A DNA stretch of 64,000 nt from Candolleomyces eurysporus (taxonomy: Eukaryota > Basidiomycota > Agaricomycetes > Agaricales > Psathyrellaceae): the NCBI GenBank assembly GCA_027579435.1, contig JANBPK010001480.1, positions 27,819-91,818 on the forward strand, in the 5' to 3' direction. Positions 1 through 64,000 of the stretch are shown here, one piece after another. Position 1 is the first letter of the stretch. Each line of letters starts with the position of its first letter. The notes beneath the pieces are model-generated. The model had not been told where the DNA came from, searched no databases, and saw only the letters and a program-made list of their open reading frames with translations. Made by a program: the position numbers and the translations under genes.

Positions 1-2690
1 CTAGTGGCGACAGCCTCGAGGCCGGTCTTTCGGCCGAGGATCTCGATCAGAATGTTAATATTGAAGGAGGTCAAAACGGGCGCAGTCAATAGAGACCAAG
101 AAGGTAGTGGCGAATGAAACGTCGCAAATTGATCAGACATCTTCAGCGTGTACCATTGATTGATCGAGGTACCCCACAGACGTACGACCTTGCCGGCCTC
201 CAGTTTTCTTCATCCTGGGCCCGTGCTTTTTTCGATTCGTTTGAGCAGCAGTCGCCAAAGGCATACTCATTATAACGTTAACGAGGGATGTCCTTTAGCT
301 ATCATACAGTCTTAATAGTCTCCTGCACGGCCGAAGTCGCCAGATAAGCGCCCAGTCGACCGAAGTTCCGAACAGCCTCGTGCTGACCTCGTGCATCACA
401 CAGCAGCCACGAAATTTGGTGCTTAATAGCTGATAAATCACCAATTTCATGTCGCTATTATCTGAATTCACTTTCCTGTATGCACACTAGATACAAGTAA
501 CAATTAATCACTCTCGTCCTTTGTTTCCTGGTGATTCGTCAACTAATGGAGACTGCGGCATCTACAAAAAGATTGCTTCACACCTGTAAGGCAGAGGGTA
601 AGGGGGGGCAAGGGCTCAGGAAAAGTCGGAAGGTGACTCGTAACGAGAGTGGAAAAGAGCCTACGCCGACTGATCCTGAAATATTTAGTCGTCGATCAAG
701 CTGAAGGACTACAATCTAGGCAAAGCGAGGTATAGAGCTGGTCCCTTGGGGCCCTCCTTCGCCATCAAACCGAAGGTACGCGCTTATTATTGTAAATCTG
801 GGGATTAGCTAACATATTATTGCGCATTAACTAGGCCTGGCCGGTTCATGGAGCCATGCACCCTTAGACCAGCCAACAATGCTAGGACTGCTCACAATTA
901 GGCGAAATATCAGTCATTTTTAGCATGTATCTTAACTTTGAAACTGATTAATCACATACATTGATATAGCTCTATTCCTCTGTCCATATTACGAGTAGTA
1001 GCTGACGATGATTAATTATCAGTCGGGTTGATTTATTAATCGATGTTGCCATCGGGCCTGCGCAGAAACGTGTAAAGAGGTCATGAATACAGGTGAGCAA
1101 TTGGTCATGATCATGCTGATAAACAGATTCTGACATGAGGATGCTTCAAAAAAGTGTCCTCAATGTGGTAGGACTCTAATCGGAACATACGAGAACGACG
1201 GGTGGAAGACGTGGTACGTGAATTCCACATCGACTTTTATCGCTTTCTGGTTTAGTTCTGCCGGCGGTGCAACACGCCTCAAGAGATTGGGCATGAGCAC
1301 CGAAAAGAAGCGGCTTTTCGCCATGTGCAGGGGCGCTTTCTCAAGGTGAGTAGTAGTGCTTCCGGATGGGTGCTCCCCAACTGACTTTGCTTGTCATTGG
1401 GCTTGATGACCCTTGGCCCATACATTTGGTTTGTCCATTCTCCTTGTCGTCAACATTCAGGATTTCTACCCGTCCTCTCAGCTGCTGGGGCCTCCCCGGA
1501 GGCCCAGAACCCTCGTTCATGGATGGCAGCCTTGCGGTATATATCCCAGGGTGATAGTCTTCATATCCCAATAGCCAGACACGTCCTCCTCCAAGTCGCT
1601 TAAATGTCGTCGAGTAACGCCCACTCGCCACTGCCGAGCCTTTTCACTGTTCTTGATGGAGTATGCGGTACGCTATGAGCTGGTACATGTCGAACTTCCT
1701 CGAGAGTTTGAGGACGAGGAAGGGAGTGCCCTTGACAGAGGGGATGGTGCGTGTCGTATTGCAGGTTTTTAAGTGGAGAGTGAAGAGATGTGCTGAGCAG
1801 GTGGTTTATTCCGTGTGGGGGGTGGTTTGGACGTCGTATCTGCAGAGAGGAGGACGCTTCCGCCGATGATATAGATTGTAGTTGGTCTGTAGGAGTTTGA
1901 AGACCTTCAAAGTGATTAGATTGGCTCAAAGGCCAATATCAAAGACTCTACATCCAATAAAGCCATCCGGAAATTGCTCATCCTGCGCTGGGCTGTATGT
2001 CTGCACGACCGTGCAGCCGTCTCGTATATTACTAAACATCTCGCCGAGCATGAGAGGATTCGGAGAAGGTTAGCGGCGGGCTGTAGGTCATCAGGTTAGA
2101 GCGGGAGAGAGCATTAGATGATAGTTGGTCGTGACGTTTCTCTGTCAGCGATGGTCTCTCCGCTCAGTACGTTTATATGACGAATATGCTTACTCGTACC
2201 ACGTACCGATTGACGGACGGCTTCCGTACGTTCTGGCCAGCTGTTATCGTTTTCTCTCACCTTTGTCTTTGGTGTTCTTCAAGGCACCTCGTGTACCCCT
2301 TGCTCACCCGGTACTAGTCTGCCTTTGGTTTAGACATAGCTACTCGTTCCCTGTCTCCCCTTTCTTCCTCATTAACACCGGGTGAGTACTTCCTGTGTTT
2401 TCTTTTCCAGTCCGTCGTGATCGGTGTTCCTGAGGGTATTAGGCAATCGAATACTAAATTCAAGACTGTCAAAGTGACAGGTGACGAGTCAATGGGCCCG
2501 TTCCATCACACTCTATGTGACCACGAGATTAAAATTACTTGCTTCAGTAAGCACCAGTTGGCCTTACTAACCCTCCGCCCTCTCAGCCTTTGAGCAGAGG
2601 GCTTTTCATCCCTCAGCCAGACTTACACATCATACTGAAGGTACAGAGTGCGGTATTGGGCAGACGATCACCAGCAAGCCGAATTTGTAA
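1..2690. other. Stretch without a supportable gene
   Basis: I see only short open frames here, none with a recognisable motif, start context and intron pattern together. A plus-strand frame at about 1660-1869 and a minus-strand frame at about 1341-1631 are open but overlap on opposite strands and resemble nothing I know. The sequence could be decayed coding DNA or intergenic DNA. No RNA gene or simple repeat was recognised. Confidence 0.4.
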
Positions 2691-2699
2691 AATCCCACG

Positions 2700-3811
2700 T
2701 GCATCATTTCTACCAACCATCCTGGCTATCCTGCTCATCTGAATGCTCACATAGCAATCGATGCCTTCCCCGTTTTCCTAATTGACGACATTCGGAAATG
2801 CTGCCCACGACCTCAGCGACTGGTGCCTTCCCCAGAACCCCAGAATGTTCGTCCAACGGGCATTCTCGAACTCTGAACGACTGTTTGCGGAAGTAAGTAG
2901 CGCTTCCACGGAGTAGACGGAAAGTGGTCACCGACTGGCATTGCCTTTCATTCAGCCTGTGAGTCCTTTTCCAAGCTGGATCTCGAGACAAAGTCGTCAT
3001 CGACTGGCGTTTCCTCGGGACGTGAGGCATATTCCAACTCGATGGAGAAAGTCGAGTGCTCACTGGCCTACGCTTCCTGCAGCTCAACTCGTGAGTGCTC
3101 TTCCATCTAGCTCATCTCGGAGACAGAGGGTTTACTGACTGACATTTTTGGTCTTCCGGATAGTGGATCCTTCTCTCGAATGCTCACTGACTTTTGATTT
3201 CATAGCTCCGAGTCTTTGGTAATTCCTGTCATCAGTTATCTGCCCGTTAAACAGGGCGATATTGCCCACTTCCGTCGTTCCCCAGACCGTTGTCAGCTTA
3301 AGTGCGCCTACACATCCTGTCTTTTTGAGGGTCAAGCCGTCCACAAGTAAGCTCAAGCTATCGAGAGATAGTGTAAGTGTCGATGGCGTTCCACGTTCGA
3401 ACACTACCCACCTTGGATAGAGAACTTTGAACAGGGCTGCGAAATCAGCTTCCAAGTGCTCTTCAAAAAGATTGGACGTTCTTGACTCTGACTTCCACCT
3501 CATTATGGTTGATAGCACTTGCAGACGGCATCAGGAACATATCGGCAAAGATCTGAAATGATTCAATCAAGCCATGACGAGACACACGAGAGATGCTATC
3601 TTGGGTCTAATACACATTCAGTCTGATTATCGGTGGAGCAAATAATCTCTCCCACACTTTTGAACCACGAGATCCCACTTGAGTTGGAACCCGTCGGATC
3701 GTTGTTGAACGCTCTGACCGCCTGCTGCAACTTCAATAATTGCGAATCAAACGGCAGCACGACGAGGAAAGTGCGAGTTGAAACCGATCGCGGCGTGGCG
3801 TGAAGCTTCAA
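2700..3811 (-). pseudogene. Possible degraded minus-strand gene, unrecognised
   Basis: Three open minus-strand blocks follow one another: 3811-3596, 3518-3132 and 3087-2710. The middle block (about 128 residues) has a protein-like composition, with alternating hydrophobic and polar residues and a segment FEEHLEADFAALFKVLY. I recognise no family. Between the blocks there are GTGAGT, CTGAC and AG signals on the plus strand at a rough 65-75 bp pitch, which makes strand assignment doubtful. It may be a decayed gene or spurious; confidence is low. Confidence 0.2.
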
Positions 3812-5189
3812 CTAATCCTAACGCTCTCCGAAACAGTACAAGTTACGGACCGGTGGGCGCTAATAGTCTGTCCCACCCTGCCCGCTGGGCATTGTTCAAC
3901 GGTAGCAAGGTACCTGGTCTAAGCCTCATATATTGAGCGCTCCCCCGATAGTCCTATCCTAATAGCTTCACCTTCGCGAGTCGTAAGTAAGAATCAAACT
4001 TGTGCAGATTGGATTGGAGGAATAGCTATCGATCGAGTCAATAGAAGCCAATAAAAACAAGGAAGAAGCACGGCATTAGCGTTTCATCTAGACTAATCTG
4101 AATGGTGTACTGAATATCGGAGCTCACTTTTTCAGACCGCATTGAAGCGAGTTCAAGAACTAACTGATGTGGCCAGTCAATTGTTGGGGCGGGCACAGGA
4201 TTAATTAAATTCTGAGGGGTTTTTGAACGTCACGCGATTATACAGGCTCAAGAGGCGAGGACAGCGAGACTGAAAGGGACAGAGAGAACGACAGCTCTTT
4301 CTTAGCTCGTGGGGAAACCGTAGAGAACCTACACGAGGCTACTATTCTTGATATTTGAGAAGGCGGTATCAATGACCGGGAAGAGGACAAGGAGTTGTGA
4401 GTATAAAAAAAAGTCAGTAAAATGAAATGGTGACAAACCCGCAAGATTCGGTGCCGCTGAGTAGATAAAGCTTAGGAATTTGGGGCGAACGGTTGCAAAG
4501 AAAGTCACGCAGCACTGTGAATCAGATAACTACGAGGAGAACCTCCTGGTAAACTGGGATTTGAAATTTATGACTGTGACAAACATGATCCTTCATTTCA
4601 TAGCCGTTGCTAGATCGTGAACCCTGTCTTCATAACCTGGGACATAGACTTTGATCTTCACACCCGACTCGAGTTTGCGTCGTAATGCATCAAGCGTCGC
4701 CAAGAAGAGTGCGAGGGCAGATCTGTAGAATCATCGGAACTAGCACGTTGCGTGTCAGAGGCGGAGTGAATTTTCTAGTCGGTTGACCTTTGAGTCGTCC
4801 TGGACGTGCTTGTCGAGCCTCGAGAGAGCTGGGGTGTAGAACTAGCTATAGCAGTGGAGTTCAAGTCTGAGAGACTTTGAGCGTACTCACAAGCAACTAT
4901 AGGGTTTGACGAGCGATAAGGTAGACTCAAGGGATCAGTTGAAGATAATGATCCACTTACAAAATCGAGCCTCTTCTGTCCCTTTGAAATACAGTATTCA
5001 TCTTTTTATAAATCCCCCAACGTCCGAGATCATAAAAATTCATATACTTCTCAGACGTAGGCCCTGTGAGCCCACCGTTTGCTCCAACTTGATCAGGTAC
5101 GCTTGGATAGCAGCTCTAGAGCAATGTTGGTTACCTCTTTTCCAGAATTGGGTCAACACTGGGCGCATGTACCAATTGACACAAAATAA
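3812..5189. other. Stretch without a supportable gene
   Basis: Only short, overlapping open frames on both strands were found, with no motif I recognise. It ends where homology to the second segmental duplication (about 17792 onward) begins. Confidence 0.4.
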
Positions 5190-8100
5190 GATGTCCCTTG
5201 ACCCACAGCGCAGCCTAGAAAATCGAAAACCAGGCGTACTCAGTATCTGAGGCCGACAGAAGTGATGCCGGAAAAGGCCGCTGCATATGAATAGTCTAGA
5301 CCCTGATCGGCAACTCGGAGTGATCCCACTCTCCTTTCCTTGAAGCCCAGACCGCTCGTACGACGGCAACCTCAGAATGAGGCTGGGAATGGTATACTGG
5401 CCCCTCATGCCCTCTAAGCTTAAGGGCAGTTGCCTGGTCGGGCCGATTTCCGACTGGGCGGAGGATGGGCTATCCCTTTAAGGCTGTATTGAAATCGCGG
5501 TATGGAATGGTCTATAGTGCGTACGAATTCGTTGAACTAATCTAATCCCTGAAGGTTCTTCAAACCCCGACCAAAGCGAACCAGCCCCACGTTGTCTCCA
5601 CAAAATGCCACGTTTCACGTCTCAGCGAACGCGCTATGGACCACCTTCTCAGCGCGTACCCCGTCATCCTCTCCTGAAAACCCGGTGATTCCGCATGCAT
5701 CATCCCTCCATCGAAAACATCCCCTTCATAGTTCTCAACCCTGGCAAGGGAACGGAGATCTCAGACGTACGGTATCACCTCACTCGACATCAACAAAACG
5801 CTCGACGAACCTCGGGGAAATCTAGTGGGCGGTGAACGATTCACGAGAAGGGTACGAAGACGATTGAGCTGGAATTCTGCTGAGGCAGAATGGACAGCCG
5901 TTGAAGACTGCAAATGCTATTACCAAGCATACGCCGAATGGGGGTGAGGCGGCGGTGGAAGCCGCTGGAGGTCGAATTCGCATCTCAGCAGTGCCAGTAA
6001 TGCTGAACTACCGGTCGCGTAGCCAGCAGCTGTACCTATAACTCCTGCACATCCTCTTCATTAATTCCACCAATTATTTCCCTCCGAAACTAATGTATCT
6101 TCACTTTTCTCAGGTGCACCGAAATCTTGATGCGTGGGGCGCCGCCGCGGCGCCGTGTTTTTAGACTTCCACAACGAGGAGCCTTCTGTTTTTGCTCCGA
6201 AGCTCTTCCAACGTTGCTTCGTAAGGCTGGAGTGGCATAGGGAGAGGGGTGCCGAGAAGATGTGACCCTCACTGCCAGAGTTTTTTGGCAGGAGGCTGGG
6301 TTCCAGGAGTTGCGGACAATAGATCATCCGTGTGGTTTCTTTCGTACTCGACGAGGGTTTCGACATTAATAACCCGTAATCATAGATTGTTAGGGTTTTT
6401 GTACATCCTCCGTTGTACGTTTTGGCTTTGCTTCTTTTCTTTTCTTATGTTTCCGGCTCTTGCGTTCTTCGTGGGGAAGGAAAATTCAGGTTCGCGGCAT
6501 CGCAGTGTAAGCTTAATTTATGTCTTCTACATAGCCCTCCTGCAGCCTGCTTGGTAATTGAGTTGTGATAAATATAGACTTTTCGTTTCCTGTCCCCTTC
6601 GAAGTTTCCCATACCATGTTACTGCAACGACTTGCCACGGTTTGCTTTCCACTTCATCGTGTTCAATCATCAATGCTCCTATGCCTCGTTAATAATGTTA
6701 TTATACTCGTTAGCTTATCGGTTATCATTACCTTTGTCCTGTCTCAAGCTCTGCTTCGAAGAAGCAGTCTTGCAATTTGGCAGCCAAAGCGATCCACGTT
6801 TGTCGGAACACAAATTTTCCCGCCCTCCGTGTGCAGTGGGGATCTAGTCCCAATTCTAGGGTTGTTGTGGTGGAGTCGGGTCTGATTTGCCGCACTGCAC
6901 AGCGAAGCCACCCAAGCGACCCCACTTGCATGCGGTGCATCGTGCAATGAAGTTGACCGACCGGCTTGCAAGATTGATCCCTCCGCATAGTCGTGATGGA
7001 TCTGGTATTTCGATGAAACGGATGACGGTGCGCTGAAGCACAATAGGACATTTTTCATCAACGTCGTGGCCCGCTCAGACTCCGCCAGAGAACATGTATT
7101 AAGAGTCGATGAAACCTTTGACATCGCTCCCCGTCTCCTCCGCTGAGCATATCCACGCTTTACATACGTACTCTGGTGACAATGGCCAAATCCCGCTTCA
7201 GAATCCCGAGGCTTCTCGTTGAGCCTACACTCCGTCTTGTTTGCTGGCGCCTCACCCTGATCGCCACGGCTGCAGCATTGTACTTCAATCTACGTGAATC
7301 GGAGAGAAATCGGGCGATTATTTTGGGCCTAATGCTCTTTCATCAATTTTCAAGGTGACTGGTAGTCTGACCATATAAAGTCTTAGCTTCCTCATGAACC
7401 ATCTTTTGCAGCGCGTTTGGTCCAAATTGGATCCCTCTATTCACCTGGATGGATCTCCTCCTTATTGATGCAGAGTTTGGCTGTGAGTTTGCAGTGTTTG
7501 ACGATTCAGCATGGCCTCACGAACCAGCCTCTTATCCTACCCAATTACGCATTCAGACTGCCTTTACTGCTCGATATATGGCTACTATGATCCCAAGTCC
7601 GACCCGGGGATATGCTTGAGCGTTTGGACCTTGACGATACTGACGGGGTGTCTACTTTTATTGAAGGTGCTTCACATTGCGGACGCTCGTGGTCGAACCT
7701 TGTGTCGTCGTGCCGATATTTCGGCCCGCAGTTGGGAAATCAGTAATTCTGGTGCGCCTGGGGATACGACCATTAAACTGTGGAAGTACTTCGGTCGTGC
7801 CATCCTTGGGATCAGGCTCTGGAAAAGAATACTTCCGTAAGCCAGAACATTCCTTTGAGGTGTGTATTACTGTTAAACTAATATCGCTTTGTCATGAAGC
7901 GGAGAAGAGCCGTGGATTGCAGTCTCGCGAGGTTTATTAGCTCTGACTGCGATAGTGGCGTTATTGGCCTTTGGCGTCATCATGATATTGCTTGGACCTT
8001 TGACAGAGATAGATCTGACGCCAACGAGGGAGTACCGAACTTTCCGAGGCTCAGGGGCATTACCTCGCAGTTCGGAGCCGATCGTGTGGAACCTCATAAT

Positions 8101-9330
8101 GGTGACCCGTCCTGTGTTGTAGCCTGGTTATCTATGGCAATGGCTGAATCGTTTGTCCAGGAATGGCAAGTGCATGGTGAAGTGCCGAGGGATTTACGCG
8201 ACGTAGTCAGCCTGAGGCCCTTGTTGTCACAAGATATTTGCCAAATCGTTGAGCAACAATCGAAAAGCATCGTTTCCTCCAGTGGAATCCGATTTTTAGN
8301 TTTTTCATTGCGCTCCATCTAATTCTACAATAAGTACGTGTCATGCCCTTATCTATCACAGGCTGGTAATAAATGTTTACTCAGCATCGGAGGTTTCCTT
8401 TTCAAACGCAAACACGGTACAGGAGGGGATATTCCGTGACCTATTTCTCAGAGTCAATTTCAGTGGCCTCATGCCCTTTGACCCGCCTTCAAGAAGCGAC
8501 CATATTATGGACACCAGGTCGCTCAAAGTATATCTTGCATTCTCAAATAACACGCAAGATGTACTTGAAATGACTCGGCCTATTCTCCTCTTCCCAGGGA
8601 TGAACCTGATGAGTACAGTCAACCTGATAGTTCGGAAGCGGTTTCGTGCCCCAGAACTCTCTGCCTTTGGGCTATTTGATGTAAGTCTCTTGAAAATATG
8701 ATCATTATGGCCACAAAACTCAGCATGGATACACATATTTTACCTTAGGTGTACAACACCTTTGCAATTGCGGACATGGTATCCACTGTTTCTATGAGTG
8801 GTGCAGTCTCTCCTGAAGATATAAACCCCAATATATCCACTCTGTATATCACCTATCAAGGTCCACCAGGTGAATGGAGGGTTGTCCAGGATTACCGCGA
8901 GAACTCTGTGCTCCATGGGGTTTCTGCTGCGGGTGGTCTTGGCTCCTTCTTCAGCCTTCTATGTGCCATCNTTTTTTGGCACTTCTCTTTTTTCAGTTCT
9001 ATTCCGTAAGTTCTTCATTTACCTGGCAATTGGATTAGTATTCATATCAGAATGCTGACTGGAAAATAAAAGGGACAAAGCCTTTCAGTGCATTTGGTGT
9101 TCTCCATGGCCTGGAGAGCCAGCAAGAAGAGCTAGCCAGAGTGATCAAGAGCAAGTATCCAAAGCTTGAATCAGAGCTCAGGGCACTCAAGACTGAGGAA
9201 AATTGTGGTGTTCTGGCACTTCTGCTTGATACTCTTATTGACCTGGATTTGATCAAGGAACGATTCACAAGGCCAGAGTCTTTGGTATCTAGAAGCAACA
9301 TGGAGGATGGAGGCAACTACAATATGGCAT
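5190..9330 (+). repeat. Segmental duplication, copy A
   Basis: This block corresponds, in the same order and orientation, to 17792-22365. Shared landmarks are the stretch around CTAGACCCTGATCGGC (5299 and 17890), the minus-strand relic (5592-5820 against 18281-18544), the AATCATAGATTGTT stretch (6379 and 19118) and the whole membrane protein gene (7182 against 20154). Identity is clearly below 100 percent, with many small indels, so the event is not recent. The 3' end of the homology is broken by an insertion at about 9328 and resumes at about 9717-9880. Confidence 0.75.
5560..6350 (-). pseudogene. Relic of a repeated minus-strand gene, copy A
   Basis: Minus-strand translation gives pieces of the protein seen better preserved at 18277-18900, such as WRDDACGITGF and AEKVVHSAF. 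Stop codons and frame changes break them. It lies upstream of membrane gene copy A and points away from it, the same arrangement as in copy B. The family is not recognised. The level of damage makes a working gene unlikely. Confidence 0.45.
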
Positions 9331-9332
9331 AA
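7182..9332 (+). CDS. Multi-pass membrane protein of a local three-member family, copy A
   Basis: Seven exons are inferred: 7182-7354, 7412-7482, 7558-7836, 7900-8113, 8161-8680, 8749-9005 and 9073-9332. The protein starts MAKSRFRIPRLLVEPTLRL, with a membrane segment near the N-terminus and others in exon 3 (ILTGCLLLLKVLHI), exon 4 (IVALLAFGVIMILLGP) and exon 6 (around FSLLCA..FGTSLFSVLF). It ends in a charged, probably helical tail (YPKLESELRALKTEEN). The extracellular or cytosolic middle part contains FRAPELSAFGLFD, identical in all three copies. Frame is maintained only if the N characters at 8300 and 8971 are left out. The C-terminus stops about 30 residues earlier than copy B because of an insertion. 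Function is unknown; I infer only membrane location. Confidence 0.7.
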
Positions 9333-9716
9333 AGCAATATAGAGACAAGAAGTCTCACAAGTGCGAAGGGGGCTAATAGAGGGACTACAACACCTAATGA
9401 GTTGTAGATCTGACCTTGCTTATTCAACAGCTATGCCACAGTGGTGTCAATATAAACAATATGCAATAGAGTTTGATTAGATGGGTGTTAAGACAAGAGC
9501 TGGAAGTAATGGAAAAGAAAATAAGGGGAGAGTACAAGAAATGGAGTTGGGAAATAAGAAGGGGGTTCCCCTTACTACCAAAACTACATAAAGTATATAT
9601 ATTCAGGCACAGATGGAAGAGTGAACAGAAGTAAGGACCTCTGAATAATGAATACACATGAATATTTGGTGACTCAGTGAGTGGTGGTTGCTGTACAAAC
9701 AAAGGCATGATGCTTG
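9328..9716. mobile_element. About 390 bp insertion in the 3' end of copy A
   Basis: Copy B continues without interruption from its position 22260 to 22450. In copy A the matching sequence is split: the part before 9328 and the part after 9717 (AGCAAGATAAGCT) flank about 390 bp that copies B and C lack. Similar words AGCAATATA (about 9333) and AGCAAGATA (about 9718) flank the insert and could be a diverged target duplication. I see no clear terminal inverted repeats and no coding capacity. A solo LTR or a non-autonomous DNA element is possible. The insertion brings in the TAA that ends copy A. Confidence 0.45.
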
Positions 9717-9879
9717 CAGCAAGATAAGCTACTGAGCATACATGCATCACTAGGAGTTTTACCGGATGCTGCAAGAGACTCAGACTATGGCACCTGGGCC
9801 AGAATCTCTTGTGCTCAAGCCAGATAGCTCTACTGTGCTTGTTATGCATAGTTTGTCCAAGGCTTTCCCTGTATTTATG

Positions 9880-10574
9880 TCGCAAAAATCCGAACGGGCG
9901 TTTCAACACCCGCTCCGTTGGGTGCCGTTGATGGCCCCAAATAGCGTTGGACAGCTGGTTGAAGGGAGCCTATTGGTCCATTTACAGTAATCGACGGCGG
10001 TCCAATGGCACTTCCAACACATGTTCCAATGGCCTGAGGGTTCCGAGGCATTTTGACTCGGGTACTTTATCCTCTGGGTGGATGTGCACCGTTCCTGAGA
10101 CGTGCCGGTCGCATCAGCAGCGGCCGGCTTAATCCGAATATTCGGTCTCACGCTTACTTGTTGCATTGCAGCTCGTCCTGCCATTCCTTCTGTACCTATG
10201 TACCTGTTTTCCACTCGNTTTTTTTTCTTAAAGTTTCTCTAGGATCGTATGATTGTCGAGTCAAAATGCCTTGGAGAAATTGCCGCGCGCAGCGACGGCC
10301 CACTTACCGATGTTTGTTGACACGGCAAATTCTTCGGCTCACGTTGGAACACGTTGGATGCCGTCTGATTGCCGTAAATATTTTTGCGACAAATTATTTT
10401 TTAGTTGTTGGTGTCCTCCACTTAGATCATGTTCCTGCCCACCATCTCTTGATATATGTAACATTATCAGCATAGATCTGAACTCAAATCCTCCAAGACA
10501 ATTCAAAATCATCCAACTCCTCTGTCTGTTCAACTTCATATTCATCTATGCCACTCTTCCACCTGACTTGGTCC
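9880..10574. other. Stretch without a supportable gene
   Basis: Homology to the 3' flank of copy B fades after about 9880. The remainder shows only short open frames and one N at 10218 before a T run. Nothing was recognised. Confidence 0.4.
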
Positions 10575-10680
10575 AGTACAGAGAACACACCCAAGCTGGA
10601 TAATGTTACAAAAGATGAAAATGGTAAGCTTTACATTATTGACTTTGGCCTGGCTATTCCTGGAACTGAGTGTGGAAAGG
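10575..10680 (+). pseudogene. Protein kinase fragment (subdomains VIb-VII)
   Basis: One frame reads KLDNVTKDENGKLYIIDFGL, which resembles the catalytic-loop KxDN and the magnesium-binding DFG motif of eukaryotic protein kinases. The upstream HRD and the rest of the catalytic domain are absent, and the frame continues for only about 30 unrelated residues. I take it as a fragment stranded next to the Hsp70-like fragment. A chance match is possible since the region is short. Confidence 0.4.
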
Positions 10681-10799
10681 GGTGCCCAAACCTTTTTTCT
10701 GGAGGATCCAGGCATCGAAATAGAGCAGATGGAATGAGGGGTTCGTGCCTTTGCGACTCTGGGGCAAATTAACTTGGGTAGTGGTCAGGTAGAGAGAGG

Positions 10800-11485
10800 C
10801 TGTTTGCTCAGCTGTCCGATCAGCAGGGTTGGATAACAGCCTGCTCCCAACTCAAGTGCAAGAGAAGCTTGTCAGACTGGGCAGTTGGACAATTTCCATT
10901 GCTCCCTCAGTATTGCAGTAATTCCCAACCCAGATATATCTCAGGATATGACTATCTCCCTGCCGATGGGGGATCCCCTCATGAAAGTGTCATGAAGACA
11001 ATCTTGAAGAGGAATTCACAGATTCCCAGCTTCATATCAATGATCCAAGAATTTTATACAGCCAGCCGCAATCAGACCACTGTCCACATTCAGATCTACG
11101 AGGGAGAAAACATCATTCCTAACCAAAACGCTTTACTCGTGATTTTCGAGCTCCAGGGAATACCCAAACCTGTATTTCCAGCTGGGTGTGCAACTGTGTA
11201 AGTTAGGATCAATGTGGCAGTTGATCGGTCCATCGTGGTTCACGCAAGACACCGCCATAAAGACGGCACCGTAAGCCGACGCTTAGCCATTGACTCTGGA
11301 AGATTGCGTCAGGAAGAAGAGCGGGCAATGATGAGAAGAGCCAAGACCGTCGCCTGATTATCCAAAGGACACCTATCCTTTGTAGAGTGGGATGATGCTA
11401 ATGAAGAGCAAATACAAAGAAGAAACGAGTTAGAGAAGGAACAACTTGTCCGTTTAGCACGACAAATACCCCCAAGGAACTACTG
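10800..11485 (+). pseudogene. Hsp70-like C-terminal fragment
   Basis: This is a diverged copy of the substrate-binding half of the Hsp70-like gene at 56040-57656. Matching stretches include GGSPHESVMKTILKRNSQIP, TTVHIQIYEGENIIP and ALLVIFELQGIPKPVFPA. An in-frame TAA follows GCAACTGTG at about 11199. The following intron (ending TTTGTAG at about 11379) and part of the last exon remain, but the last exon has an internal deletion joining GAGTTAGAGAAG to GAACAACTTGTCCG. The nucleotide-binding half is missing. It is a pseudogene fragment. Confidence 0.8.
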
Positions 11486-12954
11486 ATCTCGTTTCTGATT
11501 GGCTTGCAGATGCACCTCGAGCGGGAGGAATAGCATACCGGGTATATCATTTGGAAAGTGCAACAACTTGAGATGATATCAGGTTACAGTAAAGCAATTT
11601 CAAACGCAGATTAAACAAATTCTTCATGGGGTTAGGGCTGCCGAAGCTTGGCCTTTGAAGCACACCACCAGACTAAGACCAATAGATTCCATGAACGTGT
11701 TGCATTCCAATTGCCTCATTCATGTTTGCAATTGGATTGGACGATGCTGCGCGTGTGGCTCGTAGATCTTTATGACTCTGCACAGGCGAGAATCTGCGCG
11801 CCCACAAGTGTGCAAAATTCAAGGAGAACTTGACAAACTGACCATGTAATATTTTGCAAGCCAACATTCCAGACTCGGGGTATTCTCAAACCCTGAAGCC
11901 ATAGCGAAGCGGGGCAGGACCTGTTTTGACTATCCTCATTTAGCTCGAGCCCTCTGTGTACGGTCAACGTTCGTCAGCGTAACTCCCTTTGGATGCATTG
12001 CACAATTAGATTTGAGTGGACCGAGCCCGACAGTTTGGGGACGAGACAGAAAGTACATTGGGCGTTCAATCCAGAACCTGTATGCAATCAATATGGCTGA
12101 CATATCAACGTCGGTGGGAGGCAGGAGAATTTCTGAGTTCTTTCGAACAATGTAGCACAAACAGTCTGGGATAGTGCTTGTTCGTTAGAAAGGAAGAGCG
12201 CCCATGCATCGCATCTCCAAATTCTCCAGCTGTTACCAATGTGATGATGGGTGCTCAACCTTCGGAGCTTGAGGGCTGGTAGTTGAGACTGCTCTGAAGC
12301 GCCCAACACGGAAATGCGCCTACAATCTCGTAAAGAACGGCGTTGGATCGATCAAGGCGCTGCTTATGTTTTGGTTGTGAAGCACAGGACTCAATCTAGA
12401 GGTGGTGATTACTGTTAGCATCCAGATGCTCTCGACTCAAAGGGGGCGCAGAAGAACCGACAGGCTTCTTTCCCCTAGCAATTGTACATATAGAAGGAAG
12501 TGATAGTGCTCGGTAATCTCCTTGAATCTTTGAGTGTATGTTAAGGCTGATTCATATATCTTGTTTAGTATGCCCTTTTCCGAAAATGCGCAAACTCATT
12601 CGAAGTCAAATTCAAATTCCTGTCTCAATCGATCACCTTGAGCCGCTCGACACCACTTCAAGTTTATCATTACTATCTGCAGCACTTAGATCAGTTGATT
12701 GACTTCGTAATCTCATACCTGAGGAGTTGAGAGTACTCCGGGGTTCTGGAATCCACAGCGCCGTTCACCGTGAATCAAACGAGGGGCTTTGTCAACCATA
12801 CCATATGTTACGAAGGCGAAATGAGTACCCCATTTGAGAAAATTGTACGGGTTGAGTCTTCTCTTCCTGATGTACCATAGGTTACACCTACCTCCGTTTC
12901 AGAAATCGAAGATTCAGCACTACAAGCGGGATTTAAAAAGAGGTGTTNGGGGGG
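11486..12954. other. Stretch without a supportable gene
   Basis: A plus-strand frame at about 11940-12150 and a minus-strand frame at 12088-12309 are open and overlap in part; neither shows a recognisable motif. The last few hundred bases are the upstream region of the small secreted protein gene. Confidence 0.4.
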
Positions 12955-12962
12955 TATAAAAG
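12955..12962 (+). promoter_or_regulatory. TATA box of the small secreted protein gene
   Basis: TATAAAAG lies 122 bp before the ATG at 13077 and directly after a run of G. The spacing leaves room for a 5' leader of about 80-90 nt, rich in C and A (CAACACCAACC type), as is usual for strongly expressed fungal genes. Confidence 0.65.
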
Positions 12963-13076
12963 CCAGCCTCGAACGAAGTGAAAGAGCAAGACATCATTCA
13001 CACCCAGCCGTTCTATTCTCTCACACCCTTCAACACCAACCTTTTCTACTCAACACTCTCAACGCAAGCAGAGAAA

Positions 13077-13730
13077 ATGCAGTTCATCTCAGCAGTCACT
13101 ATGGCCACTACCATCGTTCTGCTCCAGAATGCGGGATTGGTTGGGGCTCTCGACTTGCGCTTCTGGACCAACCCCGGCTGCTCTGGGACCTTCGCCCAGT
13201 GTGGTAATATCTCTGCTGGAGTTTGCTGCAATTTACCCACCCTCACTGCTCGCTCGTTCAGGGTGTCTGACGTCGCTAACGTGGCGTGAGTATGACATTT
13301 CATCATTTCACACTATCCTTCTTGCTCATTCGATCTTTTACTGTCGATGATACAGTGATTTCACCGGTTGGGGCAATCTGAACTGCCGGGCGCCGGTTGT
13401 ATCCAGAAGCTCTTTGGCTTCATGCATCTCCGCAAATGGCAGTACGTTCAAATTATATGAGTACTCTTTTCGACTAATGCACTAATCATTGGATCTCTTA
13501 TCACGCTATTAGTCCGCTCTGGAAATTGGCGTAGCAGGTCGCGTATCGGAGATGCCGCTAAATCGAGCTCTACCGAGGACTGTGTCGAGCCAGACAGCTT
13601 CGGATTCGTCGACGAGACCGGCAAAGAACATATCGCCAAGATCACCGAGGCCAACAAGGAAGCCATTTATGGCGCACTCGAGAAGGGTGATGTCGCTACT
13701 CTCAAGACTGAGGCGGGCGTCGCTGCTTAA
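13077..13730 (+). CDS. Small secreted protein, cysteine-containing, unrecognised
   Basis: Three exons: 13077-13285, 13356-13441 and 13513-13730, with consensus GTGAGT and GTACGT donors and frame kept at each join. The product is about 170 residues. It begins with a signal peptide (MQFISAVTMATTIVLLQNAG) with likely cleavage near GALDL, and then has a cysteine-rich half (NPGCSG, FAQCGN, GVCCNLP, LNCRAP, ASCISA, EDCVEP). The C-terminal part is charged and helical (HIAKITEANKEAIYGALEKG). There are no membrane segments after the signal. The TATA box and ATG context (GAGAAAATGC) support this start. It fits the general pattern of fungal small secreted or effector-like proteins, but I recognise no specific family and assign no function. 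Confidence 0.8.
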
Positions 13731-15340
13731 GTCGCGGTTTTTCAAAGACTCGAGTAAATTTCAGGCCCTCAATGTGGGCTTGTTAGCGATATCTGTCTTT
13801 TCATGTACAATATTGTGAACGCTGTTGTATGGACTCTGTTATCGTGTTTCTGCATAGTGACAGTGTGCGACCGAGTAAGCACACTACACAACACAAAGGG
13901 CTTTCAGCGATGGTCTTGGCAGACACGGAATAGCATACTCAGGTGAGCCCCAGCCTCATCGTGGTTTTTCCTCTACCTGCCAGAAAAATAGTTATACAAC
14001 TCTGTTTGTCAAGTTCACCACCGCCGTCGCTGCGCTGCCCAGCGCCGTGAATTTCTCAGACAGAATTAGGATACGGTTTCTTAAAAGAAATCGGCTACGT
14101 GAAGGACTATTATTTTCATCGAGGAAAGGGGTGGCAGTACCCAGACATCCGGTGAGCTTCACTAGATGCCACAGCGCTGGATGACAATGCCTTGATCACA
14201 TGCTATTGAGCATAAAATATATTACATATATGCACTCATAACGGTACTGGGCCTTACGAGCAACGAAAGGGACGAGGGAACAACGTGAAGAGCACGGACT
14301 GAACCTCTGCCATTCTTCCGGGCCGTCTGATCCAACCAAATTTCCTCTTTCACAGGCTCTCTCCGCAGAACCACCAAGCGTTCCTGGATGTCTCATCTCC
14401 CTCTTCGTACGACGAAGATCCCAAACACGTCATCTTGTATAAAGCAGGCACGACTGGGTGCGAACTTGAGGCGGAAGGAAGGGTAATATGGAGGGATAAG
14501 AAGTTGAAGGGGCGGGGTGTGCTAGAACAGCGATGACAAGCTAGATGGACGGATTTGGTGAGGACAAGGTATTGATAAACAAAGCGTTGGAAATCAAAGG
14601 AGCAGTCCAAGAGCCTATGGACCTCCCAATAGGGGTATTAGTGCGTCTGTCTGCGTTCTTCCACTTCAACTCACTGCCCCCTTTCCGTGGACCCAAGAAA
14701 ACCCGACTCCAGCCAAACCCATTTCTCACCCAGCCCCGATTGACAACCCACGATCAACTACGGCGTCTAGGAGAATATACTAGCTCCTTGAAAAATCTCT
14801 GGGTCGAGAACGTCAAGCGGAAACCAGGCTAGCAGTGTCTTCCGTCGTCCGACCAGAATCGATGAAAATAGGGAAAGCTTGTATCTGCTTTACCTTTTCG
14901 GTTGTGTGATAAGCTAGAATAAGGTCAATTACCACTTCGGCTTTTACTAATAGGCCACACTTACTCCAGTGGTGTACGAAGACTGGCATTTCGTATCCTG
15001 GCATGGCGAAGCCTATACGACCAATAGCATCCCGAGCAAGAAATCAGCCTTTTGATGTTACCTGCGCGCGAGATCTACTCATCCCGGTCGTAAGAGTTGG
15101 GGATATGCATCGGCAAGGGATGGATCCAAGAAATCACGTTCGGATACCGTTGAACGTGCTGCCGGTGATTCCAAGGACCATTTTGCATCACAAAACCAGG
15201 TGCAGCAAGGCTGTTCAAGTGTCGGTATCTGTCACTTTGACGCCTGATTCCATCAAAGTGTCTTCCCAAAGGGACTGACCGAGCTGTATTTGCTCAATTT
15301 ACTGTTCTTTAACTACCATCAGCATATCACGAGCCTCTAA
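13731..15340. other. Stretch without a supportable gene
   Basis: The first 150 bases are probably the 3' leader of the secreted protein gene. A plus-strand frame of 95 codons at 14545-14832 and one of 91 codons at 15003-15278 are open but have no motif and no clear intron context. I do not call them. Confidence 0.4.
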
Positions 15341-15348
15341 TAGTCATA

Positions 15349-17028
15349 GTAAGGATTGGGATTGATATTGGCACCCAGTACTGGTGGCTTAGCACGTACG
15401 ATTGAATCTTAGCCCAGCTTGACACGTTCCCCAAGTAGAGTCACCGTTTGGCAAGACTCGCAGCCAGTTATCGTCCCGGACAAGGAAGGGAATAGAAGCA
15501 TTCCAAGCTATGTCTCCTTCAGTAACGATGGACAACTTGTTGGGAGTAAAGCGAAGTCTCGACAATTTGCCAACTTGACAAATACGTGAGTAGCGCTTGA
15601 CTTGAACAATGCAACTCTTCGCTGATGCACGATGAAACGAAAGGCTGTATGGTGCTAAGCGCCTATTAGGACGAGCCTTCTCTGACCCGCATGTTCGAGA
15701 ACTGGTAAAGACAGCACCGTTCTTATGCATAAACAGAAACGACAAGCCACATCTTTTGGTTGGGCCAATGGGACAGACGGAAATCTTTGTGCGTACAAAG
15801 GTGAAAGATGTAATCAATCGATGATGCGCTGATAAGCGACTTAAAGGTCCCTGAGGAAATAATTGCCATGCAGCTATCAAAATTAAAACGAATGGCTGAG
15901 AACTTTGTTGGAGGCAAGATCGGGGAGGCTGTTATGTCAGTGCCACCCGGACTATCCGTTCACCAGGCACAAGCGATCAAAGATGCTTGCGAAATTGCGG
16001 GAATACCAAACCCTTTCCTGACGAGCAACAACACAGCAGTCGCTATCTATTACACCTTCTATTCCGATTCGCACCTCGTACCAGTCTTCTCGCTTGAGGA
16101 AAAGAAGCTTCTCATAGTCAACGTTGGAGCAGGAACTGCCGGTGCAGCTGTTGCCGTTTATCAGGGTGGTGTTATCAAAGTTCAAGCCGCTGCTTGTAGC
16201 CACCAGCTGGGCGGCGACGACATTGATCGCATTCTCGTCAATTATGTTGTTGCGGAGCTACGAGCGGAACATGGGATCGATATTACTGGACGGGCACGTA
16301 ATCTGGCACGTCTATTCTCCGCTTGCGAGAGGGCGAAGCGGGATTTGTCCTCCATGCAGAAAACCCTTCTTGATCTTGAAGGCATTTCGGAACACATTCA
16401 AACTCCCAACATCCTCATCATGCGAGACCAATTTCACACTCTCTGTGGCAGTCTCTACGACGCAATATTAGGGCTTGTAAACACAGCTCTTGCTGAGGCA
16501 AACGTCTCCAAGGACGGTATCACAGATATCCTTTTGGTCGGTGGAGCAACCCGAACACCAGGAGTGGCCAGGTCCATCCAAGATTTCTTCCGCGGCCAGG
16601 GGCAAAAGGTTACTAGCGTTCGAAACCTTGATGACGCTGTCGCTTATGGATGCGCTGTTCGCTCAGCCATCCGGTCAGCAGTTTCGGATGACAGCTTGCT
16701 CCCAATTCAGGTGCAAGAGAAGCCTGTCAGACTGAGCGTGTCGGACATTTTTCATCACTCCCTCAGTATCGTAGTGATTCCCAACCCGGACACATCTCAG
16801 GGTACTGACTATCTCCCTCCCGATGGGTCCTTCCCTCACGAAAGTGTCATAAAGACGATCCTGAAGAGGAATTCACAAATTCCTGGCTTCGTAATTGAAG
16901 AATTTTCTACAGCCAGGAGGAACTACGACGTCGGGCTGATGAATGCCTTAAGTGGCTCGATGATTCTAGCTTACAACCGGTGTCGGACGTCGAGATTGCT
17001 CACCAGAAGGAACGACTCGTCCGCTTAG
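15349..17028 (+). pseudogene. Hsp70-like protein, C-terminally truncated by a deletion
   Basis: Hsp70 family ATPase domain in several exons: about 15349-15395, 15436-15585, 15644-15788 and 15847-17028. Motifs in order: phosphate-1 IGIDIGTQY (normally IGIDLGTTF), GNRSIPSYVSF, YGAKRLLGR, a degenerate phosphate-2 VNVGAGTAGAAV, and the adenosine motif LLVGGATRTPGVA. The first exon has no ATG in frame, so the true start is unresolved. After EEFSTA the sequence jumps to the last exon: compared with the copy at 56040-57656 about 430 bp are missing, joined at a CAG, which shifts the frame and replaces the rest of the substrate-binding domain with about 30 unrelated residues. Chaperone function is doubtful. 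It could still act as an ATPase-only protein if expressed. Confidence 0.75.
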
Positions 17029-17228
17029 CACGGCAAGTACTCCCAAGGAACTAGACGTTCACCCGAAAGAGCGCGAGTCATACATCCACAATTTTCGGAA
17101 CTCACTGATACGGTGACACAGTGTACACAGAATCAAGCCGAGCCTACTTAGCTTCCCTTATCATGCTTAGCGAACTTTCAACGGCCAAATATCCTGGATT
17201 CATCNAAAAAATATTTCGCTGGACGACG

Positions 17229-17791
17229 GGACTAGCTACGCATAGTTGATACAGCTTACACAACGCGGTACCGACCTTGCCTGTTGCCCAGAGCGTGAGT
17301 CCTGTTCTACACTTGAAAACGGAAATCAAGAGTATACCGACCAACGCGGCTTGTCGTTCAGGGATGAGTTCTCCCCAAGCTTCATAGCATAGATTCAAGC
17401 ACCTTGGCGAGCAAGAATCGTACAAGAAGCTGTTGCTGACGACGCATAACTCAGCCCATCCATTAAGTTGCATCTTACACTCTCGTATTAATACCAACCG
17501 GCCTGAGAACAATGTTGTCTGGGGCATTTCAAATGGGGGCAAGGATGGTCTGGTGCTGTTGATATTGCTTTTTGTTGGCCTTGAGAGACTCAGGTCTGCC
17601 ATCCTTAGTGCGAAGTCCACCTTTGAAGGGAACAATGGTTCACGGTGTCGAGAATTTGAGGGTGCTCTTGTTTATTCGTAGGGTGAACGCACCATTTACG
17701 CTGATTACACCCCTATTCCGACTTTCACAATCTAGGCCTAATATACTTCACCACTCAGTGTCTCTACGCCTCACCCTATCAGGGTATGTGT
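17229..17791. other. Stretch without a supportable gene
   Basis: Follows the end of the Hsp70-like inverted duplication and precedes segmental duplication copy B. Only short open frames are present. Confidence 0.4.
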
Positions 17792-18276
17792 TGACCCGGG
17801 ATCACCGCGCAGCCTAGAAAACTGAAAACCCAAGGCGTCCTCGGTTTAGAAGCCGACAGAAGCGTGCCCTGAAAAAAGCCGATGCATAGTCTAGACCCTG
17901 ATCGGCGATTCGGAGCGATGGTGACAGTCTGTTCCATGGTGACTCGCCCACTCTCTTTATGTTCCCTACCAGCAACGACTGCCACCTTCCCCTGAAGCCC
18001 AGAGCGCTCGTTCAACGATGTAAACCTAGGCAGGGAATTTGAACGTTGAAGGTGTACCGGCCCCTCTCATGCCTTGCAAGCTTGGTGCTAGGCGATATAT
18101 TTGTGGCAAGGCAGTTGCCCGTACGGACGTACGCTTCGGCGGAGGGTGGGATATGTCTTGAAGGCCGTATTGCATTTGCAGTATGGACTATTGGCCTTTA
18201 GCTCGTATGAATTTGTTCAACTATTCTAATTGCCCTGAAGGTTCTTCAAGGCCAAAACCCAACCACAAGCCCCTCA

Positions 18277-18900
18277 GTCGATGGCGTCCTGCGACTCTCC
18301 ACAAAATGCGATGTTCCACACCTCGGCGAACGCGCTGTGGATCACCTTCTCAGCGCATACCCCATCACCCCCTCCGCCTGGAAACCCTGTGATACCGCTC
18401 GCATCATCCCTCCATCGCGAACACTCCCTTCCTAATTCGAGGGAATCGACATGTTCTGGCTCATACCCGCCTTTGCTTACTGTATCACCCCACGCGACAT
18501 CAACAAAACGCTCGACAATCCCGAGGAAATCTAGCGGGCGGTGAACGATTAACAAGAGGGGTATGAAGGCAATTGAACTAGAGTTCTGCTGGAGCAGAAT
18601 GGACAGGCGTTGAAGATTGCGAAGGCTATCAGGAGGCCTCCGCCGAATGGGGTTGGGGCGTGGTAGCCACTGGAGATCGAATCCGTATCTCAACAGCGCC
18701 AGTAATGCTGACCCACCCATCACGCAACCAGCAGCTGCACCTACACGTCCAAGCTTCACTGAACCTCAACCACCTCTCTCCCCTCCACGTCCTCCTCGTT
18801 AACTTGCCCACCCTGCCCCTCCGAAACCCGATTCATTTTCACTCTTCTCAGGTGCTCCGAAATCCTCGTGCGGTGGGGCACCGCCGCGTTTCTCGACTTC
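18277..18900 (-). pseudogene. Relic of a repeated minus-strand gene, copy B
   Basis: A minus-strand frame of 161 residues ends at 18274. Its conserved core (FVDVAWGD, GGYEPEHVDSL, ITGFPGG, SAFAEVWNIAF) recurs in the copy at 26990-27310 as FVDVVWVN, GGYEPWHVELL and ITGVRRG. The pattern GGYEPxHVxxL is shared, so selection once acted on this strand and frame. I recognise no family name. Upstream of the frame no exon with a clear start was found, so I treat it as a partial or decayed gene rather than a working one. Confidence 0.45.
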
Positions 18901-20153
18901 TACGACGAGGCGCATTCCACTTTGCTCTGACGTTATGTGAGTTTCATATGGAGAGGCTCAAGTGGTATGGGAAGAGCGGTGCTGAGGAGATGTGGCATGC
19001 GCTGCCAGAGTTGTTGGAGCTGCAGGAGGCTGGGTACGAGGAATTGCGGGTAATGATAGATTGTCCGTGTGGTTTCTTTCATAACACTCGACGGGCGTTT
19101 TGACATTGATAACTCGTAATCATAGATTGTTGGGGCAGAGGGTTTTTGTACACCCTCTGTTGCACGTTTTGCCTTGCTTCTTTTCTTTTCTTATGCCTCT
19201 GGCCCTTGTGTTTTATTTTTATTATTCTTACTCTTCACGACTTGCCCATCCCCTTATGTACCCCATTTCCACTCTTGAGTACCCCTCCTCGTTGATGTAC
19301 CTTGACGTGTTGTTGTATGTAGATACTCACTTATTCACCTGCTCCCGTTCTATTCTCAATGGGAGTTGTGTTCTTCATCGGGGATTCCAAAATTCAAGTT
19401 CGTGACATAGGAGTGTACGCGTAATTTCATGTCTTCTACGTAGCCCTCCTGCAGCTTGCTCAGTGTTGAGTTGCGCTAAATGTAGATATTTCATTTCCCC
19501 TCTCCTTCGAAGTTCTCCATACCACGTTACCGCAGTGACTTGCTATCGTTTACTTTCTACTCCGTCGCGTTGTCTTTTCTCAAAGTCTGTTTCAAAGAAA
19601 CAGTCTCCCAATTCGGCAGCAAAAGCCATCTACGTTTGTTGGAACTGAACCTTGCCCGCACCTCGTGAGCAGTCAGGGAATCTAGTCCAACCTCTAGGGT
19701 TGTTGCGGGACGGCGTGCAGTGATGATGTCGGGTCTGATTGGCCTGTGGCCTAGCTTGCATCTCCGGGCTTGCCTGGACAAACGGGGCAAGCCAATGTGT
19801 GATCAAGCGAGCGCCCGCACTTGCATGCCGTGCATCGTGCAAGAAATTCGATACAAATGAGCCTGGGAGAGTTCATATCTATAGCGACACAATGTACTTT
19901 AGCTGTGCGACTACTTCGTCCACCTCTGCCCACGGTCATGGATTTGGCATTTCAAACATATCAATGAAACTGATGATGGTGCGCTGAACAGCGCAGCACG
20001 ATAGGACATATTTCATCATATTTCATCAACCTCGTGCCCATCATCTGACCCCGCCAGAGAACATATATTAAAGGGTGATGAAACCCCCGGCATGGTTCTC
20101 CTTCTCCTCCACTCAGCATATCAACGCTATAGATACCCGCTCTGCCAGCGACA

Positions 20154-22362
20154 ATGATCAAATCCCGCATCAAAATCCCAAGGCTTCTAGTTGAGCCGAC
20201 ACTCCGTCTTGTTTGCTGGCGCCTCACCCTGATCACCACGGCTGCAGCACTGTATTTCAATCTACGTGAATCGGAGAGAAATCGGGCGATTATTTTGGGC
20301 CTAGCCCTTGTTCATCATTTTTCAAGGTGACTGGTAACCTGACTATATAAAGTACCATCGTCTTGATGAGCGAACTTTTGCAGCGCATTCGGTCCAGATT
20401 GGATTCCGCTATTCACCTGGATGGATCTCCTCCTTATCGATGCAGAGTTTGGTTGTGAGTTTCCAGTAACAGTGGGGTCTCACGAACCAGCCTCATCTCC
20501 TACCTGATTACACGTTTAGACTGCATTTACTGCTCGGTAAATGGCAACTATGATCCCAAATCCAACGTGGGGATATGCTTGAGCGTTTGGGTTCTGACAA
20601 CGTTGATGGGATGTCTACTTTTATTAAAAGGGCTTCACGCAGCGGATGCTCGTGGTCGAACCTTGTGTCGTCGTGCCGATATTTTGGCCAGCAGTTGGGT
20701 AATTGATAATTCTGGCACGCCTGGGGATACAACCATTGAACTGTGGAGGTACTTCGTTCGATCCATCCTTGAGACTAGACTCGGAAAAGAATACTTCCGT
20801 AAGCCAGAATATTCTTTCGAGGTGTCCATTCCTGTTAAATTAACACCGCTTTTGTGATGAAGCGGAGAAGAGTCGTGGATTACAGTCTCGCGAGGCATAC
20901 TAGCTCTGAGTGCGATCGTGGCCTTGTTGGCCTTCGGGGTCATCACGATCTTGCTTGGACCTTTGACAGAGATAGATCCGACAAGGGAGTACCGAGCTTT
21001 CCGAGGCTCAGGGGCATTACCTCGCACCTCGGAACCAATTGTGTGGAATCTCATAATGGTAGGCTGTCCTGTGTTGTTCCTGGTTATATACGGGGACGGC
21101 TGAATCGTTTTTTCAGGAATGGCGTGGTAAAGTGCCGAAGGATTTAAGCAACATAGTCACCCTTAGCCCCTTGTGGTCACAAGATATTTGCGAGATCATT
21201 GAGCAAAAATCCAAAAACGTGGATCACTTCAGAGAAATTCAATTCTTGGTTTTTCATTGCGCTCCATTGAGCACTACGATGAGTACGCGTCATGCTCTTA
21301 TCTATCGCAGACGCACAATAATTGTTTACTTAGCATCGGAGGTTTCCATTTCAAATGTGGACACGGTGCGGGAGGGGATCTTCCGTGACCTGTTTCTCAG
21401 AGTCAACTTTAGTGGCCTCATGCCCCCTGATGTGTCTTCGAGAGGCGACCATATTATGGGCACCAAGTCGCTAAAAGTCTATCTTGCATTCACGAATAAC
21501 ACGCAAGACATACTTGAGATGACTCAGCCTACCCTTCTCTTACCGGGGATGAACTTGATGGGCGTAGTAAACCTAATAGTCCGGAAGCGGTTTCGTGCCC
21601 CCGAACTCTCTGCCTTTGGGCTATTTGACGTAAGTCTCTTCAAATTATGATTATCATGGCCATACAGCTCAGTGTGGCTACTTGTATTTTACCTCAGGTG
21701 TATGACACCTTCGCAATCGCGGACATGGTATCTACTGTTTCGATGAGCGGCACAGCTTCTCCTGAAGATATAAACCCCAATATATCCACTCTCCATGTTA
21801 TCTATCAAGGTCCATCAGGTGAATGGAGGGTCATCCAAGACTATCGCGAGAAATCCGTCCTCAATGGGTTTTCTGCCGCAGGTGGTCTTGATGCCTTCTT
21901 CAGCCTTCTGTGTGCCGTCCTTTTTGGTACCTCTCATTTTTCGGTTCTATTCCGTAAGTTCCTCGTTTGCCTTGCAATTGGGCTTAGTGCTCGTATCAAA
22001 ACGCTTACGGGAAATTGCAAGGAACAAAGCCTCTCAGTGCCTTTGGCGTTCTTCACGGCCTTGAGAGCCAGCAAGAAGAGCTAGCTAGAGTTTGCAAGAG
22101 CAAGTATCCGAAACTTGAATCAGAGCTCAGGGCACTCGAGACCGAGGAAAATCGTGGTGTCATCGCGCTTCTCCTCGATACTCTTCTTGACCTTGATTTG
22201 ATCAAGGAGCAACTCACAAAGCCGGAGTTCTCTGTACCTTGCAGCAACACGGACGATGGAGGGGACTTCGATAGGGACATGGAGCAAGATAAGCTTCTCG
22301 ACAAGCATACGGCACCAGGAGATTTACCGAAAACTGCAAGAGACTCAGGGCAGGACGCCTGA
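20154..22362 (+). CDS. Multi-pass membrane protein of a local three-member family, copy B
   Basis: Same exon layout as copy A, starting MIKSRIKIPRLLVEPTLRL. Hydrophobic segments lie in exon 3 (GCLLLLKGLHAA), exon 4 (IVALLAFGVITILLGP) and exon 6 (FFSLLCAVLFGTS), followed by a charged C-terminal tail ending LPKTARDSGQDA. An intron of about 46 nt after MVGCP keeps the frame, as in copy A. Compared with copies A and C one base is missing near 20785 (CTCGGAAAAG against CTCTGGAAAAG), which shifts the frame at the end of exon 3. This is either a sequencing error or an inactivating mutation. No function is known to me. Confidence 0.65.
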
Positions 22363-22369
22363 GACAGAA

Positions 22370-22794
22370 TTCTCTTGCACTAGCTCTATTGTGCTCGTTA
22401 TGTATAGTTCGCCAGAGACCTTCCCGACATATTTAGCTGTCTTTGTCCTTTTCATTACGTTGTGTTTCCATCCACTGTATCTTCATGTATGTAATGCGCT
22501 TGTAAATTCGAACTCGTGTCCTCCGGAATGATTTCTAATTGAGTGCAGTCCACCCACAACGCACACACAAACGTGGACGCAAGACACCCTGGGTGAACGT
22601 CAAGTGGGAAGACTGCGATACAGTTGAATGAGCAGGGATTGTCGTTTCTGGAGTTAATGCACAGCTGGATGGCTATTTTATCGTACCCTGGAAGAGGATT
22701 TATAAGGGTTCAATGGGGTATAGGTCAAAATCTTTCCGCCCCCGTGGCAGGGACATAGATTGCGCGTGCACGCATGCACAGCTATGGTTTAACC
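22370..22794. other. Stretch without a supportable gene
   Basis: The first 80 bases still match the 3' flank of copy A (9760-9880). The remainder has no recognisable content. Confidence 0.4.
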
Positions 22795-23420
22795 CTAATT
22801 TCTTAGTCTCACCCATCCTCCTTGGGCCGATAGCTCATTTTCTGCTACCTCCTCCCTAAGCTCTCTAACATCCCCAGTTCTCCTTTGGAGGTAGTCAATA
22901 ATAAGGTTGTGCTCCACAATTGTTTGAATGCGCGTGTAGCAGGCAAAAGTTAGTCGACTAACGTACTTCGATGTGTAGTCTGCGACAAACACACGAAGGT
23001 TCATTGGCTCCGGGTTCTCTAAATGACTGCATGAGTTGTGATACTTTATGGGCTCGGACCTCGAGCCTTGCTCCCATGCCGTCTTCGCAGCCTCCCTTAT
23101 TGCTTTAGAAACTGGCTCCTCATCCGCAAGCGGCTTCAACATCTTATGCAGTACATCACGTTTACTCTACAGAATCGAGAATCCCGGAACCAATCTTGAC
23201 GTTACAGTCTGCGAGACCACCGTCTTTGGTTCATGAAAACTCGCGCTTCGTGTAGTGATGGATTGCGATGTAGCGCACAATGTAGAGTCGGCGACGGCTG
23301 TTGGAGTATTACCTGCAGCGAGCCGTGTCGGATGGAGCTCATATCGACTGACGGCATACTTCGCTTGGAATCGGGACTCTACCCTGCTGACAGGTTCAAT
23401 GGTGCTGCGGCTGGTCATAT
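22795..23420 (-). pseudogene. HAM1-like relic 1
   Basis: Minus-strand translation gives SKRDVLHKMLKPLADE, which matches SKHDLLYKTLKPLATG in the intact HAM1-like gene at 46725-50101, preceded by NVKIG (NVKID in the intact gene). Just upstream in the relic, KDGGLAD matches KDSGLAD, but the LLGGSGLTVHV segment between is deleted and a stop follows HYTKREFS. Only the C-terminal region is represented and the frame is broken, so this is a pseudogene fragment. Orientation is opposite to the intact gene. Confidence 0.65.
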
Positions 23421-24184
23421 GTTCGGCTTTTCATACATTCCAGTGAATATCATGGCGCAGACGCGCGAATCTGGACTATCGGTGTTGTCTCCCTCCCGAA
23501 GTTATAAATAGAATGTGGCAGTACTAAAGACGAGGCAGCTGTGTACTCACAGGTGATGTTGGCTACTACATGACGAAGCTCATATTGATTGGAGGAATTC
23601 TAATAGTAATACACGATGTACTTTCGAATGTTGGCTGTGCGACTACACAAAGCATTGACAGGTTCAATAATTTCTTCCGCCGCTGAGGACTTCCACTTTG
23701 CAGTGCCTTACCGGGGTGGCTGATAGGGGCGTTCCTATGAGTATGATATGATATGGATTGGCATTTCAAACATTTCAATGAAGTGAATCACCTTGCTGCA
23801 ATACTTATTCTAATCCTGCAGGGGCAGGGGCAGCTCGCTCGCTCCCCAAGCTAGAACACGGCGGATACCAACAATGAGGCAAGTCTATTATCTACTCACA
23901 ATGATGTTGGTCCGATGCGTTCAGGGCGACAGAGTGCACGATCTCATGGGACAGCGTCCATGGTTAGGGAAAGACTCGGATTAGAACAGTGAGCGACAGC
24001 TTCACGGAACAATTTCGCCAAGACAGGAGGAAGGAACATTTAGCAATTCTGGATGTCCCGCCTTTTGCCCAGCACGTGCCTCCACCGCAGAGCATATATT
24101 GACAGTGCCCAAAGACCCTGGCATAGTTCACCCCTCCCTCCATACGATATATCGACGCTAGACGTACCCACTCTGACATCGCTA
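23421..24184. other. Upstream region of membrane gene copy C
   Basis: No gene was recognised. Parts of it, such as the GGCATTTCAAACAT stretch at about 23759 and the CATATATTGA stretch at about 24092, resemble the upstream regions of copies A and B (about 6990-7150 and 19945-20110). The duplication that produced copy C therefore included upstream sequence. Confidence 0.5.
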
Positions 24185-26416
24185 ATGGCCAAATCCCCCC
24201 TCAGGATCCCCAGGGTTCTAGTTGAGCCTACGTTGCGTCTTGTCTACCTGCGGCTCACTTTGATCGCCGTGCCTGTGGCACTGTATTTTGACGACAAACT
24301 GAGGAGAGATCGCACAATTATTTTCAGCATAACATTTGCTCATCATCTTGCAAGGTGACTGCTAGGCTGACTATATCGAGTGCTATCGTCCTCACGAACC
24401 ATGTTTTGCAGCGCCCTGGGTCCAAAGCTGATACCTCTATTCACCTGGATGGATCTCCTCCTCATGGCGGGAGAGTTAGGTTGTGAGTCCGCCGCTTTTG
24501 ACAACTCATAGGCGTTTAACGAATCAGCTTATATGAATCACACATCTAGATTGCATTTACTGCTCGTTTGATCCATACTATCTGCGCTGGTTCAAGGACG
24601 ATCTGGAGCTATGCTTGGGCGTTTGGGCTCTAACGATACTGTTATGGTGTTTACTTTTGTCAAAAGTGCTCCACTTAGCGGATGCTCGCGGCAGCACGTT
24701 GTTTCGTCGTGCCGATATTTTGGCCAGGAGTCAGGACAACAGTAATTCTGGCACGCTTGGCGACGCGACCATTGCCCCATGGAAGTACTTTGTTCGAGTC
24801 ATCATTGGAACTAGGCTCTGGGAAAGAATGCTCCCGTAAGCGAAAGAATTTTTTCCAAGTGCCCATGTCTATCAAACTCACACTTTTGTTGTAATCAAGT
24901 GGCGAATACCGGTGGATCGCAATCTTGCGAGGCTTTTTAAGTCTAGCTGCGATATTAGCCTTACTCGCCTTCGGCATCATCACGATATTATTTGGACCGT
25001 TGTCAGAGACAGATCTGACACCAACAAGAGAGTATCGACATATCGACCAACTTAAACTCATCGATCTTCCGATACACAACAGTTCAAACCCAATTGTGTG
25101 GAACCTTATAGTGGCAAGCCGTCCTTGGTTACTTTCTATTTCTACGGGGATGATTGATTTGTTTGCTCAGATATGGTCAGGGCGTAATCAAGCCCCAGAA
25201 GATATAAGCAACGCGATCACACTCAGACCCTTGTGGGTACAAGGCATGGCTAGTCCTTCTCCTTGCCGAATCATTGCACAATCGTCTCAAGATTTTGATC
25301 GAGATCTCATAAAATCATATCGTAGTATTGTTTTCCAATGCTCGGACCCGAAAAACTTGGGGCTCAGTACGTGTCATGCCTTTATCCGTCACAGACTCGC
25401 TAAACATTTACATAGCTTTTCCATATTCGAGGGAGAACGGGGCAGAGACGATGTTCCCTGACCTCTTTCTCACGGTTGACTTTGGTGGTTTAACCCGCCT
25501 CAATCAGCCTGAGTGGGAGAATAGTATTGTCGGCGGAGAGTCGCTAAGCGTATATGTTGCATTCACTAACAACACGAAAGATGTAATTCATATGACTCGG
25601 CCTACCCTTCTATACCCAGGGATGAATTTGATGGGTGTAGTCGACCTGATAATCCGGAGGCGGTTTCGAGCGCCGGAACTCTCCGCCCTTGGACTATTCG
25701 ACGTAAGTCGCTCCATTACAGCTGTTGGGACTACAAACTGATTATGGGTTATCTTAGGCGTATGACACCTTCGGAATCGCAGACATGTCGACTGTCTCTA
25801 CGAGCAGTACAACGTCTCCTCGAGATAACCCCGCCATATCTACTCTTCGTGTTACCTACCGAGGGCCACCGGGTGAATGGAGGGTTGTTCAGGACTATCG
25901 CGAGAAATCCGTTCTTAACGGGCTCTCTGCCGCGGGCGGTCTTGGTACCTTCTTCAGCCTTTTATGTGCCATCCTTTTCGGCACCTCTCTTTTCTCGGTT
26001 CTATTTCGTAAGTCTCTTATCTGCTTTGCAATTGGGTATAGTGTTCGGAACAAAGCGCTTACCAGAAATTACAAGGGACAAAGCCTCTCAGTGCGTTTGG
26101 CATCCTCCACGGCCTCGAGAACCAGCAAGAAGAGCTAGCCAGAGTGTGCAAGAGCAGGTATCCGAAGCTTGAATCAGAGCTCAGGGCACTCGAGACTCAG
26201 GAAAATCGCGGTGTCTTGGCGCTTCTCCTCGATACTCTTCTTGACCTTGATTTGATGAAGGAGGAATTTGAGAGGCCTCAGTCTTCTGTACCTGGCAGAA
26301 ACACGGAGAGTGGAAGGAGCTGCGATCATGATGGAGAGCAGGATACGCTTCTGAAGGGGCGTGCAGCACCAGGAATTTTACCAAACGCTGAGCGAGACTC
26401 AGAGAAGGACACCTGA
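24185..26416 (+). CDS. Multi-pass membrane protein of a local three-member family, copy C
   Basis: Third paralogue, starting MAKSPLRIPRVLVEPTLRL. It shares exon borders, the FRAPELSALGLFD block, EWRVVQDYREKSVLNGLSAA, the hydrophobic FFSLLCAILFGTSLFSVLF and a charged tail ending AERDSEKDT. The segment that is an intron in A and B (after the RP codons, 25120-25170) lacks a GT donor here and reads through as 17 codons (WLLSISTGMIDLFAQ). Near 25375 it is two bases shorter than copy A, so the frame changes between HAFIRHR and LNIYIAFPYS. Excision of 28 bases there would restore it, but that is very short for an intron. Most diverged of the three copies, it is possibly functional with an error or small intron. 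Confidence 0.65.
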
Positions 26417-26989
26417 GGCAAAACTTCTCTTCAGCTCAAGCCGACATGGTCTATTGCGCTTATTGTACATATTTTCTCCACCTTTAAACTGTCTTTTTCT
26501 TTTCGCTTAGGTTGCCCACCGTCTCTGTATTTAACTCGATCGCTATATCAGGTGGAATTGGCCGTTCCTGAGGCCTGATTGGGCACAGCACTGCTAACCC
26601 TCGGATCTTGAGCCGAGTGTGCCGAACTCCGGGGTGGCGCCAGATTAGGGCCACACTTGCTCACATTCTACACTTTGTGCTACCATATACGCCTTCTCGT
26701 TCTCGATCCTCTACGAACTCCGGCCAGCACCCGCCAAAACCGCGCCTCCAACCTCGGTGACACTTCGATCTTACTTTGCAGGAGCCAGCCAATGTCCCGG
26801 GCCTGCTTACGCTCTCGAGCCCGAGCATTCGGCGATATGCTCGTTTCTCGCCGCCTAAGGGAAGCCATGTGTCGGAGGGGTGTACAGGCGTGCAGACGTA
26901 TGAATTGGCGCATAATGTGCGATATTTCCTGAAGGCCTATTAGACTCAGCGTCCGTCCCGTTATTCTATCCTTCTTTCGTGAACTCTTT
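26417..26989. other. Stretch without a supportable gene
   Basis: The 3' flank of copy C. An open frame at 26657-26932 is rich in arginine on both strands and shows no motif. Confidence 0.4.
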
Positions 26990-27310
26990 TGGTTTTGTCG
27001 AGCTCATTCAAGGTTCATCGAACCCCACGAGAACCCACCACAATTCCCAGAGCCGAAGGCTGCTTGCGGCTCCTTATGAAAAACGACATCCCCAATCTCC
27101 GCCCAACGGCCAATTGACCGCCTCCTCACCTCTCCGCGTCGAACACCCGTGATTCGAAATGCACTACCCCCTCCGTCGAGGACACGCCTTTCTTCGTCTT
27201 CGAACTCCCAGAGTAATTCGACATGCCAAGGCTCGTATCCTCCGTGACATGTTGTATTGACCCACACGACATCAACAAAGTGCTCACCGGCGCTGGGTAG
27301 GAGGTCTACA
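26990..27310 (-). pseudogene. Relic of a repeated minus-strand gene, copy C
   Basis: Minus-strand frame with FVDVVWVNTTCHGGYEPWHV, FEDEERRVLDGG and ITGVRRGEV, paralogous to 18277-18900. Unlike copies A and B it lies downstream of its membrane gene rather than upstream, so the third duplication was rearranged. It is short and lacks a visible start exon. A stretch continuing to about 27720 may belong to the same gene, but I could not follow a frame. Confidence 0.4.
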
Positions 27311-30127
27311 GTTAGCTGAAGGGACGATGGCCAATATTAGATGAGCGGGATCAAAGATGTGCATCAAGCGCCGAATACCATTCTCCTCAAGCAGAATGGA
27401 CAGGCTTTGAAGACCGCGAAGGGTGTTCGCCAGATTCGAAGTGATGCAGGACATCTAAGAGCGTGCGTTCGCGCAATAAAGGGGTGGTTGCGATAGGCGG
27501 AGCGCGTGGACAGGGGAACCATAACACCATGCTTTTCAATTCAACAGCGCTAAAGCCAACTCTACGAACTTCGCTCAACCTCCTCAAGTTATCTCAAGCT
27601 ACTACCCCAATGCTGCCCGCCCTCACACCTTCGATCTCAACTGTCTCTGGTGTCTACTCTCTCGCGATATACCTGCTCCCCTATGCTCGCTTCAGGTGCT
27701 CGAGATCCTAGAAAATGGGGTATCTATTCCTACGACGAACAGCACCCGCCCTTCGCACTTATTTTGTGATGGGTGTGTGGCGAGGTCTAAGTGGCTCATG
27801 AAGAGAGTTTTGGAGGGGATTTCGGACTCAGTACCCGAGTCGTTTGGAGTCGTCGGCAATAACAAGGTAGGAGCTGCATCGGAAGGTCCGGGGATTGAAT
27901 GGGCAGCAACGAGTCCTAGGGAAGGGAGGGACAAGAGGAGGAGTAGGGAATGGCNGGGGGGAAGTGTTTCCATAACTTCTACCCCTGATACAAACCTCGA
28001 CGTACTAGGACTGACGTCTCTCAGTTTGTTCTATTCGCGCGTTTTTTCTGTCTTCTTTTCCGTGTTCCTTGTTACTCTTCTACACCAGTCTGCAATGTAT
28101 CCTGTCACACTCGTCCTCGGCTCCTCATTGATCGAGGAGGTCGCATCCAGAGATTCTTTTCCATCCCATTCCCTGCGTAATCGCCAATACCGCTGTCCTA
28201 TTGACTCACTACTTCTACCACGTGCTGCTGCTGGCTACAAGTCGGAGTCCGTTATCGATCAATCGTCTTGTATAAACCTTGGCTACCTCCTTCTGTCGTG
28301 CTCTTATATTCGTTGTGAACATAGAGATTGCCTTCTCTTTGATCTCCTCTTGTGCTGCCGTGACATTCTCGCCGCATGACAGTCTCGACAAAAGACCTAA
28401 TCGGTCTGACTTCAACGGAGGCTCTGTCTTCGAGTGAGCGGGTAGGACAGGTAACGCGAACATCTCCCAGGACCGCAATCAATTGATGCCCCTCGTTTAG
28501 CCATCCAAGCTCAGAGGGAGTACGGTCTACTTCTGCGGTGTATACTGATATGTGCTTTAGTGTTACGATCCTGTATATTTGCAATAGAGGAATTTGTTAG
28601 CCACAACTACGTATACAACTTGCACGCTGCCAACTCTAGCAACTCTATATCATATCATATCGTGGAGTTGTTGCAGCAGAGGGTTCGGTGCATGTCATGC
28701 CAGTGCTCATAGCTACATAACACAACCACTCTCTCCCTCGAGCAAATTAGAGTTGTTACGTTGGTTGTGCTCAATGCGATCGACCGAAAGAGCGATACAC
28801 AAACTTACACTCGGCTTTCGGTCGTATCTGTAAGCTACTAGAAGCACCCACCCATACCGACATTATGGCAAACGGCTGGTGCCCGCTCACCATTTTTATG
28901 CGCCCTTCAACATATGATTCAGGAATTTAGGGAAGAAGTTGAGGGAGAGGCGAATGGGAATTGTTTCTGTAGAGAGCGAAGTGGTGAAATGGAACATTGG
29001 TCAGGCCGATGGTGAATCAACGTTGAGCATCTCTTTTGTCGAGCGAGCATCGGCCACCGCGAGAAGGGACCGTCGGGCGATGCAAGGATAGTAAACGGTG
29101 TTGACCCCGCGCGCGCCCTCGAGTATGCACGTAGTGATCGATATTAGCCAAACAGGACGGCTCCAGCATCGTTATCTTATATATTATACATGGATTGGGA
29201 TTCAAATGATTCATGGAGCTCCAAATTTATCAGATCCTCGAGTCCCTCGTATTGATCCATATCCATTGCGACGAATTGGTAGTAGACTGACAACTCTTAC
29301 AGACCCATCAATCAATTCTCAGATTCTCCGGGATATCAATACGCTAGCTTACTCGAATTTAAAGTATGAGTTTGACTCTTCAACTCGGGACCCTCGAATC
29401 CTAGGTTACTCGCATTGGGCCCGCTACTCGATATTTAAATTTCTAAAAGAGTAGTATTAATGATGTGAAAAGCCCAACGCAAACTCAGAAAATCAACCCC
29501 TGACCATATACTCATAAGGCTCATCTCCGGCTCCATCATCGAAGTAGCGATTGTGGCGCCGTGCTCAGTCGGGCCGTTCAATGGTGCATTCGAATCCATG
29601 GCGTCAAGTTGACTGACCCGATCACGTTGCCATTCGGGTATCAATCAGTCTTGCGNTTTTTTATCTTACGAGGAAATCAAATCGAACGCGGGAGTCGTAG
29701 TCTAAACGACACCAAGACACTCCTTATTTCTCGAGAATTCAGAACACAGAGCGGGTGTGCTACTACAGCTACACCACGCCAGGGAGATCAGGCAAGGTGA
29801 TAGGTACTTTGACGCACATAGTGCAACCGAGGGCATTGATGTTAATATCATGTCCCTGGTGGCGTTCCGAGATGATATGACATGTCCACAAGCCGATCAA
29901 TGGATCCAGCAATCATAAGGCTCAGACGAAACATGGCTTCGCTCGGGGTGATCGGGTGATCCCCCCTTGGCCGTCATCCGCTGTCGCGCCCATGCATTCT
30001 GGGAATTTTCTATACTTTCAATCCAGTTATCTATGTACTTCATCATGGGGCCTCTTGGCGAAGGTCTTCTTTCTTCTTCCCTTGCTTTCTTTGCCTAGAC
30101 CGGCCTGCTGCCACTTGACTGTCGAAG
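27311..30127. other. Gene-poor stretch
   Basis: A plus-strand frame at 27696-28379 is open for 227 codons but contains an N (27955) before a G run and has low-complexity serine/leucine content. A frame at 29098-29454 is AT-rich and resembles nothing I know. N also occurs at 29656. No tRNA, rRNA or simple tandem repeat was recognised. The last 100 bases are the upstream region of the DUF6533 gene. Confidence 0.4.
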
Positions 30128-31792
30128 ATGTCCACTGCTTCGCGACCTACCGCGGAAGAGATTAGGGAGTATGTTATATGGTTTACAAGCAAGGTCACTA
30201 TCCAGGGTGTGAGTGAGATGTTTCTGCTTTGCCGTTGTTCATGACTGACTTGAGTACCAGTACATCAAGGGTGAGCTACGTATTGGGTATGTATCGTATC
30301 CTTGCCATGACATGATTCTATCCCCTAGTGGCAAGCTATGTAACCTACGTGAGTAGTGATATACGGTTCCGTGACAGGGTTGCTCAATGTTTTCTCCGTC
30401 TACTAGCTGTCATACTACTTTGAAACCATGGATGACGAAGTCTCCGTCATCTGGCCGGAGCCCTGGCGACTTGGGAAGATTCTCTTCTTGATGACGGGTA
30501 TTCTGTGGTTGCGAGAATTATCTTCGAGCTTTTCGGTGCGTCTCTCTGCTCCTCAAGAATGTTGGACTGACTAGTAGACCGCCATTCAATTTCTGATAGG
30601 AACGCTCCCATCCGAGCTGCCCATGTCCCTGAAGGTACCTGTGCTGTTGTCCCAATAGACCGCAGCTTGCTGACTATTTCCGGGTTTTTCAGTCCTGTGA
30701 AGTCATCAACACCGTCGGAAATGGTAACTTGAGCCTCATGCATACCCTGTCATATCTGACGATTGGATCTGGTTCCCATAGCCATTGGGATCGTTCAAAC
30801 CTTCTCCGCGGTTGCTTCCATCCTCTTGTGCCTCTATGCACTCCTGGGTGCCAAAAAGAAGTGGTTGTTCGCAATTTTCGTACCTTACTTTGTGAGTTCA
30901 CCACATCTTACTTTTACCGGTTAAACCTAATCCAATCATTCTTGACTCAGTGCAGCCTTACAGTGCACATTGTCGGCTTTACATTCCATAACACTAGTGG
31001 CAGCGGTGCGTCCATCACGCCATAGTACATGGCAGCATGATTGTCATGTTTGGGAACTGAATATCTCACACTGACAGCGGTTCGATCTCCTTACCTCCCT
31101 GAAACTTTCAAGTGTACATTCACGAGCAGAGACCCAAAAGGTTTTATGATGAGCGCGTATAACATCTTGGTTCGTGATGGTTGTGAGTGTCAATACCAAT
31201 GGCGCGCGGCGCTTGAACGTGTCTGACCGTGATCGTATGTGGGCAGTAACGGCACTTTTTGGCGTGCTAACATTTTACAAACGATACCGAGACCAAGACA
31301 ATTCCTTGATCAGAGTAATGAAGAGAGATGGGGCGGTGCTATATATTGCCGCTTGCCGTGAGTGTCCCAAGGTCGACATATCGACACAAGTTCTTTCGCT
31401 GACTTTTTTCCAACTTCGCAGTGATGGGGGTGCTCGTCGCAGTCTTCTATACTCCCGGCTTCCCCGTCCAGGATGCATACTTCGTTCTGGGCAGGTACGT
31501 CACTCACCCGCTACAGCTATGAACAAGAACGATTATTGACGACATTGGACCTTGACCGAATAGCCTCCGCAGTACCGCCTATCCAATCCTCTCCAACCAG
31601 CTAATACTCAACATGCACAGAACGGCCACTAGAAATGACTTAAAGGCTAACACGCAGATCGACCAGAATGTACGTCGCACTCACGGTTCAGCCTTGCTTT
31701 TCGCTCCGGCGACTACCAGCGGGAGCTATGACTCCTATGAGCTTGAAGATGAAGTTGCCGAGAATTCCAGCGGTGCGAAAAATGAAGAGTGA
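30128..31792 (+). CDS. DUF6533-type integral membrane protein
   Basis: Starts MSTASRPTAEEIREYVIWFT at 30128. About ten short exons are joined by 45-75 nt introns with GTGAGT, GTACGT and GTAACT donors; borders in the 30470-30660 part are uncertain. The diagnostic block LSYYFETMDDEVSVIWPEPW followed by RLGKILFL matches the DUF6533 signature (YDxxxTxDxEVxxIW). Later exons give YFRVFQSCEVINTVGN, membrane segments (IGIVQTFSAVASILLCLYALLG, shown here only in part: TFSAVASILLCLYALL; LFAIFVPYF; VMGVLVAVFYTPGF) and the usual C-terminal STAYPILSNQLILN region with a cytosolic tail ending GAKNEE. The family is an expanded, uncharacterised seven-helix-type membrane family in Agaricomycetes. The frame looks intact. 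It converges on the DUF6534-type gene. Confidence 0.8.
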
Positions 31793-32423
31793 TCTTCGGG
31801 GACAGGGACGGAAAGATGTATCATTATACTGGTTCAGTTGAGGCAGAGTGCCGGGCGAGGAATGATAAAACTATGCAGCTCTGCGAGACACTTCCAACCA
31901 CTGTTCTGCTCAGCGCAGGAAACGCGTCAACTCCATATAGGATCTCAGATCTCAACTCCTAGAGTCGGAACCTTTGATACTCAAGTAATCACCAACCAGA
32001 TCTTCTGTATCCTCTGTATAATGTATCAAGCTCTATCTCGTCACAAAATAAACCAAGAGCAAACTGGCCTAGGCACCGTTCGTTTTCCCCGCCTATTTCT
32101 CACCACGTTANCCCCCCTTTTGCGAGCCCCCATAGGCAGTCTCACCTTGTTCTCTTAGCTTGCGGTGAAGGAATGGTAACATACATGGGATGACGCATCA
32201 TTCATCGACCTTGACACCTTCATTTCCTTTCCTTTCCTCATCGGGCGTAGATTGATTTTCAGACCCTGGGGTAACTTTCGGAAGCATATGAATAAATAGA
32301 CTCGCTTCGAATCAACATGATAAACTTGAAGAGAGCTATCGTCTACCTGCAAACTCGCCGAGATCTAATCCTCATTTTGCAAACCTACCCTAAATTCTAC
32401 AGATCCAACCGAAGGAATCGTAC
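31793..32423. other. Convergent intergenic region
   Basis: It holds the 3' ends of the DUF6533 gene (+) and the DUF6534-type gene (-). One N (32111) occurs before a C run. No gene was recognised. Confidence 0.5.
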
Positions 32424-34596
32424 TCAAACTTCGTCCAATGCCCCATCTCTCTTTGATGTCGATGGATCTTCTAAATCACGGATGAGTGAGTGAACTCGGC
32501 GTCGCACATAGCGTCGAAAGACAGAAGGACTGACCAGTTTTTTCGCTAGCTTGCAGTACGTCGGTCCCTCTGCTGCTCCCAGTGGTGGATGTTGGGTCTT
32601 GAAAAACGGATTTGTTGAAAGAAATCATGAGATCGGATGATTGGAAGGAGCGCTGGAGCTCTTGACGCAGGCCTTCTCTCGCCATCAGCCTGAAAGAGGT
32701 CAACGAGGGTGAGTAAGGCCGATTAGGATAAGATTCAGGGTAGGAACGCACATGCTGGTGACAGAGATGACGTAGACTAGCAACAGTTCCCAGGAGCTGT
32801 CAGAATATTAACAAGGAACGAAGCGCGAAGTCTTACCATGCGTATTGCAGGAGAACGGAATGAGGCTTTGGGAACGACGAGGTCAGAAACCCGATCGTAC
32901 TGAAACTCGAGAAGGCGACTCACTAGTAGTACGTCCCTGAAGCAAAATCAAACTTTCGTTCACACAGCGATCAGGACGGTAAAATCGACGAAAGACTGGA
33001 AGACGATGGGACGAACCAAGAATATACTCAGCAATGCGAGCACGCTGGGACCAGTGGAGCGGCTATCAGCTTTCGCTCGACGTGTAAAGGGCTTGTGCTT
33101 ACCATGTCACTATCCCTCGATTTATCGCATAAATTATGAGCTTCTCGAGGAGATTTCGTGTTCTAGACGATAGGATATATGAAGGAATTATTTTCGTTTT
33201 AGAGACGTAAGTTACGCACCGTTTCGTGCCGTGGACTCCTGTTGCCCGGAAAATGAAAACCAGACTAGCAGTGATCAATATATCACATGCTGCCGCGGCT
33301 GCTCCATGGATGTACATCGATTGCTATAAAGGCACAACGAGCCAAATTAGATGAAGCACAAGGAATGGATGAATGGGAATGGGTGCCTACAAGCAATGTA
33401 TAGGTTCTTCCGGTCATGGCCGAGTACAGCTTCGCTTCGGACCTATTGTGAACTATCAATCAAACGAGGAAAGCGGACAGGGTGTTAAATGCACTTACAT
33501 GATAACGATTTGCACTTGAGAGCCAAGAAAAGTGAGAATGAGGTTGCAACGCGACCTCGAGATCTGACAGCTCACGTACCCAGTCCACCACCTGTGGATC
33601 TGGATCTCAGTCGACGGTCTCACAACTGAAGAAATTATGACAAACCGAGTTGAAGAAGTGTGAGAGCAAGCTTGAAATAGGAGCGTCAGCCAGGCCAATC
33701 TACGCGACCGAGGAAAGGACCCACAATTGGAAAGGCGGTGAATCGAACGGCGGTCTTGAGTGAACTCCCGACTTGTTATCAAACATTTAGTCACATTCAG
33801 GAACAATGCTGGTAAACTCACAAAACCAGATTCGGCTCGCATAGAACCTGTAAGCGTGGCGCAAACTCGTCAGTGGGACCGAGTAGAACGGACAAGGCGG
33901 GGCAAAACCTACAACTGAGAGAAGAAGGTAACGAGGAGCTTTCAAGGAAGCCTGTCAGAAAACGAGCGGGTAACCAGATATTGAAATGCTTACAATACAG
34001 GCTGTTTTTCCCTATGTTCAGGTCAGAAATGTCTCGTAAGTTAGCGAAAAGATACCTACTGGAACCGAGCTTAAAATAATGATTCGAGTCAGTATGCATT
34101 CAAGAGGATAAACGGGATTCGAGAGCTTACGCAGGAATCACATCCCTTACCCCCGTGTTCATGGCTGAGTCTTGCTTGGTAATAAAGAAGTCGTATACTT
34201 GGTGGCAGTTGAACGCCGTCTCGAGAGTCCCCAAGATACTAGTCAGCGAATATACGGATCCGAAAGTCAGCGAGGTCGCTCAAGCGTGTCATCCGAAAGG
34301 GACGTACATGAGAATCGTGATAGTCGATTTGAGAATAATCCCATCGTTCCGAGCGTGCCTCCAGAAGTAGCTCGTTACCATCGACTAAGATCCACAAGTA
34401 AGCCTCTCGAAAAAGAAGCTAGCGAGCAACTCACTATTGATATTCCCCACATTCTAGAATGGAAGCAAGACGCCGTCAAAGGGACACATGGTGACAAAAA
34501 GAAAGATAGGACTTACGCGAGCGTCAACAAGGTCGAAATCAGCAGAGCGCCAAACATGTGCTTGAAGGTCGGCGTGAACCGCTGAGTGTAGGCCAT
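32424..34596 (-). CDS. DUF6534-type integral membrane protein
   Basis: Starts at 34596 (MAYTQRFTPTFKHMFGALLI) and reads on the minus strand through about a dozen small exons. N-terminal helices: ISTLLTLAMWGISI and ILKSTITILIILGTLETAFN. A middle part gives LKAPRYLLLSVGFYASRIWF. The diagnostic C-terminal block ACDILITASLVFIFRATG, then TRNLLEKLIIYAINRGIVT, matches the DUF6534 pattern (ADxLIxxSxxxxL, then RLIxYTxxxGxxT), and LMAREGLRQELQ corresponds to the usual LLATLNARxxxR. The last exon ends at 32424 (RDGALDEV, stop). Borders between 33480 and 33780 and between 32780 and 33100 are uncertain. No inactivating change was seen. The molecular function of the family is unknown. Confidence 0.75.
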
Positions 34597-35345
34597 GATG
34601 GCGACTGCGGGTGTCAAAAGGCAACGCCTCGAAAGAAAAAAGAAAGGACGGAGGTGGAAATAGATAGATAGATTACAATTTTTGGTTCAGTGTAGCGTCG
34701 CGTAGTAAGGGAAAGAGGGAACCTATCGACGGCGAGGATAATTCAGAGTTATATATACCTGTCACTTGTGTGATCTGACCGGATACCGGTACCGGTAGAC
34801 GGGATCATACTCAGAGTGTACACCGTAAGGCACAACTGAATGGCTTTGAATTCGCCATTCAGCTGGGCTCCGCCACCGTGTGACCAATCACCATACATCT
34901 ACGATTTTGCATTCTCGAGGCTATGCGCTATTCAGCTGGCATTAGGTCATGCCGTGGCTGCACCCTGAAAGGTCCCTCCCTGTCCCTCACCGTCCCTCAC
35001 CCTCGATTTCGAGAGGAGAGTCAAAACACCTGGCCAGACTGTATCGGACACATGCGTATAGCCGCCGGTGTAGAAAGAAACGATAAAGCGGAAGCAAAAT
35101 AGTTCTTGGCCGACGGCAATGACAGGCGGAACTTAATTCTGAGATCTCTTGGACACCATCAAACATCTCACGGAGGCAAAGTGCCCAAATATCAATGCGA
35201 GCCAATGGGCTTGGCGATGATTTTGGATGCATGAAGACTGGAAATCGTAGTTTGTATGTTGCAGGGTGCAGTGTTGCCGTGAGGCGAAGCGAGGAGAAGG
35301 GTGAGACGTTGCACCCCATCAGAATCCCCATCATTAATCAAGGTG
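34597..35345. other. Stretch without a supportable gene
   Basis: Upstream region of the DUF6534-type gene and left flank of the transposon. A dyad CCGGTACCGGT-like stretch at about 34786 is present. Nothing else was recognised. Confidence 0.4.
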
Positions 35346-35347
35346 TA

Positions 35348-35373
35348 CAGTTCCGTACAGATAAGAACGGTCC
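35348..35373 (+). repeat. Left terminal inverted repeat of the transposon
   Basis: Eight of the first nine bases match the reversed right end, with patchy similarity after that (GAACGGTC against AAACCGACC). Confidence 0.45.
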
Positions 35374-35574
35374 GTCAGGGCAGGGCTCAAAAATTGAGGT
35401 TTTGGCCTCGAATTTCGAGATTTGGAAGGAAACCTGGTCCAATTTGCGTAAAAATGAAATCTCCGAGAAACAGCCTGTCACGTGATCAAAGTCCAGATTT
35501 TCCGNAAAAAAATCCAAATGTTATATCGCAAGAGGCGGGCAGAAAATCATCGATAACGCTCTTCTATTGAAGTT

Positions 35575-38500
35575 ATGCCTCCTGGAAACAAACGATCTCG
35601 ACAAGCGAAAGCCCAGCATACCTCCGGACGTCAGGGATTTGACTCTGGGTGGACCGACACCTTCCAAGAGATATTATCTGACCCGACCTACGATCCTGAC
35701 TTGGATAACACCGCCGACATCGGTTACGACACATCAGGAAGCGACCTCGACGATGCCACTTTCGCTCTGATTGATGGCGCCCAGGCTCAAGACGATCGCA
35801 GTGGTGCTGAGGAAGGCAGCGAAATGGAGGAAAGCAGCGATGACGAGTCAGATGTTGAGGATCATGAAGCCATGGAATCGGTTAAGGAAACTCACAATGA
35901 AGAGAAGGTACGATTCTATTCTTATCTGATAGCCACTGATTGAATTGATTTCTGTAGCCGGCTCCAAGCAAGAAGCCTCGTCAAGGCCCAGCAGTTGCAC
36001 TTCCTAGCTACACCGGAGCTGGAAGAAGCAGCATCTATGCGAATCAGAAGGAGCTCAGGAGAGCAGCGGCAGGATGTAAGAAGATCACGTCCTTCTTCAG
36101 CCATGACACGGAGATGGATGAAGATTTGGACGGCGATGGATCGGATTCCCGCGCCGAGTCTGAGACTATGCCTGACATGCAGGCTGAATCGTCGGGTTTG
36201 TTATCACATACTCTCCATGGATTCACTACGCTGACTCAGGTGCAGGTAGTCCAGTTGTAACAGTTCCGATCAGGAACATGGACGAGTTTTGGAGCTGGAT
36301 TGACCGTCGCACCACACCTTCTGGTGTTGCCGCCGCCGATCAAGTCAGTCACCAAGATCAGGCAGGCACCGCCAGCACTGGCACTGCACCAGACGCGATC
36401 GGAGCATTTTCAACGATTGAGGAAGGTGTCGATGCAGATGCGGATGTTGAATCAATGGTAGACATGGAGGAGTGGCTCGTAATGGACTTCCATGAAGATG
36501 ACAGCGGCCATCCGAGTCCCCAGCTCATCGACATCGTCGAAGCATTGATCAAAGCAGCAAAGCGACACAAGTCATTCTCCGCATTATTCAAATTGGAGTC
36601 CGTTAAGGCATATTTGGGACTCCTGGGGAAATACGAAGCAAACCCCAGGGTGAAGGATCCGAAGACACGAGCTAGCAACAGCATTGCTACGGGTGTGGGG
36701 AGGGGCCCTTATTTTGCCAAGCAAATTCGACGACTTGCGGTTTACATTGAACGGTTCCGCACTCTACCCCCCACCAATACTGGAAAGCATCATGCCCATC
36801 CATCGCTTCTCAACAACGAAGCGGTAGCACATGCAGTCCGTCGCTATCTGACTGTAGTTGCTGTTGGAGAGGTGAGTACTCCAACATTCAATTGAAGCTT
36901 ACGCTGATCTCAAAATTCATTCAGATAACACCACTTATGCTCCAGCGACGGGTTAATGAAGTTATCATTCCTGCATTGGGCCTCAATCTTGGTGGAGCAA
37001 AGATTTCGGAGGGCTGTGCTCGTCGCTGGCTGCATAAACTTGGGTATAATCAGACTGAAGCAAAGAAAGGGATGTACGTTGATGGGCACGAGCGCCCAGA
37101 TGTCATTGCCTATCGTACCAAGCTTTTGGAAGAACTTGCTCGCTACGAGCAGTGAGTTTCATTCTTGTATTCACTGCAAACATTCCTCACTCATAATATC
37201 AACTAGCCTTCGTACAAAGTATGATGATCGCACGCTCGAGCCTATTCCACCTGTTCTCCAGCCTGGGGAGCGACTTCATGTCCCGGTGTTCCAGGATGAG
37301 AGTATTTTTCGCTCTAACGACCTTAGACGTCGTGTTTGGGTGAAGGATGGCAAGACCCCGCTTCGGAAGAAGGGTCAGGGTCGTGCGATCCATGTCTCTG
37401 ACTTTATTGTCGAGCAGACTGGCCGCCTGAAGCTATCCCAAGCCCAGATCGATGAACAAAACCGCCTTCCCGAGTCCCAGCGTGTTGCCGAAGATGCTCG
37501 TGAAATCATTTACCCGGGAAAGAATGGTGATGGATGGTGGAATGCAGAACGATTGATTGCGCAGGTACGCGCTGAAATTAACAATATTTGATCTGTATGA
37601 TAAGAATTATTCTCAATTTCGTTTAAATACAATCCACAGGTTAAACAGATGCTCCCATTATTTGAGAAGCTCTACCCTGGCGCGGTTGGAGAGTTCTTCT
37701 TCGACCAATCAACCGCTCACAGTGCCTTTGCACCAGACGCACTTATGGCTTCTGAAATGAACGTCAATCCTGGTGGTAAGAAGCGGGTAATGCATTCTAC
37801 AACCATTCCCCTTGACAATCCACACCCACACCTCCGTGGATCTGCGCAGTCTATGGTCTTACCCAATGACTATGAGGACCCAGCCCTTCGTGGTAAGCCA
37901 AAGGGCATGCGAATTATCCTACAGGAACGAGGTTTATGGGAAGAACTCATACGGCGGAATGGCGGGAAAGCGCCACTTGGCGACTGTGCCAACTGCAAGT
38001 TATCACAGAAGGCTCGCGAGAAACGTGCGCAGGAAGAAGCTGAGGCAATGGCGGGGATTGATGAACCGAGTGATATGGCTGAAGACGACGAGCTGCTGTT
38101 CATGGAGCAGGACGCTGAAAAATGGTGCTGCATGCGCAAGGTTATATCCTGGCAGTCTGATTTCGTCAACGAGAAGCCACTCCTTCAAATTATTATTGAA
38201 GAACGCGGGCACAAGTGTTATTTCCTCCCGAAGTTTCATTGCGAGCTTAACCCAATTGAGATGTATTGGGGCTGGGTCAAAATTCGTGCGTCTTCAAGTT
38301 CCCGAGTTCCATTCAAAATTTGATCTCATTGAGCTCATTGTTTACCAATCAGGTTATCGAACGCTCGCCGATGGCACTTGGAAGAGAGCCAAGGACCTTG
38401 TCCCTGAGCTCCTCAACTCATGTGAAACGAAGACTATTCGCGCATTCTTTAGGAAGTCGTTTCGATACATGGATGCATATGTGTAAGTGTTGAAAACCAT

Positions 38501-38645
38501 TCACCAAGCCCACTCTCATTCTTCCCTCAGCCGAGGCCTCAATGCGGTTCAGGCTGCATACGCAGTGAAGAAGTACAAAGCTCACCGCAAAGTGGGGGCG
38601 AGAATCATGATGGATGTGAATATCCTCACTATGGCTTCAGATTAA
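35575..38645 (+). CDS. DDE_3-type (Tc1/mariner-like) transposase
   Basis: Starts MPPGNKRSRQAKAQHTSG at 35575. At least eight exons with introns near 35909-35957, 36219-36240, 36871-36925, 37153-37206, 37564-37639, 38278-38350 and 38483-38530. Regions in order: an acidic N-terminus (EMEESSDDESDVEDHEAME), a basic patch with KKITSFFSHD, a helix-turn-helix-like part (SEGCARRWLHKLGYNQTEAK), the first catalytic aspartate in HVPVFQDESIFRSND, the second in EFFFDQSTAHSAFAPDAL, and the glutamate in FHCELNPIEMYWGWVK. The NPIExxWG motif is the hallmark of DDE_3 transposases. The C-terminus is RYMDAYVRGLNAVQAAYAVK and the stop is at 38645. It cuts and pastes DNA between inverted ends. All three catalytic residues are present and no frame break was seen. 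Confidence 0.85.
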
Positions 38646-38895
38646 TTGGGCGTACTAGCGGTGTGAACGATCTAAGTGAACGATTATCTTAGATTAGATA
38701 TCCCAGTATAGAATTCAGGGTCCTCAGGGTCCATTGTCCAGATTTCGACCAATATTTTTTTCAAATCCTCGAACCTCAACATGATCTTGTGTTCATTTGA
38801 AAGCTCTCATCAAGCTGAGTCGATTGGTACTATTTTTGTGAAGTAAGAGTGATTTCCCAGAGACTAGATACAATCACAAATTTCGGAGTGCCAAG

Positions 38896-38921
38896 AGGTC
38901 GGTTTTGAGCCGACGCAACTG
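38896..38921 (-). repeat. Right terminal inverted repeat of the transposon
   Basis: Reads CAGTTGCGTCGGC on the minus strand. It is followed outward by TA and pairs with the left end at 35348. Confidence 0.45.
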
Positions 38922-38923
38922 TA

Positions 38924-39879
38924 TGTATCGAGGGTGGTGATGGTTGCACAATTTTCGCCCAATGAAAGGAATGAAGGTTTAGTTTAAAGTAAGACATCGG
39001 GAAGACATTAGAATTAGACTATACACAAGAGCAGCCGTGCTATCAGATTACTACCGTTTAACATCAGATGAAGTCAACGTGCGATTGCCGATAAGGCCCA
39101 GGTTCTTGAACCCTGCAAGCATCAGAGAGCTCGTTAAAGGGTCACTCCGTGAGAGTCCGTCAACAGTGTAAATGTGATTGACTAATTCAAAATTTGAGGT
39201 ACCTCCACCAATGGGGGATGAAGTAGACTTTGCCGGAGAGCGCAGGGATCTTTGAGGGAAACCGTTGACACTTTCTCACAAGAGACAGTGTATGTAGGTC
39301 ATCCCTTGCGAGCCTTGAGAACAACGCAAACCGACGTCCATTTCCTTTGACATTCATGATAGACGAAGTCGATCTGAAGTGTTTGCTGTGGAACTTAAAG
39401 CCCAAACGACGTCATGTTACCAAGATCATGAACGGGGAATGGATCACATTCTCCCAGAGAAGACCCTCGTAGTCAACAAGCTTCTTATCTTCAGCAAGTT
39501 CTTTCGCTTCGATTGCTGCCCTCTCTTCATCCAATAGTTTGCGTTAAACTAATTCTTGAACCACAGGGTTTTCTCAGAGGACTAGGATCGGTCTCAAACC
39601 TACAAGAATATTTGTCTATTAATCACTCGTTTCCCAAAAAAAAGGAACAGATTCAGGGCCCTCTTCACCTCCCTGCTTCCCTACCGCGCTATTCACCCCC
39701 TAGCCGGATTCCACGCGTCGGCTAAGAGCGAGGTCCTGGTATCGGCGACTACCTTGAGCCGGAAGTCTCCTTTCGTGGTAAATCCAGGCGAAGTGATCGA
39801 CACTTTGCTACGAATGGAAATGTTTGAGGTCGCGCGACTAGACGCAAGTGAACGTCTAGATATACTCGAGCGTAACTAT
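38924..39879. other. Stretch without a supportable gene
   Basis: Right flank of the transposon. A minus-strand frame at 39187-39405 and a plus-strand frame at 39513-39725 are open but unrecognised. Confidence 0.4.
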
Positions 39880-42170
39880 GATGACCAAAACAAATAAGAG
39901 ATAAGTACACACCTGAAAAACCTCGGTCCTACTCTTCCCCCCTCCTTCCTCGTTCTCTCAACCTTCTTCCTAGCAGCCACAAGCTGTCCATTGACAGACT
40001 CCAGCCCCATACGAGCGACTTCCTTCGCCGCTCTCGAGACCTGCCTGTTCACCAGCCCGCTCGCAAGCGACTCCAACGTCCCATAACGCAAATCGTGTTT
40101 ACTACTTCGAATCGAGAATTTCCGAAGATCAATCTTGACGTTAGCGCCGTGCACTCGGAGGACGGATGTATGGCCGGATGGAGGTGTACTGTGCGACCAG
40201 ATCTCTGATTTGCGGTATCCATGCTTCTTGGGCTAGCAGAAGGCGAGGTTGCACACGTCGGCTTGGATCGGGGGGAGTGAACTCTGGAACAAATGTTGGG
40301 GTAAAGAAAGGGCGTGGAGTAATTAGTTGCGGGTGCTCTAGCCCGTAATGCTCTGCGGAATGGCGGCGAAGGAGGGGAAAACGAGAGGTAAGGATAAAGA
40401 ATGCGATGGGATCACCTTTGACGACTGGACTTGAGTTAGCTCTCGGCCCCAACTTCCACAAATTTGGGAAGGAGGTTTCTGCCCTGCCACGTCCAGTTCT
40501 CAAAGGCCGTGCCACACGTAATATTCGTGCACTTGATGACCTATTCGATGCCTAATTACCACTACATGCCAATACGATATAGGCCAACACGACGATGATC
40601 CTTACTCGCTGGATGAGTTGAGCAAAAATAACTCGTAGACCACAAACCTGTTGCGAACTCGAGATGGCCTTCCGGGTCAAACGGGAGGTTTTGGGTAAGG
40701 CGAGCTCAGTCATCGCCGAGCCGTTTGCTAAGCTAAGGGAAACCTCGACCAGGTCCTCTGTTTTCATTGACGAGGAACGTAACGGAGTAAGGGACATAGC
40801 TAGTGAGAGAGCAAAGGTGGAACATGAAAAAGAGAGGAAACGGAGGCAAGAGTAGAGAAAAAAAAACGAGGAAGGAAAGTAAAGAGGGACGAAATGAAGA
40901 CGGCGAAAAGCCTGGCGAGAGGAAAGCAGAGAATAGGAAGAGGGAGATAAAATACGAAAAGACAGAATCACTCATGGAATACCGATACCTTAACGCCCCA
41001 CCCTCCACTCCTCCCTGCTATCAAACCCAGAAAACCTCCTTCCGCGCAGGGTAGATACCTGCCCTCCCATACTATCACTTCGGCTCCAGAATGCATATAC
41101 TGAGGCTCTAAATTTTCTCTGGGTATCCAGTGTTAAGGCCATCGAAGCAGCTCCGATCTCTCCATGTGTCGTTAACGAAGAAGGTTCTGAGAATCGAGAA
41201 GAGAGGGCGCAGGTATTTTTGTATCGAGAAGAGAGGGTGGAGCCCGGTTAGGGCGGGTTGAGTTTATAATTCTGTGGAAGGACATCCAGCGAGCAAAGTG
41301 CAAATGTGAATAGGTCGACAAGCAGAGGGAAGGGATAGGAAGAAGGTTAACAGCCAACTCGGAAGAGATAATGATGTGCACATACATCAGGCCCAGCGTG
41401 TTCACTAGCTATGCCCTTCACATTAGCCCTAGCTTATTCGCCATTTTTGAGATTCTCGTCAAAGTAATCGAGTAACTACCTCATAACCATTGAAAGTCGT
41501 TGTGTTTCTGGCATTCGATGAAGGGCTATAGCGAAATGTGGATGAACATTCATATCGGACATGGACCGAGAAAAGGAACGAAGGGAGGGAATCAAGGAGG
41601 ACCGAGGAGAGATGGAACATACCTTCTGAAGGCGGAAGATAAATTGGNCCCCCCCTCTCTTCAGGGTACATGGTCATTTCTCCTGCCTGAGTCTCCACCG
41701 TGCCGCTTCCTTTATGCACAGTAGGTTCCAGGGTATCAAGGAGAAGTCGGAGAGGGGTCTGGGAGCCTCCGAGTTTGTGAGAGTGAGAGTCAGAAGGTTG
41801 TGGAGGTGACGGAGCTGAAACATGATGCTGATAGGTACGGCGTCAGAGAAGGTCAGGGGAAACGAGATCAGAACGTGAGACAAGCACACCTTGATTCCCG
41901 TCCCCCTTCGCCCTCTCTTTATCCACAGCAGCTTCACCAGTCTCACTCGTTACAGCATCCTCAAAATATCCATACATACGCTCGGTATACCAAATAAAAT
42001 TCTTGGAGAGCTCATCGGCGTTCTTCTTTTGTACCATCAGCACGCGAACGAGCTTTTGCTAGGAGACGTCAACGGGGGAGGTGGTTGGGGACACAGGTGG
42101 AGGTTCTTGGATTCGAGCTTTGAAGGGGAGTCAGCCTTTGCAGAAGGCTGTTATTTCACCGTGGAACTTG
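39880..42170 (-). pseudogene. HAM1-like relic 2
   Basis: Minus-strand remnants match two separate parts of the intact gene at 46725-50101. The N-terminal part at about 42170-41690 includes LMVQKKNADELSKNFIW (LMVQDKNADELFQNFVW in the intact gene), DKERAKGDGNQG, and RHLHNLLTLTLTNSEAP (RHLRTLLTLILTNSEVR). The C-terminal part at about 40500-39880 includes SVLRVHGANVKIDLRKFSIR and SKHDLRYGTLESLASGL. About 1.2 kb between them does not match the middle of the gene, and frame changes occur in both parts, so it is a pseudogene. N at 41648 lies in the gap. Confidence 0.75.
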
Positions 42171-44052
42171 TGTTAGCGAACGAGTGGAGGAACGGGTAAG
42201 AGTGAGTCGAACGGGAGAAAGATGAAAGCACACTTTGCTGGACGTCGGCAGCTTGACTAAACGCCAATTTCCTCTGTTGTGAAGGCAAGAGACATTTCGT
42301 TCAGCATAGGCGGTGATCGATTGATCATCTCCTTGAGATGTATTCCTGGCGGTTGGGACGCGAGAACGGTCGAGCACGCTGAGGAGAATGCGTTTCCTGG
42401 ACTGGAAGTGCTTGATAATGTTCCCACGCTCCAAGAATCAGAGACATTGATCTACTTCCCTCCCTGCTGCTCTCTTTCTAAACAGTCCGACATGTCTGTC
42501 TGCCCTACAATCCCTGTTTTCTTCGTCGATCTTGGCTCTCTGCCCTTTGGCTTATCCCCATCCACCCACTTTCTTATGTCCAACTTCCCCGTTTGTTTTG
42601 CCTGGTCCTGTGCCCCCACGGCACAACCAATGCCTCTTTGTCAGACCAAGTTCTTACCTGAACCTATACGGTTGCGATATAACCCGAAGTTGGATCACGA
42701 AGAACTGATTTCTATAATCATCGCCGTAGCGAAGCGAGTTCTTGTCACAACGTAAATTTAATCTCGAGTACACAGGTGATGCGGTGAACTCAGGATCGAC
42801 CCAACCCAACGTACATCGCCATGTACGCTAACTGCCCCCTCAATTGACTTTTTGAGCTCGTAACCTGAAACAGAAGCTCACCTTCCAGAATGACCGGGTT
42901 TTATCTCACTTGCTTCCATCTTTCTTTCGTTGGATTCGTGTTTCCCGAGCCTCTCCGGTTGCGTGTCTCGACATATCTATTAATTCATTTGAATAAGCAC
43001 CAGAATGGCCCTACTTTGCTACGGCATCCAGAGTACAGGAGTACGGTCACGTTTCAAACAGGTAATCTCCGTCAATACAAGGGGTTGCTGCTTCTACCAA
43101 CGAATTCAATCTGCGTTCTCACAGGTTCTTGCTCCCCCTCGCTCTTCCGCAAGCGCCCCGCCGCAAACATACCAAGCCTGTAATCGTCTTTCTAAACCGA
43201 GTTTCTCACCCGGGTCCCCAATTTGGATGTATGAATTCCCCTCACTGACCGACTGGGGTCCTGTTTTGCTCCCAGACTCGTCGTTGTCGTTGTATGTGGG
43301 ACGCACCCGATCGTGGCCTTCATACGGAACCCTGATGCCCATCAGTCACTGCCTGTATGAATTCCGTAGCATTGATGCAAACCTCGCATGACGGAGAAAA
43401 GGCAACGAAACGAGTAACATTCCTGTTGCGTGAATGCCAAATTGGCTTTTGCCCAGCCGATTTATCTAGATTACGGTATTCTCGTATTGTAATGAGTCGA
43501 CCGTTACGCGGGATCTCCGAATCTCGGCGCAAGGATGGGGTGTGTTGTTCACATATAGCTTAACCTAGATCATGCCCAAAGGCTAAAGATAACACTGCTA
43601 CTGCCTCATCCCTTGTAAGAGTCAATTTCCCGTTAGTTGCCGCCCCCAGGACACTCCTCGATCTACGGAGCTCTCTCATTCTGTGATCTGCTTGGAAAAG
43701 ACGCTTCAGTCGTTCGTCTTGAAGTGCGTAACTGTTGCAAATGGCACCTTGAGAAGCGTAATGCGAGTCCTATATTGAATGTACCGAGGGGATGGTCTGC
43801 GCTCAGTGTTCAGAGAAATTGCACTTCTAAACCTGAGCTACGTGATCACAAGCCAGTAGTGGCGAAGAGTTCTGCCGCCAGATTCTGCAAAGTTCATGTG
43901 CTTGTCTCAAGGAGCTCTCGATGAAAACAAATCCGTGCTACGTATGGCAGTAGTGGTTTGCGCAGAGGTGAAGGCAGATCTGTCCGTCTGTTGTGTCGGG
44001 CCTGACGGCTCCTTTTAAAGTGAGAACGTAACCCTTGAGCGAATCCCCCAAC
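42171..44052. other. Stretch without a supportable gene
   Basis: A plus-strand frame of 158 codons at 42279-42755 and one of 128 codons at 43005-43391 are open. Both are rich in Ser, Pro, Cys and Leu, with no recognisable motif. The last 100 bases are upstream of the membrane protein gene at 44053. Confidence 0.4.
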
Positions 44053-45879
44053 ATGTTTCTCTTCGTTGCTCTTCTTTGTACGCTTCCCAGCCTCTACCCC
44101 TTCTCTCATGCTGCTCCGATCCGCTCACTCGCTCTTAATACCAGACAAGAGGTTCTCCAAAGTTCCAATGATCGATCCACGAGAGAGATAGTATGGAGCT
44201 GCCTTGTGACCATCTTCGCTTGCACTTGGGTTTCAGTCCATCCCAATGTGTCCGGTCACCAGTCCTCAAGATGGGCGGGGCTGAGATATAGGCTTGAGCA
44301 TCTTCTCTGGATGCTCGTCGGCCCTGAGGTCTTCTTGGTATGGGCTTATCGACAATGGAAAGGTGCAAAAATAATTCGAAGCAAAATCGGTGCGTGAATT
44401 ATTTCTGCCAAGGACGCTAGCTGACAGAGACGTTATGCAGGCCATGGGTGGGGTATGAAAAAAGCCCACTTTCTCCAGATGGGCGGAATAATGTTCAAGT
44501 ACAAGGGGATGCTCCATTATTTGGACCTAGCCGACCTTCTCGAGGAGAATACCAAAGAAAGTGCCCCAGAGAATGCGTCGGAGAGTGCCCCGGGAGAGTT
44601 CCCCCCAGAGAATACCCCACCGAAATATGACAAAGACATGGTTGTTCAAGCACGAGCCGCTTTGAATGATCTACCCTTTACCTCAGAGGAGATTAGTGAT
44701 CGCAGCAAGGCCGACGCCTTTGCCAAAGGCGCCGTAATCATCCAAACCTCCTGGTTCATCATCCAGTTCATATGTCGCGCAGCGTACGGCCTCGGCATTA
44801 CTGAACTTGAAGTCATGACCCTTGCGTATGCGGTCTTGAACGCAGCGATGTACGCTTTCTGGTGGAACAAGCCACTTGACGTTCAGTGTCCCATGGTTAT
44901 CCCCCTTTCCTCCACAGGCGGTGTGAACGAGGACCAGGAAGATCGAACATCATCCAAGTCCGATTCTGACCAAGAGCGTCCGGTGATCAACTGTATGTAA
45001 ATCTCATTCCATGTTTCATGTAATTGTCCGTTCAATTCTTTCAAAAGAGAGCCCATTTCTTATGTATGACCTCTGCATAGAATACGAGCAAGATTTGAAG
45101 GAACAATACATCCGAATCAGAGCTGAAATGGCCAAATCGGATGAGGATGGATCCGACGAGACGGACAATTCGAAGGGTGCCACCTGCGGTCTGTGTATCT
45201 ACTTTATCAGTGTGGTTCGCGCCTATTAACATCTGCCACAGTTGATATCATTGTCAATATCCTTGAAGTCCCANTTTTTTATCCTTCTTTGCATCCTTGC
45301 GTTGGCCTTGCTCCTGGTACTAATCGCTCTAATCCCCATTTCACTTATCGTATGGCTCATAGGCGCGGTATTGGCCTTCGGTTTCTGCATGGCAGCAATC
45401 GCAATCGCGCCATTTATTCTCTCCTTCCATGTGATTGCGTTTCAAACGTGGATCCAGCTGGCCTCCCTGACCTCTAAACGGTCCATTGCCCCAGATGCAA
45501 CCACGATTCCCATGGGATACGCATACGAACACAACATCCACGTCAACCACGTCCTTGCCACTCTTGTTGCATGTATATTTGGCGGCTTTCACTTGATAGC
45601 GTGGCAATTTCCCTTCCCCTCAGCCGTTGCGCGTCTCCTGTGGAGAGTGTCTGCCATTTATATCTCTGCATCCCCCATTGCCCTTCTCTTAGGCTCTCGG
45701 AATGTGAAGGTTCCTTTCGTTGTTTTGTGGATTGCGGGACTTTGNTCGGATGNATTTTTATGTTTTTGTATGTGTCCGCCAGGATCATTCTGGTCGTTAT
45801 ATGCCTCTGGTCTTTGAAGCATCTCGATCCTTCTGCACACCAGACTGTGGAATGGTCTTCATTTTTACCCCATGTGTAA
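44053..45879 (+). CDS. Multi-pass membrane protein, uncharacterised Agaricomycete family
   Basis: Starts MFLFVALLCTLPSLYPFSHA (signal peptide) at 44053. Exon 1 gives IVWSCLVTIFACTWVSVHPN and LVGPEVFLVWAYRQWKGA. Exon 2 gives HFLQMGGIMF, EEISDRSKADAFAKGAVIIQ, ITELEVMTLAYAVLN and FWWNKPLDVQCP. Later exons give a long hydrophobic run (FFILLCILALALLLVLIAL) and ATLVACIFGGFHLIAWQFPF, and the end is AHQTVEWSSFLPHV. These blocks (CLVTIFxCTWxSVHPN, GxxITELELxxLA, FWWxKPLxVxxP, FGxxHxxAWxFxFP) define a family I remember as common in mushrooms, with no known function. The frame is continuous only if the N characters at 45274, 45745 and 45753 are omitted. Introns are at about 44392-44441, 44993-45050 and 45189-45240. 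Confidence 0.75.
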
Positions 45880-45929
45880 CGCCACTAGCTTGTTTCTATG
45901 GTCGCTTAGATGCGCGTTCTGAACCCGGT

Positions 45930-46158
45930 ATATTTTTGTATTTCGGTATTGCGGTATCCCGGTATCTAGGTATTTGGTTTCTGCAGCTCTCGTTGTCGTA
46001 GCTATTTATTTCCCCGTAACTCTCAGCCAATCTCCCACTCTGATATTTTTGTATTTCGGGGTTGCTGTATTTCGGTATTTAGGTATCTAGTTCTGCAGCT
46101 CTCGGTGTCGTAACTATTGCTTCCCAGTATCTCTCAGCCAACCCTATCTCCCGCTCTG
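45930..46158. repeat. Two-copy tandem repeat, about 113-116 bp per unit
   Basis: The first unit starts at 45930 and the second at 46043, both with ATATTTTTGTATTTCGG. Shared parts further in are CTGCAGCTCTCG, TGTCGTA and CTCTCAGCCAA. Each unit also holds several copies of the pentamer GGTAT. It lies just 3' of the membrane protein gene, probably in or after its 3' leader. Confidence 0.75.
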
Positions 46159-46724
46159 AATCAATTTTGCTCCAGTTTTTCTGCGAGGGCCAAGTCATTG
46201 TCAGTCGGTCTCTAGGCGCCCTTGTTCCTGGTGGAGTGTCGGAGCCGAGCCGATTGCACCCAGCTACAAACTCCGAACAAAGGCAGACCATCTCGGCAGT
46301 TGTGCATCGTCCTCGCTCATCAACCCCTTCGACGACTGTTTTCGCCTTGAACGCTGCTTCGTCACCAACGTATGGCTCTCGACGCCGCCTACGCCACCTA
46401 TCAGTGCACCCGGGATTCTATGTGCCAGCGATAATGGAGGAGGAGCAGCGTGACTCCATTCTGACATCATCTGGTCGACGCTGCTCGAATGTCTCCACCT
46501 AACAAGGGTCGGGAGGCGAATTTGGCCTCTCTCTTGCCTCATCCCCTCCTATCCTCTGTGAACGGTGACGTCAAGAGTCGCTCACGTTTGCAATTCTATA
46601 CTCCCCGCCATTTTGGTCGTATGACGATGGGGAACGTCATCACCTTCGCGCGTGCTCCAGGCTACTTAAGATCGCTCGAGGGGCTTCCTGTTCGTTACTT
46701 TTTCTCCCCTCTACGATCTCAACA
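46159..46724. other. Intergenic region upstream of the HAM1-like gene
   Basis: No gene was recognised. The last 60 bases are pyrimidine-rich (TTACTTTTTCTCCCC) and lead into CAACA before the ATG, a common leader and start context for expressed basidiomycete genes. Confidence 0.5.
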
Positions 46725-49700
46725 ATGTCTCTAGCGCCTGCCAAGAAAGAAATCAGCGTTTCTCCATCCAAGAACGCGGTCGTCGACCCCGTCGACAAGA
46801 ACCTCCAAGCCGCCGACGTCGAGCGAAAGGTGCCTTCGTCTCTCTCCTATCTGCCTCTCTTTCACAACTCTTACACTTTCATTTTCTCGCTTAGCTCAAA
46901 TTCTACGGCGTCATCCAAGCCTTCCACAAGGGCCGACTCCCCTCCAACGCCCAGATCCAAGAAACCCTCACCTACGTCGTCGACCACTCCCCTGTCGACG
47001 TCTCTCAGCTCTCCCCAGAAGGCAAGAAGCTCGTGCAAGATGTCAGAGAGATCATCGAGACCGCGAGGTTGATGGTTCAAGACAAGAACGCCGATGAGCT
47101 CTTCCAGAACTTCGTCTGGCATACCCGCAGTGTGGATACCGATAGTCTGAAGGACGCTGCTGCGAGCGAGCTGGGTGAAGGCGCTGTGGGTAAAGAGAAG
47201 GTGAAGGAGGATGGGAACCAGGGTGCGTTTTTTTCTCCTTCCTCGTCGGCGCTGACTTGTATTGACATCCTATCCTATCTTCTTGACCTCCAGCCGTCCG
47301 CCACCTCCGCACCCTCCTCACCCTCATCCTCACCAACTCTGAGGTCCGCAAACTCCTCTCTGACTTTGCCCTAATCGGCCGAGACCTCATCTCCATTGGA
47401 GCCTCCAAAACCTCCACCCTCATCGCCCCTCACCCCGACAAACTAGCCGAAGTTGACCGCCCCGCCCCTCACGACCAGTGGGTCACCGAGGGCGGAAGAG
47501 TCGTAGGCACGAACGAGACGCCCGTGTTGCAGTTGAAGGGCAAGGCGCCTGTGGTAGGCCAGGGCGAAGGCGAGCAGGTTCTTGGTACTCAAGCTGCCGA
47601 GATCAAGATGCACCCGAAACACGATACCCAGCCTACACTCCACACCGAAGGAGGTACCCATGTCCCGATCGGTACCGCTGCTCAGGACGCAAGGTCCAAG
47701 TACCACGGCGTTACTCAACTCGGAGGTGGGATTGTGAGGGAAGCTGTGCAGGAAGAACCCAGAGTCGCGGCTGAGCATGGTAAACAGGAGTTGGGCGCTC
47801 ACACTGGACGAGACGAGGGAGAGCTTAGAGAGCACGCAGAGGGTCTGAGGGAACGAGGCGAAGAGGAGAAGGAGGACGTTAAGAAGAAGGGCTTCAGGGA
47901 GAAGGTTAGGCAGGTCAAGGTAAGTCATCCGCTCTCGCTTTCGAAGCGAAAATCACTGACTTTTATTTCTCGTGGTCACAGGATAACATCAAAGACGGAT
48001 GGACCGAGCGTGTTCCTGAAGAACACCGCAACAAGCTTAACGAAAATCTCGATGGGACGNAAAAAATTCTTCAGCGAAGAGTATTTCCCCGAAGAGAGGA
48101 GAGATCAGTTCATTTTCCGTCTTAAGAAGGTAAGTTTTCACATTTCTAGGTTCATGTACGATGAATGCTGACTTGCCTCCTCAAAGGTCATCATCGAATG
48201 CCAGAAGCACAGCGACTACCAAGAATCCATGAGGTGGTTGCTTGACTTCTTTGACGAGTACGTCGAGCATGGCAAGACGACTGGGACCAGTGTCCAGGGT
48301 GTCATCGATAAAACGTCTGGACCTCAAGTACGTCTTCACCCTCCCTCTTTCCTTCATTCGCTCACTCTATGTAATATTATACAGAACCACAAACTCAATC
48401 TCGCCCTGTCCGAACTCCGCACACTCCTCGAGCGGTTCGCAAATAACACCTCGCTTTCTCTTATCATCGACCCCATCAACGTACTCATCGACGACGGTCG
48501 TCGAGACCCTGAACTCCGAGAATGGTTCTCCAAACTCAACACCTACGTCCGACGTGTCTTGCTTGAGCCTGGGTACATCTTGGAGCCGGCGTGTGATACT
48601 GAGGGACACCGATTGGTTCGAGAGGAAGGGAAGAGATTCTACGGCACTGGTAGGGGAGATGAGCCCGAGGGTAAGTATAAGGGACATTTCGATAGCTTCT
48701 GGGACGGTGCCAAGAGGTGGGGTGGTGCGTTGGGCGAGGATCCTGTGAGTTGTTTTGTCGTGGTGATCGCTGCGATACTGATTGACGTTTCTACTTAGCT
48801 CAACAAGCGCTTCGGCGACGACTGGGCTAGGCTCACTAAGGATCTCCTCTTCGACTCGGAGGGTCACCTCAAGTTCAAGCCCGATTTGTGGAATGATATT
48901 CGACGAGTTATTGCGCCTCAACTCATCCAGCAAGTCAGTCTTCCCTCACTCTTTGTTCATCTATATTATGGATTTACTAACAATTTATCGTTGAACAGGT
49001 CGGATACGTCCCGATCCCGCGTATCGAATACACGGACGACTCATTTGACTTGGTTGTTGAGAATTTGATTTTGCAAGGGAGGAATTTGTTGCCGAATATC
49101 GTGGAAATCGAGGCCAAGAACTGGGTCAAATTCAGTCCCTATGATTCGATCAAAGGTGAGTATCATCGCCCTCTTCTCTGTCTCTTTTCTTCCTTCGACC
49201 AATACATTCTATCATTATTCCGGACTAAACTCTAACTGACACCACGTTCTATATAGATGACAGACATCACAAGATCTCGTTCACACTCTCCCAAATCCAA
49301 GCCGACATGCGCGACGTCGCCTTCTACTACCGCAAGAAGCACGGCATTCCGCGAATCAAGGATTCAGGTCTTGCCGACGTACTCCTCGGCGGCTCCGGTC
49401 TCACCGTCCACGTCACCCTCGTCTCTTCGCCTCCGTCCGACAAGTCTTCCGTCTTCCGCGTGCACGACGTCAACGTCAAGATCGATTCTCTTAAATTCAG
49501 CATTCGGGATAGCAAGCATGACTTGCTTTATAAGACGTTGAAGCCGCTTGCGACTGGATTGGTGAAGAAGCAGATCGTGAAAGCGATCACCCAGGCTGTG
49601 AGGACAGGCTTAGAGTACGTCGACGGACAGCTTGTGGGTGTTCGGGATAGCATTGAGAACGCGAAGAAGGAGGATGGTAAGAGCAGGACTGCAGCTCTGC

Positions 49701-50101
49701 AGGAGGTGCGTCTTCTTTTTATTCTCGTCTCACGGCACCTTGTTCGCGAGCGCTGACCGACCGACCGACTATCCTGTAGTTGTTTACTCGCACCAAGTCT
49801 CCAGAGCTTGCCACTAATGCGTCAATCTCGTCTTCCGGTTCTATCACGAAGGGCGACTCCCAATTCAAGGTCGTCACCGATAAGAGGAACTCGCTCCTCG
49901 CGGATGTTGGCAACCCGGCTGGGTGGGTTAACAGGGCTGATGGGAAGAAGGGCGAGGCGGAAAAGGGTCAGGACTGGAAGAGCGAAGCGTAAGTGTCCTT
50001 GATCCTATCACGTTTTATTCAAAAACGGAGTACTGACTGACTTATGCACATACAGATTTAACATCGTCTCGACACCAACCCCGACCCCGACGAGGAACTG
50101 A
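46725..50101 (+). CDS. HAM1-like protein (HAM1_N and HAM1_C / former DUF4449)
   Basis: Starts MSLAPAKKEISVSPSKNAVV. About ten exons, with short introns at about 46830-46894, 47222-47294, 47920-47981, 48130-48186, 48329-48385, 48746-48798, 48935-48998, 49155-49257, 49707-49779 and 49990-50054. The N-terminal half is helical (LKFYGVIQAFHKGRLPS, LMVQDKNADELFQNFVW, HLRTLLTLILTNSEVRKLL) and the middle is a charged linker. Then come FFDEYVEHGKTTG, LIIDPINVLIDDGRRDPELR, RIEYTDDSFDLVVENLILQG and the C-terminal NVKIDSLKFSIRDSKHDLLY. These blocks match the fungal HAM1-like family, about 900 residues, whose C-terminal part is the former DUF4449; the molecular role is not established. The frame holds if the N at 48060 is omitted. 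Two relics of the same family lie at 22.8 and 39.9 kb, so this is the intact local copy. Confidence 0.85.
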
Positions 50102-51013
50102 GCGAGTGAGAGTGTTTGAAGACAAGACTGTCCGCGATACCTGCCACTCGAGCGGTTGGGAGTCGTCGCGGGGTGTCTTGTCGTTCGTGGAGCGATTAAA
50201 TCCTCTATTTTCCCTTATGCCTGTACATGACTTTCCCTCTGAATTCTCCATTCCAACGTCTCGCACTTTGACATACCTTCTCTTCACGTCAACTACGTTT
50301 ATGATCTTACTACTCCAAAACCTGTACTAGTAGTTGTACTTTTGTCTAATTCTTTCGGCTTTCCTAATTTTCTTACTTGTTACGATATGTTGTAATTGTG
50401 ACCAAACTTTACTCCCTTTCGCTTCGCTACACCGTCTACCGTGCCATTTCTCACTCCACTCGATGTCTTCGACCGTGACATTAGGATCTTTTACTGGTAA
50501 AGTAGATTCAATTGGTTCCAGTCACATCATCAGTCAATGGGTCGGCCTTATGGCGGCTGGAGCCAGCGCTGAGTTTACTGCCCTGTTCAACTCCATCGCG
50601 AGTTCGTCAGATCGGGCTGTCAAGCATCCAATTTTTCGTGAGTGCATCGTTCTCGTGATTATAAGTTGCATGCATATACCAGTTCCACGACTAACGGGTT
50701 CACGTTGAACGTCCGCTTCCGTTACCACAGCTAGCACATAACTAGGGCTGCCTTCTTTCCGATCAAGTCATTTAGAATAAGGAAGAACGTCCAATACCTC
50801 CGCGAGCTCCATCTTTGGCATCGCTGTCTCCGTTCTTAACGTGAAAAGACTCTTGCGCAAACCATAAGAGACAGGTATCCATTCCCATGCCATGTGGTTC
50901 TTGTGCACGATTCCTGGCTCGGGGTATCCTGAGGAGGTCATCAAGCAGCAGTGAGAAGGTGAGACTATTGTTCTATGGGGTACCCTTTTGCTCGCCTTCG
51001 GACATGACCAACT
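50102..51013. other. Intergenic region with one small open frame
   Basis: A plus-strand frame from ATG 50463 reads MSSTVTLGSFTGKVDSIGSS and continues SHIISQWVGLMAAGAS to about 50640, where a GTGAGT could be a donor. No second exon with a recognisable continuation was found, so it may be a gene fragment. Nothing else was recognised. Confidence 0.4.
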
Positions 51014-51019
51014 ATAAAG
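51014..51019 (+). promoter_or_regulatory. TATA box of the lipase gene
   Basis: TATAAA lies 68 bp before the lipase ATG at 51082, leaving a 5' leader of about 35-40 nt. Confidence 0.5.
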
Positions 51020-51081
51020 TGGGAAATGCTTTGTAGCCCTTCCTCCAGGAGATTCTCTATCTCACCCCAGTTCCGAGCACG

Positions 51082-52567
51082 ATGGCAGTCATGTTCTCCT
51101 CTCTCCTCTTGCTCTTCGCTCAGCTCGTGACCATCGCATTTACACTGCCTGTCGAACTCGGAGTACGGCAATCGGTCTTGACTTTAACTGCTGCAGAGGT
51201 CTCTGCGTTCAGGCCGTACACTGAGTACGCTGCTGCGACATATTGCGAGCCTGAAAACACCTTGGCTTGGAATTGCGGTATTACATTCCCTTGATTATCG
51301 ATTTCGGTTCTGACTATCTATGGACGGGTTACCGCATGAAGCCCGATGCACAAATCCTAGCTTTCAACCCATCGCATCCGGGGGTGACGGAGCCCTCGTC
51401 CAGTATTGGTACGTTGGTTATGATCCAACGCTCGAGGTTCGTGCTCCATCTTTGCAGCCCCAGTCGGCGTATTTTATCAAAATTTCGTAGACTATCATCG
51501 TTGGCTACCAGGTGAATTCTCTTGTTCTCTTGCTTGTATCAGACGCCCTCAGAATTTTAACTAGTGCCTCGAACTGGATAGGGAACATCTCCCTCTAGAA
51601 TGTACGCCTTTCTCTACTCCTTTGCCTTTCAAGCTTGACTTACGCTGTCTATCAGAATACCCATTCTCACCGACCTCAATTTCGTCCCTCAACCTCTGAG
51701 GCCCTCTCTCTTCCCAGGAGTCAGCTCCTCGGCCTGGACGCACAATGGGTTCGGCGATGCTCATGCCAAGTAAGTATGTATGAGCTACATTCCGGTTCAT
51801 CTCTTACCTCAAGAGTATCGAATAGATCCGCCACTGATGTTCTGGCTGCCGTTCGTACCGGATTATCGAGGCATGGTACGAACCAGGTCACTCTCACAGG
51901 GCACTCCCTCGGTCAGGCTTTTCCCTAACCCCTGTGCGTAACGCAATGGCAACTCATCGCTTTATAGGTGGTGCAATTGCAATCATTGCGACAGTTTACC
52001 TCTCAATCCAAATTCCCGGTGTCAGTCTCCGTACGATCACCTACGGGAGTCCTAGAGTCCGTATCCCTCTCGCTAGTGACGATCCTCTTTTCTGACTTGA
52101 TCCGTATTTCAGGTTGGGAACCAAGCCTTCGTCGATCTTGTCAACGAACGCGCAGTGATGAACCGCATCGACAACAAGTGAGTCTTCGCGACCTTCCTGC
52201 CATCAATTGACGCCATAATCCACCTTTTTATCGCTTCGTTCAGAAACGATCCGGTTCCTATTTTGCCGCCAAGGTTCCTCAACTTTACCCACACTGAGGG
52301 TGAGATCCACATTGTCAACTCGGACGCTTGGGTCTCCTGTCCTGGTAAGTCTGTCGCTCTGTAGCCCTGCATGTATTTTGTCTAAATAATTGTCTCACAG
52401 GCCAAGAGAACTCCAACTCCCAATGCACAAACGGCTACGTGCCTAACATCCTAGCCGGCGAGGTTGGCGATCACCAAGGTGTGTTCGATACTTGCAGCGA
52501 TATCTCGGTCTTGATCTGACACGCTTTTCTAGGTCCCTATGACGGAGTTGCTTTGGGCCCGTGCTAA
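51082..52567 (+). CDS. Secreted class 3 (Rhizomucor-type) lipase
   Basis: Starts MAVMFSSLLLLFAQLVTIAF, a signal peptide followed by a short propeptide ending near VRQS. The mature part has the family's order: FRPYTEYAAATYC, then GGDGALVQYWYVGYDPTLE, IIVGYQ, the lid region (LRPSLFPGVSSSAWTHNGFG), the nucleophile elbow TGHSLGGAIAII (serine split from GGA by an intron), TYGSPRVGNQAF, the acid residue in RIDNKNDPVPILPPRF, HTEGEIHI, the C-terminal cysteines CPGQ and SQCTNG, and the histidine region GDHQGPYDGV. Stop at 52567. Many short introns; borders near 51290-51420 and 51520-51660 are uncertain and the usual GT after GYQ is not resolved. It would hydrolyse acylglycerols outside the cell. The catalytic triad Ser-Asp-His is present. 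Confidence 0.85.
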
Positions 52568-53425
52568 TATTTCACGACTATACCTTTTAGCGGTTATTCA
52601 AAGGGGCTTGCGGAACCAAAACTTACTCGACTCGCAATGTCAGCGTTTTGTAAAAAATTAAGCAAAGCAATGTTCCTAGATGAATGGGATTACACATTTT
52701 CTCCATCGATAGTGTGACGTGGAGGAAAGGCTTTCGGGGGTGAAGGGAAATTCGAGAGTACCGAACAGAGACCCTGATATCGTTGAAAATCTGTCTTACG
52801 CAGGCTGGTTTGGAACATCGATGATCATGCTCTCAGGTCCCAAGGTTGTATGCCCTGGCAGCATGGCGCTTCATTCGGTTCGGCTACAGCATTTGGTGAC
52901 CCTCGGTAACCAAGGGCAGACTGTCGGAAAACTCCGTCCCGGCAATCAGCGGCTGTCAACGGCAAACATTCACTAGGGGCGTTGGAACGCATCTCAACGC
53001 AACAGCAGCCGTCAAGATTCTGCTAGTTCAACACATTTAAATTGAGAGAACAAGAACTAGTATGCTTTTTACTTAGCTCCATCTCAAAAATTTCTAACCG
53101 AAAGTTTATTTCAGTGCGATTTCATCTGTTCTCGGGTCTCCAACGACCTCTCAACGGCAAGGCCGTTGAAACGCCGGTACGGAGACTTCCGACAGCTCAG
53201 TCCTAGCGCTTATTGTGCTTGAGTTTCGATCACTGGCGCCAACTCCGTAGGTCCGGGACGACGTCTCCACCAAAGGGTTCCCCTATTGTTTGTAGAAAAA
53301 CCTCTTCCAAATGAGGAGATGATAGGCCTTTCACGTATCGGCCCAAGACCAGGGGTAGCAGTTATACTTCTTCGTCATTTTCCCTAGCATACACATAACA
53401 AGCCTTGCATACACAATATTATTAG
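52568..53425. other. Convergent intergenic region
   Basis: Lies between the 3' ends of the lipase (+) and metacaspase (-) genes. An 85-codon frame at 52719-52976 has no motif. Nothing else was recognised. Confidence 0.5.
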
Positions 53426-55675
53426 CTACAACGTGAACTTCCTCTCCAGTTCCTGCCATCGGATCCGTAAGATTCGATGTCTCCTTCCCTCAGAAAAGAC
53501 TGGCTCACCAGAGGTATCGTACAACTAATTTGGGGCTTCTGCTCATACCTCGGTACTAAGATCTCTCTTAAATGAGCCAGAAGCTCGTCGTACGTTTGGT
53601 CATGGTTATTCTCTGTAGATGATGATTAGCCTGCTCCTCGTTCGTACTGATGGAGAGTGTGGTGCTCTAGGAAGAGAAAGCTTGGAACGAACCTAGACTC
53701 CGAGTAAACGCCTAGTTCACGTAAATGTGAGCTCTGTAGATAGAAGATATAAAGGGGCAAAAACTCACATAGCTCATAGCGCCAACGGCGACACTCCCAC
53801 TATCGTTGAACGTATCCGCCGCCGTTTCGTCATCTTTGCAAGCTGAGAAGCATATCTAGCATTCATTGGTCAGACTAAGAGTGACCGGAGTGTGAGGGGA
53901 GGGGATATGCAGTACGCCCCAATAGGAGGGGAGTGACGGCCAGCGGACGATTTACTCACAACATCAGCCGCAGGAGCTGTTCCTCTTTTTCGAGCCCTTT
54001 TTGAGATATGGGATATACTGCGCAAACGACCGTGCGCGGAGTGCTGTTCGTAGTGGTTGTTAACGCAAGCGAAAGGTTGCACGGGAGCGTTGAAGGGTGG
54101 ATGATAGATAGACAGGAACACGCACGATGTACGGTAAGTCTGTCAGGTTGTAATTCAGTATTCAGCCAATGATAAGATGTGGAGTGTTGACTTACCGAGT
54201 ACAGTGCCAGAGTGGCAAGACTACATCCACCAGACCACACATACATTGACCTGCAGTCAGCTTCACTGTCCGTTGAACGGTGTTTCGTTAACGCACATCG
54301 AATAGAGCCTACAAGGGGGACAGATTAGTCGACAATCAACACAAAAGTATTACTTGAAAGAAAATGAAACGCACCGTTAATCGACACCCAGGTGGTAAGG
54401 GCTCAACAAGTGCCTTATACAGGTCATCGTCGATAATATCTCCCGCTTGCTCATGGTCGACGGGGAATATATCTAGATGGGATGAGATGTGGGTCGGTTG
54501 CAAAGCCAACGTGGGTGCGTCAACTCACCTTCGTCCATCCCGTCAAGTTCCCTTCCTGTTTCGTCCTTCACTTGACTACCATGCCCTGAGTCTTGATTGG
54601 TATAAGAGGAGGGGATCAACCAGAGTTGAGCTGCTGGAGGCAGTCAAAGAAGGATAAAGGTACTTACAATGAAAGAAGAGCGAATCATCCTTCTTCGCGC
54701 CTTCGACTAACCAACCAAACGATCGGAACATTTCCTCTCTCGTTGGAAGTCTGTTGTTCCTGTCGTCATCGGTGAGAAGCATGACAGCTGAGGGTGGAAA
54801 GTTGTATTGGTCTGGTGTAAACGGTTCAGTACAGATGGAAGAGGGCTTGTGGCGACAGAGTCGGAAGCTACAACGCACTGATCAAGAAATCCCTCATTCG
54901 CCTTGCATCATTTGCACACCCTTTCAGCGGTCTCTTCTGGCCAATGTAATTGATGCCAATCTTTTCGATTATCAAGTTAAAAATGTTTGACACACAGCGA
55001 ACTGAAGATACGTACGCAAACAGCTTTCTTCCTTCCCGTGCAGTGCGACGCGCACCAATTCGGATTAGCCGGAAGAATTCGCAAGTATTCGCGTACTGCC
55101 GCATGGAATGCTTCGTGTCTATCCCTCATGGCTTGCAATAAGTCTTTCTTAGGCGTTCGTTGGGGCGAATATTCGGGAGCTTCCTCATCAACAGGAGACT
55201 GGGGATCGAAGTAGGATGGACGATGTGATGGATATACCTGTTGGAATGAGTGAGGGGCAGATTGTGCGGGGGGTCGCTGATGGCTGTGACGACTGTGGTG
55301 ACCTTCGGGGCGACCGGAATGGGGGGGAACCCTTGTCGGGTAAGCTGGACGCTCGAAGACAAGGTCAGGTCGGATCAGTGCTGCAGCGGACGATGGTGGG
55401 CGCATTCAGCTCGCTCACCGTACATCGGATTGTCAAAATCTATGTCATCGTATATTGGAATGACCATTACAGCCTTCGGGCGAGGATAAAACTTTGGTAA
55501 GCGGTCGTCTGGATTTCTATTTGTTTCGAAGCAAGTTGTTAATTGACCTTCTAACTATGGTCCCATGAAAAAGGGTCGAACCTCAGACTCACATCAGTAA
55601 CCTTTGCGTTGCAAGGTCGAGTTTCAGGACCCTGGGATCAGACTCATCGGGGTGAGAGTAGGAGACGGTCGACAT
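53426..55675 (-). CDS. Metacaspase (type I, peptidase C14 clan CD)
   Basis: Starts MSTVSYSHPDESDPRVLKLD at 55675 on the minus strand. The first 180 residues are a Pro/His/Ser-rich prodomain (RPEGHHSRHSHQRPPAQSAP). The p20-like domain begins with KKAVC-IGINYIGQ, then RPLKGCANDARRMRDFLI, LLTDDDRN and SLFFHYSGHGSQV, where the catalytic histidine is near residue 253. It continues PLPPGCRLTALFDSCHSGTV, with the catalytic cysteine near residue 309. The p10-like part gives ICFSACKDDETAAD, VGAMSYAFTRSL, DQTYDELLAHLREILV and EQKPQIS, ending ELERKFTL at 53426. About a dozen exons; the intron at 55407-55444 would be only 38 nt. Metacaspases are cytosolic, calcium-dependent Arg/Lys-specific cysteine proteases linked to stress and proteostasis. 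Both catalytic residues are intact. I predict a working enzyme. Confidence 0.88.
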
Positions 55676-56039
55676 GATGGTTGAGAATGAACGCCGCTAG
55701 CCAAGACGAGCGATCATCTTGAGCCAGGGCCATCACAATTGAACCACCCTAAACGGGAACATGATGTTAGCGGCGCCGGACTCGGCACGTCGATTTGACA
55801 TTGATCCCGCCATACAAAGTGCATGAGGTTCCACCGCGTCGCTGTGTCGATTATGCGTAGCTAGTGCCGTCGTCCGGCAAAATGTTTTTGATGAATACAG
55901 GATATTTGGCCGTTGAAAGTTCGCTAAGTATGACAGGGGAAGCTAAGTAGGTTCGGCTCAATTCTGTGTACACTGTGTCACCGTATCAGTGAGTTCCGAA
56001 AATCGTGGATGTATGACTCGCGCTCTTTCGGGTGAACCT
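55676..56039. other. Intergenic region with duplicated Hsp70-like 3' flank
   Basis: The part from about 55885 to 56039 matches, inverted, the 3' flank of the Hsp70-like gene at 17030-17220 (shared GCGAACTTTCAACGGCCAAA). The rest is upstream of the metacaspase gene. Confidence 0.6.
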
Positions 56040-57697
56040 CTAGTTCCTTGGGAGTACTTGCCGTGCTAAACGGGCAAGTCGTTCCTTCTGGTGAGCAAAC
56101 TCGACGTCCGACACCGGTCGTGAGCTAGAATCATCGAGCCACTGAAGGCATTCATCAGCCCCACGTCCTAGTTCCTGCATTGCGCCTTTGACCGTACGAC
56201 AGTACTCCTCTAACTCGTATCTTCTTTGTATTCGTTCTTCATTTGCGCGATCCCACTCTACAAAGCAAAGGTGTTGTGTCAGCTTTGGATAATCAGGCGA
56301 CGGTCCTGATTACGCACCGTCCAGCGTCTTGGCTCTTTTGATCATCGCCCGCTTTTCTTCCTGACGCAACCTTCCAGAGTCAATGGCCAAGCGTCGGCTT
56401 ATGGTGCCGCCTGTACGGAGGTGTCTCGCGTGAACCACGATGGACCGATCAACTGCCACATCGATCCTAACTTCCACAGTTGCACGCCGAGCCGGAAATA
56501 CAGGTTTGGGTATTCCCTGGAGCTCGAAAATCACGAGTAGGGCGTTTTGGCTAGGAATGATGCTTTCTCCCTCGTAGATCTGAATGTGAACAGTGGTTTG
56601 ATCGCGGCTGGCTGTAGAAAATTCTTGGATTACGAAGCCAGGAATTTGCGAATTCCTCTTCAAGATCGTCTTTATGACACTTTCGTGAGGGGAGCCCCCA
56701 TCGGGAGGGAGATAGTCAGTACCCTGAGATGTGTCCGGGTTGGGAATCACTGCGATATTGAGGGAGTGATGGAAAACGTCCGACACGCTCAGTCTGACAA
56801 GCTTCTCCTGCACCTGAGTTGGGAGCAAGCTGTCATCCGAAACTGCTGACCGGATGGCTGAGCGAACAGCGCATCCATAAGCGACAGCGTCATCAAGGTT
56901 TCGAACGCTAGTAACCTTTTGCCCCTGGCCGCGGAAGAAATCTTGGATGGACCTGGCCACTCCTGGTGTTCGGGTTGCTCCACCGACCAAAAGGATATCC
57001 GTGATACCGTCCTTGGAGACGTTTGCCTCAGCAAGAGCGGTTTTTATGAGCCCTACTATTGCGTCGTAGAGACTACCGCAGAGAGTGTGAAATTGGTCTT
57101 GCGTGATGAGGATGTTGGGGGTTTGAATGTGCTCTGAAATGCCTTCAAGATCAAGAAGGGTTTTCTGCATGGAGGACAAATCTCGCTTCGCCCTCTCGCA
57201 AGCGGAGGATAAACGTGCCAGATTACGTGCCCGTCCAGTAATATCAATCCCATGTTTCGCTCGTAGCTCCGCAACAACATAATTGACGAGAATGCGATCA
57301 ATGTCGTCGCCGCCCAGCTGGTGGTTACAAGCAGCGGCTTGAACTTTGATAACACCACCCTGAGCAACGGCAACAGCTGCACCGGTAGTTCCTGCCCCGA
57401 CGTTGACTATGAGAAGCTTCTTTTCCCCAAGCGAGAAGACTGGTGCGAGGTGCGAATCGGAATAGAAGGTGTAATAGATGGCGACTGCTGTGGTGTCGCT
57501 CATCAGGAAAGGGTTTGGTATTCCCGCAATTTCGCAAGCATCTTTGATCGCTTGTGCCTGGTGAACGGATAGTCCGGGTGGCATTGAGATAACAGCCTCC
57601 CCGATCTTGCCTCCAACGAAGTTCTCAGCCATTCTTTTTAATTTTGATAGCTGCATGGCAATTATTTCCTCAGGGGCCTTTCAGTCGCTTATCAGGG
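55885..57697 (-). repeat. Inverted duplication of the Hsp70-like locus
   Basis: Corresponds to about 15825-17215 on the opposite strand. Homology begins abruptly at about 57697, inside what is an intron in the 15-17 kb copy (CTGATAAGCGACT shared, then unrelated sequence), and ends near 55885. The 15-17 kb copy lacks about 430 bp that this copy retains. Arms are about 40 kb apart. Confidence 0.8.
56040..57656 (-). CDS. Hsp70-like protein lacking the first part of the ATPase domain
   Basis: Two exons: 57656-56318 and 56257-56040, giving about 518 residues from the first available ATG (MQLSKLKRMAENFVGG). The homologous position in the 15-17 kb copy is preceded by three exons with the phosphate-1 loop; those are absent here because the duplication starts in an intron. 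Retained: IGEAVISMPPGLSVHQAQAI, a degenerate phosphate-2 VNVGAGTTGAAVA, HQLGGDDIDRILV, LLVGGATRTPGVA, and a full substrate-binding part (VHIQIYEGESIIPSQNALL, FELQGIPKPVFPA) with a helical end (QKERLARLARQVLPRN). Without lobe I it should not bind ATP normally. Either a pseudogene with a long open frame or a shortened protein. The frame is fully open, which is notable. Confidence 0.75.
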
Positions 57698-57869
57698 GGC
57701 AGCCGTCAATACCCAGGGTTTACCAAACAGGTGCCGCCGGTTGCGCAAGATGGGTGCAACAGGGTTCACTTTTCGGAAACGCGTGCCACGTGAGTCGTCG
57801 ATCTGAGTAGTCTGTTAGGTTTACACTAGTAGTTCTATTAAATGTGTAGTCTAGATACAGTAGACAAAT

Positions 57870-60800
57870 TATCAGAGACAGGAAGTGGCTGCTGTCTTCC
57901 AATCCATTGCCCGGAAGGTGGAAAGCGAGGACCAGGTGAAACGGATGGAAGGTATCTGAGCCTTCACGGCGGTGACGCTGTTATGGTACCTGACATCCAG
58001 AATCTGAACGGAAGCGGACCCGGCCTTCTGGTTGCCAAAGGGCATCGAAGTCGATGGGGCCTCTGAGGCATGATGGGAGGTCAGCCCGCCTCTTATGGCC
58101 AGGTTGGAAGGTGGCAGGCCTTTCCCATGATGGCCAAAATAGTCGATAGGGAGACCAAAAAGGGATGAGGAAGAGAAGGCATCTTGGCCTTCCGAGGGCG
58201 TTGTGAGTCAGCACCGGAAGTCGCTGGTGCCTTCGGGTTCACAGAAGGTGATCTAGCCTTCCAGCCAGCTCATAGCTGGGGCCTGGACGGCGCTGTAGGC
58301 TTCCGGAATTTTTATCTGAAGGCACTGAAACGAGCCTGCATTTACCTTCCAACAATCAGGTTGAGTCTGGAAGGAGGGGTGGGCATCCAGATACATAGGT
58401 GGAAGGGGATGAAGAATTCAAACAAACTTGACAGAAAGTGAATCCACCTTCCCAATGGCAGACAGATTAGGATTAGAAGTCATTGATACCTTCAAGCAAC
58501 AGGGTTGGAAGGTGGGATAGCCTCCTGGTATTGGTTCTTATTGAGCTAGAAGTAGCCATTGCCTTCAAGGGTGTCAAGAGGAGGCAAACTGACCTTCTGG
58601 ATGGATTGTGGATTGAAAGTAGAAGCGGTCTTTGACCCTGGAGATGTTACTGGAAGGTATGTTTACCTTCCAGACCTGTTGTTAATGGCATTTGGAAGTG
58701 GCTGTTACCTTCCAAACATATGGAAGGTGGGATCACTGTTTGACCTAGTTGTCAGTCAAGCTTGGAAGGCAAAACAGGCTTCAAAGATTGAGACGGATTG
58801 TCATTGATGGCTTTGAGCAGAGGGTGGTGTTGCCTTCCAATGTTGGTTCTCATTGCAGCTGGAAGTAGCTGGTAGCTTCAAGGGGTGTCAAGGGAAGGTG
58901 ACCTGACCTTCCAATTAGGTTGTGGGTTGAGGATGGAAGGGTCCTTTTACTCCCAGGAGAGGTGACTGGAAGGTGTAATAGCCTTCTGGAGCTGCTATGA
59001 GTAAGCTTCAGAAGTGGGTGTTGCCTTTCAACATGGGCATGGAAGGTTGGATCACTTTTTTGCTTCAGGGAACAGTGTCAGAAGGTGGGATTGCCTTCCA
59101 ATGTTGGCCTTTGTTGTGGCTGGAAGTAGCTGGTACCTTTGAGGGGTGTCAACAGAAGGTAGACTGACCTTCCAACCAGGTTGTAGCTTGAAGATGGAAG
59201 GTTCCTTTGACTCCTGGAGACATTACTTGAAGGTGTGCTAGCCTTCCAGACCTGTTATGAGTAGCCATTTGAAGCGGCTATTGTCTTCAAACAAGGGCAT
59301 GGAAGGTTGGATCAACTTTCTGGCCAGTTGTCTGTCAAGCTTGGAAGGTGAAGTGGCCTTCAAAGAAAGAGATGGATTGGGGTTGGAAGTTGTTAATGGC
59401 TTCACCCAGCACTATCAGAAGGTGGTTTTACCTTCCAATGTCAGTTTTTACTGCTGCTGGAAGTAGCTGATACTTTTGAGGGTATCTTCAGAAGGTAAAT
59501 TGACCTTCCAGCTGGCTTGTAGGTTTAAGATGGAAGGGTCCATTTAGTCCCAGATATGTTACTTGAAGGTGTGCTAGCCTTCCAGACCTGTTGTGAGTGG
59601 CATTTGGAAGTGGCTATTTTCTTCAAACAAGGGCATGGAAGGTTGGATCACCTTTCTGGCTAGTTGTCTGTCAAGCTTGGAAGGTGAAATGGCCTTCAAA
59701 GAAAGAGATGGATTGGGGTTGGAAGTTGTTAATGGCTTTACCAAGCACTATCAGAAGGTGGTATTACCTTCCAATGTCAGTTTTTATTGTTGCTGGAAGT
59801 AGCTGATACTTTTGAGGGCGTCTTCAGAAGGTAAATTGGCCTTCCAGCTGGCTTGTAGGTTTAAGATGGAAGGGTCCATTTAGTCCCAGAGATGTTACTT
59901 GAAGGTGTGCTAGCCTTCCAGGCCTGTTATGAGTCCTCATTTGAAGCGGCTATTGTCTTCAAACAAGGGCATGGAAGGTTGGATCACCTTTCTGGCTAGT
60001 TGTCTGTCAAGCTTGGAAGGTGAAATGGCCTTCAAAGAAAGAGATGGATTGGGGTTGGAAGTTGTTAATGGCTTTACCAAGCACTATCAGAAGGTGGTAT
60101 TACCTTCCAATGTCAGTTTTTATTGTTGCTGGAAGTAGCTGATACTTTTGAGGGCGTCTTCAGAAGGTAAATTGGCCTTCCAGCTGGCTTGTAGGTTTAA
60201 GATGGAAGGGTCCATTTAGTCCCAGAGATGTTACTTGAAGGTGTGCTAGCCTTCCAGGCCTGTTATGAGTCCTCATTTGAAGCGGCTATTGTCTTCAAAC
60301 AAGGGCATGGAAGGTTGGATCACCTTTCTGGCTAGTTGTCTGTCAAGCTTGGAAGGTGAAGTGGCCTTCAAAGAAGGAGATGGATTGGGGTTGGAAGTTG
60401 TTGATGGCTTCACCCAGCACTATCAGAAGGTGGTGTTACCTTCCAATGTCAGTTTTTACTGTTGCTGGAAGTGGCTGATACTTTTGAGGGTATCTTCAGA
60501 AGGTAAATTGACCTTCCAGCTGGCTTGTAGGTTTAAGATGGAAGGGTCCATTTAGTCCCAGATATGTAACTTGAAGGTGTGCTAGCCTTCCAGACCTGTT
60601 GTAAGTGGCATTTGGAAGTGGCTATTTTCTTCAAACAAGGGCATGGAAGGTTGGATCACCTTTCTGGCTAGTTGTCTGTCAAGCTTGGAAGGTGAAGTGG
60701 CCTTCAAAGAAGGAGACGGATTGGGGTTGGAAGTTGTTAATGCCTTCACCCAGCACTATCAGAAGGTGGTGTTACCTTCCAATGTCAGTTTTTATTGTTG

Positions 60801-62165
60801 CTGGAAGTAGCTGATACTTTTGAGGGCGTATTCAGAAGGTAAATTGGCCTTCCAGCTGGCTTGTAGGTTTAAAATGGAAAGGTCCATTTAGTCCCAGATA
60901 TGTTACTTGAAGGTGTACTAGCCTTCCAGACCTGTTGTGAGTGGCATTTGGAAGTGGCTATTTTCTTCAAACAAGGGCATGGAAGGTTGGATCACCTTTC
61001 TGGCTAGTTGTCTGTCAAGCTTGGAAGGTGAAATGGCCTTCAAAGAAAGAGATGGATTGGGGTTGGAAGCTGTTAATGGCTTCACCCAGCACTATCAGAA
61101 GGTGGTTTTACCTTCCAATGTCAGTTTTTATTGTTGCTGGAAGTAGCTGATACTTTTGAGGGCGTCTTCAGAAGGTAAATTGACCTTCCAGCTGGCTTGT
61201 AGGTTTAAGATGGAAGGGTCCATTTAGTCCCAGATATGTTACTTGAAGGTGTGCTAGCCTTCCAGACCCGTTGTGAGTGGCATTTGGAAGTGGCTACTGT
61301 CTTCAAACAAAGGCATGGAAGATTGGATCACCTTTCTGGCTAGTTGTCAGTCAAGCTTGGAAGGTGAAATGGCCTTCAAGAAAGAGATGGATTGGGGTTG
61401 GAAGTCGTTCATGGCTTCACCCAGCACTATCAGAAGGTGGTGTTACCTTCCCATGTCAGTTTTTATTGCTGCTGGAAGTAGCTGATACTTTTGAGGGCAT
61501 CTTCAGAAGGTAAATTGACCTTTCAGATGGCTTGTAGGTTTAAGATGGAAGGGTCCATTTAGTCCCAGATGTTACTTGAAGGTGTGCTAGCCTTCCAAAG
61601 CTGCTGTGAGTAGTGATTGGAAGTGGCTATCACCTGCAAACAAGAGTATGGAAGGTTAGATGACCTTGCTGGCTAGTTGTCCTTCAAGCTTGGAAGGCAA
61701 AATGACCTCCAAAGGAACAGAAAAAATGGGTCAGAAGTTGTCAATGGCTTCAAACAAGGGCATGGAAGGTCGGATCACATTTCTGCCTTGTTGTTAGTCA
61801 AGCTTGGAAAGCAAAATAGCCTTCGAAGAACGGGCTGGATAAGGATCGGAAGCCATTGACAGGTTCAAGAGCCACATTGGAAGGTGAAGTTGCATTCTGA
61901 ACTCAATTTTCGTTTGGCTTGAACGCACCTGGTACCCTTGATGCGCGTCGAGGTTGGAAGATGGATTGGGATTTGAAGTCGTGGATGCCTTCAGGCGACT
62001 ATATTGGAAGGTGATCTCACCTTCCAGACTGCGTGCTTCTGCCTTCCAGCCGGGTCATGACATCAGACTGGAAGGTGCCTTTACCTTCTGGCTAGGTCTT
62101 CTGCATGGAAGGGGGTCTGAAGGTGAGGTAAATTGATTGAAGGTTGGATTACCTTCAGTCAACTG
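57870..62165. repeat. Array of 18-bp interrupted palindromes
   Basis: The whole 4.3 kb is built from short dyads of fixed length 18: GAAGGT, six variable bases, ACCTTC, with some arms decayed (GAAGTC, GCCTTC). Examples: 57948 GAAGGTATCTGAGCCTTC, 58175 GAAGGCATCTTGGCCTTC, 58244 GAAGGTGATCTAGCCTTC, 60090 GAAGGTGGTATTACCTTC and the last near 62140. Linkers differ in sequence. The outer parts (57870-59200 and 61600-62165) are diverged and irregular in pitch, while the core is homogenised into 336-bp units. No open frame crosses it and dyad spacing is not a multiple of three, so it is not coding. It lies between the truncated Hsp70-like gene and the partial gene at 62331. Function unknown. Confidence 0.85.
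59257..61609 (+). repeat. Seven tandem copies of a 336-bp higher-order unit
   Basis: Equivalent positions recur at 59257, 59593, 59929, 60265, 60601, 60937 and 61273, each exactly 336 bp apart; the last unit has lost a few bases. Each unit contains nine dyads. In the unit from 59943 the dyads start at 59943, 59974, 60016, 60058, 60090, 60132, 60163, 60205 and 60237, giving steps of 31, 42, 42, 32, 42, 31, 42, 32 and 42 to the next unit. Adjacent units in the 59474-60145 part look identical or nearly so, which suggests recent unequal exchange or conversion. Confidence 0.9.
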
Positions 62166-62330
62166 TTGATATCCTCGCCATTCCCGATGCGACGCAGGAC
62201 AACTTGTTGCCCGAATTCAAGTCAATGAGTTCATCGCTTCAAAAAATTAAGACGGAAGCTTCTTAATCAGATCTTTGGTGGAACAGGTAGTAAATTCAAA
62301 TTGTGTTCGACATGCAGATACAGAACTACT

Positions 62331-64000
62331 CTACTCATCCGAGCCCAGGTCAAGTTTTGACGAGCGTCTGAGGGAAGTTGGAGATCGCACAGGATGGCTG
62401 GTATCGGAATCACTATCGCTGCCACTATAGAGATTCTCGGGGGCAATCTCCTTGCCTTTGCCCTTATACTTGCCGCTAACACCATATTCCCCATCGACAT
62501 TGGGAAGGGATAGCATTCCTGTAGGCCTACCCATTTTGAGCACGTCCTCGCCCTCATCCAAGCCCTCACCCTCAACTTCATCGGGGACCTCCACATATTC
62601 TAGACGCCTCTTTGACGATTCATCTTTCTTCTTCTTCTTCTTCTTCTTTGCTGCACTAGCTTCCATCCCGTCGATCTGGGCACAGATGTCGTCTACCCAT
62701 TTGTCCATTCGAGCCTCGCTAGAACGCTGGTTGCCCTGGGTATCGTATTGAAACAAGTAGTCGAGTTTGACGTGGAGTTGAGTGAGGATGGTGCACAAAT
62801 AGAGGCGCTCCCGGGGCTTCAATGGGGATGCAAGGCTTTCGGTGGCAGAAGTCGAAGGCGACACAATCGACGTACGCTTCCAGAAGGAGAAGTCGACAAG
62901 GACTTCATTCAGGACACACCCGCAGTGCAGCGTTCGGATACCGTCATTCGAAACAGGGAAGAACTTGAGGACCCTCTCGAGCGTAAAGTTTGGGTTGTAC
63001 GAATTCGGCTTGGGAGGCTTCACTCTACCCTGCGAATCGATACGNATGGGGCGTTCTAGATAGCTAGGTTCGCGGAGGCCTTTCTTGGTCTTGACCGGGG
63101 GGTATGGGATACCGGTGACTTTCTGGCCCGATTTAGGGTTGGAGTCGTTGACAGGTGTGAGACTGGAGATACTGTGGTAGTGACAAGTCGTTCGACCGTT
63201 AGAAAGGATGAACACGGATGCTGCCAGCTTGATCGAGTGACATGCAGCCTGCGGAAGAACCGGCTGCCCACGTCTGATCCAGGTACGCGTGGCGTTGCTC
63301 AGAGGTACGTTGTAGTCGATGAAATCCTCGTAATCATTTGATGCATCCTCTAAATGGTTCCAAATAATCAACATTCGCGTTAAAGGGAAAAAATAAATTG
63401 AAGCTTACGATGCACGGCGTTGCGTTGCGTCAAGGAGAGGTTGCCGTAGATATCAGGGTGGTGTGACCCTTTGGAGGGGCCAGTGGTTGCCTTCTGTGAC
63501 AGCCCTTGCTCCGAGCTAGATGCTCCCGGTTTGACATCTTCTTCCTAAGCAATAATGAATAATTCGTAATCAAAGGGATGGAGCAGACATTACGTACGAT
63601 TTTAAGCATGCCCTCCACGAAGGCAGGATTGGAGACCTCAAGGTCCGAGTCCTCCGCGGGCTGAGACTTCATCCTGGAATTTTGTTTTGTCTTCGGATTT
63701 CGGGCAGGCTTGCGTGATTTGGGAGGGTTGGGGAATACTTCCTCGATTTCTGAGTCATCAGAGGCCTGGGCCTTCTTAGCCTTCCCGTGTTCCTTGGACT
63801 TTTGGGCAAGTTTGGGCGACTGAGGAGGCTCAGAGAGTGGTTTCGGAGTGGGTTCAGGTGACTTNGGGAGGGTCGAGGAGTGGATTGGGCGGCTGGGGAG
63901 GGTCAGAGAGTGGTTTCGAAGCGGGTTCAGGCGACTTGGGATGGTCGAAAAGTGGATTGGGCGACGGAGGAGGGTCAGAGAGCGGTTTGGGTGATTGAGG
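62331..64000 (-). CDS. Unrecognised protein with proline-rich repeats, 5' part outside the window
   Basis: The 3' part of a minus-strand gene, with exons about 64000-63602, 63547-63410 and 63355-62331. Introns of about 55 nt separate them. The N-terminal visible part is a 24-residue repeat (KPLSDPP.SPNPLxDxPKSPEP, at least two and a half copies), then an acidic/basic part (KKAQASDDSEIEEVFP). The middle is a compact domain (YEDFIDYNVPLSNATRTWIR, CHSIKLAASVFILSNG, FTLERVLKFFP, TLHCGCVLNEVLVDFSFWKR) that I cannot name. The C-terminus has a run of eight lysines (62628-62651), then acidic and serine-rich sequence (YSGSDSDSDTSHPVRSP). Composition suggests a nuclear protein; this is inference. The frame needs the N at 63865 removed but the N at 63045 kept. 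Confidence 0.65.

Follow-up and report, generated by a model that had tools for sequence, protein, structure and literature searches.

The dyad array at the end of contig C469, in the 65.9-Mb assembly of Candolleomyces eurysporus, probably lies within a large DNA transposon of the CxC4-KDZ type, of which it forms the right subterminal region, and its dyads are putative binding sites for dimers of the element's own transposition proteins. The contig end analyzed here (64,000 nucleotides, hereafter the window) had been described from its letters alone as carrying a possible undescribed cis-acting element. The termini, the 8-bp duplications and the CxC4 domain indicate instead that the array belongs to a KDZ-type DNA transposon and occupies its subterminal part. 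A DNA dyad array whose spacing is kept where its linkers diverge was upheld, and transposition had been among the functions guessed; the standalone element was not sustained.

The dyad array and the element end in the window

Across the whole window, 46 dyads of the form GAAGGT-N6-ACCTTC were found with at most one mismatch (16 of them exact), spanning positions 57948-62156, versus a mean of 0.16 and a maximum of 2 in 100 shuffled windows at the same threshold; the dozens of fixed-length palindromes originally reported are thus real. Tandem Repeats Finder delimited a 336-bp unit present in 8.0 copies with 93% matches (59078-61752). The nine steps of 31/32 or 42 bp claimed for each unit could be followed through one unit, from 59680 to 60016, where they read 42, 32, 42, 31, 42, 32, 42, 31 and 42 bp and sum to 336, four of the nine dyads being degenerate, with 7-8 of 12 arm positions. 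When at least 9 of 12 arm positions were required, 76 dyads were counted from 57948 onward, compared with 35 at the partner end on contig C1220, which makes about 100 symmetric sites for this one insertion. The limits first given to the feature (57870 and 62165) do not hold, as the array region reaches the terminus at 57696 and is followed on its other side by the gene at 62331-63374. A coding repeat was rejected, the array having no frame of at least 150 aa (the longest listed has 96 aa), and so was a tRNA or other known RNA; no Rfam family was found in the window. The features are as follows:

56310..57656, minus strand: downstream part of a host Hsp70-like gene, interrupted by the element (PF00012, E 3.8e-72, profile positions 117-378)
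57688..57695, no strand: 8-bp target site duplication CTTATCAG, matching in reverse complement the 8 bases that adjoin the left terminus of C1220 on its outer side
57696..57795, plus strand: element tip (GGGGCAGCCG...) with the conserved terminal repeat, which aligns to six further termini; inverted pair on C1220
57882..62156, no strand: subterminal dyad array, with the first GAAG-N10-CTTC at 57882
59078..61752, no strand: homogenised core, 336-bp unit in 8.0 copies (Tandem Repeats Finder; steps of one unit)
62331..63374, minus strand: 347-aa open reading frame of the element, directed toward the array; no Pfam family above cut-off, 14 matches in the genome
63430..63999, minus strand: probable upstream exon of the 347-aa gene, an open frame that runs off the contig

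Proteins homologous to the 347-aa product were found in C. eurysporus and C. aberdarensis; its predicted structure had a mean pLDDT of 40.9 and was not used. The CxC4 transposase gene lies outside the window, to which it is linked via C1220, a seemingly chimeric contig that is 84% identical to the window over 1851 bp, extending into the 63430..63999 stretch. On C1220, the CxC4 family (PF18717) scored 148.8 bits (cut-off 26.9, E 1e-43), and it was found at 18 places in the genome and in none of 14 control genomes. The KDZ catalytic domain (PF18758) scored 17.8 and 17.0 bits on exons of C26 and C1220, respectively, below its cut-off of 26.6 (E 0.003-0.005). IMG/VR scans for CxC4 relatives and paired dyads returned no matches.

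Termini, target site duplications and the partner end

A terminal pattern derived from the conserved stretch matched 23 places genome-wide and none in the control; together with the right end of C1220, this gives 24 termini. Dyads, counted within at most 1.5 kb of each terminus (several contigs end sooner), lie inside 21 of the 23, in numbers from 3 to 25, and the outer side of these 21 has none. The inner dyads sum to 313 over the termini, near-identical copies included and arrays not thinned. The remaining two termini, on C888 and C1256, have no dyads inside and one outside. In each of the 21 dyad-bearing termini, the first dyad begins 125-201 bp inward of the 31-base terminal pattern. At 13 of the 24 termini the CxC4 gene or the 347-aa gene is present on the same contig, and in all 13 it is transcribed toward the terminus. 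Several contigs are broken inside the dyad arrays.

The outermost six bases of the termini are of two kinds, CA(G/C)ATA (14 termini) and GGG(G/C)(C/T)A (10, including the right end of C1220). Among the 140 left-right pairs that these tips can form (14 x 10), eight share an exact 8-mer immediately beyond the tips, where 0.002 would be expected; with flanks shifted by 1-5 bases none of the 140 pairs shared an 8-mer, and flank 8-mers never matched between tips of one kind. Both members of all eight pairs carry dyads (3 to 25). The eight shared 8-mers are the duplicated target sites of as many insertions.

The window end is paired in this way with the left end of C1220, where CTGATAAG stands against CTTATCAG at 57688-57695. 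C1220 comprises, in order, a left terminus, an array, the CxC4 gene, other genes, the 347-aa gene, an array and an inverted right terminus, its two tips lying about 16.3 kb apart; the termini are inverted copies of each other (83% over 115 bp), that is, terminal inverted repeats, and each has an array. At the right tip of C1220 stands another duplication, GTCCGTGT, also found outside a terminus on C845; this ninth duplication was read by eye and stands outside the 8/140 count. Because the duplication at the right tip differs from that at the left and recurs at C845, C1220 is probably a fusion of two insertions within their common interior, one contributing its left part and the other its right part. 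The element of the window extends beyond the contig end. The flank of C1220 holds the upstream part of the Hsp70-like gene, recognised from its translation: two upstream pieces were scanned, of which one matched PF00012 with an E of 0.074 (profile positions 62-105, below cut-off) and the other had no match. When the host flanks of the window and C1220 were joined, the two Hsp70-like parts came together in the correct order, which indicates that the gene is split by the insertion.

Spacing, motif and linkers in related arrays

In a search of the whole genome, the exact dyad was matched at 126 places versus 12 for a reversed control pattern. The exact places listed are concentrated on contigs such as C26, C278, C469, C513 and C162, and the loci examined show recurring steps of 42, 32/31 and 74/73 bp (weakest on C162). 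On one side the arrays adjoin a conserved segment of about 100 bp, and on the other one of the two genes. A randomly dispersed satellite was rejected, as 45 of the 50 exact places listed share a contig with a terminus, a CxC4 match or the 347-aa gene; the other five are on C224, C555, C572 and C573. Among the 97 of 126 exact dyads examined, all are on contigs with one of these three features, the one on C224 excepted.

Dyads were also found 3' of 9 of the 18 CxC4 places in a first pass, in which C96 and C247 had only 2 and 1 exact matches, respectively; a later count gave 34 dyads on C247 versus 1.15 after shuffling. A fresh test covered 0.9-1.5 kb at the expected distance from 6 of the other 9 CxC4 places, with a looser motif (GAAG-N10-CTTC, at least 7 of 8 positions) that was picked after the full motif had given few dyads in divergent arrays. 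Five of the six fresh copies had 12-25 dyads versus 0.4-0.6 after shuffling, and the sixth, C991, had 1 versus 0.4 in the stretch where they were expected. The full motif, at 10 of 12 positions, gave 0 on C279, 3 on C759, 6 on C983, 17 on C845, 5 on C626 and 0 on C991; it finds few in divergent arrays because the inner arm bases differ, with GAAGTC and GAAGTT on C759 and CT at the inner positions in the right array of C983. Steps of 41-43 bp are present in all five dyad-bearing fresh arrays (5 to 12 each); on C626, the step is 43 bp in 5 of 11, and the right array of C983 has, in addition to steps of 41-43 bp, steps of 82-85 bp eleven times. The GAAGTC dyads of C759 are also set at steps of 42 and 32 bp.

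For the comparison of spacing and linkers, a set of 14 arrays was kept after near-identical ones had been removed by hand. Between arrays, the linkers of the 42-bp steps were 0.342 identical (0.257 shuffled), those of the 31/32-bp steps 0.28-0.29 (0.24 shuffled) and the six central dyad bases 0.291 (0.262 shuffled), and some array groups had unrelated linkers. Arm identity was 0.835 between arrays, a value that is partly circular because the dyads were selected by their arms. Arms kept and linkers varying, as had been stated, therefore describes the differences between arrays; within the core, whole units are 93% alike. With the window left out, exactly 42 bp was found in 103 of the 140 steps of 40-44 bp, and the mean step lengths were 31.67, 41.85 and 73.38 bp. 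Altogether, these comparisons indicate that the spacing recurs in related elements of the same genome while the linkers are near random.

A helical comb of 10.5 bp had been proposed for the dyads. The best period among the 6-20 bp tested was 10.50 (R 0.454, n=1875 pair distances of at most 400 bp in 13 non-window arrays), and the successive steps (n=293) gave 10.6, as predicted; the comb, however, derives from two step lengths together with their sum. Once these were removed, 26.6% of the 109 remaining steps were within 1 bp of a multiple versus 22.9% expected (n R-squared 1.70), and the 63 distinct step lengths showed no comb (R 0.109). That the dyads face one side of the helix can fairly be read from the two conserved lengths, but it is not a statistical result in its own right.

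Possible roles of the dyads and relation to known elements

In the reading that we consider probable, each dyad would be a two-fold symmetric candidate site at which a DNA-binding protein encoded by the element, either the 347-aa protein or the Zn-cluster transposase, would sit as a dimer. With steps of four and three turns, neighbouring sites would come to lie on about the same face of the helix, many dimers would load cooperatively on the arrays, and the loaded arrays would mark the true ends of the transposon and aid the pairing of its two ends before cutting. Dimer loading on both ends is proposed by analogy with the TNPA sites of En/Spm and the THAP sites of Galileo, both discussed below. 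A more elaborate form of this proposal, which we put forward tentatively and regard as rather unlikely, is that of an address code. The GAAG-N10-CTTC frame and the three- and four-turn steps would be fixed clade-wide in CxC4-KDZ elements, and the inner two bases of the half-site (mostly GT, TC/TT on C759, CT in the C983 right array) would be characteristic of each family and recognised by its own Zn-cluster protein, in a one-sided array that pairs the ends and keeps families from moving each other.

The dyads might instead bind a repressor or activator encoded by the element, or a host silencing factor, and thereby control expression or chromatin and not the pairing of ends. The arrays do lie 3' of the gene in 13/13 termini that have one on their contig, and the En/Spm protein that occupies the subterminal repeats, and that transposition requires, can also block transcription (PMC2613891), so both roles can coexist. 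Nevertheless, each of the eight paired insertions has dyads at its two ends, where the neighbouring genes differ, and the 125-201 bp between the first dyad and the terminal pattern fit end recognition better than promoter control; we hold a purely regulatory array to be improbable. A little less probable still is a functionless array produced by tandem duplication and homogenisation within a transposon end. The 336-bp core is clearly homogenised and the linkers within arrays are 0.48-0.56 identical, so units have duplicated. Against neutrality, the arms (with the circularity noted for their identity) and the step lengths persist between array groups whose linkers are near random, and dyads are kept in families with other inner bases, as in the GAAGTC dyads of C759 with their steps of 42/32.

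The dyads could also act in RNA, folding into hairpins (6-bp stem, 6-nt loop) within the 3' untranslated region of transcripts from the element; these transcripts may include the arrays because both genes run into them. Pairing at the inner arm positions was above the shuffled value in two arrays (17 versus 12.0 in the window, 6 versus 3.6 on C759), and at the outermost arm pair G.T exceeds A.C by 25 to 3, an excess that perhaps comes from homogenised copies of one window dyad. Over 22 arrays, however, the inner positions paired in 87 of 303 dyads versus 85.7 when shuffled within arrays, G.T and A.C were found 145 and 137 times over the six arm pairs (p 0.68), and the window, as stated, has no Rfam family. 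With no overall covariation and no overall G.T bias, hairpins were rejected as the main reading and we regard them as very improbable. The two half-sites appear to vary about independently and, since the inner positions pair no more than shuffled overall, DNA sites of a dimer are on balance favoured over RNA stems.

The probable assignment to KDZ draws on the terminal repeats, 8-bp duplications and CxC cluster, which match KDZ descriptions. In Cryptococcus neoformans, KDZ1-KDZ3 are KDZ-superfamily elements with a Zn-cluster (CxC) domain, measure about 9-11 kb, have terminal inverted repeats of 139-241 bp and have been observed to insert; KDZ1 itself is 11 kb long with 241-bp repeats and 8-bp target duplications, duplications otherwise being 4-8 bp (PMC12810828). 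The present element resembles them in its Zn-cluster (CxC) domain, inverted repeats and 8-bp duplications and differs in having CxC4 where they have CxC1, and a dyad array was not found in the available part of their description (PMC12810828). Zisupton elements, whose hosts include mushrooms, likewise have terminal inverted repeats and 8-bp target duplications according to the accessible sections of PMC12730594, and for a nematode Zisupton set the accessible text gives the repeats as found and the duplications as not found (PMC9297572). Kyakuja elements, in contrast, have 7-bp duplications and CA..TG ends without inverted repeats (PMC12730594, same sections), whereas 8-bp duplications and inverted repeats were found here. 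The elements of that article carry TET/JBP, and none was found beside the CxC4 copies: PF12851 had 26 matches in the genome, and the only contig common to both was C1062, with about 99 kb between them, a proximity to be read with the elements split over contigs and exons that may be missed. In the portion of that text available, 'subterminal' and 'CxC4' do not occur and 'palindrom' occurs once, in another context (PMC12730594).

Multiple sites near transposon ends have precedents in other superfamilies. Galileo, of the P superfamily, has long terminal inverted repeats with several binding sites for the Zn (THAP) domain of its transposase, and its authors propose that many sites confer specificity; it differs in that its sites number three, of which two lie in long direct repeats, and 'spacing', 'palindrom' and 'dimer' do not occur in the available part of the text (PMC3688188). 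In the CACTA elements En/Spm and soybean Tgmt*, repeated subterminal motifs that differ between families are bound by TNPA, a second protein encoded by the element and needed for transposition, as far as the available part of PMC2613891 goes. The transposase of En/Spm is, however, unrelated, and its motifs are not fixed 18-bp dyads on a ruler of three and four turns. They are single sites in both orientations.

Subterminal repeats are known in several transposon superfamilies and, to our knowledge, how ends are found over more than 10 kb in large eukaryotic elements is poorly understood. No description of dyad arrays in KDZ elements was found in the accessible parts of the open-licence PMC literature. 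What is new here is subterminal repeats in the form of dyad arrays at KDZ ends; subterminal repeats as such were already known. Because several contigs break inside them, the arrays offer a handle for finding complete KDZ elements. Furthermore, related families differ in motif and hardly in spacing, so that site number, phase and motif can be tested directly for their parts in end recognition.

Reading frames and the 347-aa protein

The 347-aa protein encoded beside one of the dyad arrays (window 62331-63374) matched no Pfam family and its AlphaFold model was unusable, and residues C64 and H67 (numbering of the copy on contig C1220) were among the eight invariant columns of an 11-row alignment. 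Further frames and a second tandem repeat were as follows:

Locus L023 on C1220, 2-607 and 939-1454: two further frames of the C1220 element, no clear Pfam family
Locus L024 on C26, 3746-4474 and 2647-3168: two further frames of the C26 element, no clear Pfam family
Window 63812-63988: the second tandem repeat, made of 2.4 copies of a 73-bp unit, inside the open frame that lies upstream of the ORF for the 347-aa protein

Compared by eye, the further frames of the C1220 and C26 elements resemble each other. Across the genome, the KDZ domain gave 121 matches and TET/JBP 26, none of them at the places of the CxC4 Zn-cluster domain, and these matches probably belong to other KDZ groups.

Element termini and orientation of the interior

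Contig C1220 looks chimeric, because its left tip duplication (the 8 bp directly outside the tip) is that of the window element, while the right one, GTCCGTGT, is the same as at the C845 terminus. Two termini without dyads, L046 (C888) and L047 (C1256), have nearly identical outer flanks and share inner sequence beyond about 75 bp; they are probably duplicated remnants.

Among the 24 termini, CAGATA is the tip of the CxC4 side in C1220, C1062, C675, C746 and C26, and of the side with the 347-aa gene in C278 and C513. Since this side differs between insertions, some of the families seem to have an element interior that is inverted with respect to the tips.
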